Shown piece after piece: positions 1-45,926 of a stretch of 45,926 nt of DNA. The translations under genes and the position numbers were made by a program. Every line of letters starts with the position of its first letter. Positions within the stretch are counted from its first letter, which is position 1. The stretch comes from Pseudomonadota bacterium (lineage in GTDB: Bacteria > Pseudomonadota > Alphaproteobacteria > SHVZ01), in the NCBI GenBank assembly GCA_016195085.1, contig JACQAG010000010.1, forward strand, positions 1 to 45,926. The letters are read 5' to 3'. The notes beneath the pieces were generated by a model. The model saw nothing but the letters and a program-made list of their open reading frames with translations, had not been told where the DNA came from and searched no databases.

Positions 1-146
1 CTATCGCGGCCTTCGTCGCAAGGCTCCAGCCCGACGGGTTGCCCCGCCAAGCCGCTTGCCAGCTACCAGATCGAACCGACTACTGTCCGGGTGGTACCTT
101 CCTCCACTGGTGATCCGCGCCCTCGGGGCGCACTGAGAAATGCGGG
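1..146. other. No recognisable gene at left edge
   Basis: Reading frame 1 of the plus strand is open from base 1 to a TAG at 148-150, so this could be the 3' end of a gene that begins outside the window and converges on the response regulator. The 49 residues it would encode match no family I know. I looked for tRNA, SRP RNA, tmRNA and RNase P hallmarks here and found none. Confidence 0.3.
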
Positions 147-683
147 CTAGGTATCCTCGTCGTCCTTCGCCGCCTCCCCGCCTTCGGCCTCCGGCTTGCG
201 CCGGTCGGGACCCTCGAAGGGCAGAGTCCGGCGCCGACGATCCGGGCCGAAATACTCCTTGGTCCTGACGAAGTGGCGCGGGCTCTCGATGAGCGCGGTG
301 AGCCGGGAGAATAGCTGCTGGGCGGAGACCGGCTTCACCATGAAATCGTTGATGCCGGCATCCCTGGCGGCGATCACCCGCTCCTTGTCGGTGTGGCCGG
401 TGATCATGATGATCGGCACATAGGGATCGTGGCTCGCCGGCGCCATGCGGATGTGCCGGGCGAGCTGTAGCCCATCCACCGGCTGCATGTTCCAGTCGGT
501 GATCACCAAGTCGATGTCGTTGGCCTCGAGCTTCTCCAGCGCATGGCCGCCCTCGGTCGCTTCGATGACGGTGCCGACGCCGAGCGCCTTGAGGATGGTG
601 CGGATGAGCGAGCGCATGTGCTGGTTGTCGTCGACGACCAGCACCGTCAGCTGCCCGAATCGATAGCCAGCCGCCCCTGTCAC
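147..683 (-). CDS. Single-domain response regulator with charged tail
   Basis: This is a CheY-type receiver protein of about 178 residues. The REC domain is complete: the acidic pair in VLVVDDN, the phospho-acceptor Asp in VITDWNM, the switch Thr in IMITGH and the conserved Lys in FMVKPVS. After the receiver there is a short tail with two GPDRRR/GPDRRK repeats and an acidic end. The GPDRR repeat is common in alphaproteobacterial single-domain regulators, and no DNA-binding output domain is present. It should therefore act by protein-protein contact in a phosphorelay. I chose a GTG start at 683 because GAGG lies just upstream. A TTG at 701 is the alternative and has no ribosome-binding site. 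No partner kinase is adjacent. Confidence 0.88.
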   Translation of the reverse strand: MTGAAGYRFGQLTVLVVDDNQHMRSLIRTILKALGVGTVIEATEGGHALEKLEANDIDLVITDWNMQPVDGLQLARHIRMAPASHDPYVPIIMITGHTDKERVIAARDAGINDFMVKPVSAQQLFSRLTALIESPRHFVRTKEYFGPDRRRRTLPFEGPDRRKPEAEGGEAAKDDEDT

Positions 684-739
684 GCTGCCTCGGCCCCCCA
701 AGCCGAGAGTCAGTCTAGCGGATTCGGCCCGACCAGTGA

Positions 740-1273
740 CTACAGCGGCGTGGCGAGATTCTGCAGCATGCGCAACAGAATGTTCTTGTCGTCGCCGCGG
801 AGCCGCTTGACCATGCGTCGATTCTGGAGAGCGACGCGCCTCGACATGACCGCAAGCAGCTTGCGGCCCTCCGGCGTGAGGAAGATGGCCCGAGAGCGGC
901 GGTCGACCGTCGAGGCAAGACGGAGCACGAGCCGGCGGCGCTCCAGCTCATCGATGATGAGGACCATGCGCGGCGTGTCGGCGCCGAGCGCGCCGGCCAG
1001 CGCCGTTTGGCTGAGGCCCGGATTGGCGGCGGCCAACCGCATGACGGCGAACTGGGTCGCGGTCACGCCGAGATCCTGGGCCAGCTCGTTGTAGTCCTGG
1101 AACACGGCGATCTGCGCCCGCCTTATCACGTAGCCGATGATCCCTTCGAGGCCGCTCGTGTCGATCGGACGCGCGCCCTTGTCGGCGGGCGCGGTCAGCA
1201 CCCGTGCGGCGCCGCGCCCGCGCTTGGGCACTTTCGTCGGTGGCGTCGGCGCTTTCGCGGTCTTGCGGGACAT
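740..1273 (-). CDS. MarR-family regulator, CouR-like candidate
   Basis: A 177-residue winged-helix repressor of the MarR family. A basic N-terminal tail (about residues 1-35) precedes the dimerisation helix. The wHTH follows, with the recognition region around LSQTALAGALGADTPR and the wing at RLASTVDRRSRAIFLTPEG. The start is the ATG at 1273 (MSRKTAK); a longer open frame to 1441 would run through a likely operator and is not preferred. The gene lies downstream of a CouP-like binding-protein gene and near a divergent feruloyl-CoA synthase operon. In the known CouR systems a MarR repressor is released by hydroxycinnamoyl-CoA. A similar palindrome precedes both this gene and the catabolic operon, supporting autoregulation and local control. 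The effector is inferred from the neighbours. Confidence 0.85.
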   Translation of the reverse strand: MSRKTAKAPTPPTKVPKRGRGAARVLTAPADKGARPIDTSGLEGIIGYVIRRAQIAVFQDYNELAQDLGVTATQFAVMRLAAANPGLSQTALAGALGADTPRMVLIIDELERRRLVLRLASTVDRRSRAIFLTPEGRKLLAVMSRRVALQNRRMVKRLRGDDKNILLRMLQNLATPL

Positions 1274-1340
1274 CCCGGCTCCGGTCACGCGCGGGCTGCA
1301 TCGCCCGCGTGTCGTCGGCCAAGATCGTTGTCCGCAAATA

Positions 1341-1359
1341 TGATTGTCAACGACAATCG
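1341..1359. promoter_or_regulatory. Putative MarR operator, site 1
   Basis: A perfect inverted repeat, GATTGTC-AAC-GACAATC (1342-1358), lies 69 bases upstream of the marR start. The surrounding 19 bases match the site at 2820-2838 at 15 of 19 positions. Size and symmetry suit a MarR dimer. Autorepression is inferred. Confidence 0.6.
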
Positions 1360-1385
1360 CCGCGGGATCGGCGCACGACGCAGCC

Positions 1386-2612
1386 TCAGCGGACGAGCGG
1401 GCAACCGCCCTCCTTGAGCGGCCGGAAGGCCTTGTCGGCATCGATGGTGGCGACGGCCTTGAAGTAGTCCCACGTCGCCTTCGACTCCGCCGGGCTCTTT
1501 ACCTGCATCAGATACATCGGATGCATCTTGCGGCCGTCCTCACGGATGCTGCCCTTGCCGAACAAGGGATCGTCGGTCGCCATCGCCTTCATCCGGGCGA
1601 CGACCGCCCTGCCGTCCGCGGCGGCGCCCAGAGCGTCGACCGCCTTCAGGTAATGCAGCACGCCAGCGTATACGCCGGCATGCATGTCGTTCGGCATCCA
1701 CTTCTTGGCGTGGCGCTCCTGGAAGCGCCGCGACCACGCCCGCGTGCCGTCGTTCATATCCCAATAGAACGGAAATACCGTCAACAGACCCTGCACCGGC
1801 TCCAGACCCAGGGCCGGCACATTGTGCAGGCCGAAAATCAGCGCCGCCAGCTTCTGCTTCTTGCCCATGCCGAACTCGGCCGCCTGCTTCAAGGAATTGG
1901 TTGTGTCGCCGCCGGCATTGGCGAAGCCGACGATATCGGCACCCGAGGCCTGAGCCTGCAGAAGGAACGAGCTGAAATCGCTGACGCCGATCGGATGGCG
2001 GACCGCACCCGCCACGCTGCCGCCGCTGCTGACCACCTCGTCGCTTGCCTGCTTCTCGAGATCATGCCCGAAAGCATAATCCGCGGTCAGGAAATACCAG
2101 CGCTTGCCGCCCTGGCCAATGATCGCGCGGGCGACCGAATGGCCGTAGGACCACGTGTCGTAGGTCCAATGCACGGTGTTGGGCGAACACTGCGCCCCGG
2201 TCAGAAGCGCCGTGCCCGCGCCGGAGCCGATCATGACCTTGTTCTTGTCCTTGACGATGTCGCCGACGGCAAGTGCGACGGCCGAATTCGGCAGATCGAC
2301 GATCACGTCGACCCCTTCCTCATCGATCCAGCGCCGGGCGATGGCGGCACCCACATCGGTCTTGTTCTGGTGGTCGGCGAACACCACCTCGACCTTGCGG
2401 CCCGCCGCCTTGCCGCCGCGGTCCTCGACCGCCATCTGGGCCGCCTGCACCGATCCCGGGCCCTGAAAGTCCGCATAGGGACCGGACATGTCGTTGAGCA
2501 CACCGATGCGGATCGGCCGCTCTTGCCCCCTCAAGGCGGACGGAAGGGCGAGCGTGCCTGCGGCCGCAAGCACCATCATCGGCAGAAAGACGGCGCGCAA
2601 GGACAAGGTCAT
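1386..2612 (-). CDS. LivK/CouP-like ABC substrate-binding protein
   Basis: A 408-residue periplasmic binding protein of the branched-chain amino acid/aromatic type (Peripla_BP_6). An N-terminal signal peptide with a hydrophobic core (FLPMMVLAAAGTLAL) is followed by the family opening RIGVLNDMSGPYADFQG. Later hallmarks include DLPNSAVALAV, FLTADYAFGHDLE and MHAGVYAGVLHYL. Proteins of this group bind amino acids or aromatic acids; CouP of Rhodopseudomonas binds phenylpropanoids. The divergent feruloyl-CoA synthase operon suggests a hydroxycinnamate ligand here. No LivHMGF permease or ATPase genes are in the window, so partners must be encoded elsewhere. The gene runs toward marR, and its promoter lies in the same intergenic region (2613-2849) as operator site 2. 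Confidence 0.88.
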   Translation of the reverse strand: MTLSLRAVFLPMMVLAAAGTLALPSALRGQERPIRIGVLNDMSGPYADFQGPGSVQAAQMAVEDRGGKAAGRKVEVVFADHQNKTDVGAAIARRWIDEEGVDVIVDLPNSAVALAVGDIVKDKNKVMIGSGAGTALLTGAQCSPNTVHWTYDTWSYGHSVARAIIGQGGKRWYFLTADYAFGHDLEKQASDEVVSSGGSVAGAVRHPIGVSDFSSFLLQAQASGADIVGFANAGGDTTNSLKQAAEFGMGKKQKLAALIFGLHNVPALGLEPVQGLLTVFPFYWDMNDGTRAWSRRFQERHAKKWMPNDMHAGVYAGVLHYLKAVDALGAAADGRAVVARMKAMATDDPLFGKGSIREDGRKMHPMYLMQVKSPAESKATWDYFKAVATIDADKAFRPLKEGGCPLVR

Positions 2613-2819
2613 GATGACGCCTCCTTAATTTGCCCGGTCGTTCGGCGGACCAACGTGAATGACTTCGATTGGCGCGCGTGCGCCGTCGCCGCTGCTGAGG
2701 GAGCGCGCAACATACGAGCGGAGGCCGGCGGAACCAGTCCGTGCAAGACCCCTCCCAGAGCTGCCGAATTTGCGTTCGGCTTAGCGATTGCTTGATGAAA
2801 ATGTGTATCGAAGGAATTA

Positions 2820-2838
2820 TTATTGTCAATAACTATCG
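2820..2838. promoter_or_regulatory. Putative MarR operator, site 2
   Basis: The inverted repeat TTATTGTCAATAA (2820-2832) is embedded in a 19-base stretch that matches site 1 at 15 of 19 positions, with the shared core ATTGTCAA and right flank ATCG. It ends where the GAGG ribosome-binding site (2838-2841) of the amidohydrolase gene begins. Bound repressor would sit on the promoter and leader of the catabolic operon, and could also affect the divergent binding-protein gene. Confidence 0.6.
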
Positions 2839-2849
2839 AGGATGCCGCA

Positions 2850-3746
2850 ATGGCGAAATACGTGCCTCGGCTCGATCTGGCGGCGCTCGTCGCCATCGAC
2901 GTCCACACCCACGCCGAGACCTCCAGCCGTCAGCCGCGGGACCCCTGCTCGATCATCTTTGATGAGGCGATGGCGAAGTATTTCCGCGAGACGGCGCGGC
3001 CGACCATTCCTGAGGTCGCCCGGTACTATCGCCAGCGCAAGATGGCGGCGGTGATCTTCCCGGTCGATACGGAAGCCGAGATGGGCCATTGGCGCATCGC
3101 CAATGAGGAAGTGGCGGAGCTGGCTTCCGAGCACAGCGACGCCTTGATCCCGTTCGCCAGCATCGACCCTGCCAAGGGCAAGATGGGTGTCCGCGAAGCC
3201 CGGCGCCTCATCGAGGAGTATGGCGTTCGGGGATTCAAGTTCCATCCCTCGGCCCAGGGCTTCTACCCCAACGATCGCAAGGCCTATGGACTCTACGAGG
3301 TGATCGCCGGAGCGGGCCTGCCGGCGCTGTTCCACACCGGGCAGACCGGTGTCGGCGCCAACATGCCGGGCGGCGGCGGGATCCGGCTCAAATATTCCAA
3401 CCCGATCTACCTCGATGATGTCGCCGTCGATTTTCCGAGCCTGACCATCATTCTGGCCCACCCTTCCTTTCCTTGGCAGGATGAGGCGTTGGCGGTCGCC
3501 ACCCACAAACCGCAGGTCCACATCGACCTTTCCGGCTGGTCGCCCAAATACTTCCCGGCCAACCTCGTGCAGTACGCCAACACGCTCTTGAAGCACAAAG
3601 TGCTGTTCGGCTCGGACTTTCCCGTGTTCACGCCGGACCGCTGGCTCGCGGATTTCGCCACGGTCAATATCAAGCCCGAGGTCAGGCCGTTGATCCTCAA
3701 GGAGAATGCGATAAAGCTGCTGAAGCTCGGCGACACCGAAGTCTGA
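2850..3746 (+). CDS. Amidohydrolase-2 protein, CouO-like beta-ketoacyl-CoA hydrolase
   Basis: A 298-residue TIM-barrel metal-dependent hydrolase. The HxH metal motif is in IDVHTHAE near the N terminus. Further hallmarks are RGFKFHPSAQGF, ALFHTGQTG, IILAHPSFPWQDE (metal His) and the terminal Asp in LFGSDFPV. In hydroxycinnamate-degrading bacteria (CouO of Rhodococcus) such proteins hydrolyse 4-hydroxyphenyl-beta-ketoacyl-CoA to a hydroxybenzoate and acetyl-CoA. The neighbouring feruloyl-CoA synthase and hydratase/dehydrogenase supply exactly that substrate. I chose ATG 2850, preceded by GAGG at 2838-2841; a TTG at 2823 is in frame but lies inside the operator. It is first gene of a three-gene operon. 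Family is certain, specificity is inferred. Confidence 0.85.
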   Translation: MAKYVPRLDLAALVAIDVHTHAETSSRQPRDPCSIIFDEAMAKYFRETARPTIPEVARYYRQRKMAAVIFPVDTEAEMGHWRIANEEVAELASEHSDALIPFASIDPAKGKMGVREARRLIEEYGVRGFKFHPSAQGFYPNDRKAYGLYEVIAGAGLPALFHTGQTGVGANMPGGGGIRLKYSNPIYLDDVAVDFPSLTIILAHPSFPWQDEALAVATHKPQVHIDLSGWSPKYFPANLVQYANTLLKHKVLFGSDFPVFTPDRWLADFATVNIKPEVRPLILKENAIKLLKLGDTEV

Positions 3747-3787
3747 GAAACAAGGCAGGCAGAGAAGCCGGCCGGGAGGAAGCATCG

Positions 3788-5656
3788 ATGACGACCATGG
3801 CCGAAAGCCGGCGGCGGCAGAGCCGGCTCCGCTTCGCCGAGCCCGCCGTCCACCGGGAGAGCCGAGGCGACGGCAGCGTGATCCTTCGCTCGCCCTACAT
3901 GCTCAATCCGCCGCCCAGATGCCTCGGCACTCTCCTCGAAGGCTGGGCGAGCCGCATCCCCGAGCGGGTATTCCTCGCGGAGCGCGACGAGAACCGGCGG
4001 TGGCGCGAGCTCACCTACGCCGAAGCCTGGGCGGCGGCGCAGGCCATCGGCCAGGCGCTCCTCGATCGCGGCCTCGACGGCGCACGCCCGGTGATGATCC
4101 TCTCCGAAAACAGCATCGAGCACGCGTTGCTGGCTCTGGGTGCCATGCATGTCGGCATCCCCGTGGCGCCGGTCTCGACCGCCTATTCGCGACTCTCCCA
4201 GGATTTCGGCAAGCTTCGCACCATCCATGAGATCGTCGCCCCCGGGCTCATCTACGCCGAAGACGGCGAGCGCCATGGAAATGCGCTGAAGGCGCTTGCC
4301 ATGCACGGCGCCGAGCTCGTGCTCGGGTGCAATGCCGTGCCGGGACTGCCGGCAACGGAGTTCGGTTCGCTGCTCGCGACCAAGCCGGGTCCGGCGGCGG
4401 ATGCGGCGCATCGGGCGCTCGGCCCCGACACGATCGCGAAGATCCTCTTCACCTCCGGTTCGACCGGCGATCCGAAAGGCGTCATCAACACGCAGCGCAT
4501 GCTGTGCGCCAACCAGGAGAGCTATGTCCAACTGTGGCCGTTCCTCGAAGAGCGGCCGCCGGTGCTGTTGGACTGGATGCCGTGGAACCACACCTTCGGC
4601 GGCAACTCCGATTTCAACATGGTGCTCCGGAACGGCGGCACGCTCTACATCGACGACGGCAAGCCGACGCCGACGCTGATCGAGCGTTCCCTTGCCAATC
4701 TCAGGGAGGTGTCGCCGACGATCTATCTGAATGTGCCCCGCGGCTTCGCCATGGTGATCGACCATCTCGAGCGCGAGCCCGAGCTGGCGGAACGGCTCTT
4801 TCAGGAGCTCGACCTCATCTTCTATGCCGGCGCCGCGCTCCCCCAGAGCCTCTGGCAGCGGTTGGAGGCGCTTTCCCTCAAGACAGTCGGGCATCTGGTA
4901 CCCATGGTCTCGGCCTGGGGCACGACGGAGACCGCGCCGATGGCGACCTGCGTCCACTATCCGATGCGCCGCGCCGGCAATATCGGGCTGCCGGCGCCAG
5001 GCACCGAAGTCAAGCTGGCACCGGAGGGCGACAAGCTCGAGATCAGGGTGCGCGGTCCCAACATCACACCGGGCTATTGGAAGCGGCCCGACTTGACCAG
5101 GGCGGCCTTCGACGAAGAGGGCTTCTATCGCCCGGGCGATGCCGTCCGCTTCGCCGATCCGGACGATCCCGTCAAGGGGCTCGTCTTCGACGGACGCATC
5201 GGGGAGAACTTCAAGCTCTCGTCGGGGACCTGGGTGACGGTGGGGGCCCTGCGCGTGGCCGCCATCGCGGCGGCAACACCGCTCATCGAGGACGCGGTGG
5301 TGACCGGACATGACCGGGACGAGATCGGCCTCTTGGTGTTTCCCAGCCTCGCCGGCTGCCGCAGCCTCTCGCCAGAGCTCGGGCCCGAAGCGCCGATCGC
5401 GGTGCTCGTCCGCGCGCCCGCCATCCGCGAGGCGCTCGCCGCCGCGCTCCAGCGCCACAACGCCAATGCCGGCGGCAGCTCCCAGCGCATCACCCGGGTG
5501 CTGCTGCTCGATACCCCCGCTTCCATCGACAACAGCGAGATCACCGACAAAGGCTACATCAACCAGCGGGCTGTGCTCATGAACCGCGCGCCTCTTGTCG
5601 AGCGCCTTTACATGGAACCACCCGGGCCAGATGTGATCCTGCCCGAAGCAAACTAG
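3788..5656 (+). CDS. fcs: Feruloyl-CoA synthase
   Basis: A 622-residue acyl-adenylate-forming enzyme that activates ferulate or p-coumarate with ATP and CoA. The AMP-binding P-loop is [12 protein letters not shown], followed directly by the [12 protein letters not shown] stretch typical of proteobacterial feruloyl-CoA synthases. Further signatures are [11 protein letters not shown], the A5-like [23 protein letters not shown] and [14 protein letters not shown]. Length agrees with this group, which is longer than plant 4CL enzymes. GGAGGAAG precedes ATG 3788. The start is 41 bases after the amidohydrolase stop and the next gene begins 10 bases after its stop, so the three are likely one transcript under the upstream MarR site. 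Confidence 0.92.
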
Positions 5657-5666
5657 AGGAACCGCA

Positions 5667-7778
5667 ATGTCTTCCGTAGTCGGCTACGAACGGCGCGACA
5701 GCGTCGGCGTCATCACCATCGATAACCCGCCGGTGAATGCGGTGAGCCGCCCGGTGCGTCAGGGGCTCCTCGACGCGCTGGCGCAGGCGGCCGCCGATGC
5801 CGAGGCCAAATCGATCGTCCTCATCGGCGCCGGCCGGACCTTCATCGCCGGTGCCGACATTCGCGAGTTCGGCAAGCCGATCGAGCCGCCGGGGCTCGAC
5901 ACCGTGATCGCCGCCGTCGAGACGAGCGCCAAGCCGGTGATCGCCGCGATCCACGGCACGGCCTTGGGCGGCGGGCTCGAGATCTGCCTTGGCTGCCACT
6001 ACCGGGTCGCCGTCGCCTCGGCGCAGGTGGGGCTGCCCGAGGTCAAGCTCGGAATCCTCCCCGGGGCCGGCGGCACTCAGCGCCTGCCCCGCCTCATCGG
6101 CGCCAAGGAGGCCCTGGAGATGATCACCACGGGCAAGTTCGTGCGCGCGGCAGAGGCGAAGGCGCTCGGCATCATCGATGCCATCGTCGCGGGCGATCTG
6201 CTCGAGGGCGCGGTCGGCTTCGCCCGCAGCACCAACCCGTCCGATGCGCTCGCGCGCCGCCTCCGCGACCGCGACGACAAGCTCGTCGATGCGCGCGGCA
6301 ACAAGGCGCTGTTCGGCGATTATCGCTCCCAGGTAAAGAAGCGCGCCCGCGGCCAGGAATCGCCGCTCCGCTGCGTCGACGCGGTGGAGGCCGCGGTCAC
6401 GCTCCCGTTCGATGAGGGCTTGAAGCGCGAGCGCGAGATCTTCCTGGAGCTGGTGAGCTCGCCTCAGTCGCGGGCCCTCGTGCATGCCTTCTTCGCCGAG
6501 CGCGAGGCGATGAGCATCCCGGACGTGCCGGCCGACACCGCGACCAGGCCGCTCAAGACCGCGGCCGTCATCGGCGCTGGCACCATGGGCGGCGGCATCG
6601 CCATGTGTTTTGCCAATGCCGGCATTCCCGTGACCTTGGTCGAGACCTCGGCCGAGGCGCTGGAGCGCGGCCTCGGGGTGATCCGCGGCAACTACGCCGC
6701 CACCGTGGCCAAGGGCCGCCTCGAGCAGGCGGCCATGGATAAGCGCATGGGTCTCATCCAGGGCAAGCTCGACCTGGCGGCGATCAGGGATGCGGACATC
6801 GTCGTCGAAGCCGTGTTCGAGAACATGGCCTTGAAGCAGGAGGTCTTCCGCAAGCTCGACGGGATCTGCCGGCCAGGCGCGATCATCGCGACCAACACCT
6901 CCACTCTCGACGTCGATGCCATCGCCCGGGTGACGAAACGGCCAGCGGACGTCATCGGCATGCACTTCTTCAGCCCGGCCAACGTCATGCGCCTCTTGGA
7001 GGTGGTGCGGGGAGCGAAGACGGAGAAGGACGTGCTGGCAACCGCCATGCGGCTCGGCAAGACCCTGGGCAAGGTACCGGTCGCCGTCGGCGTCTGCGAC
7101 GGGTTCGTCGGCAACCGCATGCTGTTTGCCTATTTCCGCGAGGCCGAGTTCCTGCTCGAGGAAGGCGCCTTGCCGGCCCAGGTGGACAAGGCACTCACCG
7201 ACTGGGGTGCCGCCATGGGCCCCTTCACCATGGGCGACATGGCCGGCAACGACGTCATGTGGCGGGTCCGCCAGGAGCGGCGGCTGCGCCTGGCGAACGA
7301 CCGGCGCCTCTCGAGTCTCGTCGACAGGATCGCCGAAGCCGGCCGCTACGGACAGAAGACCAATGCCGGCTGGTATCGCTACGACCCCGGCAGCCGCACG
7401 CCGATCTCGGACCCGGAAGTTGAAAAGATCATCCTCGCGGAGTCTGAGCGTCTCGGCATCCGGCGCAAGACGTTTAGCGACGATGACATCCTGAAGCGCT
7501 GCCTCTATTCGATGATCAACGAGGGGGCGAAGATTCTCGAGGAGGGCATCGCCCAGCGCCCCGGCGACATCGATGTCATCTATCTCACCGGCTACGGCTT
7601 CCCATCCTGGCGCGGCGGCCCGATGTTCCATGCCGACACGATCGGGCTCGATGAGATTCTCACGTTGGTAAAGCGCATGCACGAGAGCCATGGCGCGTGG
7701 TGGCAACCGGCGCCGCTCCTGGAGAAGCTCGTCCGCGAGGGCAAGCGCTTCGCCGATCTCGTGCCGGGAAAGGGTTGA
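5667..7778 (+). CDS. Fused enoyl-CoA hydratase / 3-hydroxyacyl-CoA dehydrogenase
   Basis: A 703-residue bifunctional FadJ/FadB-like protein. The N-terminal crotonase domain (about 1-190) has the oxyanion-hole region [10 protein letters not shown] and both glutamates, in [11 protein letters not shown] and [16 protein letters not shown]. The NAD-binding dehydrogenase domain starts near residue 295 with [13 protein letters not shown]. The catalytic His and Glu are in [17 protein letters not shown], and a C-terminal 3HCDH repeat carries [15 protein letters not shown]. In this operon it probably hydrates hydroxycinnamoyl-CoA and oxidises the beta-hydroxy product, giving the substrate for the CouO-like hydrolase. 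No thiolase is nearby, which fits the hydrolytic route. General fatty-acid oxidation remains possible. A GAGG site precedes ATG 5667. Confidence 0.9.
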
Positions 7779-7985
7779 GGGAGCGACGACCTAACGAGCG
7801 CACTCCCCACGCCTCTCCCGCGAACGAGTCGCCATCCTTTGGCGCCGACCAAAGCACAGTCGCGCTGCAGTTTGCAGCACCGACGACAACGACACGGATC
7901 CTGGCCACCGGCGATCAGATTGCGTTGCCGCGCTCCCGATTCTAAGCTTTGCTATAGACGGAGGACCAACAGAAGGACGGCAACG

Positions 7986-8228
7986 ATGCCACATGCTCGC
8001 AGCTTGACTTTGATCATCGCCGTCGCTCTCGCGCTCGGCAGCGTATCGGTCGCGGGCGGAGCGCTCGCGCAGACCAAACCCGGCACCACGAAGAGCACGA
8101 CCAAGGAGGCGGCCGCTCCGGGCAAGGAGTGCAAGAATCTGAAGCCGAATACCCAAGAACACAAGGACTGCATCGCCAAGCTGGCGAAGGACAAGAAGCC
8201 GACGACACCAGCAGCCAAAAAGCCTTAA
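7986..8228 (+). CDS. Small secreted PsiF-like Lys/Thr-rich protein
   Basis: An 80-residue protein. Residues 1-29 form a signal peptide with core LIIAVALALGSVSVAGGALA and a likely cleavage site after ALA. The mature part is rich in Lys, Thr and Pro, with two cysteines (GKECKNLKP and HKDCIAKLAKD) spaced like the PsiF/phosphate-starvation repeat. That resemblance is weak and the role is unknown. AAGGA precedes ATG 7986. It converges with the enolase-superfamily gene, 9 bases between the two stop codons. The 207-base gap upstream holds no other gene that I can see. Confidence 0.7.
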   Translation: MPHARSLTLIIAVALALGSVSVAGGALAQTKPGTTKSTTKEAAAPGKECKNLKPNTQEHKDCIAKLAKDKKPTTPAAKKP

Positions 8229-8237
8229 CTCCGGAGC

Positions 8238-9377
8238 TCAGACATAGCCGGTCGAGCCGTCCGGCCTGGTGGGCACCTTGCGCTGCCAATGGACGTAGCC
8301 GTCGCGGGCGAGCACCGCTTCGTCCATTTCCACGCCCCAGCCCGGGCGATCCGGGCGCAATTCGAGATAGCCGTCTTTAGGTAGGTACGGGTCCTTCACA
8401 TAAGGAGCGCCGTCGGGCAGGCGGTATTCGAGGATGCGGAAGTTCGGCTGCGCGGCGGAAAAATGCAGATTGACCGCGGTCGCCAGCGGCCCCATCGGAT
8501 TGTGCGGCGCCACCGTCACGTAGTGAGCTTCCGCGAGAGCGGCGATCTTGCGCATCTCGAGCACGCCGCCGACGGCGCAGATGTCGGGCTGGATGATGTC
8601 GGCGCCCGCGACCGACAACAGATTCAGGAACTCGAAGCGGCCGTAGAGGCATTCGCCGGTGGCGAGGGTGCAGCGGAGCTGCCGCTTCAATTCGCCCCAG
8701 GCTTTGATGTTTTCCGGGCGGATCGGCTCCTCGAAGAACAAGGGATCGTAGGGGGCCAGCGCATTGCCCAGCTGGACCGCCTGGATCGGCTCGAAGATCT
8801 GCGCATGGGCATCGAAGGCGAATTCGTAATCGGCGCGCGTCGTCTCCCGGAGCGCACGGAAATACTCGGCGCTGGTGCGCACCACTTCGCCCCAGCGATT
8901 GGCATGGATGTCGATCCGATAGGGGCTGAGCTTGAAGGCGGTCAGGCCCCACTTGGCGTTGAGCGTATCCGCCTGGTCGCGGGCTTGCGGCGGATCGGGC
9001 GCGGTATAGACTCCGGCATAGACCCGCACGCGCTCGCGCGCATTGCCGCCCAGGAGCATGTAGACCGGCACGCCCAGGGCCTTCGCCGAGATATCCCACA
9101 GGCAATGGTCGATGGCGGAGATCGCGGCCAGACCCAAGGCTCCCGGCGGAAACCGCGATTGCTGCAGGAGGTACAGCATTAGGTATTCGATGCGGCGGGG
9201 ATCCTGGCCGCGGATCAGCTCGAAGAGATAGTCGAGGAGCGGCGGCAGCGCCTTGTCGGGGCCGTGGTTGTAGCACTCGCCCCAGCCGGTCACGCCATCG
9301 TCGGTGTCGATGGCCACCACCACACGCGGGCGATCCTTGTCGTGCGTCATGAATGCCCGCAGCCGCTCGATCCGCAT
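8238..9377 (-). CDS. Enolase-superfamily sugar-acid dehydratase (galactonate-dehydratase-like)
   Basis: A 379-residue mandelate racemase/muconate lactonising enzyme-type protein. The N-terminal capping domain begins MRIERLRAF. The barrel carries the Lys region FKLSPYRID, metal ligands Asp in FAFDAHAQ, Glu in LFFEEPIRP and Glu in ATGECLYGR, then IQPDICAVGG and the catalytic His in VAPHNPMGP. The EEP...GE...QPD...PHNPMGP series is that of galactonate/gluconate dehydratases, which remove water from sugar acids to give 2-keto-3-deoxy acids. The substrate cannot be read from sequence. Start ATG 9377 has GAGGG six bases upstream. In-frame codons continue to 9569 but look non-coding. It appears monocistronic. 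Confidence 0.87.
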   Translation of the reverse strand: MRIERLRAFMTHDKDRPRVVVAIDTDDGVTGWGECYNHGPDKALPPLLDYLFELIRGQDPRRIEYLMLYLLQQSRFPPGALGLAAISAIDHCLWDISAKALGVPVYMLLGGNARERVRVYAGVYTAPDPPQARDQADTLNAKWGLTAFKLSPYRIDIHANRWGEVVRTSAEYFRALRETTRADYEFAFDAHAQIFEPIQAVQLGNALAPYDPLFFEEPIRPENIKAWGELKRQLRCTLATGECLYGRFEFLNLLSVAGADIIQPDICAVGGVLEMRKIAALAEAHYVTVAPHNPMGPLATAVNLHFSAAQPNFRILEYRLPDGAPYVKDPYLPKDGYLELRPDRPGWGVEMDEAVLARDGYVHWQRKVPTRPDGSTGYV

Positions 9378-9689
9378 GGAGCCCTCATCGATCCCGATTT
9401 TGCCGCATAGAGTATGGGCAATCCTGCCCAAATGTGACATGTCAAAACCGTTCCGGGGGACCGAGGACGTCTTGAGCGGCGCCGAGATCGACGCCGTCGG
9501 ATTTTCGGCGTATTTTGTGCTGGCTTTGAGGGAATCCTTGGGTTTCTCGACAGTCCGCGGCCGCATCAACTTCTCGCGTCTCTTGCCCTCGTCGGGACGG
9601 CGCCGAAGGAGGTCCGAGCGTTGCGATCCTCAGACCCAACGGGCTGAGAGCCTTTCTGCTGATGAACACAACGAAGGGGGAGGCGTTCG
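9378..9689. promoter_or_regulatory. Intergenic region with two short palindromes
   Basis: No gene is seen in this 312-base divergent gap. Two inverted repeats lie close to the dehydratase start: TGGGCA-ATCC-TGCCCA (9415-9430) and the 10-base palindrome TGACATGTCA (9435-9444). Either could be an operator for the minus-strand dehydratase gene; no regulator is adjacent to it. A GGGGGAGG ribosome-binding site for the next gene lies at the right end. Confidence 0.35.
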
Positions 9690-10564
9690 ATGATGCCAGG
9701 TCGGTTGGCCGTTGCCGTTCTCACCGCCGCGGGGCTGATCGCCCTCGGCACACCCGCCGCGGAAGCAGGCGCCATGTTCGACGCCATCAAGGCCCGCGGC
9801 TACGTCGTCTGCGGCGTCAACCAAGGCCTGCCGGGATTCGGCAATCCCGATAGCCAGGGGAAATGGACCGGGCTCGACATCGACTTCTGCACATGGCCGG
9901 CGTCAACTTCTATGACGGCCAGGGCTTCATGGTGCCGAAGAAGCTGGGCGTGACCTCGGCCAAGCAGCTGAACGGCGCCACCGTCTGCGTGGCGCCCGGA
10001 ACCACCACCGAGCTCAACCTCGCCGATTATTTCCGCGCCAACAACATGAAGTTCCAGCCGGTCGTCATCGAGAAGATCGACGAGGTGACCAACGCCTTCT
10101 TCAACGGGCGCTGCGATGTGTATACGACCGATGCCTCCGGTCTCGCTTCCACCCGCGCCGCCATGGCCCCGAAGCCGGACGACTATGTGATCCTGCCGGA
10201 GCGCATCTCCAAGGAACCCCTGGGACCGGTCGTACGCAAGGGTGATGACCAGTGGTACGCGGTCGTGCGCTGGACGCTTGATGCCATGATCGAAGCGGAG
10301 GAGCTCGGCATCACCTCGAAGAACCTGGACGAGAAACTGAAGAGCACCGATCCGGCGATCCAGCGCGTGCTCGGGGTCACCCCCGGCTACGGCAAGGCGC
10401 TCGGGGTGGACGAGAAGTGGGTCTACAACATCGTCAAGGCCGTGGGGAACTACGGCGAGAGCTTCGAGCGCAATGTCGGCAAGGGCACGGTGCTCAATCT
10501 CGAGCGCGGCCTCAACGATCTGTGGACCCGCGGCGGCATCATGTACGCGCTGCCGCTCCGCTGA
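9690..10564 (+). pseudogene. Broken general L-amino-acid binding protein (aapJ/bztA-like)
   Basis: Two frames together make one amino-acid ABC binding protein. Frame one (from ATG 9690) encodes a signal peptide and GYVVCGVNQGLPGF...GLDIDFC, then goes out of phase at about 9889. The frame that takes over encodes MAGVNFYDGQGFMVPKK, APGTTTELNLADYF, GRCDVYTTDASG and the rest to the stop at 10564. In AapJ/BztA proteins about 50 residues normally separate DFC from the FYDGQGF motif. These are missing here, so roughly 150-165 bases appear deleted with loss of frame. The 875-base remnant is shorter than the usual gene of about 1 kb. No aapQMP genes follow. An assembly error is possible but less likely than a real deletion. 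Confidence 0.85.
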
Positions 10565-10708
10565 GCGGCACGGGTCGATCCAGCGGAGGATGCTCCTGCG
10601 CTTCCTCGGCGGCGATGCGCGTCGCCGGACCGGGTGGGATGACCCTCGGCTCCTAGTGTCAAGCGCTCCGAACTTCGTCCGATCCCGGCGAGCTTCGGCG
10701 CCGGCACC

Positions 10709-10752
10709 CTAGCCCCAATACTGTTCACTTAACTGAACAGTATTGGGGCTAG
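10709..10752. terminator. 44-base perfect hairpin between converging genes
   Basis: Perfect 19-bp arms (CTAGCCCCAATACTGTTCA and its complement) flank a 6-base loop, CTTAAC. The right arm contains the stop codon of the SDR gene (10749-10751). Position between a plus-strand pseudogene and a minus-strand gene suggests a bidirectional terminator, but there is no T-tract on either side. The AT-rich inner part ACTGTTCA...TGAACAGT also looks like a repressor operator. Confidence 0.5.
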
Positions 10753-11567
10753 CTCGACCAGTTCTGCTTGAAGTCGCCGTAAAGCGTCAGGCCGCCGCAG
10801 GCATGGAGCGTCTGCCCGGTCACGTAGGAGGCATCGTCGGAGGCGAGGAAGGCGAACACCGGCGCCATCTCCTCAGGCGTGGCGGCGCGGCCCATGGGAA
10901 TATGCGCCTCGACGGCAGCGCGCGACGTCGGATCATGGCGCCAGGAATCGTTCATCTCGGTCAAGACTGCGCCGGGGCCGACCGCATTGACGCGGATGCC
11001 GCGATCGGCGAATTCCAGCGCCAAGGTGCGGGTGAGATTGCCGAGCCCGCCCTTGCTCACGGAATAGGCGAGATAGCCCGGCTTCGGCACGCGCTCATGC
11101 ACGCTCGATGTGTTGATGATGGCGCCGCCGCCGGGCCTCGTTAGAAAATGCTTGATGGCGGCCTCGGCGCAATAGGCCGCTCCCTTGAGATTGACGGCGA
11201 GAACCCGATCGAATTCCGCGTGGTCGAACCCGTCACCCGGCGTCGTTGCTTGAATGCCGGCATTGTTGACCAGAATGTCGAGGCGTCCCCAATCGGCGAT
11301 GAGGGTTTGCACCATGCCCTGCACCGCATCGGCCGAGGCGACGTCGGCGTCAACGAGGCGATGCTTGCGGTCGGCATAGCCGGCGGCCCGGCTTGATGCC
11401 TCGACCTCATCGAGCGCCGCCTTCGCATGGCCGGCATCGCCGACATAGTTGATGGCGACGCTGGCGCCCTCGGCGGCAAAGCGCACCGCCACGGCACGGC
11501 CGATCCCGCGTGAGCCGCCGGTGATGAGGGCGAACCGCCCCTCCAGCCGGGCCGCGATCTTCTGCAT
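10749..11567 (-). CDS. Short-chain dehydrogenase/reductase (SDR, glucose-dehydrogenase-like)
   Basis: A 272-residue classical SDR. The cofactor motif is ALITGGSRGIGRAVA, the structural NNAG motif is ILVNNAGIQ, the catalytic Ser lies in IINTSSVHE, and the YxxxK pair is in YLAYSVSKGG. IRVNAVGPGAVLTEM follows, and the C-terminal SYVTGQTLHACGGL is usual for 3-oxoacyl reductase/glucose 1-dehydrogenase relatives. AGGAG precedes ATG 11567. It is divergent from a LacI-family regulator with an operator-like palindrome between them, so it is probably a catabolic sugar or polyol dehydrogenase of the neighbouring uptake cluster. The stop codon lies within a strong hairpin. Substrate unknown. Confidence 0.88.
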   Translation of the reverse strand: MQKIAARLEGRFALITGGSRGIGRAVAVRFAAEGASVAINYVGDAGHAKAALDEVEASSRAAGYADRKHRLVDADVASADAVQGMVQTLIADWGRLDILVNNAGIQATTPGDGFDHAEFDRVLAVNLKGAAYCAEAAIKHFLTRPGGGAIINTSSVHERVPKPGYLAYSVSKGGLGNLTRTLALEFADRGIRVNAVGPGAVLTEMNDSWRHDPTSRAAVEAHIPMGRAATPEEMAPVFAFLASDDASYVTGQTLHACGGLTLYGDFKQNWSS

Positions 11568-11648
11568 GGGCGCTCCTCTCTTCGACCGGTGAGGCGATCT
11601 TCCGCAAAGGATTGATCTGGGTTGCCGAACAAGGCAATATCATGGGGT

Positions 11649-11662
11649 CCAAAACGATTTGG
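11649..11662. promoter_or_regulatory. Putative LacI-family operator
   Basis: CCAAAACGATTTGG is an even palindrome (arms CCAAA/TTTGG) with a central CG, the hallmark of LacI/GalR-family operators. It sits between the divergent SDR gene (start 11567) and the LacI gene (start 11719), placed to control both. Binding is inferred from form and position. Confidence 0.5.
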
Positions 11663-11718
11663 AAGAGTATTTTGGTAAGGTTCCGAACTCGGATGGCTGC
11701 ACCTCCCAGGAGCGAGGG

Positions 11719-12726
11719 TTGAGCGCGCTGCGGGCGCTGGCGAGCTCGCTCGGACTGTCGCCGACGACGGTGTCTCGGGCCCTCGACGGTTATGGCGACG
11801 TGGCCGCCAAGACCCGCCAGCGGGTCCACCTTGCGGCGGACGCCGCCGGCTATCGGCCCAATGCCGCCGCCAGGCGCCTGCGCCGCGGCGCCCCGGAGAT
11901 GGTGAGCCTGGTGCTGCCGACCGAGCCCGGGCACTTCAACGAGCCGCTTTACATCGAACTGCTCGCCGCCATGGGCGGGCATTTGGCAGGGCAAGGCTTC
12001 GATCTCACGCTCATCGCCGCGCCGCCCGGGCCGGATGAGATCAAGACCTATCGCCGGCTCGTCGAGGGCCGCCGCGCCGACGGCATCGTCGTGGTCCGCA
12101 CCCGACGGCAGGATCCGCGCATCGACTATCTCGGGCGCATAGGCTTTCCCTTCGTCGTCATGGGCCGCACGGAGATGCCGCTGCCCTACGCCTTCGTCGA
12201 CGGCGACGGCGAGCTGGCATTTCTGGAGGCAACGCAGCGGCTCCTCCGGCTCGGCCATCGGCGGATCGCGCATATCGCGGCACCTGCGGCCTTCACCTTC
12301 GCCCATCTCCGCCGCCGCGGCTATGAGCGCGCGATGCGCCAGGCGGGCCTTGCGCCGGTGATCGCCGAGGCGACGGCCGATGAGCGGGGCGGGCTTGCCG
12401 GCGCCAGAGATATTCTCGGCGCGAGGGAGCCGCCGACAGCCCTCCTCTGCGCGACCGACCTCATGGCCTTCGGCGCCCTCAAGGCGGCGCGCGAGCGGGG
12501 CTTGGCGGTGCCGGCGGATCTCTCGGTCATCGGCCACGACAACATTCCGATGTCCGCCTACTCCGATCCGCCGCTCACCACCATGGAGCTGCCGATCGAG
12601 GCAACCGGGCGCCGGCTCGCCGAGATGATCCTGGCGCGGATCGGCGGCGCCGGACCGGAGGGAATGCAGGAAATCCTCGCGGTGAGGCCGACCGAGCGCG
12701 GCTCGACGGCGCGTCCGCGAGACTGA
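11719..12726 (+). CDS. LacI-family transcriptional regulator
   Basis: A 335-residue regulator. The N-terminal helix-turn-helix reads LASSLGLSPTTVSRALDGYG, followed by the hinge GYRPNAAARRLRRG. The periplasmic-binding-protein-like sensor domain has YIELLAAMGGHL, RADGIVVVRTRR, LLRLGHRRIAHIA, ALLCATDLMAFGAL and LSVIGHDNIPMSAY. I chose the TTG at 11719 because AGGAG lies six bases upstream and this start leaves the usual short lead into the HTH. An earlier TTG at 11659 would overlap the operator. The gene precedes a sugar-type ABC importer operon and is divergent from an SDR dehydrogenase, so it is probably the local repressor, with the imported sugar or a product as effector. Confidence 0.87.
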   Translation: MSALRALASSLGLSPTTVSRALDGYGDVAAKTRQRVHLAADAAGYRPNAAARRLRRGAPEMVSLVLPTEPGHFNEPLYIELLAAMGGHLAGQGFDLTLIAAPPGPDEIKTYRRLVEGRRADGIVVVRTRRQDPRIDYLGRIGFPFVVMGRTEMPLPYAFVDGDGELAFLEATQRLLRLGHRRIAHIAAPAAFTFAHLRRRGYERAMRQAGLAPVIAEATADERGGLAGARDILGAREPPTALLCATDLMAFGALKAARERGLAVPADLSVIGHDNIPMSAYSDPPLTTMELPIEATGRRLAEMILARIGGAGPEGMQEILAVRPTERGSTARPRD

Positions 12727-12800
12727 GTACGGGCCCGCTTCCGGATCCGGTGCCGGGATCGAGCTCCACGAAAAAGCCAACCGGACTGGAGGAGGACGTC

Positions 12801-14090
12801 ATGTCCAAGACGGCAATTGCGGCATTCGCGGCTGTGCTCTCCGCTTTGAGTCTCCTCGCCCTGCCGATGCGCACGGCGCGGGCCGACGTGTTGTTTCTGT
12901 CGACGCAGCTGAGGCCAATCGAAGATGCCCAGAAGGTGCGTGAAGTCCTCTTGAAGGGCGGGCCGAAGACCACCTTCGTCACCGACGAGCCGGCGCAGCT
13001 CCCCATTCGCTTGAAGGCGGAGCAGGACGCGGGCAAGCGGACAGTGAGCCTCATCGGCGCCGTCCATGGCGAGCTGCAACCCTTGGTGCCGATGGCGACG
13101 CTCGACCCGGTCGACGACGTCGCCGCCAAGCTCGGCTCGCGCGGGATCCCGGCCGGCCTCATGCAGCTGGGCAGGCTCGGGACGGACAAGCAGGTTTACA
13201 TCCCCTGGATGCAGGCCACCTATGTGCTGGCGGTGAACAAGCGGGCGCTGCCCTACTTGCCCGCAGGTGCGGATGTGAACGCGCTCACCTTCGAGCAGCT
13301 CACCCAATGGGCGAAGGCGATTGCGGACAAGACCGGACAGCGCCGGCTTGGCTTCCCCGCCGGCCCCAAGGGGCTCTTCGCCCGTTTCCTTCAGGGCAAT
13401 CTCTATCCCTCCTACACCGGCTCGATGGTGACGGAATATCGCTCGCCCGAGGCCGAGAAGGCGTGGACCGACCTCAAGGCGCTCTGGGCCTATGTCAATC
13501 CGAACTCGACCAACTACGACTTCATGCAAGAGCCGCTGATGGCGGGCGAGGTGTGGATCGGCTGGGAGCACGTCTCGCGGGTGAAGGACGCCTTGCAGGC
13601 GGCACCCGGAGACTACCAGGCGGTGCCGTCGCCCTCCGGACCGAAGGGCCGCGGCTATATGTCGGTCCTCGTCGGCCTCGCCATCGCCAAGGGTGCCCCG
13701 GACCGCGCCGATGCGGTCGCCTTGATCGAGCATCTCTTGAAGCCTGAAATCCAGGTCGCAACCGCGGCCGAGGTCGGCTTCTTCCCGGTCGTCGACACCC
13801 CCTTGCCTGCCAACCTGCCGGCCGGCACGAAGCTGCTCGCCGAAGGTGTGGCCAAGACCCAGAACGCCAAGGACGCGCTGGTGGCGCTGCTGCCCGTCGG
13901 CCTCGGCGACAAGGGCGGGGAGTTCAACAAGGTGTACTTCGACACCTTCCAGCGCATCGTGCTCCGGGGCGAGCCCATCCGCGCCACCCTCGACGCCCAG
14001 GCCGAGGTGCTGCGCGGCCTCATGACCGCGACCGCGGCTCCCTGCTGGGCGCCGGACAAGCCAAGCCAAGGCGCCTGCCCGGTCAAGTAG
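12801..14090 (+). CDS. ABC importer substrate-binding protein, family 1
   Basis: A 429-residue periplasmic solute-binding protein. The signal peptide is MSKTAIAAFAAVLSALSLLAL with likely cleavage after ARA near residue 27. The body has family-1 features: YIPWMQATYVLAVNKRALPYL, FEQLTQWAKAIADKT and an MAGEVWIGWEHVSRV stretch typical of the ligand cleft. GGAGGAGG precedes ATG 12801. It is the first gene of an operon encoding two permeases, an ATPase and a cytoplasmic glycosidase, and the LacI gene ends 74 bases upstream. Ligand is probably a small glycoside. The gap to the first permease contains a palindromic repeat that could let this gene be expressed at a higher level than the rest. Confidence 0.88.
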   Translation: MSKTAIAAFAAVLSALSLLALPMRTARADVLFLSTQLRPIEDAQKVREVLLKGGPKTTFVTDEPAQLPIRLKAEQDAGKRTVSLIGAVHGELQPLVPMATLDPVDDVAAKLGSRGIPAGLMQLGRLGTDKQVYIPWMQATYVLAVNKRALPYLPAGADVNALTFEQLTQWAKAIADKTGQRRLGFPAGPKGLFARFLQGNLYPSYTGSMVTEYRSPEAEKAWTDLKALWAYVNPNSTNYDFMQEPLMAGEVWIGWEHVSRVKDALQAAPGDYQAVPSPSGPKGRGYMSVLVGLAIAKGAPDRADAVALIEHLLKPEIQVATAAEVGFFPVVDTPLPANLPAGTKLLAEGVAKTQNAKDALVALLPVGLGDKGGEFNKVYFDTFQRIVLRGEPIRATLDAQAEVLRGLMTATAAPCWAPDKPSQGACPVK

Positions 14091-14116
14091 GTCCGGTCCC
14101 GTGCAGGTTGAGACAA

Positions 14117-14230
14117 GCCCCCACCCTGCCCTCCCCCACATTCGTGGGGGAGGGTTTGATGACGTGCCGCGCCCAATCGTCCCGCCCCCTCCCCCACGCG
14201 TGAGCGTGGGGGAGGGTTGGGGTGGGGGCA
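14117..14230. repeat. REP-like double-hairpin intergenic element
   Basis: Two hairpins share the unit CCCTCCCCCAC...GTGGGGGAGGG: 14129-14154 (11-bp stem, loop ATTC) and 14187-14216 (13-bp stem, loop GTGA). The outer flanks, GCCCCCACCC on the left and GGGGTGGGGGC on the right, are also complementary, so the whole unit can fold as one branched structure. This pattern is common in intergenic spaces of alphaproteobacterial genomes. Here it separates the binding-protein gene from the permease genes and ends about 30 bases before the permease start. Confidence 0.8.
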
Positions 14231-14258
14231 ATCGGGCAGGCGAAGCGGACATCGCCCG

Positions 14259-15107
14259 ATGACCCAATCGCGCGCGCTGCCCTATCTCTTGATCGCGCCT
14301 TCCATGATCTTCCTCGGCATCTTCTTCGTCGTGCCCTTGGTGCAGACGATCCTCTTGTCCTTCGATGCCGGCGGCGGCCTGTCGCTTGCCAATTACGCGC
14401 GCATGGTGAGCGATCTCAACTTCGCCGTCGCCATCCGCAACACCTTCCTCCTGGTCTTGACCGTGATACCGCTGCAGGTCGCCCTGGCGCTGGCCATGGG
14501 CATGATGCTGCAGAAGATGCATCGCGGCCGCGACGTCGTGCTGTGGATCTGGACCATTCCGCTCGGCGTCTCGGATCTCGCAGCCGGTCTTGCCTGGCTC
14601 GCCATCCTGCAAAACACCGGATATCTCAACACCGCGCTCTACGCCCTCGGGCTCGTCGACGGGCCGACGCCATGGCTCAACAGCGAGACGCCGGCGACCT
14701 TGTTCATCGGCGTGGTGCTGACCGAGATGTGGCGGGCCACCGCGATCGTGCTCATCATCCTCGTCGCCGGATTGCAGCTCATACCGAAGGAGTACGGCGA
14801 GGCCGCGGACATCTTCGGCGCCAGGCCCTGGACCAAGTTCACCCGCATCACGTTGCCGCTCCTCAAGCCGAGCCTGCAGTCGGCACTGATCTTGCGCACC
14901 GTGCTGGCCTTCGAGGTCTTCGCCGTCGTCTACGCGCTGGGCGGGCGCAACTTCCCGGTCATCGTCGGCGAAGCCTTCGTCTGGCAGCACGACAACCAGA
15001 ATTACGGCGTCGCCGCCGCCTATGCGGTGCTCGTCATGGTGATTTCGCTCGGCGCCACGCTGGTCTATCTGAAGGCGATCCGCGTCGATCCGGAGCAGCA
15101 GGCATGA
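14259..15107 (+). CDS. ABC importer permease 1 (MalF/UgpA-like)
   Basis: A 282-residue inner-membrane permease. Hydrophobic segments begin with LLIAPSMIFLGIFFVVPLVQ and recur through the protein, about six in all. The ATPase-contact EAA loop reads EYGEAADIFGARPWTKFTRI followed by TLPLLKPS. The start is ATG 14259 (MTQSRALPYLL); an in-frame upstream extension to 14217 would run into the repeat element and is rejected. Its stop overlaps the start of the second permease by four bases, indicating translational coupling. It forms a heterodimeric channel with permease 2. Confidence 0.9.
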   Translation: MTQSRALPYLLIAPSMIFLGIFFVVPLVQTILLSFDAGGGLSLANYARMVSDLNFAVAIRNTFLLVLTVIPLQVALALAMGMMLQKMHRGRDVVLWIWTIPLGVSDLAAGLAWLAILQNTGYLNTALYALGLVDGPTPWLNSETPATLFIGVVLTEMWRATAIVLIILVAGLQLIPKEYGEAADIFGARPWTKFTRITLPLLKPSLQSALILRTVLAFEVFAVVYALGGRNFPVIVGEAFVWQHDNQNYGVAAAYAVLVMVISLGATLVYLKAIRVDPEQQA

Positions 15108-15910
15108 CCGGCGCCAGGCGCTCCCTCTATGTCGCCGGCCTCCTCACGCTGTGCATCTGGGTGCTGGTGCCGATCTACCTCATCGCGCTCGGCGCCTTCG
15201 GCGGGCGCCTGGCCGTGTTCAAGTGGCCGAAGAGCTGGATGCCGCTCGACGCATCCTTGGGATCCATGGAGCTCTTTCTGAGGATCGAGGGGGTGTGGCA
15301 TGCCGCTCTCAATTCGGTGATCGCCGCCGTGCTCACCATGGTGTTCTCGATCGCGCTGGGCGCGCCGGCCGGCTATGCCCTGGCCCGCTTCTCCTTCCGC
15401 GGCGCCAACGCCTATCGCTTGATGATCCTCCTCACCCGCGCCTTCCCGCTTGCCATCCTCGCTTTGCCGCTGACCGTCATCTTCATCCGCGTCGGTCTCT
15501 ACGACACGCCCTTGGGCGTCTCGCTGGTGCATACCGCCTTGGCGCTACCCTTCGCCGCCCTGGTGACCGCCAGCCTGTTCATGGGCATTCCCCGGGAGTT
15601 CGAGGAGGCGGCGTGGGTCTTTGGCTGCTCGCGCCTGCAGGCCTTCCGCAAGGTGATCCTGCCGCTGGCGCTCCCCGGGATCGCGGCCGCCGCGATCTTC
15701 GCGTTCATCATCTCCTGGAACGAGGTGTTCGCCGCCTCCGTGCTGACAGTCAGGGAGCGGACCCTGACCGCCTATCTCTTGAGCGTGCTCGCCGAGTCGC
15801 CGATGCATTACCGCTTTGCCGGCGGCTTCATGCTGATCGTGCCTTCCGTCGTCTTCATCTTCGCGGTCCGCCGCTACCTGTTCGCCATGTGGGGCGTCTC
15901 GAGCCGCTGA
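15104..15910 (+). CDS. ABC importer permease 2 (MalG/UgpE-like)
   Basis: A 268-residue inner-membrane permease with an N-terminal transmembrane segment (LYVAGLLTLCIWVLVPIYLI) and about five more. The EAA loop is EEAAWVFGCSRLQAFRKVIL, followed by PLALPG, and FIISWNEVFAAS is typical of the MalG group. It starts in the ATGA shared with the permease 1 stop and ends 12 bases before the ATPase gene. The partner is permease 1; both should dock on the ATPase encoded next. Confidence 0.91.
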   Translation: MTGARRSLYVAGLLTLCIWVLVPIYLIALGAFGGRLAVFKWPKSWMPLDASLGSMELFLRIEGVWHAALNSVIAAVLTMVFSIALGAPAGYALARFSFRGANAYRLMILLTRAFPLAILALPLTVIFIRVGLYDTPLGVSLVHTALALPFAALVTASLFMGIPREFEEAAWVFGCSRLQAFRKVILPLALPGIAAAAIFAFIISWNEVFAASVLTVRERTLTAYLLSVLAESPMHYRFAGGFMLIVPSVVFIFAVRRYLFAMWGVSSR

Positions 15911-15922
15911 ACGGAGAAAATC

Positions 15923-16972
15923 ATGGCCGGCATCCGCATCGACGGCATCGTCAAGCGCTTCGGCAGCGTGACCGCGCTGGAGGAGGTCGACCTCGAGATC
16001 GCCGATGGCGAGTTCGTGGCGCTGCTCGGCCCGTCCGGCTGCGGCAAGACCACGCTGCTTCGCATCGTTGCCGGCCTCGAATCCCAGACCGCGGGTCGGG
16101 TGCTCATCGGCGATCGCGATGTCAGCCACTTGCGGCCCGCCGAGCGCGGACTAGCGATGGTGTTCCAGAACTACGCCGTCTTTCCGCACATGACCGTCTA
16201 CGACAACGTCGCATTCGGCCTGGTCATGCAGAGCAAGACGCGCGAGGTCGTCGACAGCCAGGTAAAGAAGGCCGCGGCGCTTCTGCATATCGAACCCTAT
16301 CTCGAGCGCTACCCGGCGAAGCTCTCCGGCGGCCAGCGCCAGCGCGTCGCCGTCGCCCGCGCTCTCGCCGTGGAGCCGGCGGTGCTGTTGATGGACGAGC
16401 CGTTGTCCAACCTCGACGCGCTCCTGCGCCTGGAGATGCGGGCGGAGCTCAAGTCGGTGCTGCGGCAGGCGGGAACCACGACCGTCTATGTCACCCACGA
16501 CCAGACGGAAGCCATGGGCCTCGCCGACCGGATCGCCGTCATGCACGGCGGCAAGATCGTGCAGGTGGATACGCCGACCGCGGTCTATAGCCGGCCGGCG
16601 ACGAAATTCGTCGGCGGCTTCGTCGGCTCGCCGCCGATGAACTTCGTCAGCGCCCGCGCCGAAGCGGGCCGGGTCTCCTTGGGCGGGTTCACGCTGGCCG
16701 CGCCGACGTCCGGCCCGGTGGTCCTGGGCTTTCGCGCCGAAGACGCGCGTCTCACCGGCTCCGATCGCGGACTGCCCTTCACTCTCAAGGTCGCCGAACC
16801 CATGGGTTCGCACCTGCTGCTGACCGGCAGCGTCGACGGTGCCTTGGTGCGCGTGGTGGCGCCGCCCACGGCCACGGTCAGGACCGGAGACGTGATCGGG
16901 CTGGCGCTCGATCCCGAGCGGGTGGTGTGGATGCATCCGGACAGCGGGCTGGCGTTGGGATCGGCCGCATGA
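15923..16972 (+). CDS. Sugar ABC transporter ATPase (UgpC/MalK-like)
   Basis: A 349-residue ATP-binding subunit. Walker A is GPSGCGKTT, the Q-loop is VFQNYAVFPHMTVYDN, the signature is LSGGQRQRVAVARAL, Walker B is LLMDEPLSNLDA and the switch His is in VYVTHDQTEAM. A C-terminal TOBE-like regulatory domain (about 235-349) includes FVGSPPMNFV and LGFRAEDARL, as in MalK/UgpC proteins. Such ATPases drive import of di- or oligosaccharides and polyol derivatives and can be shared between importers. It starts 12 bases after permease 2 and its stop overlaps the glycosidase start in an ATGA. Confidence 0.93.
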   Translation: MAGIRIDGIVKRFGSVTALEEVDLEIADGEFVALLGPSGCGKTTLLRIVAGLESQTAGRVLIGDRDVSHLRPAERGLAMVFQNYAVFPHMTVYDNVAFGLVMQSKTREVVDSQVKKAAALLHIEPYLERYPAKLSGGQRQRVAVARALAVEPAVLLMDEPLSNLDALLRLEMRAELKSVLRQAGTTTVYVTHDQTEAMGLADRIAVMHGGKIVQVDTPTAVYSRPATKFVGGFVGSPPMNFVSARAEAGRVSLGGFTLAAPTSGPVVLGFRAEDARLTGSDRGLPFTLKVAEPMGSHLLLTGSVDGALVRVVAPPTATVRTGDVIGLALDPERVVWMHPDSGLALGSAA

Positions 16973-18279
16973 AGCAGGCGGAACGCAAGGCCTCCGATTT
17001 GGATGCGAGCGCGCACGCGATCCTCAGCGCCAATGACCGCGGCGGCTACTCCGTGCCGAACGGCAAGGTCTATCCCTTCCAGTGGAACTGGGACGCGGCG
17101 TTCATCGCGTTCGGCTACGCGTCGTTCGACCGGGCGCGGGCCTGGCAGGAACTGGACATGCTCTTCCTCGGCCAGTGGGACGACGGGATGGTGCCGAGCA
17201 TCGTCTTCCACAAGCCGGCGGAGAACTACTACCCCGGGCCCGCCGTGTGGGGTACCCGCCACATGCCGCCCACGACCGGGATCACCCAGCCGCCGGTCGC
17301 GGCGACCGCGGCGCGGGTGCTGCTGCAATCCGGCGGCGAACAGGCCCAGTCGCAGGAGCGGGCGCGCGGCCTCTTCCCCAAGCTGCTCGCCAGTCATCGC
17401 TGGTGGCACGAGACGCGCGACCCGGACGCATCCGGCCTCGTCACCATCGTCCATCCCTGGGAGACCGGCCGCGACAACTCCCCGGAATGGGACGAGCCGC
17501 TGGCCCGCATCGAGCCGAGGGTCGAGGTCAGCCGGCTCCGCAAGGACAAGACCCACGTCAATGCCTCCGAGCGGCCGACGGACGATTTCTACAATCGCGT
17601 CATGACGCTGGTGGAAGACGCAAAGGCGCTCGGGTGGCGCGGCGAGGACGTCGCTCGAAGGTCGTCGTTCCGGGTGTGCGACATCGGCATACAGTCGATC
17701 CTGCTGCGCGCCGATCGCGACCTCCTTGCCATGGCGCGACACTTCGGCCTCGCCCGTGAAGCCGACGCGATCGCCCAGTGGATCGAGCGGAGCCTGAGAG
17801 CGTTTCCGCGCCTGCTCCATCAGGACGGCATCTATCGTTCGCTCGACCATCGCACCGGCGAGCTGGCTCCGATCGCGACCTCCGCCGGTTTCCTGCCGCT
17901 CTATGCGCGGGCGGCGAGCGCCGCCGAGGCGGGGGTGCTCTCTGACCATCTGCATGGCTGGGCGGGTTCCGTCCGCTATCTCGTCCCCAGCACCGCCCCC
18001 AGCGCGGAGGCCTTCGACCCCGTGCGCTATTGGCGTGGTCCGACATGGCTGCCGATCAACCGGATCCTCGCCGACGGCTTCGCCGCCTATGGCGATATCG
18101 CGACCGCGACACGCATCCGCCGAGACTCTCGCCACCTGGTCGAGAGCGTGGGGCTTTGGGAATACTATCATCCCATGACCGGTGCCGGGCTCGGCGGCGG
18201 CGAATTCTCCTGGACCGCGGCGATGTGGCTCGCCTGGATCGGAAACGATTCTCAGCCGGACATCCTCACCGAAGTCTGA
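16969..18279 (+). CDS. Cytoplasmic MGH1/GH63-like glycosidase
   Basis: A 436-residue (alpha/alpha)6-barrel glycosidase resembling mannosylglycerate/glucosylglycerate hydrolases. Recognisable blocks are FQWNWDAAFIAFGY (35-50), TQPPVAA (106-112), HPWETGRDNSPEWD (162-175), YWRGPTWLPINRI (354-366) and GGGEFSWTAAMWL (409-421). By family analogy Asp169 would be the general acid and Glu412 the base. No signal peptide is visible, so it acts on an imported substrate, matching its ATGA coupling to the ABC ATPase gene. Known relatives hydrolyse alpha-glycosides of glycerate, giving a hexose and D-glycerate. Trehalase-like or other alpha-glucosidase activity cannot be excluded. Placement in this family is firm; the substrate is inferred. 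Confidence 0.8.
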   Translation: MKQAERKASDLDASAHAILSANDRGGYSVPNGKVYPFQWNWDAAFIAFGYASFDRARAWQELDMLFLGQWDDGMVPSIVFHKPAENYYPGPAVWGTRHMPPTTGITQPPVAATAARVLLQSGGEQAQSQERARGLFPKLLASHRWWHETRDPDASGLVTIVHPWETGRDNSPEWDEPLARIEPRVEVSRLRKDKTHVNASERPTDDFYNRVMTLVEDAKALGWRGEDVARRSSFRVCDIGIQSILLRADRDLLAMARHFGLAREADAIAQWIERSLRAFPRLLHQDGIYRSLDHRTGELAPIATSAGFLPLYARAASAAEAGVLSDHLHGWAGSVRYLVPSTAPSAEAFDPVRYWRGPTWLPINRILADGFAAYGDIATATRIRRDSRHLVESVGLWEYYHPMTGAGLGGGEFSWTAAMWLAWIGNDSQPDILTEV

Positions 18280-18360
18280 GGTGCAAGCCGGCTCCTGAAT
18301 GCCGAGCCGGCCTCTGCGAAGCTTGCTATCCTCGCCCTCAGCCGGGATAGGAAGCACGCG

Positions 18361-19362
18361 ATGAGCATTCGGTTGAGCCTCGCCGAGATCAACCGCCTGA
18401 GCCTGGAGGCACTCCTGGGCTCCGGCGCCGACCGGCGCAACGCCGAGCCGGTGGCGCGCTCGATCGAGGATGCCGAGGCCGAAGGCATCCCCAATGTGGG
18501 ATTGAGCTATCTCACGCATTATTGCGAGGATCTGCGACGCGGCCGGATCAATGGCAAAGCCATACAGAATGTGGAGCAGATCACCAGCGCGGCGATCCGG
18601 GTCGACGGCGACTACGGTTTCGCGCATGCGGCGTTCATCGCCGCCGAGTCCGCCTTCCTCGCCTCAGTCGAAAACGCCGGGTTCGCCTGCCTGGCAATCC
18701 GGCATTCCTACATGGCCGGTGTCGTCGGCTGGTTCGTCGACCGCTTGGCGCGCCGGGGTTTGGTTGCGCTCGCCTTCGGCAACTCGCCGTCGATGGTGGC
18801 GCCCTTCGGCGGCAAGCGGCGCTTCTTCGGCACCAACCCCATGGCCTTCGCCGCCCCGCGCGCATCGGCGCCGCCGCTCGTCGTCGATCTCTCCACGAGC
18901 GTGACCGCAAGGGTGAACGTGGTCCAGGCCGCCGCCGCCGGCGGCCCGATACCGGAGGGATGGGCGCTGGACGAGGACGGCAGACCCACGACCGACCCTG
19001 CTCGCGCGCTCGCCGGCACAGTGGCCCCGCTCGGCGGCTACAAGGGGACCTGCCTTGCGATCATGGTCGATGTGCTGGCGGCGGGGCTCACTGGCTCCAA
19101 CTGGGCGCACGAAGCCGAAGTGATCCGCGCCGATCCCGGCGGGCCGCCCGGCGTGGGCCAGATGCTGCTCGCCTTCTCGCCCGATCGGCTGGGGGCACCG
19201 GCGCTGGCGGGCCGGCTCGAGAAAATGCTGGCTGCCATGTGCGCGGATGAAGGTGTGCGGATACCCGGCGACCGGCGCCATGCACACCGTCTGCAAGCGG
19301 AACGCGACGGCATCGTCGTCGCCAGCTCCTTGCACCAGAAGCTTGTAAACTACGCCGGCTGA
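18361..19362 (+). CDS. Ldh2/malate-lactate-type 2-hydroxyacid dehydrogenase
   Basis: A 333-residue NAD(P)-dependent oxidoreductase of the malate/L-lactate/ureidoglycolate dehydrogenase family, which has its own fold, not the Rossmann type. Diagnostic stretches are DAEAEGIPNVGLSYL (the usual position of DxxGxxSHG), RHSYMAGVVGWFVDRLA, GTNPMAFAAP, PLVVDLSTSVTARV and LGGYKGTCLAIMVDVLAAGL. These enzymes oxidise 2-hydroxyacids or reduce 2-ketoacids. It lies 81 bases after the glycosidase gene on the same strand and may belong to the same regulon. Since the suspected glycosidase product, glycerate, is a 2-hydroxyacid, a role in its oxidation is possible but speculative. Confidence 0.87.
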   Translation: MSIRLSLAEINRLSLEALLGSGADRRNAEPVARSIEDAEAEGIPNVGLSYLTHYCEDLRRGRINGKAIQNVEQITSAAIRVDGDYGFAHAAFIAAESAFLASVENAGFACLAIRHSYMAGVVGWFVDRLARRGLVALAFGNSPSMVAPFGGKRRFFGTNPMAFAAPRASAPPLVVDLSTSVTARVNVVQAAAAGGPIPEGWALDEDGRPTTDPARALAGTVAPLGGYKGTCLAIMVDVLAAGLTGSNWAHEAEVIRADPGGPPGVGQMLLAFSPDRLGAPALAGRLEKMLAAMCADEGVRIPGDRRHAHRLQAERDGIVVASSLHQKLVNYAG

Positions 19363-19409
19363 GCGGCGGTCGGCCTCGGATTGCAGAGTACAAGCGGAGT
19401 GGACCCTGA

Positions 19410-19826
19410 ATGACCAAGCATGCGAGCGCCTATGAAGGAGGCTGCCTCTGCGGCGCCATCCGCTTTCGCTGCCGGGTGGGCGAGCCGCCGAGCACTTACT
19501 ATTGCCATTGCCGCATGTGCCAGAAGGCGAGCGGTGCGCCGGTGGTCGCTTGGGCCAGCTTCCCGGCGGAGCGGGTGGAATTCGTCAAGGGATCGCCCGC
19601 CTGGCATCGGTCCTCGGCGATGGTCATGCGTGGGTTTTGCGCCCATTGCGGTACGCCCTTGGTTTGGCAGGCCGAGACCGGTAAGAACCAGCTGGCCTTG
19701 ACCCTCGCCACCTTCGACGAGCCCGATCAGCTACCGCCGAAGATCCATGTCTGGACCGAGAGCAAGATGCAGTGGTTTGCCATTAATGACGGCTTGCCGC
19801 TGCACCCGCAGCGGGCGAGCAACTAG
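19410..19826 (+). CDS. GFA/CENP-V domain zinc protein
   Basis: A 138-residue protein of the glutathione-dependent formaldehyde-activating (GFA) fold. Zinc-binding cysteines occur in the usual clusters: GGCLCGAIRFRC, YYCHCRMCQKASGAP and FCAHCGTPL. The FVKGSPAWHRS stretch and a C-terminal HVWTESKMQW (usual HIWxxSxxxW) are also typical. Despite the family name, most such proteins have no proven reaction with formaldehyde. It starts 47 bases after the dehydrogenase gene and converges with the response-regulator operon, five bases separating the stop codons. Physiological role unknown. Confidence 0.88.
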   Translation: MTKHASAYEGGCLCGAIRFRCRVGEPPSTYYCHCRMCQKASGAPVVAWASFPAERVEFVKGSPAWHRSSAMVMRGFCAHCGTPLVWQAETGKNQLALTLATFDEPDQLPPKIHVWTESKMQWFAINDGLPLHPQRASN

Positions 19827-19831
19827 CAGCC

Positions 19832-20731
19832 TCAGACCGATTCCTTGCCTTCGGCTTCGGCCTCGGCGCTGTACGCGTATTCGACGATGCCGCGCGGCGG
19901 CTTCTGGATCGTCTGCCAATCCTGGAAATCCATCTCGGCCTGCCGGCAGGCGGCCTCGAAGGTCGGCTGGCCGTAGAATTCGTGCCAGTTGTCGACGAGA
20001 TCGTCGACCTCCTCCAGCTCGAGCACGCCCGTCTCGTGCAAGGTCGCCTTTAGATAATCGAGGAAACGGATCTTGAGAGCCATGCTGGAATTGGCGACGA
20101 AGTTGACGGCACCAGCGATATAACCCAGCAGATACAGCTTCTGCTGCACGGTACGGCCGAAGCCCCTTGGCGCGCCGGAGCGGGCGCGCTGCACGAAGAT
20201 CGTAAGCTTGCCCAGATGCTCGTCGGTGACGGTCCTCAGCTTGCGCCAAGTCCCGCCGAAGCTGGGCGCGGGCGGCGGCGCGCTCGGCGGTTCCGCCGCC
20301 GGCGCCATCGAGCGGAGCGTACTCAGAATGCTCTCTCGCTGCTCGCCGTGCAGGCTGCGCGAGGCCGCATGCAGCCAATAGCCGACCCGCTCCAGCATGG
20401 TGGAGAGGCTGGCACCCTTGATCAGGAAATCGTCGCCGCCGGCCTCCATGCATTCCAGCAAGACCGGCAGCCGCGCACCCTCGGTGTAGAAGATGACGGT
20501 GATCGAACGACCGAACCGGTCGCGCAGCTTTTGGCAGACTTCCGGGCCGCTCATGCCGGGCAGCCTTACATCGAGAATGACCGCCCGCGGCACATGCATC
20601 TTCAGGAGATTGAGCGCCTCTTCGCCGGTCTCCGCGCCGAGCACGCGGTACTCGGCGAGCTTGAGGGCCTCGACGTAGAGACGGCGCTGCGAGAATTCGT
20701 CCTCGACCACCAGGATCAGGTCCTGGCTCAC
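19832..20731 (-). CDS. Response regulator with unrecognised C-terminal domain
   Basis: A 299-residue protein. An N-terminal receiver domain (about 1-125) has acidic residues in LVVEDE, phospho-acceptor Asp54 in VILDVRLPG, Thr83 in IFYTEG and Lys105 in FLIKGAS. A Pro/Ala-rich linker (APAAEPPSAPPPAPSFGG) joins a C-terminal domain of roughly 125 residues, from TWRKLRTVTDEHLGKL to the acidic end. I recognise no DNA-binding, GGDEF, EAL, HATPase or PP2C motif in it. It begins at a GTG in the GTGA overlapping the stop of the upstream REC-Hpt gene, so the two are translationally coupled. They probably act together in one phosphorelay. Confidence 0.85.
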   Translation of the reverse strand: MSQDLILVVEDEFSQRRLYVEALKLAEYRVLGAETGEEALNLLKMHVPRAVILDVRLPGMSGPEVCQKLRDRFGRSITVIFYTEGARLPVLLECMEAGGDDFLIKGASLSTMLERVGYWLHAASRSLHGEQRESILSTLRSMAPAAEPPSAPPPAPSFGGTWRKLRTVTDEHLGKLTIFVQRARSGAPRGFGRTVQQKLYLLGYIAGAVNFVANSSMALKIRFLDYLKATLHETGVLELEEVDDLVDNWHEFYGQPTFEAACRQAEMDFQDWQTIQKPPRGIVEYAYSAEAEAEGKESV

Positions 20732-21507
20732 TGCGGGGACCCACCCTTGCCCCTCGCGCCGACCGCAGGTGCCTGGATATCCCGACATTCCTCGCTGAGC
20801 TGAGCCAGCGCATGATCGAGGATGCCGCGCGTGCCGGCCACGAGATCCCGCGCCTTGGCATCGGCGCGGTCGTGGCACGCATCAAGGATCGTTCGGCCGC
20901 GCTCCGCCAGCTCGCCGAGGCCGAAGGTCTTGGCAGCACCGGCAAGCCGATGGGCATGAAAGGCCACGTCGTCCATGGCAGCCGACGCGGCCGCGCGTTC
21001 GAGTTCGGCCAGATAGCGCGGCGCATCTTCGAGGAAATGCGCCGCAATCTCCTGGAACACCGTGGCTCCGAGCCGCGCCGCGAGCTCGCGCCCATGGCTT
21101 CGCGGCTGATCGTCTTGCCGCGACGAGCCGACCCGCGCCAAGCCGGCCTTCGTCCATTTGGCGATGACCGCTTGCAGCTTCGCCTCGGCAATGGGCTTGG
21201 CGATGACCTCGTTGACCCCGGCGGCAAGGCAGCGCTCGACCGTATCCTCGAACGGATCGCCGGTCAGCACCACGATCGGGATGGCTGCGCGCCGCCCCGA
21301 CAGCGCCCGGATGGCGCTGGCCGCCTCGGCCCCGCCGAGGCCCGGCATGTGCAGGTCCATCATGACGAGGTCGTAGCGCATGAGGCGGACCGCTTCGACG
21401 GCTTCCCGGCCGTTCTCCGCGAGGTCCACCTGACAGCCCAACCCATCGAGCATGGCGGTCAAGAGAAGCCGGCTGCTCCGATCGTCTTCCGCCACCAGAA
21501 TTCGCAC
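20728..21507 (-). CDS. REC-Hpt phosphorelay protein
   Basis: A 259-residue two-domain protein. The receiver (about 1-120) has LVAEDD, Asp in VMMDLHMPG, Thr in VVLTGDP and Lys in VIAKPIAE. The C-terminal histidine phosphotransfer domain has the phospho-accepting His in FHAHRLAGAAKTFG, within a four-helix-bundle pattern. It could take phosphate from a hybrid kinase and pass it to the coupled receiver gene downstream; no kinase is adjacent. I chose the GTG at 21507 (GGGGAG about ten bases upstream), which puts VRILVAEDD at the N terminus. ATG 21555 is the alternative and has no ribosome-binding site. Confidence 0.85.
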   Translation of the reverse strand: MRILVAEDDRSSRLLLTAMLDGLGCQVDLAENGREAVEAVRLMRYDLVMMDLHMPGLGGAEAASAIRALSGRRAAIPIVVLTGDPFEDTVERCLAAGVNEVIAKPIAEAKLQAVIAKWTKAGLARVGSSRQDDQPRSHGRELAARLGATVFQEIAAHFLEDAPRYLAELERAAASAAMDDVAFHAHRLAGAAKTFGLGELAERGRTILDACHDRADAKARDLVAGTRGILDHALAQLSEECRDIQAPAVGARGKGGSPQ

Positions 21508-21775
21508 TGCGCCCCAGCTCCCCAAACCACCCGAACCAGGCGTCGTGCCCAGCATGCAATTGACGGCAAGCTAGCTCGAAGCGAGGGCGGCGGGCAAATC
21601 CCGAGCCCCTAGACGACGCGTGCGGCTCGGCCTGCGGTGCCGGCTAACGCAGACCTGGAGAGCGCCCCTCGCACGCGGCCTGCACCGCTCCTCCTCCGCT
21701 TGTGCGCCTCTCACCCTTTGCTATGCTGGCGCGAGTCGTCGGCTCGCATTCGCGCTCATTCAAGCGGTGGCGGCA

Positions 21776-23956
21776 ATGGTCGAGGTTGCGGTTTCGGGCG
21801 CGGGGCTCGAGCCAGAGCGATTCTGGGGCGCGAGCGCCGTTGCGGGGTTGCTCCGGCACTTGGCCGCGGAAGGCGAGCGCCGGGCGTTGTGGGCGCCGGT
21901 CTTCTTTGGCGCCGGCATCGGCCTCTATTTCGCGCTTCCGGTGGAACCGCCGCTCTGGCTGGGCCTCGCCGCCGCTGCCGGCGCGATCGCTCTCGCCGTC
22001 GCTCTCAGGCGTCGGCCGGGCTGGCGCGAGGCGGCGCTGGCGCTTGCCCTCTCCGCCGGCGGCTTCGCTCTCGCCAGCGTCAATTCCTGGGAGCGCTCCA
22101 CGCCGATGCTGCAGCGTCGGATGGGGCCGGTCCCGGTTACCGGGCGCGTCATCGACATCGACACGCGCGAGAAAGGCTGGAGCGTCATCATCGCGCCCGA
22201 CCCGTTGCCGGGCTTGACCGCGGGCGAGCAGCCGCCGCGCATCCGCGTGCATATCCCGGCGCGCAGCGACGAGCTCAATCCCGGTGATCGCATCCGCTTG
22301 AAGGCGATGCTCTTTCCGGTGCCGGCACAGACGCTGCCGGAGGGCCGCGATCTGCAGCGCGAGGCCTATTTCGCTCGGATCGGCGCCGTCGGCTACTCCT
22401 TCGGCGGCGCCCGCCACGACCTCGAGGAGGCGAGCGGCGAGGTAAGTCTGGCGGAGCCGGCCGGAGGGTTTCAGCAGTGGCTGATCCAGCTTCGCACCGA
22501 GATGACGCGCCGCATCGCGACCGTGCTCCCCGGATCGGCCGGCGGTGTCGCCTCGGCCTTGATCACCGGCAAGCGCGGCGCCATCGCCGAGGAGGTGAAG
22601 CAGGCGTTCCGCGACTCCGGACTGTCGCATCTCCTGGCGATCGCCGGCCTGCATCTGGGCCTGGTCGGCGGCTTCGTCTTCTTCGCTGTCCGGGCGCTGC
22701 TCGCCTTGGTGCCTTATGTGGCGCTACGCTATTCGATCAAGAAGATCGCCGCTGCCGTCGTGCTCGCGGTGCTCGTCTGCTATCTCATGATTTCCGGCAG
22801 CTCGATCCCCACGCAGCGCGCCTTCGTCATGAACGGTCTGCTGTTCGCCGCCATCCTGGTCGATCGGCTGCGCATCTCGATGCGGGTGTGCGCGATCGCC
22901 GCCTTCTTCGTGCTCGCCATCAGCCCCTCGAGCCTGGTCGGGGTCAGCTATCAAATGTCGTTCGGCGCCGTGGTGGCGCTGATCGCGGTCTATGAGAGCT
23001 TCGGCCAACGCCTCGGCCGGATGCTGCATGGCGGCTCGGTCGGCGGCAAGGTTCTGGGCTATGTGGCCGGCGTGGTGGTGACCACGATCGTGGCAACGGT
23101 CGGCACCGATCCTTACTCGATCTATCACTTCCACCGCCTGGCGCTCTATTCGCCGCTGGCGAATGCGGTGGCGGTGCCGTTGAGCGCGGTGTGGACGCTG
23201 CCTTGGGGCGTCGTCGCCTGCATGCTGATGCCGCTCGGCCTCGAGCAGTGGGCGCTGGTACCCATGGGCTGGGGCATCGATGTGACGATCTTCGTCGCAC
23301 AATGGGTCTCGGCGCTGCCGGGCAATGTCTGGCTGATGCCGCGATTGCCCGCCGGGGGCCTGCTGCTCATTTCCATGGGCGGGCTCTGGCTCTGCCTGTG
23401 GAACCAGGCCTGGCGCTGGTGGGGCGTGGCGCCGATCGTGCTCGGGCTCTTCAGCATGACGCTCACGCGCCCGCCCGACATCGTCATCGCCGACGGGGCG
23501 CGGATGATCGCGGTCCGCGCCGCGGACGGTCGCTATCTGGTGAACGCCGCCCCGGGCGAGCGCCTCTACCAGGCGGCGCTCGCCGAGGAGACCGGAGAAG
23601 CGCTGGCACCCTGGCCGAAACCCGGGGAGGCTCAGGACAGCCGCCTCGATTGCGCCGGGGCACGCTGCATTTATAGCGCGCATGGACAGCGCGTCGCCGT
23701 CGTCATCGGCAGCGACGGCCTGCCACGGGATTGCCGTGGCTTCGATGCGATCGTCAGCAGCGTACCCGCCGGTTTCCGCTGCCGTTCGGCCGTGCCGATC
23801 GTCGACCGCTTCGACTCCTGGCGCTTGGGCGGCGTCGGCCTCTGGCTCGACCGACGGGGAATTGTCGTGGAGAGCGCTAATGAGAGTCGCGGTACCCGAC
23901 CTTGGGTCCCGCAGCGCCGTCGCCGCCCTGAGATCGCGACCGAGCAAGCGCCATGA
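21776..23956 (+). CDS. comEC: ComEC/Rec2-family DNA-uptake channel protein
   Basis: A 726-residue polytopic membrane protein. An N-terminal helical region and OB-like DUF4131 segment (VTGRVIDIDTREKGW, IRVHIPARSDELNPGDRIRL) precede the Competence domain. That domain has SALITGKRGAI, the hallmark LSHLLAIAGLHLGLV, RAFVMNGLLFAAILV and SYQMSFGAVVALI. After the last helices there is only a short C-terminal region (about 120 residues from PDIVIADGARM), with no HxHxDH metallo-beta-lactamase motif. This reduced C terminus is common in alphaproteobacterial ComEC. The protein would carry single-stranded DNA across the inner membrane. ATG 21776 is chosen; the upstream in-frame extension looks non-coding. 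Its stop overlaps the mbfA start. Confidence 0.85.
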   Translation: MVEVAVSGAGLEPERFWGASAVAGLLRHLAAEGERRALWAPVFFGAGIGLYFALPVEPPLWLGLAAAAGAIALAVALRRRPGWREAALALALSAGGFALASVNSWERSTPMLQRRMGPVPVTGRVIDIDTREKGWSVIIAPDPLPGLTAGEQPPRIRVHIPARSDELNPGDRIRLKAMLFPVPAQTLPEGRDLQREAYFARIGAVGYSFGGARHDLEEASGEVSLAEPAGGFQQWLIQLRTEMTRRIATVLPGSAGGVASALITGKRGAIAEEVKQAFRDSGLSHLLAIAGLHLGLVGGFVFFAVRALLALVPYVALRYSIKKIAAAVVLAVLVCYLMISGSSIPTQRAFVMNGLLFAAILVDRLRISMRVCAIAAFFVLAISPSSLVGVSYQMSFGAVVALIAVYESFGQRLGRMLHGGSVGGKVLGYVAGVVVTTIVATVGTDPYSIYHFHRLALYSPLANAVAVPLSAVWTLPWGVVACMLMPLGLEQWALVPMGWGIDVTIFVAQWVSALPGNVWLMPRLPAGGLLLISMGGLWLCLWNQAWRWWGVAPIVLGLFSMTLTRPPDIVIADGARMIAVRAADGRYLVNAAPGERLYQAALAEETGEALAPWPKPGEAQDSRLDCAGARCIYSAHGQRVAVVIGSDGLPRDCRGFDAIVSSVPAGFRCRSAVPIVDRFDSWRLGGVGLWLDRRGIVVESANESRGTRPWVPQRRRRPEIATEQAP

Positions 23957-25086
23957 CGACCGATGCCGACAACCCGGCGGAACGCTACCGCAACAATCTC
24001 CAAGGCGAGGTCGACAGCGCCAGCCTCTACCGGGCGCTCGCAGAAGCAGAGATCGACCCGCGGCTGGCGGAGGTCTATCGGCGCTTGGCGCAGATCGAGG
24101 AGGCCCATGCCGCGTTTTGGCAGAACCGTCTCGAAGCCATGGGGCGACGCGCACCCGGACTGAAGCCCGGCTTCCGCACCCGCGCGCTTGCCTGGCTGGC
24201 GCTTCGCTTCGGACCGGAATTCGTGCTGCCGGCGATAACCACGCTGGAACACCTGGACAGCGGCCAATACGACAAGCAGCCGGAAGCCGTCGCCGGCGGC
24301 CTGCCGCAGGCGGAGCGCTCGCATGCGCGCATCCTCGAAGCGCTATCTCAGAGCGCTCCCGGAAGCCTGACCGGCGGCGTGCTGGCGCGGCTCGAAGGCC
24401 GCCACCGAGGCATCGGCGGCAACGCGCTCAGAGCCGCCGTGCTCGGCGCCAATGACGGCCTGGTGTCGAATTTGAGCCTGGTCATGGGCGTGGCCGGGGC
24501 CGCGCTCGACCCCCATTCGATCCTGATCACCGGTCTTGCCGGCCTGCTCGCCGGTGCGGCTTCGATGGCGCTCGGCGAGTGGCTCTCGGTCAACAGCGCG
24601 CGCGAATCCTATCGCCAGCAGATCGACCGGGAAGCAAGCGAGCTGGCCGAGGTGCCCGAGGAAGAGAAGGAGGAGCTGATCCTCATCTATCAGGCGAAGG
24701 GGTTGAGCGAGGCGCAAGCCCGGGCGCTGGCCGACCGCTTGATGGCGAACGAGGACACGGCACTCGACACCTTGGTGCGCGAGGAGCTGGGCATCGACCC
24801 CAATGATCTCGGCGGCTCGGCCTGGGCGGCCGCGTCCACCTCATTCAGTCTCTTTGCGCTGGGTGCGATCTTTCCGGTGGCGCCGTTCTTCATCCTGAGC
24901 GGATCGGCGGGCGTGGCCGCGAGCGTGGCCGCGAGCGGCGTTGCGCTCTTTGCGCTGGGCGCCGGCACCAGCCTTTTCACCGGTCGCGGCGTGGCATTTT
25001 CAGGATTGCGGCAGCTTGCCGTGGGCCTGGCCGCCGCTGCCATCACCTTTGCCGTCGGCAGGTTGATCGGCGCTGTCATAACCTGA
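23953..25086 (+). CDS. mbfA: MbfA-type ferritin-like/VIT1 iron exporter
   Basis: A 377-residue fusion. Residues 1-140 form a ferritin-like (Er) domain with glutamates in QGEVDSASLYRAL and the ExxH in QIEEAHAAFW. Residues about 155-377 are a VIT1/CCC1 transporter: NALRAAVLGANDGLVSNLSL, GLLAGAASMALGEWLS, a charged cytosolic segment (EVPEEEKEELILIYQ) and C-terminal helices. This architecture is that of MbfA in Bradyrhizobium and Agrobacterium, which exports iron and protects against iron and peroxide stress, usually under Irr control. It is coupled to comEC by an ATGA overlap, an unexpected pairing. No iron-response element was identified. Confidence 0.9.
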   Translation: MTTDADNPAERYRNNLQGEVDSASLYRALAEAEIDPRLAEVYRRLAQIEEAHAAFWQNRLEAMGRRAPGLKPGFRTRALAWLALRFGPEFVLPAITTLEHLDSGQYDKQPEAVAGGLPQAERSHARILEALSQSAPGSLTGGVLARLEGRHRGIGGNALRAAVLGANDGLVSNLSLVMGVAGAALDPHSILITGLAGLLAGAASMALGEWLSVNSARESYRQQIDREASELAEVPEEEKEELILIYQAKGLSEAQARALADRLMANEDTALDTLVREELGIDPNDLGGSAWAAASTSFSLFALGAIFPVAPFFILSGSAGVAASVAASGVALFALGAGTSLFTGRGVAFSGLRQLAVGLAAAAITFAVGRLIGAVIT

Positions 25087-25156
25087 TCCGATTTCATTAA
25101 TCTAACTAAATTTTCCGTTATGTTGCATTGCATTAACAATTTGCTGCGAATATCTA

Positions 25157-25185
25157 TTGATTTTCATAAAAACACGAAATAAATT
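25157..25185 (+). promoter_or_regulatory. Possible sigma70-type promoter in AT-rich leader
   Basis: TTGATT (25157-25162) and TAAATT (25180-25185) are separated by 17 bases. They lie in a markedly AT-rich stretch (25087-25213) that contrasts with the surrounding DNA. Transcription would start close to the ribosome-binding site GGAG (25204-25207) of the small gene at 25214. Confidence 0.35.
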
Positions 25186-25213
25186 CTCAACATCCCAATA
25201 TTTGGAGTTGGCC

Positions 25214-25477
25214 ATGAGCATTTCCGGCATTTCCGGCGGCAGCGGCTTCTCCGCCTATATTCCTCCGCAAGCGCCGCAACAGGACCCGACGCAATCGGCA
25301 AACAACGTCAACGGACCGAACGCCGCCAATGGTCCCGGCAACAGCGGCGGTCCCAACGGCACGCCGCAGGCGAGCGCTCTCAATCAGCCCACGCCCAATG
25401 GCAATGGAAGCGGGCCCGGCCAGCAGCCGCCATCCGGCGGCTCGAGCCTAGGCCAGAACCTCAATATCAGCGCCTAA
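25214..25477 (+). CDS. Low-complexity Gly/Asn/Pro/Gln-rich small protein
   Basis: An 87-residue protein starting MSISGISGGSGFSAYIPP. GGAG sits seven bases before ATG 25214. The rest is low complexity, dominated by Gly, Asn, Pro, Gln and Ser (for example NNVNGPNAANGPGNSGGPNG), with almost no charged residues and no Cys. There is no signal peptide or membrane segment. It should be disordered. The N-terminal SISGISGGSGFSAY recalls short conserved heads of small alphaproteobacterial proteins of unknown role. The strong ribosome-binding site and AT-rich promoter region argue that it is real and perhaps highly expressed. Function unknown. Confidence 0.6.
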   Translation: MSISGISGGSGFSAYIPPQAPQQDPTQSANNVNGPNAANGPGNSGGPNGTPQASALNQPTPNGNGSGPGQQPPSGGSSLGQNLNISA

Positions 25478-25561
25478 TCGCCACCAGCCGATCCGCTAGC
25501 GCCGGCCGCTGCCTACCGGCTGGTCGCGAAGACGTACCCGATCGCGGTGTCGCCGAGTCGT

Positions 25562-25579
25562 AGGGCGACCGGTCGCCCT
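25562..25579. repeat. 18-base perfect palindrome
   Basis: AGGGCGACCGGTCGCCCT is self-complementary. It lies in the 267-base gap between the small protein and the PilZ-like gene, a gap in which I see no gene. It could be a weak terminator stem (no T-tract) or a protein-binding site. Confidence 0.4.
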
Positions 25580-25744
25580 CGTTCCCTCGTACCGTCCGGG
25601 AGAGCCCTGGGGCAGCGTGATGCCAATGGGTTGAGCGGTTCCCGCTGCGAACCCGGAAATTCAAGACAGTTAGGCAAATTCAATATAAATTAATGAGTTG
25701 TCGCTTCGCGTGCGTTCAACTTCGACGCGTGCGGGAGGGGGGTC

Positions 25745-26101
25745 ATGTTCAAGGGTTTGAAGGGGTTCTTCACCGAGTCCGAAGGTAAGAAGGAACCCGC
25801 CGCGCGCCGGCCGATCGTCTCCCGAGGCGAAGCACTCGGCATCATCGATGGCAAACGCTACCCGATGAAGAGCTGGAGCACGCTCGGCATCCTGCTCGAC
25901 CCTTATCACGGGGACCTCGTGCCGAAGCAGCGCAGCCGGCTCACCGTCAGCGTTAAGGACAATCAGTTCAATATCGAGTTCGATGCCGACATCATCGTCA
26001 CGCGGGTCGACAAGAACGGGCTCGCTGCGCAATTTTTCTATTTGAATCCGACCTACAAGAAACAGATCGAAGACTATCTGAAGTACTACGGCCAGGCCTG
26101 A
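25745..26101 (+). CDS. PilZ-like protein with degenerate c-di-GMP motif
   Basis: A 118-residue protein related to the PilZ-domain protein encoded at 36163-36546. Shared features are DGKRYPMKSWSTLGILLDPYHGDL (paralogue: EGRQYPLRNWSAIGF...) and a later IIVTRVDKNGLAAQF (paralogue: IVVRKDAAGLAAK). The canonical PilZ pair is RxxxR and (D/N)xSxxG. Here the second motif is SWSTLG, with Ser in place of Asp/Asn, and the arginines in RRPIVSR are spaced by four residues. Cyclic-di-GMP binding is therefore doubtful. GGGAGGGG precedes ATG 25745. It appears monocistronic. Confidence 0.75.
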   Translation: MFKGLKGFFTESEGKKEPAARRPIVSRGEALGIIDGKRYPMKSWSTLGILLDPYHGDLVPKQRSRLTVSVKDNQFNIEFDADIIVTRVDKNGLAAQFFYLNPTYKKQIEDYLKYYGQA

Positions 26102-26208
26102 GGGCCCGCCCCGCCTGCCTCGCTACGGCCTGGATCGGTGGCGAATTCGCATCATGCGCATGGCCATCGCAGTCGGCGGCCAGCGGTGGCTTCAAAGCGA
26201 GCGCCGGC

Positions 26209-26355
26209 CTAGGTCTCGGTCGTGCGCACGAAGCACATGATGCCTTGCTGCGGGGTGTAGCAGACGACGCCGCGGCCCAAAGGATTATCCTTGCGCTGCA
26301 AGACCTTCTTGGGCGGCACGACGATCGAGAGGTCGTCGATGAGGACCGGCGCTAA
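26209..26355 (-). pseudogene. 3' remnant of a truncated gene
   Basis: Reading leftwards from about 26355 to a TAG at 26209-26211 gives a protein-like tail of 48 residues including LIDDLSIVVPPKKVLQ, NPLGRGVVCYTPQQG and IMCFVRTTET. Codon choice is GC-rich like the host genes. No ATG or GTG start is in frame, and upstream the frame loses coding character just where the AT-rich island begins. It looks like the C terminus of a gene cut by insertion or deletion. The family is unknown to me. Confidence 0.45.
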
Positions 26356-26421
26356 TATACTTGACGCACCCGCCCGACCGTCCGATGAGCGCGATTGTCT
26401 CCTTGAAGGGGAATAGGGCGC

Positions 26422-27276
26422 ATGTCGTGGATCACCGACCTCGCAAACACATCTGGGATACCGGCAGGTGCAGCGACACTCGCTGCGGCGATGTTCGGCG
26501 CGTGCGTTGCGGCAGAAAAAGCTGCCCGGCCTGAGGCATTGAGGGACATTGGCCGTATCCTCAAAGACCCATCGTGGGAACGTTCAGTCAGGCCGTCCGC
26601 AATCATCCTACGTGTGTTCAATTGGACGTTTGGCGAACGTCACCTAAGTTGGAAATGCGTGTTCCGCTCTATGGCTGCTACTTTAGTTCTGATAGGTGGC
26701 CTCGGTCTTTCGTTGCATCTTAGGTCACCTACCCTGTGGGTAGGCATGAGTATTAATCATTTTGACGGATGGTGGGGCATCGTGCTGTTATTCTGTTTAG
26801 GAATAATACCAGACTATGCATCTTTGGCTAAAGCAAGATTTATATTAGCGGTAGTTGACCGATCTCAGTACAGAGGAGCCATAGTGGCTGGAGTTTGCGC
26901 TGACATAGTACTTTCAATTTTCGTTTCAGCCTTTGGGTTGTTTATAACCAACGCCATACTTTACAGATACGTGAGTGTCGCCCGGGTTATCGACGTATTG
27001 GGAGGATCTATAGTCCGGCTAGGAGATATATTCTCTGTGTTTCCTCTGAGGTTTAATATTTTTGAGTTATTTCTCCTTTCAACTTTTTTTACATCCATCT
27101 GGACGATCCTAATGCTCATTGCGACAATCGTCCTCAAACTGCTTTCGCCGGTTCACCGATTCACCGCATGGTTCTTCGATGTTGAAAAGCATCCTGTGCG
27201 GGCCGTCGGGCTCGTCGCTGGCGCATTGATTGTGCTTGGATCCCTAGTCTGGACCGCGGCGAGAATGCTGATTTGA
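26422..27276 (+). CDS. Unknown multi-pass membrane protein, AT-rich
   Basis: A 284-residue protein with several strong hydrophobic segments: SMAATLVLIGGLGLSL, GIVLLFCLGIIPDY, GVCADIVLSIFVSAFGLFI, LFLLSTFFTSIWTILMLI and AVGLVAGALIVLGSLVW. A soluble N-terminal part (about 75 residues) includes LRDIGRILKDPSWERSVRP. I recognise no family. Base composition is clearly lower in GC than neighbouring genes (for example 26800-27120), with codons such as TTA, ATA and AGA that are rare elsewhere in the window. This suggests recent acquisition. AGGG lies just before ATG 26422. No partner gene is obvious. Confidence 0.65.
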   Translation: MSWITDLANTSGIPAGAATLAAAMFGACVAAEKAARPEALRDIGRILKDPSWERSVRPSAIILRVFNWTFGERHLSWKCVFRSMAATLVLIGGLGLSLHLRSPTLWVGMSINHFDGWWGIVLLFCLGIIPDYASLAKARFILAVVDRSQYRGAIVAGVCADIVLSIFVSAFGLFITNAILYRYVSVARVIDVLGGSIVRLGDIFSVFPLRFNIFELFLLSTFFTSIWTILMLIATIVLKLLSPVHRFTAWFFDVEKHPVRAVGLVAGALIVLGSLVWTAARMLI

Positions 27277-27338
27277 CACGTGGCCGCCGACGCGATCGGC
27301 ATTCACCGCACGAAGTTTGAGGCGTACAGGGGCCGAGA

Positions 27339-27800
27339 TCAGACGCCGCCAGGCGGGGCGAAGAGACATTTAACGCGCGCCCCGTTCCACGGTGGACCGT
27401 TTGGACGACACCACCAGTAACTCTGGTCGACCGACCAGTGAAAATCCGGGTCCTCTTCGTGGAACACCTGGCCAGTGCTCACCACTAACCAGCCATTGCC
27501 GCTCGACTTGACCGCACCTACCGGAGCCCGTTCGCAGTCATGGGGACCACAGCAATAGGCGGTCTTCGGATCTGTCATGATCCACGCCGCCTCGCCATGC
27601 GCGCCTACGGCGCTGGCTCGGAGAACCGCACACAGCACCATAGCGCAGAACCAGCCGCCCCTAATCCGGCCGGGACGTATCGCGATGGCCGCGAGCACGG
27701 AAACAAATGATTGCTGTTCGGTTGCCAGCCTGGAGGTTCGGATTGCGCTGGCCCGTGTCCAGTTCGCGAGCTTAGCCCGACGCGAAGCAGGAAGAGCCAT
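27339..27800 (-). CDS. Secreted Cys-rich protein of unknown function
   Basis: A 153-residue protein. The C-terminal part (from AHGEAAWIM) has YCCGPHDCERAP, SYWWCRPNGPP and the ending KCLFAPPGGV. Small exported hypothetical proteins of Hyphomicrobiales and Rhodospirillales share this layout (CCG..DC near the start, CFFAPPPG-like end). A hydrophobic stretch, WFCAMVLCAVLRASAVGAHG, looks like a signal sequence with cleavage near AHG. GGAGGTGAAC directly before ATG 27800 decides this start, giving an unusually long N-terminal extension. ATG 27641 would give a conventional signal peptide but has a weak ribosome-binding site. Function unknown. Confidence 0.6.
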   Translation of the reverse strand: MALPASRRAKLANWTRASAIRTSRLATEQQSFVSVLAAIAIRPGRIRGGWFCAMVLCAVLRASAVGAHGEAAWIMTDPKTAYCCGPHDCERAPVGAVKSSGNGWLVVSTGQVFHEEDPDFHWSVDQSYWWCRPNGPPWNGARVKCLFAPPGGV

Positions 27801-28317
27801 GTTCACCTCCATGCAAGATCCATCGTTTCGGATCGCCTATGGCGCCAGCCTTTATTTCCTCCCTCGGTGGTCGCCTATTCTTTCAGACTGTCAATATAAT
27901 GTAACATGAACTGAGCAAGAACACAATATATGGTAGGTCTGGCAAAAAATCACTGCGTATCGCGCCAAGGCAGACCCGAAAGTCGGTAGTCCGACAAGGC
28001 GTTAGCAAGATCGTGCGGCGGCGCCCGATGACGGTCGAGCGTCGCCGTGAAGTTAAAAGTCGGCTCGATGAATGAACACGAGCAGCAAGAGTTTCGTATT
28101 TTCGCTAAATATCAAGCACCAATCACCGTCACCGCGAATTGATGCAGTCTCTGCCGCGGAACACTATTATCCAGCCGCCCGAAGCTATTATTGATTGTTC
28201 TCAGCCACAGTCGACCGCGCCGCAGCTCCTGGCGCTGCTTCTTAATAATTCCGTCAGTCTTGTTGCCAAAGACTAAGCGGCCGGCTCATTCCGAGCCTCC
28301 GGCAGTCAGAGGCATCC
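27801..28317. other. AT-richer gap without recognised gene
   Basis: I see no convincing coding sequence or RNA gene in these 517 bases. The stretch 27860-28200 is AT-richer than most of the window and contains only short broken frames. The right end carries AGAGG just before the kinase GTG start at 28318. Confidence 0.4.
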
Positions 28318-29717
28318 GTGACGAGTCTCGATCTCTCCGTTCCGTCCTCGTCGGGCGTCGCAAAGGACCCGCGGATCATCGAGGAGCAGGTTCGCCTGCT
28401 CTATCAGGGCACCCTCCTGGCGCCGATCAACCTCCTCAACGCGGTGATCGTCTCGGCGGCGGTGTGGCCGTCCTTCCCGCCCGGTTTTCTCGTCGCCTGG
28501 ATCGGCTTGACCGCGCTCGTCGTCGGGTTGCGCCTGCTTTTGCGCCACCGCTATCTGCGGGACACGGAGCGCACAGGCACGGCTCGACTCTCGGCCAGGC
28601 GGTTCGCGATCGGCGCGCTGGCCTCGGGCCTGCTTTGGGGTTCGCTCGGCTTCGCCCTGCCGATTGTCGGACGCCCCCTCGACTTTCTGTTCGTGACCTT
28701 CGTCGCCGCAGCGATGTCCGCGGCCGCGATGACGTCGATGGCAGCGTATTTCCCGGCGCTCCTCTGCTATCTCCTCCCCTTCATCCTACCGCCGGCGCTC
28801 GCTTTCATCGTCACGCCTGGGCCGAACTATCACTTGCTGGGTCCACTCGTCCTGCTCTACGCCGCCGTGCTAATCGCGACCGGCTGGAACATGAGTCGGT
28901 CGATCTTGCGCACGCTGCAATTGAAAATCGTCAATGCAGCGCTGAACGAGTCGCTCACCCTAGCCCATCGCGAGCTCCGCACTGTCCAGCAAGGAAGATG
29001 GGGCACCTTCGCCCATCTCAGCCACGAGCTCAGAACCCCGTGACCGCCATTCTCGGCTTCTCCGAGGCGATCCGCGACCAGGTGTTCGGGCCTCTCGGCG
29101 ATCCGAGATACCGCGACTACGCGGATCACGTGCACAGCAGCGGCCGGCACCTCCTCGACCTCGCGAGCGAGCTCCTCGATCTGTCGCAAGGGGAGTCCGG
29201 CATGCTGCCGCTGTTCGAGAGCGAGGTCGATATCGCGGCGCTGATCGAACGCTGCGCGGCGATCATGGCGCCGCGGACCGAGGCGCAGCAGCTCAGCCTC
29301 ATCCTGAGGGTCGACCCCGGTCTCCCCTTGCTTGCCGCCGATGAGACTCGGCTCCGCCAGATCCTGCTCAATCTCCTGACCAACGCGGTCAAGTTCACGT
29401 TGCCGCCCGGCGAGATCACGATCGCGGCTGAGGCGGCGATGGATGGCGGCATCGTCGTCAGCGTGACCGATACCGGCATCGGCATGAAGCCCGAGGACAT
29501 TCCCCGCGCCCTGGAGCCGTTCGTGCGTCTGGCCACACCCCTGGTGCGCCGAACCGAGGGCGTGGGCCTAGGCCTGCCGCTCTGCAAACGCTTGGCGGAG
29601 CTGCACGGTGCGGCCTTCGAGGTTCAAAGCCAGCTCGGCAAGGGAACGGTCTGCACCGTTCGATTTCCCGCCTCTCGAAGCCAACCGCGGGCGGCGGCGC
29701 AATCGATCGCCTCGTGA
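28318..29717 (+). pseudogene. Membrane histidine kinase with one-base frameshift in the H-box
   Basis: Frame one (GTG 28318 to TGA 29041-29043) encodes a short cytosolic lead, about six membrane segments (for example FLVAWIGLTALVVGLRLLL and LLYAAVLIATGW), a linker helix and the phospho-accepting motif GTFAHLSHELRTP. The stop follows at once. The next frame continues without a gap as TAILGFSEAI, then the HATPase domain: N-box NLLTNAVKF, G1 VTDTGIGM, G2 GVGLGLPL. One missing C after CCCCG would restore SHELRTPLTAILGFSE, and adding one base makes the span exactly 467 codons. As written, no intact kinase is made. Sequencing error, a recent mutation or phase variation are alternatives. No response regulator is adjacent. 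Confidence 0.85.
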
Positions 29718-29801
29718 GTCCCGGAGATGAGCGGCTCGTGCGATGAGTGGCCCACTTATCCCCGAAATACGCTGACAAATTTCAGCGGCGGGACACGTCC
29801 G

Positions 29802-31094
29802 TCAAACCCGCGCCGGCGAGGCCGCGCTTCGCCCGGCCGAAGCGGAGGCCTTCCTCACCGGCCGCCGCTCGTAGAACCATTGCGCGCTCTGGGCCAAGGC
29901 GCGGTCGGCGCCGATCCGGCCGACGAGCTGCAGACCAAGCGGCAGCCCCGCGCTCGTCCAGCATAGAGGCACGGTGATCGCCGGTACGTGGAGCGCGGTC
30001 CAGAACCGGTTCATCACCGCATCGCCGGTATTGGCGAAGGCCGGCGCCACACCGGTCGCCGCCGGCATGATGAGGGCATCGGCATGGCGGACGAGCGCGT
30101 CGAATTCCAGCTGATAACGCTGGCGGCGCCGACGGGCCTCGGCGTACTCGGCAATATCCTTCTCGAGATAGGGCCGCAACAGCTGGCGCAGTTCCGGCAC
30201 CAGCTGCATCCGGTCCGGCGCCAAGAGAATGCGCGCCGCCTCCCAATAGCACAGCTCTTGCTGCAGCCCCCGGAAGTCGCCAAGCGGGAACGGCAGATCG
30301 ATGGTCTCCGCGACCACGCCCTCGCCTCGAAGCCAGCCGGCGAGTTCCTGCAGGCGTTCGCGATAGCCGTCCCGTTGCGGCAGCTCCGGCGGCAGACGCA
30401 GCACCAGCACGCGCCGGGGCGCCAAGGGCGCCACCACCTCGCCCTGAGGCAACGTCAGCGCGCTTGCCGGATACCACACATCGCGCGGCGATCGCGCGAA
30501 CAGGCCGAGATGATCGAGGGTGGTGGAGATCGCTTCGACGCCCTCCATGTGCAAGAGACCGAAGCTCGGCTTGAAACCGGTGATACCGCAATAGGCGGCG
30601 GGACGGATGGTCGAGCCGGCCGTCTGGGTGCCGAGCGCGAAGGAAACGAATCCAGCCGCCACCGCCGCCGCCGATCCGCTGGAGGAGCCCCCCGGGGTGC
30701 GGGTCGCGTCATGGGGATTGGTCGTCGGGCCCGGCACCGGATAGGCGAACTGCGTGCATACGGTCTTGCCCAAGATCGTGGCGCCGAGCCTTCGCATCTC
30801 CCCCACGCACCAGGCATCGGTACGGGGACCGACAGGCGCGGTTTCGCTGGCGCCATAGCGGGTCGGGAAATCGGCGGTGGCGATGATATCCTTCAGGCCG
30901 ACGAGCGCACCGCCGAGGGGACCCGCCTGCGGCAGGGCGATCTGCCGGCGCGCGGCATCGACATCGAGCGCCACGAAGGCACGCACGCGGGCCTCATCGG
31001 CCTCGAGCCTTGCCAGCTGCCGCTCGGCTAGAAGCGCGCGCGCCTGCGGCGTGGCGGCGGCGCAGAAATCTGAAACCTCAGCATCGACCTGCAT
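29802..31094 (-). CDS. Amidase-signature hydrolase
   Basis: A 430-residue amidase-signature enzyme. The Ser-cisSer-Lys triad is visible: Lys in VGLKDIIATAD, cis-Ser in TPGGSSSGSAAAVAAG and nucleophile Ser in GTQTAGSTIRPAAYCG. GITGFKPSFGLL follows, and VPAITVPLCWTSAGLPLGLQLVG closes the domain as in GatA/AtzF relatives. No signal peptide. It hydrolyses a C-N bond of an amide, but neither GatB/GatC nor urea carboxylase genes are nearby, so it is a catabolic amidase, not GatA. ATG 31094 (MQVDAEVS) is chosen; in-frame codons to 31136 have no ribosome-binding site. It converges with the broken kinase gene. Confidence 0.88.
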   Translation of the reverse strand: MQVDAEVSDFCAAATPQARALLAERQLARLEADEARVRAFVALDVDAARRQIALPQAGPLGGALVGLKDIIATADFPTRYGASETAPVGPRTDAWCVGEMRRLGATILGKTVCTQFAYPVPGPTTNPHDATRTPGGSSSGSAAAVAAGFVSFALGTQTAGSTIRPAAYCGITGFKPSFGLLHMEGVEAISTTLDHLGLFARSPRDVWYPASALTLPQGEVVAPLAPRRVLVLRLPPELPQRDGYRERLQELAGWLRGEGVVAETIDLPFPLGDFRGLQQELCYWEAARILLAPDRMQLVPELRQLLRPYLEKDIAEYAEARRRRQRYQLEFDALVRHADALIMPAATGVAPAFANTGDAVMNRFWTALHVPAITVPLCWTSAGLPLGLQLVGRIGADRALAQSAQWFYERRPVRKASASAGRSAASPARV

Positions 31095-31317
31095 GGTGGC
31101 GCTCTCTCTCGCCCGGACGAACCCGATCCCGCCCAAGCCGCCCGTTCTCAGTTCAACAGCGCGTTCACCTAGACCACAACTCTAGCAGCAATCCAAGCAA
31201 GGCCAGTCCCATCCAAAATGCGAAGCCGGCGATCTTCCTAACTAATCATGTAACTGGCTGCAATAATTGTGCTACTTTATACCTTGTACTTTCATGGCGT
31301 GGGGGGAACTGGTGCGG

Positions 31318-32508
31318 ATGGCCATTCGACAGAAGGTCGGGGCGCGAATACTGATTGTCGCGGGACTGTTGCTCTGGCTGATGACGCCCGCCGACGCCCT
31401 AGCGGCACCGGTCAACGACGTTTTTGCCAGCGCAACGACGATCACCGGCGTCTCCGGCACCGTCACCGGTACCACTGTCCTCGCTACCAGGGAGGTGGGC
31501 GAGCCTACCCATGGCGGCGTCGGCAGCGGCAACTCGGTGTGGTGGAAATGGACGCCGACAAGCACCGGGCTCGCCACCTTCAGCACGGCCAATAGCGCCA
31601 GTAACAACGTCCTAGCCATCTATACCGGTTCGGCGGTCAATGCGCTCACCGCCGTCACGCTCGGTTCCGGCGGCAGCCAGACCACCAACACCATTGCCTT
31701 CTTCGCCAGCGCCGGTTCCACCTACTACATCGCCGTGGACGGCATCTTCGGCGTGACCGGAGCCGTCACGCTCACCTGGAGCCAAGTCACGCCGCCCAAC
31801 TCCGGCTGGTGGTGGAATCCGGCCGAGCCCGGCCGGGGCTACGCCATCGAGGTCACCGGCATCTCGCCGCTGCTGACCTCGCCCAGGATTTTCTTCAGCG
31901 TCTTCGGCTACGATGCGACCGGGCCGGCGCTCTGGTACATTTCCACCGGTTTGATGAGCAGCCCGACGAGCTATACCGGCACGCTCGATCAATATTCGGG
32001 CGGTCAAAGCTTGACCGGCACCTTCAAACCACCGACCAGGCTCGGCTCCGCCGGCACCCTCGCTCTCAGCTTCACCAATCAGTCGACGGGGACGCTGACC
32101 TGGCCGGGCGGCACCGTGCCCATCCAGCGCTATGAGTTCACACCCGGCGGTCTCAGCCTGCCGCAAGTGACCGGCGCGGTGCAGACGGGTTGGTGGTGGA
32201 ATCCGGCCGAGCCCGGCCGCGGCTATTTCGTCGAGACGCAGAACAGCAGCATCCTGATCGGGACGTTCATGTACGACACCAACGGCCGCGCCACCTGGTT
32301 CATCACCCAGAATACGGTCACCAGCGCCGTCAGCTATGCCGGACGCCTCTTCGAATACGCGGGCGGACAATCGATGTTCGGCACCTTCGTGGCGCCGAGC
32401 ACGGTCATCGACCGCGGTTCCCTCAGCGTTTCGTTCTCGAGCACCACCACGGGCACCGTCACCCTGCCGAGCGGAACCCAGGTCCCGATCAGCCGCTTCA
32501 ACTTCTGA
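31318..32508 (+). CDS. Secreted protein with two WWWNPAEPGRGY repeats
   Basis: A 396-residue exported protein. Residues 1-30 are a signal peptide (ARILIVAGLLLWLMTPADALA). A first beta-rich domain (NDVFASATTITG, GNSVWWKWTPTSTGLATFST, TYYIAVDG) resembles pre-peptidase C-terminal-like domains. Two copies of a second module follow, each opening GWWWNPAEPGRGY. The copies share an LWYISTG/TWFITQN strand, a Y.G.L..Y.GGQS..GTF block and a closing VPI.R(Y/F) segment. The repeats suggest a surface or periplasmic beta-sheet protein, perhaps an adhesin or ligand-binding protein. GGGGGA precedes ATG 31318; earlier ATG codons at 31267 and 31294 are in frame. Function unknown. Confidence 0.75.
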   Translation: MAIRQKVGARILIVAGLLLWLMTPADALAAPVNDVFASATTITGVSGTVTGTTVLATREVGEPTHGGVGSGNSVWWKWTPTSTGLATFSTANSASNNVLAIYTGSAVNALTAVTLGSGGSQTTNTIAFFASAGSTYYIAVDGIFGVTGAVTLTWSQVTPPNSGWWWNPAEPGRGYAIEVTGISPLLTSPRIFFSVFGYDATGPALWYISTGLMSSPTSYTGTLDQYSGGQSLTGTFKPPTRLGSAGTLALSFTNQSTGTLTWPGGTVPIQRYEFTPGGLSLPQVTGAVQTGWWWNPAEPGRGYFVETQNSSILIGTFMYDTNGRATWFITQNTVTSAVSYAGRLFEYAGGQSMFGTFVAPSTVIDRGSLSVSFSSTTTGTVTLPSGTQVPISRFNF

Positions 32509-32530
32509 GCGTCGTCGTTGCCGTCGCCGC

Positions 32531-33799
32531 TCATCCCTTGGCGTAATAGGCGTCGATGATCCGCTGTTCGGCAGAAGCCGCCTCGCGCACCGATGTCAGG
32601 GGATCCTGGCCTTGCAGCAGCACACGATCCAGCATCTGCACGAAGACCTCGCGCTGGGCATCCTCGTCGACGAAGTCGGTCGCCACGGCATAGGCGAGGC
32701 CCTTGGCGATAGCGGCATGCGCCGGGTTGGCAAGACTGGCCGGCGCCAGCGCCACCGAAGGCTTCGCCGGGAGCTCGCCGGTCTTCTCCAGCCAAAGCGT
32801 CATCGCCTCGTCCGCGGTGATGAAGGCGAGGAACTTGAGCGCCGCCTCGCGCCGCACCCCGCCGGCGCTGGCGGTCAGCGCATTCACCCAATAGGAGGAG
32901 TAGTTCGCTTGGATGCCGTTATGCGTCGGCAGCTCGGCGGCCGCCCAGTCGAGATTGCGCGTCTGCTGCAGGCTGCCGATCAGGAACGAGCCGTCGACAT
33001 GCAAGCCCGCCCGGCCGGCGCGAAAAGCAGCCGCGGTCTCCGACATGAATCCCGCCTGGGCGACGCGATGGGTGCGCTCCAGGTCTGAATACCATTTGAG
33101 CGCCGCCGCGCCGTGCTCGTCCCCATAGGTAACCTTGCGATAATCGGGCGAGAAGGGCGTGCCGCCGAACTGGCGGACCAGAACCTCGCGCCACCAATGG
33201 GAATCCTGGGAGGGCAAACCGATGGTGGTGCCGGCGATGGTGAGATTGCCGCCGCCATCGCGCTTGGTCATTCGCGCCGCTTGCTCGACGAAGCTGTCGA
33301 GGGTCAGTGGCGGAGCGGCCAAGCCGGCCTCCTGCATCAGCCGGCGATTGGTGAAGAGCGCCAGGCTGCGCACGGCGGTCGGAACCGCATAATAGGCGCC
33401 TTCGAGGCGCATCTGCTGCACCATCGGAAAGAAGCTCCGATCGAGCCGGTCCGGCGGGAAGAGATCGCGCGGCAGTTCCTGCAGGAGGCCCGCTTTGCGA
33501 TATTCGCGCAGCCATCCATAGTAGAGCTGCATGAGGTCGGGCCCGACGCCGGCCGGCACCGCGGCGGCGACTTTGGTGCGGTATTGCGCATAGGGAAAGG
33601 TCGTCTGCTTGACGATGATTCCGGGATTCTCCGCCTGAAAGCGTCGGATCAGCTCATCCATCGCCTCGACGCGTTCCTTGAAGAAGTATTGCCAATAGTC
33701 GATCTGGACGCTCTCGGCCCTGGCCGGCCTGAGGCCGAGCGCAACCGCGCCGGACGCGGCGACGGCGAGGAAGGCCCTGCGCCCATATTTCTTGCTCAC
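32531..33799 (-). CDS. Orphan family-1 solute-binding protein with Tat-like signal
   Basis: A 422-residue carbohydrate-type binding protein. The N terminus has GRRAFLAVAASGAVALG, a twin-arginine-like signal, then IDYWQYFFKERVEAMDELIRRF, typical of sugar-binding families. Later hallmarks are VGPDLMQLYYGWLREYRKAG, ALFTNRRLMQEAGL and RAGRAGLHVDGSFLIGSL. I chose the GTG at 33799 because AGAGGAG lies seven bases upstream; ATGs at 33820 and 33832 are in frame with poorer sites. No permease or ATPase genes adjoin it, so it must pair with a transporter encoded elsewhere, possibly sharing the UgpC-like ATPase. The divergent neighbour is a metallo-beta-lactamase-fold hydrolase. Confidence 0.85.
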   Translation of the reverse strand: MSKKYGRRAFLAVAASGAVALGLRPARAESVQIDYWQYFFKERVEAMDELIRRFQAENPGIIVKQTTFPYAQYRTKVAAAVPAGVGPDLMQLYYGWLREYRKAGLLQELPRDLFPPDRLDRSFFPMVQQMRLEGAYYAVPTAVRSLALFTNRRLMQEAGLAAPPLTLDSFVEQAARMTKRDGGGNLTIAGTTIGLPSQDSHWWREVLVRQFGGTPFSPDYRKVTYGDEHGAAALKWYSDLERTHRVAQAGFMSETAAAFRAGRAGLHVDGSFLIGSLQQTRNLDWAAAELPTHNGIQANYSSYWVNALTASAGGVRREAALKFLAFITADEAMTLWLEKTGELPAKPSVALAPASLANPAHAAIAKGLAYAVATDFVDEDAQREVFVQMLDRVLLQGQDPLTSVREAASAEQRIIDAYYAKG

Positions 33800-33864
33800 G
33801 CCCTTGCTCCTCTGTTGCATCTGCGCTTTCATCGTTTCGAGCTCGTGAAGGTCATGGTCATGGC

Positions 33865-34713
33865 ATGCGCCGGTTGCAGCTGAACGGTGGCGCGGACATC
33901 CTCGCGCTAACCGATTGTGCGCCAGCGCCGGCGCTCTCATCATATTCTTTTCCAGAGGTGCGGCTCGAGGAAGATCCGGCGACAGCCGCACGCTGGCTGC
34001 CCGATGCCTGCTTCTGCACGCGCTTCGGCGTGTTCGTGGTGCGGCATGGCGGCCGGACGATCTTGATCGATTGCGGACTCGGACCCGGGCCCATCGCGTA
34101 TTTTCCCGGGCTCGTCGGCGGCCTACCCCTGCAGCTGGGCACCATCGGCCTTACCACCGAGGCAGTGGATTTGGTGGTGTTCACCCACCTGCACCTCGAC
34201 CATGTCGGCTGGGCGGTCGACGGCGATGGTCGCCCCCGTTTCGCCAATGCCCGCTATATCGTCGGCGCCGAGGAATGGGCGCATTGGGACGGGCTTGGCG
34301 AGAGGGCGGGCTTGCCGCATCACGTTGCGGGGGTGAGAAACTCGGTCGCGCCGCTGGCCCGCGCCGGACGCCTCGATTGCGTGGAAGCCGGCGCACGGAT
34401 CGCGGCGGGCGTCACGCTCATCGACAGTGCCGGCCACTCGCCGGGACATCGCTCGGTGCTGGTCGAAGCCGGCGATCGGCGCGTGCTGATCACCGGCGAT
34501 CTCTGGCACAACCCCGCGCAAATCGCCAGGCCCGGCTGGTGTCATCGCGCCGATATGAACAAGGCCGCCGCCATTGCCGCGCGCCGGCGCATCCGCGACG
34601 CGGCGCTCGACAATGGCTGGCTCATCGCGTCCGGACATTTCCTCGAGGAGGACGTCTTCGGCCGGATCGAACGGGTCGCCGGCGAGGCCCGCTTCGTGCC
34701 GCTTCCCGGTTGA
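33865..34713 (+). CDS. Metallo-beta-lactamase-fold hydrolase, lactonase-like
   Basis: A 282-residue metal hydrolase. The signature is FTHLHLDHVGW (HxHxDH), preceded by TILIDCGLGPG and followed by SAGHSPGHRSV (third metal His) and VLITGDLWHNP (bridging Asp). A terminal His is in LIASGHFLEEDVFGR. The layout matches the AHL-lactonase/quorum-quenching-like and related esterase groups of this superfamily. No signal peptide is seen. Substrate cannot be named. It is divergent from the orphan binding-protein gene with a short 65-base shared promoter region, hinting at common control. Confidence 0.85.
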   Translation: MRRLQLNGGADILALTDCAPAPALSSYSFPEVRLEEDPATAARWLPDACFCTRFGVFVVRHGGRTILIDCGLGPGPIAYFPGLVGGLPLQLGTIGLTTEAVDLVVFTHLHLDHVGWAVDGDGRPRFANARYIVGAEEWAHWDGLGERAGLPHHVAGVRNSVAPLARAGRLDCVEAGARIAAGVTLIDSAGHSPGHRSVLVEAGDRRVLITGDLWHNPAQIARPGWCHRADMNKAAAIAARRRIRDAALDNGWLIASGHFLEEDVFGRIERVAGEARFVPLPG

Positions 34714-34867
34714 GAGCGCCAGGTACCGCTCCGAAATCACACTGCCCATTTTCCGTACGCGTCGGCGGACGAGCTTGTGTATGACGCGCCAATCTCTCGA
34801 CGAGCGCCGAACGCTGCGCGTCGAGCTTCACACCCTCGCATCGCCGCCGACAGCGGCCGAAGCCAAA

Positions 34868-34886
34868 GCGAGGGCTGAGCCCTCGC
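34868..34886. terminator. Hairpin between convergent genes
   Basis: GCGAGGGC-TGA-GCCCTCGC, an 8-bp perfect stem with a 3-base loop, lies in the 208-base space between the convergent hydrolase and macrodomain genes. It lacks a T-run, so terminator function is tentative. I see no gene in this space. Confidence 0.35.
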
Positions 34887-34921
34887 CTCAGGGAGGTGGG
34901 ATCGGATCGCCGTTTCAGCGA

Positions 34922-35464
34922 TCAGAAGCGGAGTGCCACCCGTCCGAATCCGGCACCGTTGAAGGCATGACGGCCGCCGCGGTCGATGGCATCGATCGAG
35001 CGGTCGACGCCGGATTGCGGAATGGGTTCGTAGAGGCGCGCCTCGACCGGCGCGTTGCCCAATGCGGCGACGATGCGCGGACGTACGCGATGCCAGTCAA
35101 GCCCGCCAAGGCCGCAGCCCAAGGGCGGCACGGCGATGCTGACGATGCGCTCGTCGAGAGTGAATTCGCGAAGCGCCAACAGCCCGGCCTCGATGTCGTC
35201 CAGGCGCGATTTCTCGCTCCAATGGCGCTTGGTCGGGAAGGCAACGAGGCGTTGCTTGGTATCGGCGGCATGGGTGATCAAGAGGGCGCCCGGCCGGATC
35301 TGTCGCCGCTTGCAGGCCTCGACATAGGCCGCATGGTGGGCCGGCCAGCGCCGGCGAAACTGCAGGGCGAGACCGCGGTCCATGACGCCCACGCAATTGA
35401 CCGGATCGATGAGCGCCTCGGCATCGTCGTCGAGCAGATTGCCGATGCAGCTTCTGACTGACAT
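34922..35464 (-). CDS. Stand-alone DarG-like macrodomain protein
   Basis: A 180-residue macrodomain protein. The motif series is close to the macrodomain of DarG: GNLLDDDAEALIDPVNCVGVM, RGLALQF, FPTKRHWSEKSRLDDIE and PPLGCGLGGLDWHRVRP. In DarG/TARG1-type enzymes this fold removes ADP-ribose from DNA bases or glutamate side chains, and the Lys of FPTKRHW (Lys79 here) is the key catalytic residue; it is present. One usual Asn is Asp in ALIDPVN. DarG normally follows its toxin DarT, but no DarT-like gene is next to this one and the C-terminal DarG extension is absent. About 35 C-terminal residues beyond the fold match nothing known to me. Start ATG 35464. Confidence 0.85.
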   Translation of the reverse strand: MSVRSCIGNLLDDDAEALIDPVNCVGVMDRGLALQFRRRWPAHHAAYVEACKRRQIRPGALLITHAADTKQRLVAFPTKRHWSEKSRLDDIEAGLLALREFTLDERIVSIAVPPLGCGLGGLDWHRVRPRIVAALGNAPVEARLYEPIPQSGVDRSIDAIDRGGRHAFNGAGFGRVALRF

Positions 35465-35525
35465 CAAACCGCGGCCAAGGCGATTGCGATCCCCATCAGT
35501 CCCATATAGGCCTTCGCCGGCATGC

Positions 35526-35554
35526 ATGCAATTTAAATTGCATTTTAGCTAAAA
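35526..35554. promoter_or_regulatory. Two overlapping perfect palindromes in a divergent promoter
   Basis: ATGCAATTTAAATTGCAT (35526-35543) and TTTTAGCTAAAA (35543-35554) share one base and lie between the divergent macrodomain gene (start 35464) and the 35675 gene. A related but imperfect TTTTGCTAGAGCTAAC occurs at about 35610-35625. These AT-rich sites look like operators; the binding protein is unknown. Confidence 0.45.
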
Positions 35555-35674
35555 CTGTGCTGGTATGGGCATGTCGATCGGCAGCTGCCTTGCAGGCACA
35601 CTCTAACGTTTTGCTAGAGCTAACAAATTCGGGAAAATGCGGATCGACCGAGGATACAGGAAGGAGATGCATCC

Positions 35675-36064
35675 ATGGCCTATCCGACCCTCGCCGGCCC
35701 CGCCTCCAATCCGCCCGGAGCGCCCCGAAGGCCGCCTTCCGGGCAGAGCTGGGTCGAGATCACCATGAAGCCCGACCATGTCATGCTCGGCGACTTCCTG
35801 CCGCCGGCGGTCCTGCCCACCACCCGCACCTTCGAGCCCGAGCCGAATCGGGTCCACGCCCGCGCCGCGCCCAGCGCCTGGCCGGAGCGCGACCGCAACC
35901 GCCAGCCCTGCGCCGCCAAGCCTCGCAACTGGCGGCCGCCGCGGCTGCCGGAACCGATCTATGCCACCTTGCGCCGCATGGCGGTCGAGATCGTCTGCAT
36001 CGGCTTCGTCGGCGTCGTGCTCTTGGCGGTCGGCTACAAGCTGGTGCACGCCGCGCTGCATTGA
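35675..36064 (+). CDS. Pro/Arg-rich protein with one C-terminal membrane helix
   Basis: A 129-residue protein. Residues 1-95 are rich in Pro, Arg and Ala (APRRPPSGQSWVEITMKPDH, VLPTTRTFEPEPNRVH) and probably disordered. One hydrophobic helix near the C terminus (VEIVCIGFVGVVLLAVGYKLV) predicts a tail-anchored inner-membrane protein with the N-terminal part in the cytosol. GGAAGGAG eight bases before ATG 35675 is a strong ribosome-binding site. It is divergent from the macrodomain gene across the palindromes at 35526-35554 and converges with the PilZ/DoxX pair. No family recognised. Confidence 0.55.
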   Translation: MAYPTLAGPASNPPGAPRRPPSGQSWVEITMKPDHVMLGDFLPPAVLPTTRTFEPEPNRVHARAAPSAWPERDRNRQPCAAKPRNWRPPRLPEPIYATLRRMAVEIVCIGFVGVVLLAVGYKLVHAALH

Positions 36065-36066
36065 TC

Positions 36067-36082
36067 CGGCCGGTGCCGGCCG
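36067..36082. terminator. Short GC hairpin between convergent genes
   Basis: CGGCCGG-TG-CCGGCCG lies directly after the stop of the 35675 gene and before the convergent PilZ gene. A stem of about six pairs could aid termination from either side. No T-tract. Confidence 0.3.
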
Positions 36083-36162
36083 CCCGCCCCCCGAAACGTT
36101 CCTTCAGCGCACGCCTAGCCGCCAGCAGGCAAGGAGCCTTGGCGCTCGCGCGCTCGTCGGCC

Positions 36163-36546
36163 TCAGCGATTCACCTTCACCCACAACGCATGGTGGCTGA
36201 AATACGCCTCGATCTGGCGCATGACCTCAGGAGCGACGGAAACGATCTTCGCCGCCAGCCCGGCTGCGTCCTTTCGGACCACGATCGCCCGGGCATCGAC
36301 GATGAAATCGAAAACGTCCTGCCGGACGGAGATCGCGACCTCGAAGGTTCCATTTTCCGCCAGCTCGCCCTCGTAGGGCGAGGCGAGGAACCCGATCGCG
36401 CTCCAATTGCGGAGCGGATACTGCCTGCCTTCGATGACGACGAAGCAATGCGCCGGCGTGTCCACCCGTAGCGCCTGACGCCGATCGGCACCCTCCGCTT
36501 TCCTGAGAAGCAGTCGTTTGAGGCGGTCCAGCAAGGTGTCGCTCAC
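36163..36546 (-). CDS. PilZ-domain protein
   Basis: A 127-residue protein with both classical PilZ c-di-GMP motifs: the arginine pair in RRQALRVDTP (RxxxR) and NWSAIG (NxSxxG), spaced as usual, followed by beta strands ending in IVVRKDAAGLAAKIV. It should bind cyclic di-GMP and act on a partner such as an exopolysaccharide or motility complex. It starts at a GTG inside the GTGA that overlaps the stop of the DoxX gene, so the two are translationally coupled. A related protein with degenerate motifs is encoded at 25745-26101. Confidence 0.82.
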   Translation of the reverse strand: MSDTLLDRLKRLLLRKAEGADRRQALRVDTPAHCFVVIEGRQYPLRNWSAIGFLASPYEGELAENGTFEVAISVRQDVFDFIVDARAIVVRKDAAGLAAKIVSVAPEVMRQIEAYFSHHALWVKVNR

Positions 36547-36953
36547 TCGCTTCGGCGGCGCTCCAGGACTCGATCGAGGCTCCAGGCACCTCCGCCGACG
36601 ACCGCGATGTAAAGGAACACGAAGCTATAGGCCGCAGCCGCGATGCCGCCGTTCAGGAGCGGAAAGAAGCTGCGCGGCGCATGCGAGATGAAATACGCGA
36701 AGGCCATCTCTCCCGAGCAGAGGAAAGCGACGGGACGGGTGAGCAGCCCAAGCACCAAGAGCGTGCCGCCGACGAGCTCGATCACGCCTGCAAACCAGAT
36801 GAGGGAGAATGTCGACAGAGTGTCGAAGTTGGCGACGTGCGGAAAGCCGAGGAACTTCGCGGTTCCCGCCTCCAGATAGAGCAATGCCACCGCGATGCGC
36901 ATGACGCTCAGCATGCGGTCCGGCAGACTCGGCCCCAGCAAATTCTTCAACAT
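36543..36953 (-). CDS. DoxX-family membrane protein
   Basis: A 136-residue four-helix membrane protein of the DoxX family. Helices include LSVMRIAVALLYLEAGTAKF, WFAGVIELVGGTLLVLGLL, FLCSGEMAFAYFI and AAYSFVFLYIAVV, with the family-typical GLLTRPVAF and SHAPRSFFPLLNGG loops. DoxX proteins are small integral membrane proteins; some are quinol oxidase subunits or thiosulfate/thiol-redox partners, while most are uncharacterised. GGGAG precedes ATG 36953. The coupled PilZ gene downstream suggests the pair is made together, which is unusual and could link envelope redox to c-di-GMP signals. Confidence 0.85.
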   Translation of the reverse strand: MLKNLLGPSLPDRMLSVMRIAVALLYLEAGTAKFLGFPHVANFDTLSTFSLIWFAGVIELVGGTLLVLGLLTRPVAFLCSGEMAFAYFISHAPRSFFPLLNGGIAAAAYSFVFLYIAVVGGGAWSLDRVLERRRSE

Positions 36954-37007
36954 GGTCGCTCTCCCTCCACCCCCGCTCGAGCGTATCATACCTTAGTGCT
37001 CGCTCTG

Positions 37008-37877
37008 CTAGCCCCGTCCACTCGATTCGGCATCTCCCAGCAGACGGCCAAGCGTTCCACCCAGGATTTTTTCCATGTCTTGACTCGAAACGAAAGGGCA
37101 ACAGGAGCGCAGGATTTCGAGCGACTGACGGTAGGTCATGAAGCGGTTCACCACGGGATAGTCCGATCCCCACAGCAATCGCTCGGCGCCATAGCGGTCA
37201 TACACCGCATGGAAGACGTCGAGCATCTTCGCATAAGGGAACTCCCAGGGGCGCCGGCTGCCATAGCCGAAGCCGGAAACTTTGACGTAGAGGTTCGGCA
37301 GGCGGGCGCCTTCGAGGAGGAGCGCCAGCCCGCTCTCCTCTGTGGGAATGTCACCGCGCACGCGCCCCAGATGGTGCAGAAGGATCGTGAGATCGGGAAC
37401 GCGCTCGGCGAGCCCGGCAATCGTCGGTAGCTGCGAGGGGCCGCAGGCGAGACGGAAAATCAGCCCATGCCTTGCGGCAAGACGCGCGAAGCCGAGACCG
37501 TCGGGAGAGAGCAGCCAACCGGCGTCGGCATCTTCGTTCATGTAGTGCGTGATGCCGCGCGGGTTGAATGTCTCGATGACAAGCTGCAGCCGCTCGGCTG
37601 CGCCCGGCGTGTGATGCACCGCCATCCAGCGCGAGTCCACGTCGGCGAACGGTATGAGCCTTCCCCCTGAGCTCGCGGCACGCGCGAAGGCATAGCGATT
37701 GTTCTCGGGATTGCCGGCGATCGAGGCGCAGATGATGACTGCTCGGGTAACCCCGGCGCCATCCATCTCCCAGAGGAGATTTTCGGCACGGCCGCGGCTG
37801 TCGGGATCGGGAACTTCGGGCTGGTAGGGCCAGCGTTCCCAAGCATGGCAATGGGCATCCAGGATCATGCGCGGCAT
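37008..37877 (-). CDS. Amidohydrolase-2 family metal hydrolase
   Basis: A 289-residue TIM-barrel hydrolase related to 2-pyrone-4,6-dicarboxylate lactonase and other amidohydrolase-2 enzymes. HxH lies in ILDAHCHAWERW at the N terminus, a later His in ILLHHLGRVRGD and the terminal Asp in LLWGSDYPVV. It shares the fold but little else with the CouO-like protein at 2850. Substrate is unknown, perhaps a lactone or carboxylate of aromatic breakdown. ATG codons at 37877 and 37868 are both possible; neither has a strong ribosome-binding site. Either start overlaps the start of the divergent PAS_5 gene, so one of the two starts may be wrong. Confidence 0.82.
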   Translation of the reverse strand: MPRMILDAHCHAWERWPYQPEVPDPDSRGRAENLLWEMDGAGVTRAVIICASIAGNPENNRYAFARAASSGGRLIPFADVDSRWMAVHHTPGAAERLQLVIETFNPRGITHYMNEDADAGWLLSPDGLGFARLAARHGLIFRLACGPSQLPTIAGLAERVPDLTILLHHLGRVRGDIPTEESGLALLLEGARLPNLYVKVSGFGYGSRRPWEFPYAKMLDVFHAVYDRYGAERLLWGSDYPVVNRFMTYRQSLEILRSCCPFVSSQDMEKILGGTLGRLLGDAESSGRG

Positions 37878-38409
37878 TCTATCGGGCTTGTTCGGCTCGC
37901 GCACTTCGCCCACCCACCGCGCGGTGCTGTTCTGGCGACGCCAAGAGGCCGCCTTGCCGCCGGTATCCGCCATCGACCCGTTCGCGCTGAAGCCGGTGCT
38001 CGGCAATCTCATCGTCCTCGCCGTGCTGGGCGACGGCGCCGACTTCCGTTTCCGTCTCTACGGCACGGACGTCGCGAAGGAGGCGCGCTTCGACTGGACC
38101 GGCAATACGGTCAACGAGATGCGACGGACCCTCAGAGGTCCCGGACCTGCTTTCTACCTTGCAACCTACCGGGCATTGCTCAGCCGCCGCAAGCCGATCT
38201 ACACCGTCAACCCGGCGATGGTCGTCTTCGAACGCCGCGCCTGGGGCCGCCTGGCGCTGCCGTTCGGCGACCCCGGAGCGGATTGCGTCGAGCGTATCCT
38301 CGTCGGCAACTATGTCGTCAGCCAGGATTTCGTCACCGACGAGGAGGAACGCCGCTTGGCGAGCCTGCGCGAGGAGATGCGGGCCCAGCGCTGGCGAGAC
38401 CGCGGCTGA
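37867..38409 (+). CDS. PAS_5-domain protein
   Basis: A 180-residue single-domain protein with features of the alphaproteobacterial PAS_5 family: a lead of HRAVLFWRRQ, then ALPPVSAIDPFALKPVLGNL, VLGDGADFRFRLYGTDVA and DWTGNTVNEM, with a C-terminal RILVGNYVVSQDF strand. No kinase, cyclase or DNA-binding domain is attached. Such proteins are presumed sensors or adaptors, with unknown ligand. The ATG at 37867 overlaps the divergent amidohydrolase start; a later GTG (about 37921) is possible. The last 128 bases, including the stop, recur at 41342-41469. Confidence 0.7.
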   Translation: MRGILSGLFGSRTSPTHRAVLFWRRQEAALPPVSAIDPFALKPVLGNLIVLAVLGDGADFRFRLYGTDVAKEARFDWTGNTVNEMRRTLRGPGPAFYLATYRALLSRRKPIYTVNPAMVVFERRAWGRLALPFGDPGADCVERILVGNYVVSQDFVTDEEERRLASLREEMRAQRWRDRG

Positions 38410-38412
38410 ACC
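38285..38412 (+). repeat. 128-bp direct repeat, copy A (3' end of PAS_5 gene)
   Basis: Bases 38285-38412 match 41342-41469 in the same orientation without gaps and with nine differences (about 93% identity), beginning at GCGTCGAGCGTATCCTCGTC. Copy A is the functional 3' end of the PAS_5 gene. The two copies bracket the acylase and cupin genes. Confidence 0.9.
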
Positions 38413-38534
38413 TACCGGCTTGGCGTGCCGAAATCGTCGACGGCGCGGCAATCCCGTGACCGAGGCCGGGAACCGCGATAAGCTTTCACCGGCACCGCAA
38501 TTCGACGGCGCCGCCCTTCTCCAATGGATCTGCC

Positions 38535-40745
38535 ATGACATTCGATGATTCCGCTCCCCGCGACGGGCACCTAACCGGTGCCGTCCGCGGCAAGGTTGAG
38601 ATCCTCCGCAACCGCGCCGGCGTTCCGCACATCTATGCCGGCGCGACCACCGACCTCTATTTCGGGCTTGGGCTCGCCATGGCCGAGGATCGCCTTTGGC
38701 AGATGGACCGGCTGCGCCGGCGGGCCCTCGGGCGCCAGGCGGAGATCCTCGGGCCCGCCTATGTCACGAGCGACCTCGCCCACCTCACCGTCGGCATCGA
38801 CCTGATCGCCAGAAGCGAGCCGGCGAAGACGGACGGAAAGACCTACCAGACGATCCAGGCGTTCGTTGCCGGCATCAATCGGCAGATCGAGGTCTTCGGC
38901 CAGAAGCTGCCGCCGGAGTTCAAGCTCTTGAACTATGCGCCGGAGCCGTTCACGGTCGGCGACGTGGTGGCGATCGCCCGCGGCTTCTGGTGGTCATTGA
39001 ACGGACGCATCGACCGGCTGCTCGCGGCCGAGGCGGCCCGCCTGCTGCCGGACGCCATGCGCGCGATGTACCTGACGCCGGAAGCGGCGGAGCATGTGGT
39101 CCTCTCCGACGGCACCTCGCTCGCCGCCGGCAGCGACGATCAGACCGGCAGCAACAACTGGGCGGCATCGGGCAAGACCACGCCCACCGGCAAGGCGGTG
39201 CTGGCGGGCGATCCGCATCAACCCTTCTGGGTGCCGTCGAGCTGGTACGAATACGGCCTGCATGGGCCGGAGGACGATGCCGCCGGGTGCGGCCATCCCG
39301 GTTTCCCCGGCCTGTGGTGGGGCTCCAACGGGACCATCGCCTGGGCGCTCACCAACAACATGGCCTCCACCCGCGACCTCTACCGCGAGGCGGTCGATCC
39401 CAAGGATCCCAGCCGCTACCGCGACGGCGACGTCTGGCGCAAATTCGAGGAGCGCGAGGTCACCATCCCGGTCCGTGGCGAAGCGGCGCGGAAGGCCATG
39501 CTGCGCTCGACCGTGCGCGGCCCGATCGTCAATACGCTGGTGCCGTCGATCGAGGCTGCCGGCGATCCGCCGATGTCGCTCCGCTGGATCGGCCTGGAGC
39601 ATCTCGACGACCTCCGCGCCAGCATCGCCATCGGCCGCGCCAAGGACTGGAAGGGCTTCCGCAATGCGCTCCGCGACTGGTCGGTCGCCGTCTTCAACTT
39701 CGTCTACGCCGATAGCGCCGGCAATGTCGGCTACCAGATGGCCGGGCGCGTCCCCGTCCGCGGCCGCGTCACCCATGGCGTGCGCGATGCGTCCAACCCC
39801 GAGGACCGCTGGGTCGGCACCATCCCGTTCGATGGACTGCCCTCGAGCTACAATCCGAAGCGGGGCTATGTGGCGAGCGCCAACCAGCGCATCGTGCCGC
39901 CGGGCTATCGCCATGTGATCTACGGCGCCTATTCCCAGGCGCACCGCGCCATCCGCATCAATCAGGCCTTCGCCGAGGCGAAGCCGGATCGGGCAGCGAC
40001 GGTGCGTCTGCAGAACGACGTCAAGAATGTGCGCGCCGAACGCACGGTGCCGCACATTCTGAAGGCGCTGGCCCATGCCAAGGACGCCGATGCCAAGGCG
40101 CTGGCGGCCTCGCTCAAGGATTGGGACTTCCGCTACACGCTCGACAGCACCGCGCCGACGCTGTTCGAGACCTTCATGTATCACTGGCAGCGCCGCGTGC
40201 TGGTCGTGCACATGCCTGAGCGCCTGCTCGACTTGACCATGCAGCAGACCAATCTCGCCGTCGGCCTCTTGGAGAACCAGGACCTCGCCTATTTCAAGAC
40301 CAGCCAGGCGGAAGAGGCGGAGAAGGCGGCGACCGAGGCCATGGCGGCGCTCAAGGCGCGGCTCGGCGCCGACGCCACGATGTGGACTTGGGGACGCATC
40401 CACATCGCCCATTGGAAGCATCCCTTGTCGAGCCCGACGAATGCCGCCGCGTTCGACATCGGGCCGAAGCCGGCCGATGGCGGCTCGCACACGGTGCGCA
40501 ACATGGGCGGCGAGCTGCCGCCGCATGCGGCCTCATCCGGGGCCGAATACCGCATCGTCGTCGACTTCGCCGAACCCCGGTCGTTCCGCGCCGTGCAGAA
40601 CATCGGCAATTCCGGCGTGCCGGGCACGCCCCACTACCGCGACCAGTTCGAGCCGTTCCTCGAGGGTACCTATCACGTGGTGCATCTCGACCGCGCCCGG
40701 GTGGAAGCCGATCTGGAGAGCCGGATGGAGATCAGGCCCGCCTGA
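38535..40745 (+). CDS. Penicillin-acylase-family Ntn hydrolase
   Basis: A 736-residue precursor of the penicillin/acyl-homoserine-lactone acylase family. The alpha part has VEILRNRAGVPHIYAG and GLAMAEDRLWQMDRLRR. Autocleavage would occur before Ser206 in QTGSNNWAASG, which becomes the nucleophile of the beta chain; VLAGDPHQPFWVPSSWYE follows as usual. Later blocks include NFVYADSAGNVGYQMAGRVP, and the C-terminal NIGNSGVPGTPHYRDQFEPF is typical. Family members remove acyl groups from amides such as penicillins, AHL signals or peptides. Most are exported, but this protein begins MTFDDSAPRDGH with no visible signal peptide. It shares its strand with a cupin gene 133 bases downstream. Confidence 0.9.
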   Translation: MTFDDSAPRDGHLTGAVRGKVEILRNRAGVPHIYAGATTDLYFGLGLAMAEDRLWQMDRLRRRALGRQAEILGPAYVTSDLAHLTVGIDLIARSEPAKTDGKTYQTIQAFVAGINRQIEVFGQKLPPEFKLLNYAPEPFTVGDVVAIARGFWWSLNGRIDRLLAAEAARLLPDAMRAMYLTPEAAEHVVLSDGTSLAAGSDDQTGSNNWAASGKTTPTGKAVLAGDPHQPFWVPSSWYEYGLHGPEDDAAGCGHPGFPGLWWGSNGTIAWALTNNMASTRDLYREAVDPKDPSRYRDGDVWRKFEEREVTIPVRGEAARKAMLRSTVRGPIVNTLVPSIEAAGDPPMSLRWIGLEHLDDLRASIAIGRAKDWKGFRNALRDWSVAVFNFVYADSAGNVGYQMAGRVPVRGRVTHGVRDASNPEDRWVGTIPFDGLPSSYNPKRGYVASANQRIVPPGYRHVIYGAYSQAHRAIRINQAFAEAKPDRAATVRLQNDVKNVRAERTVPHILKALAHAKDADAKALAASLKDWDFRYTLDSTAPTLFETFMYHWQRRVLVVHMPERLLDLTMQQTNLAVGLLENQDLAYFKTSQAEEAEKAATEAMAALKARLGADATMWTWGRIHIAHWKHPLSSPTNAAAFDIGPKPADGGSHTVRNMGGELPPHAASSGAEYRIVVDFAEPRSFRAVQNIGNSGVPGTPHYRDQFEPFLEGTYHVVHLDRARVEADLESRMEIRPA

Positions 40746-40878
40746 GGCGTCGGTGCATCGCGGCTAAATGCTGCTGAATGCTCCTGTAGACGTTGATCTT
40801 CGGCCATCGGGGGCATGCAGGCTTTGTCATCTGGGGAATGTCGGCAAACAACAGCCTGGATTGGCGCGGAGGCGACAA

Positions 40879-41334
40879 ATGCAACCGCTGGAACAGCCCG
40901 TGGTGAAGATCGGGCAGCTCGAAATCCGATATCTGATCGACGGGACCGTGAGCGGCGCTGGGATCGGCATGTTCGAGCTTACGGTGCCCGCCGGAGCGCG
41001 GGTTCCGCCGGCGCACAGCCATACGGACAACGAAGAGGTCGTCTATGTGCTCGAAGGCACGCTGCGTTATTCGGTCGATGACGAGATGCGCGACCTGAAA
41101 CCGGGCGAGCGTATGCATACCCCCTGCGGCTCCGTCCATGCGTTCAGCAACCCGCATGACCGCCCGGCCCGGGCGCTGGTGATTCTGACCCCGGACATCG
41201 GCGCGCAATATTTCCGCGATGTCGCGGAAATCGCCAACGCCCCGGGCGGCCCCAACCCGGCGAGAATGGTGGAGGTGATGACCCGCTACGGGCTGGTCCT
41301 GGCGCGGCCAAAGGGGCCGGCCAGCGCCCCGTGA
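40879..41334 (+). CDS. Single-domain cupin protein
   Basis: A 151-residue cupin. Motif 1 is PPAHSHTDNEEVVYVLEGTLRY, with metal ligands His, His and Glu, and motif 2 is MHTPCGSVHAFSNPHDRPAR with the fourth-ligand His. Such proteins bind one divalent metal and range from dioxygenases to isomerases and sensors. GGAGG lies seven bases before ATG 40879; an in-frame upstream extension is not needed. It lies between the acylase gene and a remnant of the PAS_5 gene and may be co-transcribed with the acylase. Reaction unknown. Confidence 0.85.
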   Translation: MQPLEQPVVKIGQLEIRYLIDGTVSGAGIGMFELTVPAGARVPPAHSHTDNEEVVYVLEGTLRYSVDDEMRDLKPGERMHTPCGSVHAFSNPHDRPARALVILTPDIGAQYFRDVAEIANAPGGPNPARMVEVMTRYGLVLARPKGPASAP

Positions 41335-41341
41335 GCGGGTC

Positions 41342-41469
41342 GCGTCGAGCGTATCCTCGTCGGCAACTATGTCGTCAGCCAGGATTTCGTTACCGGCGAA
41401 GAGGAACGCCGCCAGGCAAGCCTGCGCGAGGAGATGCGGGCCCAGCGCCGGCAGGACCGCGGCTGAACC
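41342..41469 (+). pseudogene. 128-bp direct repeat, copy B (PAS_5 gene remnant)
   Basis: This copy encodes the last 40 residues of the PAS_5 protein in frame, ending in the same TGA (RILVGNYVVSQDF, then EEERRQASLREEMRAQRR). It has no start codon or upstream PAS sequence; homology stops abruptly a few bases after the cupin gene. It is a dead 3' fragment, presumably left by duplication or recombination. Confidence 0.85.
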
Positions 41470-41606
41470 CGCCCGTGGTCATGGACTGCCATCCGAAGCT
41501 TTGGACTCTTGGGGTTGTCCGCGCCGCCATGGGGTGAGCTGCTGTTTGCGAAGGCCCCGGGAAGGTGCTTAACTTCGCGCGCCCGCAGGCCCAGCGCAGA
41601 GGAAAC

Positions 41607-42592
<986 letters not shown>

Positions 42593-42596
<4 letters not shown>

Positions 42597-43594
42597 GCGC
42601 GCCGGTCCTGGTCAGCGTCGACCGGTTGAAGATGCATTTCCCGCTGCGGGCCGGCCTATTCGGCAAATCCGCCGGCGCGGTCAAGGCGGTCGACGGCCTG
42701 ACATTCGATATATTCAAGGGCGAGACGCTTGGCATGGTGGGCGAAAGCGGCTGCGGCAAGACGACGGCCGGCCGCGCCATTCTGCATCTTCACCGACCGA
42801 CGGCAGGCGCAGTGAAGTTCCGGGGCATGAATCTCGCGCAGCAGACCCCCGAGGAGTTGCGTCTTGCGCGCCGGCATATGCAGATGATTTTTCAGGATCC
42901 CTATGCGTCGCTCAATCCACAGATGCGGATCGGCGAGATCATCGCGAGGCCCTTGCGTGTCCATGGCGTGGCCAAAGACGCGGACGAAGAACGGCGCCTT
43001 GTCAGCGAGCTCATGGACCGGGTCGGCCTCAATCCGTCCTTCCGCAGCCGCTATCCGCATGAGTTCTCGGGCGGACAGCGCCAGCGTATCGGCATTGCCA
43101 GGGCGCTCGCGACGTCGCCCGATTTCATCGTCTGCGACGAGCCCATTTCAGCGCTCGATGTCTCGATCCAGGCGCAGATCATCAATCTCCTCGAGCAGCT
43201 GCGTGAAGACCTCGGCCTGACCTATCTGTTCATAGCGCATGACCTCGGCATGGTCCGCCATATATCGACGCGTGTCGCCGTCATGTATCTAGGCAAGATG
43301 ATGGAGCTGACGTCGAGCGCGGAACTCTACGCAAATCCCCTGCATCCCTATACCCAGGCGCTTCTGTCGGCCATTCCGATTCCTGATCCCCCGCTCGAGC
43401 GCAGGCGACGGCGCATCCTGCTCGAGGGCGAGGTGCCGAGCCCCGCCAGTCCGCCGCCGGGCTGCGTGTTCAGCACGCGCTGCGCCCACGCGATCGACCG
43501 ATGCCGCAGCGTCGAACCGGAATTCAGCGAGGTCAGCGCCGGCCATTGGGCCGCGTGCCATCTCGTCGGCGCGCGCCCCGCAACGCAGGTCTGA
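42593..43594 (+). CDS. Peptide ABC transporter ATPase (OppF/DppF-like)
   Basis: A 333-residue second ATPase subunit. Walker A is [12 protein letters not shown], the Q-loop is [13 protein letters not shown], the signature is [15 protein letters not shown], Walker B is [15 protein letters not shown] and the switch His is in [12 protein letters not shown]. The C-terminal oligopeptide extension has [17 protein letters not shown] and cysteines in [16 protein letters not shown]. It pairs with the preceding ATPase as in OppDF. Translation is coupled to that gene by ATGA and the permease follows five bases after its stop. Confidence 0.93.
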
Positions 43595-43599
43595 CGATC

Positions 43600-44526
43600 A
43601 TGCGCTACGTCATCCGCCGCCTGCTGCAGTCCGTCATCGTCGTCCTCGGCGTCAGCGTCGTTGCGTTTGGAATGCTTTTCCTGACCGGCGATCCGACCGA
43701 GGTGATACTCGGCCCCAGTGCCGACCGCATGAGCGTGGCGCAGATCGAGGAATACCGCGTCAAAATGGGCTTCGACCGGCCGTGGTATATCCAGTATCTC
43801 AGCTTCGTCGGCAACGCGCTCAATGGCGAGTTCGGCTATTCTTTCATCCGCCACCAACCGGCTTATGAGGTGATCACCGAGCGGCTGCCGGCGACGCTGG
43901 AGCTCGCGGCCTTCGCCTTCGCGCTGTCGCTGATCGTCTCGATCCCACTCGGCGTCCTCTCGGCCACGCGGCCGAATACGCCGCTCGACCATGCGGTGAA
44001 AGTGCTGGCCCTGGCGGGCCAGTCGATCCCGAGCTTCTGGCTCGGCATTCTGTTCATCCTGCTGTTCGGCGTGGAGCTGAAGTGGCTGCCAATCTCCGGT
44101 AGCGGCGACTGGCGGCATTTTATCATGCCGGGCATTACGCTGGCGGCATTTCCCATCGCGCGCAACATGCGCCTCACGCGATCGTCCATGCTCGACTTCC
44201 TGCAGCGCGATTTTGTCCGCACCGCTCGCGCCAAGGGCATTTCGGAAAACCGCGTCATCTACGCCCATGTCCTGCGCAATTCGCTTCTGCCCATCGTCAC
44301 CGCCGTCGGACTGGAGCTCGGGTTCCTGCTCGGCGGCTCGGTGATCACGGAGACGATTTTCGGCTGGCCCGGCGTCGGGCGCGAGATCGTGTCCGCCATC
44401 GGCGCGAAGGATTTCTTCGTCGTCCAGGCCGGCGTCATCATGCTGGCGCTGATCTTCGCCGGCCTCAATCTCCTGATCGACCTCGCCTATGTCTGGATCG
44501 ATCCGCGCATCAGGTTCGGCGCGTAA
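43600..44526 (+). CDS. Peptide ABC transporter permease (OppB/DppB-like)
   Basis: A 308-residue permease. The N terminus MRYVIRRLLQSVIVVLGVSV is the family lead, then GDPTEVILGPSADRMS, periplasmic YIQYLSFVGNALNGEFGYSF, about six membrane segments, the EAA-type loop RTARAKGISENRVIYAHVLR and the C-terminal ETIFGWPGVGREIVSAI. It forms the channel with the DppC-like protein. Its stop TAA shares a base with the next ATG (TAATG), again indicating coupling. Confidence 0.93.
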   Translation: MRYVIRRLLQSVIVVLGVSVVAFGMLFLTGDPTEVILGPSADRMSVAQIEEYRVKMGFDRPWYIQYLSFVGNALNGEFGYSFIRHQPAYEVITERLPATLELAAFAFALSLIVSIPLGVLSATRPNTPLDHAVKVLALAGQSIPSFWLGILFILLFGVELKWLPISGSGDWRHFIMPGITLAAFPIARNMRLTRSSMLDFLQRDFVRTARAKGISENRVIYAHVLRNSLLPIVTAVGLELGFLLGGSVITETIFGWPGVGREIVSAIGAKDFFVVQAGVIMLALIFAGLNLLIDLAYVWIDPRIRFGA

Positions 44527-45425
44527 TGAGCGGACCGCCGGCCATTCTGAATCCGGACCCAGGCCCGGTTAAAAGTCAGTTCCTGCCGCGGCTCTTGCGC
44601 AGCAAGGTGGCGCTCGCGGGCCTGGCGGTCCTGCTGCTGGTGGCGCTGGCCGCCGCCGCCGCACCCTGGATCGCGCCGAACGACCCCTTCGCCATCCGAC
44701 TGATCCAGCGCCTCAAACCTCCGGGCTATGTCAACAGCGCCGGGGCCACCTACTGGCTGGGGACGGACTCACTCGGCCGCGATGTCCTCGCCCGCATCAT
44801 CTATGGCGCGCGCGTGTCGCTGATCGTCGGCGTTTCGGCGGTCGCGGTCGCGGGCACGATCGGGCTGCTGCTGGGGCTGGTGTCGGGCTATTTCGGCGGG
44901 CTTGTCGACGACATCATCATGCGCGTCGCCGATATCCAGCTCTCTTTCCCCACGATCCTGCTGGCTCTGACGATCATGGCCGTGCTCGGCAGCGGGCTCG
45001 ACAAACTGATCCTCGTTCTGGGTTTGACCGGCTGGGTGCAGTATGGACGCATCGTGCGCAGCCAGGTGCTGTCGATCAAGGAGGACGAATTCGTGCTGGC
45101 CGCCCGGGCGACGGGAGAAAAGCCCTGGCAGATACTGTTCCAGCACATCCTGCCCAACGTCTGGAGCCCGGTGATCGTCGTCGCCAGCTTCACCATGGCG
45201 AGCAACATCGTCGCCGAAGCCTCGCTGAGCTTTCTCGGCGTCGGCGTGCCACCCTCGGTTCCGAGTTGGGGCACCATGCTGGCGGACGGGCGCCAATATG
45301 TCGGGGTCGCCGAATGGCTGACGATCCCGGCGGGCCTGGCCATCTCCCTCACCGTCCTCTCCATCAATATTCTCGGCGACTGGCTACGGGACTATCTCGA
45401 CCCTCGGCTGAGGAACGTCTTATAG
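44526..45425 (+). CDS. Peptide ABC transporter permease (OppC/DppC-like)
   Basis: A 299-residue permease. The cytosolic lead is followed by SKVALAGLAVLLLVALAAAA and the family motif WLGTDSLGRDVLARIIYGARVSL. The EAA loop is LAARATGEKPWQILFQHILPN and the end has FLGVGVPPSVPSWGTML. It partners with the DppB-like permease. Substrates of such importers range from peptides to opines, nickel complexes and glutathione; nothing here fixes the ligand. A binding-protein gene follows after 63 bases. Confidence 0.93.
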   Translation: MSGPPAILNPDPGPVKSQFLPRLLRSKVALAGLAVLLLVALAAAAAPWIAPNDPFAIRLIQRLKPPGYVNSAGATYWLGTDSLGRDVLARIIYGARVSLIVGVSAVAVAGTIGLLLGLVSGYFGGLVDDIIMRVADIQLSFPTILLALTIMAVLGSGLDKLILVLGLTGWVQYGRIVRSQVLSIKEDEFVLAARATGEKPWQILFQHILPNVWSPVIVVASFTMASNIVAEASLSFLGVGVPPSVPSWGTMLADGRQYVGVAEWLTIPAGLAISLTVLSINILGDWLRDYLDPRLRNVL

Positions 45426-45488
45426 TCGGGCGCCAGAAGCGGCATCAACCAGGCGCTTTCACCCGCGCCGGCACGGAGGCGAGCTGAT

Positions 45489-45926
45489 ATGAAAACAAAA
45501 TTGCTGGTTGGAGCCGCGCTTTTCTCCATGGGCCTCGGCGCGTCGGCTCTCTTTGCTCCGCCCGCCGCCGCCGCGAACAAGCCGGTCGTGGTTCTCGTCA
45601 ACAGCGAGCCCGTCAATCTCGACCCGCAATACAGCTCCGCAGACTCCAACATCATGTTGTCGATTCATGAGGGCCTGTTCCGCCTCGACAATGAAGGGCG
45701 CATCGTGCCGGCCGTCGCGGAGTCCATCAAGGCTATCGACAGCCTGACCTGGGAAATCAAAATCCGCCCGGGCCTGACCTTCCATAATGGCGAGCCGATC
45801 AATGCGGACGCCGTCGTCTTCACCTTCGACCGGGCGAAGAAATTGTTCGCCGCCGGCAAGGGCGATCTCAATTTCGCGCTCGGCGCGCTGCGCTACGAGC
45901 GCATGGAGAAGGTCGACGATCTGACG
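45489..45926 (+). CDS. Peptide ABC substrate-binding protein (SBP_bac_5), 5' part
   Basis: The first 146 codons of a periplasmic binding protein run off the window edge with no stop. The signal peptide has core LLVGAALFSMGLGASALFA with likely cleavage after AAA. The mature start PVVVLVNSEPVNLDPQYSS and IHEGLFRLDNEGRIVPAVAES, then WEIKIRPGLTFHNGEPINADAVVF, are classic family-5 (OppA/DppA) sequences. The full protein would be expected to have about 500 residues. GGAGG lies ten or so bases before ATG 45489. It is the last visible gene of the operon; binding proteins of this type are often encoded first, so the order is less usual. Confidence 0.92.
   Translation, partial: MKTKLLVGAALFSMGLGASALFAPPAAAANKPVVVLVNSEPVNLDPQYSSADSNIMLSIHEGLFRLDNEGRIVPAVAESIKAIDSLTWEIKIRPGLTFHNGEPINADAVVFTFDRAKKLFAAGKGDLNFALGALRYERMEKVDDLT

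Follow-up and report, generated by a model that had tools for sequence, protein, structure and literature searches.

A predicted 21-bp operator shared by a CouR-type marR gene and an fcs-like acyl-CoA ligase operon in an uncultured alphaproteobacterium

The analysed stretch of DNA, hereafter the window, comprises 45,926 nucleotides of an alphaproteobacterial genome and contains a predicted marR gene, a livK-like gene and a divergent operon of three genes, which probably serves the degradation of plant phenolic acids (Table 1). The livK-marR intergenic gap is 112 bp long, and 237 bp separate livK from the divergently read amidohydrolase gene. The last gene of the operon had been described in an earlier note on this DNA as a hydratase; the hydratase domain is indeed present, but it is part of a FadB/FadJ-like hydratase/dehydrogenase fusion and not a lone hydratase. 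Such a fusion points to the beta-oxidation of an aromatic acyl-CoA and not to the retro-aldol release of vanillin, while the ligase subfamily and the type of the regulator would suggest ferulate as the acid. A thiolase gene was not found in the examined stretch of the window; in the relative genome G191, described below, it is a thiolase gene that carries the operator. Beside the operon (8238-12726) lies a second catabolic set with a mandelate racemase/enolase-type enzyme, a short-chain dehydrogenase and a LacI-type regulator, and marR is adjoined by the gene of a single-domain response regulator (147-701, minus strand), which is outside the conserved cluster.

Table 1. Genes and predicted control elements of the marR-livK-fcs region, in window coordinates.
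Feature	Coordinates	Strand	Remarks
marR, CouR-type MarR repressor (predicted), 177 aa	740..1273	-	start ATG 1273; PF01047, E 4e-10
Site 1, putative marR operator, AATATGATTGTCAACGACAAT	1337..1357		register preferred by the matrix; overlaps the 1342-1358 dyad
livK-like ABC transporter substrate-binding protein	1386..2612	-	PF13458, E 4e-108; co-directional with marR
Sigma-70-like promoter, ATGAAA-17-TATTAT	2795..2823	+	consensus scan: 1 found, 0.3 expected; no sign of function by itself
Site 2, predicted operator of the amidohydrolase-ligase-hydratase/dehydrogenase operon, ATTATTATTGTCAATAACTAT	2816..2836		matrix rank 1; G191 match
Amidohydrolase-2 family protein, operon gene 1	2850..3746	+	PF04909, E 1e-50; ATG 2850
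fcs-like acyl-CoA synthetase, 622 aa	3788..5656	+	NF009232/PRK12582 subfamily, 822.9 bits against a cut-off of 777
Enoyl-CoA hydratase/3-hydroxyacyl-CoA dehydrogenase fusion, 703 aa	5667..7778	+	PF00378 + PF02737 + PF00725

Reading of the sequence confirmed that the two elements at 1341-1359 (TGATTGTCAACGACAATCG) and 2820-2838 (TTATTGTCAATAACTATCG), which had been proposed as a shared operator, agree at 15 of 19 bases, with ATTGTCAA common to both, and that they lie where they had been placed, before marR and at the leader of the amidohydrolase operon. Each contains a perfect dyad (GATTGTC-AAC-GACAATC, 1342-1358, axis 1350, in site 1; TTATTG-T-CAATAA, 2820-2832, axis 2826, in site 2), but the axis of site 1 falls 3 bp to the right of 1347, where the 15/19 alignment would place it, so the inverted repeats of the two sites are in different register. 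When both intergenic regions were shuffled with their dinucleotides preserved, at least 15 of 19 matches were reached in 158 of 1500 trials (about 10%). Thus the likeness within the window is weak and suggestive only, and it was rejected as sole evidence. Exact copies of WTTGTCNNNGACAAW and RTTATYGNCRATAAY occur once each in the genome (4.8 Mb), the former at site 1 and the latter at site 2. Site 1 is located about 64-84 bp ahead of the marR start codon, in the livK-marR gap, and site 2 in the livK/amidohydrolase gap, immediately ahead of the first ATG of the operon, where the -10-like TATTAT (2818-2823) falls within it.

The genome collection yielded one close relative, a Rhodospirillales MAG (G191, locus L031). 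Its orthologues of the window MarR, the livK-like binding protein and the ligase show 67%, 68% and 73% identity and lie on two contigs; the livK-marR order is kept and the ligase is on the other contig. Ahead of a thiolase gene beside marR, G191 carries AATTATTATCGGCAATAACTAT, which is identical to window 2815-2836 at 20 of 22 bases, whereas its flanks of 40 bases each agree at no more than 6 and 10 positions. Since the downstream genes differ (thiolase in G191, amidohydrolase in the window) and the flanks do not align, it is the element itself that is conserved and not the surrounding DNA. Two further, weaker copies were recognised, GATGATTATGCTCGATAACTAT (17/22, reached in 0 of 300 shuffles) in the gap that separates fcs from a divergent metE-like gene, and AATGGTTATTGAGGTTATCTAT (15/22, reached in none of 2000 shuffles of that region) upstream of livK-marR. 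The livK-marR gap of G191 holds no copy of the box; the G191 box precedes livK instead.

The box was best described as a 21-bp element, ATnRTTRT-N5-AYAAYnAT, with the half-sites ATTGTTAT-N5-ATATCAAA, so that the 19-bp operator proposed earlier holds in essence, with a corrected length and with site 1 as the weaker copy. Ligase relatives were drawn from across the class. Outside G191, a perfect box, ATTGTTGTCGTCAACAACAAT (= ATTGTTGT-CGTCA-ACAACAAT), is present in genome G406 between a divergent fcs-like ligase gene and marR, and ACTGTTGTTGACGACAACAAT is found in genome G098 between a MarR gene and a divergent thiolase gene. These two sites and the three of G191 were combined in a matrix built only from sites outside the window, and 45,906 window positions were scored with it. 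Site 2 came out on top with 35.2 bits, followed in second place by site 1 with 17.2 bits (in the register 1337-1357). Neither score was reached in any of 5000 shuffles of the respective gap, the best shuffle being close in the case of site 1 (16.55 against the observed 17.22). The perfect dyad at 1342-1358 was rejected as the shared motif, as it is missing from G191 and the matrix prefers the other register. Site 1 ranked third when the G191 sites alone were used and second with the G406 and G098 sites alone; the latter is the more independent test, because the G191 sites had themselves been picked out through their resemblance to site 2.

It could be supposed that site 2 is the sole true operator, that the match on the marR side is a chance palindrome or the site of another regulator, and that marR is read through from livK. 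The score of site 1, about half that of site 2, its third place with the G191-only matrix, the location of the G191 box before livK and not in the livK-marR gap, and the ease with which shuffling reproduces the 15/19 likeness are all in accord with this. However, site 1 still comes second in the whole window, both with the five outside sites and with the G406 and G098 sites alone, and it is intergenic, just ahead of marR. Autoregulation is, moreover, the usual behaviour of MarR regulators. We consider this explanation unlikely. On the comparative evidence, site 2 is a predicted operator of near certainty, and site 1 a weaker candidate for the operator of marR itself, second in rank but low in score and not positionally conserved in G191.

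The earlier note had proposed a motif search in related marR/fcs loci and had named lack of conservation there as grounds for refutation. A second matrix of six training sites, including site 2 of the window, was applied to 12 further CouR-like loci. In 9 of the 12 the best position of the whole locus fell within the 300 bp that precede marR, the ligase gene or the hydratase gene. The motif thus proved conserved in G191 and in most of these loci, and the refuting outcome did not occur. The binomial probability of this, about 1e-9, is optimistic, since the promoter windows were set only once these loci had already been looked at, and the loci from A. tumefaciens and S. meliloti are mutually related, so the 12 loci are not all fully independent. 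The loci include these A. tumefaciens and S. meliloti plasmid loci, Azospirillum B510, where the box precedes an aldehyde dehydrogenase-hydratase/lyase-ligase set, and the 74% orthologue of R. palustris CouR in G406, with ATTGTTATGGACCATATCAAA upstream of its gene. Three of the 12 (L158, L159, L088) have no box in the expected promoter. The MarR homologues in genomes of the same family as the window (G001-G006), about 40% identical, have no good box match at their loci, and fcs relatives without a nearby MarR gene mostly lack an intergenic box. A MarR gene stands beside an acyl-CoA ligase/hydratase operon in the window, G406, G057, G250 and the A. tumefaciens plasmid. In G057, a box lies before the hydratase gene (L139:11915-11935) and two overlapping boxes before fcs (L139:6526-6562). 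The first and second ranks obtained with the outside-genome matrix, together with the box at most CouR-like loci, support the earlier claim that one repressor would control both marR and the operon.

The whole genomes were scored by patterns only, with ATNRTTATYGNCRATAAYNAT, up to 3 mismatches and the reversed pattern as control. The pattern matched eight places in the window's own genome (G000) and 11 places in G191, whereas its reversed form matched none. The top-scoring place was this locus in both genomes, namely site 2 and the G191 thiolase box; in G191, two places have 2 mismatches, one of them the ligase site, and the livK site belongs to those with 3. The remaining G000 places are nearly all inside coding frames and were thus rejected as additional members of the regulon. 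One intergenic match, C78:14519, near what we take from the sequence to be a fliG-like gene, is probably due to chance.

The explanation that accounts best for these observations, and which as a whole we hold to be highly probable, is that the locus is governed by a CouR-type repressor. A dimer of the marR product would bind the 21-bp inverted repeat. The copy at site 2, covering the -10 and start region of the operon, would serve repression, and the bound dimer would block initiation, since TATTAT sits inside; the weaker copy ahead of marR would provide autoregulation. The ligase would make an aromatic acyl-CoA, most likely feruloyl- or coumaroyl-CoA, upon which the repressor would let go and the beta-oxidative operon would be expressed. 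The parts of this model differ in strength. What the sequence comparisons support is the operator motif common to these loci and its association with this repressor family and with the ligase; that the control is repression and not activation, acting by occlusion of the promoter and including autoregulation, we infer. A CoA thioester is the likely inducer by analogy, and the same analogy suggests feruloyl or coumaroyl as its acyl group.

Hydroxycinnamoyl-CoA releases the CouR proteins of R. jostii RHA1 and R. palustris, FerC and A. fabrum HcaR (PMC4737184, PMC5487221, PMC10458429). Among solved structures the best match of the window MarR is R. palustris CouR (6c28, E 3.4e-24), whose score of 88.9 bits is about twice that of the next (46.6); the identity is approx. 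34% to this protein and approx. 30% to RHA1 CouR. The window marR is a CouR-type MarR repressor gene with its regulon, an ordinary member of the known switches. R. palustris CouR is a p-coumaroyl-CoA-responsive repressor of couAB, and a ligase and a hydratase are under its control, as is predicted here, but the window has a 622-aa PRK12582-type ligase, the hydratase/dehydrogenase fusion and an amidohydrolase. A. fabrum HcaR (Atu1422, SpG8-1b) represses its own gene and the genes of a feruloyl-CoA synthase, a hydratase, a dehydrogenase and a thiolase in a CoA-dependent, beta-oxidative hydroxycinnamate route like the pathway predicted here (PMC7797058); there the hydratase and the dehydrogenase are separate, and no amidohydrolase is named among the enzymes. 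RHA1 CouR, with a CoA-thioester ligand, recognises an inverted repeat whose half-sites are 5 bp apart (cATTGA-N5-TCAATg), located over the promoter and before its own gene (PMC4737184). The half-site differs from ours, and the arginine segment used against the CoA phosphates (Arg36/Arg38, at the start of the wHTH segment) appears unconserved: GLRVRS of RHA1 CouR aligns in the window MarR with GVTATQ, a segment that has no arginine (residue numbering inferred). Thus the two-arginine occlusion mechanism of RHA1 may not apply; the structure model of the window MarR (mean pLDDT 60.5) was too weak for comparison. FerC (Sphingobium SYK-6) and Saro_0803 (Novosphingobium) are MarR regulators of phenylpropanoid or stilbene breakdown, the latter binding GCAATA-N6-TATTGC (PMC10046596), and the window MarR, at 81.6 bits, falls far under the 200-bit cut-off of the Saro_0803 model.

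The lack of the RHA1-type arginines would also fit another possibility, that the sites are bound as proposed above but the inducer is a free acid or another aromatic, a proposal made on structural grounds for Acinetobacter HcaR; the A. baylyi protein has been shown together with protocatechuate and other free aromatics (PMC5487221). On the other hand, R. palustris CouR, by far the nearest characterised relative, is released by p-coumaroyl-CoA (PMC10458429), and the ligase belongs to the regulated unit. An inducer of this kind seems to us rather improbable. That the AT-rich TTATTGTCAATAA (2820-2832) is a mere -10 or leader element of coincidental likeness would agree with the TATTAT inside it, but can hardly be reconciled with its 20/22 conservation before a non-homologous gene within diverged flanks, with one exact copy per genome and with the box in the expected promoters of 9 of 12 loci, and is extremely improbable.

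The underlying biology, a MarR repressor induced by the CoA product of the ligase, is already known; the CouR-type reading of the window adds, for a CouR-like clade of uncultured Alphaproteobacteria that has been little described, an operator that can be tested and from which the regulon can be read in the sequence. The amidohydrolase and, in the relative, the thiolase, the ABC binding protein and the methionine-synthase-like gene would thereby be linked to hydroxycinnamate-type breakdown. A broader interpretation, whose chances we would put slightly below even, is that a broad CouR/HcaR-like MarR clade across the Alphaproteobacteria has this box as its conserved operator, that in the branch of the window and G191 it joins livK uptake, the ligase, the thiolase and, in G191, the methionine-synthase-like gene into one regulon, and that the amidohydrolase is an unrecognised enzyme of the route. 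The methionine-synthase-like gene (NF006589 equivalog) divergent from fcs at the G191 operator (L046:4458-4535, contig C90) lies near LivHMGF-like transporter genes and could tie the recycling of methyl groups from O-demethylation to the same regulon. Elsewhere in G191 (L090:3760, C130:53759), the palindrome ATCGTAATTTACAATAACAAT, flanked by a LysR-like gene and a gene divergent from it, resembles the box and probably belongs to another regulator. As for the amidohydrolase, the sole solved relative is the uncharacterised 3irs, and a relative with 71% identity adjoins fcs and a CouR-like marR in G057 (L139).

Follow-up and report, generated by a model that had tools for sequence, protein, structure and literature searches.

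DarTG is a phage-defence system, and a macrodomain of the DarG type that is encoded without a toxin beside it raises the question of what such a protein does. We analysed one such gene in a window of 45,926 nucleotides, by which we mean the whole stretch of DNA studied. The following features were assigned:

34922..35464, minus strand: gene for a solo DarG-type macrodomain protein of 180 aa plus stop (ORF call, profile matches, codon-position GC)
35021..35464, minus strand: macrodomain, residues 1-148 (AlphaFold2 model superposed on 5m3e and 5m3i)
34925..35020, minus strand: C-terminal tail, residues 149-180, replacing the second half of DarG of about 190 aa (pLDDT; homologue searches)
35402..35407, minus strand: D20-P21, equivalent to Taq N19 and T20 (N19D private; T20P common to other solos)
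35396..35398, minus strand: N23 (Taq N22), kept (alignment; TaqDarG mutagenesis, PMC5179494)
35228..35230, minus strand: K79 (Taq K80), predicted catalytic lysine, kept (alignment; PMC5179494)
35465..35527, minus strand: possible 21-aa N-terminal extension (upstream ATG; third-position GC 0.52)
35526..35543, no strand: perfect 18-bp palindrome, possible operator (AT-rich stretch upstream of the macrodomain gene)

The open reading frame from 35464 to 34922 was found on the minus strand as first annotated, and its GC content at the three codon positions (0.71/0.49/0.80) was like that of the neighbouring genes. If the in-frame ATG at 35527 were used, the protein would have 201 aa; the 21-aa extension appears less gene-like because of its low third-position GC. 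The palindrome, ATGCAATTTAAATTGCAT, occurred as a single copy in the genome when 2 mismatches were allowed, which ruled out a regulon controlled through it, and no promoter-like site was found. The extra C-terminal tail described earlier does exist. It was mostly modelled with low confidence (pLDDT below 50 for residues 151-174), and no homologue of it was found in the homologue set or in plasmids.

The protein matched Pfam Macro (E 2.6e-15), the NCBIfam profile antitoxin_DarG (NF048014; 195.2 bits, E 1.8e-57, profile positions 4-152 of 338) and the PADLOC DarG profile (194.1 bits, E 1.1e-57). The NF048014 score is under the equivalog cut-off of 250 bits, and that model describes the full-length protein, half of which is absent here. 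Among PDB sequences, the macrodomains of Mtb DarG (E 3.8e-36) and Taq DarG (E 1.8e-32) were matched. An AlphaFold2 model was built from a 12-sequence alignment (mean pLDDT 84.8) and was confident over most of residues 1-148. It superposed on ADP-ribose-bound Taq DarG (5m3e) with a Z of 25.8 and an rmsd of 1.2 Å over 148 residues, and on 5m3i with a Z of 25.8 and an rmsd of 1.1 Å; the Z values for other macrodomains were 19.5 (TARG1) and 17.1 (SCO6735). Profile, PDB and fold matches agree and K79 aligns with Taq K80, as was proposed from the first reading; by homology and predicted fold, residues 1-148 are a DarG-type macrodomain.

Active-site residues are given below in Taq DarG numbering unless marked as query. 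The query has N8, L9, D19, P20, N22, D28, R29, L31, Q34, T79, K80, H82, W83, G117, G119, L120 and G121. Mutating N22, K29, K80 or G119 is reported to inhibit TaqDarG, with the largest effect for K80 and N22 as the second most important residue (PMC5179494). Of these residues, the query retains N22, K80 and G119 and has Arg in place of K29; this Arg is also found in 83 of the 113 DarT-linked DarGs described below. The Asn-to-Asp change noted in the motif ALIDPVN is real. It affects query D20, which corresponds to Taq N19 and is distinct from the catalytically important N22; N19 is absent from the quoted list of ADP-ribose contacts in PMC5179494. Among the 181 aligned homologues, the sole sequences without Asn19 are the query and locus L156. 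Asn19 and Gly28 each occur in 113/113 DarT-linked DarGs, and the query has Asp at both; the sole other non-Gly residue at position 28 among the aligned homologues is an Arg in L087. At position 76 the query has Ala, whereas Asn is found in 88/88 DarTG loci and in 42 of 52 solos of the redundancy-reduced set. N19D, G28D and N76A fall on positions that are invariant in the DarTG loci of these sets, and they are the main reason to doubt full activity. Judged by the alignment, query P21 (T20P), which is common to most solo DarG macrodomains, appears more telling than N19D.

The window was then compared with the toxin system of its own genome. A tblastn search of the window with the genome's own DarT (best E 0.063) and with the C-terminal half of its own DarG (best E 1.5) gave chance-level matches. 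Thus no DarT adjoins the macrodomain gene and the second half of DarG is missing, as had been stated, and a truncated DarTG relic in place was ruled out. The first-pass annotation had also considered that the protein could be an antitoxin left alone without its DarT. A whole-genome DarT search had been set beforehand as a test, and a DarT gene elsewhere with a DarG of its own had been named as a finding against this reading. When the 95 contigs of the source genome were searched with Pfam DarT, one match (211 bits) was obtained on contig C39, where an intact DarT is directly followed by a full-length DarG of 346 aa. The lone antitoxin in a toxin-free genome is therefore the wrong story. The window gene is a second, uncoupled DarG-type domain of its genome, and its macrodomain shares about 51-52% identity with that of the DarG on C39; the genome would thus have two DarG-type hydrolases, one coupled and one uncoupled. 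A third macrodomain is encoded on contig C77, and at an assembly completeness of 95.9% more genes may have been missed. Directly before the C39 DarTG pair (L002, 819-2523; G000:C39) lies a gene with a weak match to a type I restriction specificity domain, which suggests a defence island.

The macrodomain gene was found in one of the seven genomes of its family, which ruled out a family-conserved gene; a search at the level of the order covered these seven genomes again. Its neighbours encode an amidase, a solute-binding protein, an MBL-fold hydrolase, a DoxX protein, an amidohydrolase, a PAS_5 protein and a penicillin acylase. The neighbouring MBL-fold protein had a 38-42% match in five of six relatives and a weak one in the sixth, and the amidohydrolase had weak matches in the family relatives. 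We counted these ordinary metabolic neighbours, among which there is no defence or repair cluster, against the reading as a repair enzyme, together with the three private changes, the long branch of the query described below, its presence in a single family genome and the failure to find a promoter-like site.

Homologues were collected from several samples. A match was found in 25 of the 385 genomes surveyed in the class, and the strong matches were mostly full-length DarG. A first pattern scan of genome contigs found no relative. From later pattern scans, the best 80 of 235 confirmed loci on genome contigs and the best 80 of 172 on viral contigs were taken; the pattern of the second genome-contig scan contained PVNCVG and thus favoured Pro20, and the viral and whole-genome sets are fairer in this respect. 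A macrodomain match was present in 192 of the 194 loci gathered, and 181 were classified after leaving out 3 duplicates of the window's own genome and 8 loci scoring below 100 bits. DarTG was assigned when DarT was detected and at least 100 residues followed the macrodomain, whereas solo means that no DarT was seen in the flank examined, not in the whole genome or virus. This gave 113 DarTG loci, 57 solos (query included), 7 long forms without DarT, 2 short forms with DarT and 2 short forms at contig edges; the 181 include repeated entries of identical or almost identical loci, and the redundancy-reduced counts are safer. Solo forms are common, above all in viral contigs. DarT was searched for in five whole genomes that have short forms. 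None was found in G291, G282 and G471, and in G181, where the short macrodomain is at a contig edge, DarT was on another contig. In G433 (L224, L256; G433:C16), the only DarT match was a fragment of 37 positions, which lies beside a shortened DarG macrodomain, and this locus is, to judge from the fragment, a DarTG in decay.

For 15 genomic solos, 44 of the 77 called neighbouring ORFs were scanned, and no recurrent neighbour family was seen among the 25 listed, each of which matched one member. On a small contig (L012, 243-3204), a solo DarG macrodomain (about 1498-1950) is found with genes for a NADAR protein, an AlkB-like 2OG-Fe(II) oxygenase and a DUF7146/toprim protein, possibly a repair cassette for ADP-ribose and alkyl lesions. 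The solo of L011 lies near an SSB gene. Both settings, with NADAR, oxygenase and toprim genes in L012 and SSB in L011, fit a role in nucleic-acid repair or damage reversal. Two phage records were also noted. Escherichia phage vB_EcoS_PJ16 encodes a 146-aa solo DarG-type macrodomain annotated as hypothetical (L250, 2501-2941), which overlaps a DNA adenine methyltransferase gene and, unlike most solos, keeps Thr20. The DarG-like protein of Thermus phage phiMa (L248, 1815-3571) is full-length and closely resembles DarG of Thermus aquaticus, and an unannotated 205-aa gene before it may be its DarT.

Do the solo forms differ from the toxin-linked ones? Reduction at 85% identity left 88 DarTG loci and 52 solos (query included), and the positions most associated with the solo state in this comparison were 20, 31 and 85. 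Position 20 was Thr or Ser in 88/88 DarTG loci. In the 52 solos it was Pro in 31, Thr in 12 and Ala in 9, so that Pro or Ala occurred in 40/52 solos against 0/88 DarTG loci. Ile or Val was found at position 31 in 87/88 DarTG loci, and Leu in 34/52 solos; position 85 was acidic in 32/52 solos. T20 and V31 are described as ADP-ribose contacts in TaqDarG (PMC5179494). With a signature score that counts P/A20, L31 and D/E85, a value of at least 2 was reached by 41 of 56 solos (query excluded) and by 0/113 DarTG loci. The query is a short macrodomain with no DarT in the flank examined, carries all three changes (P20, L31, E85; score 3/3) and thus belongs to the solo group as defined.

Since the three sites had been picked on the first data set, with the query in it, further viral loci were fetched. 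The 160 loci were reduced to 37 by dropping those with at least 85% identity to the first set or to each other, which left 18 solos, 18 DarTG loci and 1 long form without DarT. P/A20 was found in 11/18 solos against 1/18 DarTG loci (Fisher p 0.0009), in scans that used VN[TP]VN beside a second pattern and so favoured Thr and Pro over Ala. A score of at least 2 was found in 9/18 solos against 0/18 DarTG loci (p 0.001). The association of position 85 taken by itself was not reproduced in this held-out viral set (4/18 solos against 1/18 DarTG loci, p 0.34). In a 398-genome sample of the phylum, 29 of the loci were read and 21 were strong. Thr20 was present in 17 of the 18 full DarTG loci and Ala20 in one (L239), and none had an acidic residue at 85; there were also one long form at a contig edge without DarT and two shortened forms with Thr20 and Asp85. 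Counter-examples thus occur on both sides, as the phage-record solos L249 and L250 carry Thr20 and Ile31, and Ala20 was seen in L239 and in the one DarT-linked DarG of the held-out set. On these alignments, solos carry active-site changes (T20P/A, I/V31L) that are almost never seen in DarT-linked DarGs.

The solo label was scattered over a poorly resolved tree (27 changes, 52 rows), where the solos did not form one supported clade. On the best tree, which is weakly supported, the state of position 20 required 20 changes. An independent-pairs test across supported branches had only 4 pairs, with a mean of 2.3 for and 0 against the association (median p 0.5), too few for significance. Some close pairs point to repeated change. 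With the three sites set aside, the solo L090 (Ala20) shares 81% identity with the DarTG locus L104 (Thr20), and the solo L130 (Pro20) shares 70% with L002 (Thr20), which is the genome's own DarG; the solo L087 and its DarTG partner L132 (89%), in contrast, both have Thr20. The query itself has a long branch (2.48 changes per column), and no group was placed next to it with support.

What, then, is the function of the window protein? It is a real and well-classified stand-alone DarG-type macrodomain, and probably a functional one. With somewhat more belief than doubt, we take it for a stand-alone DarG-type ADP-ribosyl hydrolase, most likely DNA-repair-like, that removes base ADP-ribose (thymine first) left by a DarT-type toxin through Lys79 and Asn23, as DarG does through K80 and N22. 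The protein would then be expressed and active, with T-ADPr on DNA as its substrate. By analogy to DarG, the lysine would act on the anomeric carbon in the distal ribose, with release of the base, and N22 would position the modified base (PMC5179494, PMC9411070); the complete mechanism of DarG-type hydrolysis is described as still elusive (PMC9411070). Because the DarT-binding half of DarG is absent, the protein would act by lesion reversal only and never by holding the toxin. The missing half should not be needed for reversal, since the TaqDarG macrodomain alone is reported to rescue E. coli from DarT and to suffice as antitoxin (PMC5179494), and this also makes a stand-alone protective role plausible. 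The benefit would be protection, possibly from a foreign DarT, or from the DarT of its own genome should that toxin leak.

The protein may instead be an active ADP-ribosyl hydrolase with another main substrate, such as uracil-ADPr in RNA, an ADP-ribosylated protein or a small ADP-ribose derivative, and the changes of Thr20 to Pro/Ala and Ile31 to Leu would reflect the shift. Such a shift would fit the finding that the ADP-ribose contacts T20 and V31 (PMC5179494) show the strongest association with the solo state. In addition, TaqDarG and SCO6735 are reported to reverse uracil-ADPr as well (PMC13036486), and soluble ADP-ribose derivatives have been suggested as targets of phage macrodomains (PMC7824862, PMC9503650). 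However, the query retains Lys80, His82 and the Trp on the thymine side (W83), and its closest folds are those of DarG, not MacroD, and we regard a different main substrate as rather unlikely. It is quite unlikely, in our view, that the gene is a decaying remnant, half of an old DarTG copy that diverges without function. The three private changes at near-invariant positions, the long branch, the lack of a match in the six family relatives and the unconserved tail could be explained in this way, and G433 offers an intermediate of such decay. Yet both the reading frame and the codon-position GC are intact, the catalytic residues are retained, most of residues 1-148 are modelled with confidence, and the window holds neither DarT nor a C-terminal DarG remnant; the three-site solo signature is also unexpected in a dying gene.

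Beyond the reading as a base ADP-ribose hydrolase, the shared re-tooling of the solo forms is the more interesting point compared with the story of a lone antitoxin. We propose tentatively, and with more doubt than belief, that DarG macrodomains which lose DarT and the toxin-binding half repeatedly undergo the same re-tooling of the ADP-ribose pocket, with Pro or Ala for Thr20, Leu for Ile/Val31 and in many cases an acidic residue directly behind the lysine-tryptophan motif. They would form a widespread, virus-rich class of stand-alone enzymes tuned against foreign DarT-type or related base ADP-ribosylation. The window gene would represent this class on a chromosome, kept as a toxin-independent second line beside the genome's own DarTG. 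The signature sites offer a direct mutagenesis test of a toxin-coupled against a free hydrolase. In a literature search of partial coverage, no account of a stand-alone DarG subgroup or of its changes at positions 20 and 31 was found.

Among known systems, the query is closest to the DarG macrodomains of Thermus aquaticus and M. tuberculosis (5m31, 5m3e, 5m3i), to which it aligns structurally with 43% identity across 148 residues and an rmsd of 1.1-1.2 Å. The catalytic Lys, N22, H82, W83 and the GxGxG loop are common to both. Unlike DarG, the query has neither the C-terminal half nor an adjacent DarT, and unlike Taq DarG it has T20P, V31L and Glu85 together with the private changes N19D, G28D and N76A. 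SCO6735 of Streptomyces coelicolor (PDB 5e3b) has the same fold and is likewise stand-alone. It is reported to be a thymidine-ADPr hydrolase that rescues cells from DarT and to have Gln for the catalytic Lys (PMC9411070), whereas the query has Lys and is much closer to DarG. Human TARG1 (C6orf130), which reverses T-ADPr (PMC8501950), shares the fold and has a Lys at the same place at 19% identity, but of its pair Lys84/Asp125 the aligned Asp125 position is Gly in the query.

Phages offer further comparisons. Macrodomains are described as widespread in phages (PMC9503650). Stand-alone NADAR proteins, including those of phages, correspond to the hydrolase half of a DarT antitoxin type on its own, and for the phage forms a role in defence against the ARTs of the host has been suggested (PMC11125620); their fold is unrelated to that of the query, and they act on guanine, not thymine, ADP-ribose. 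AdfB of ICP1, a 77-aa anti-DarT phage protein that is thought to bind DarT (PMC11481870), protects from DarT without a toxin partner but, unlike the query, has no macrodomain. While AdfB would bind DarT itself, a common solo DarG macrodomain with an active-site signature of its own would counter the toxin enzymatically, through repair of the lesion.
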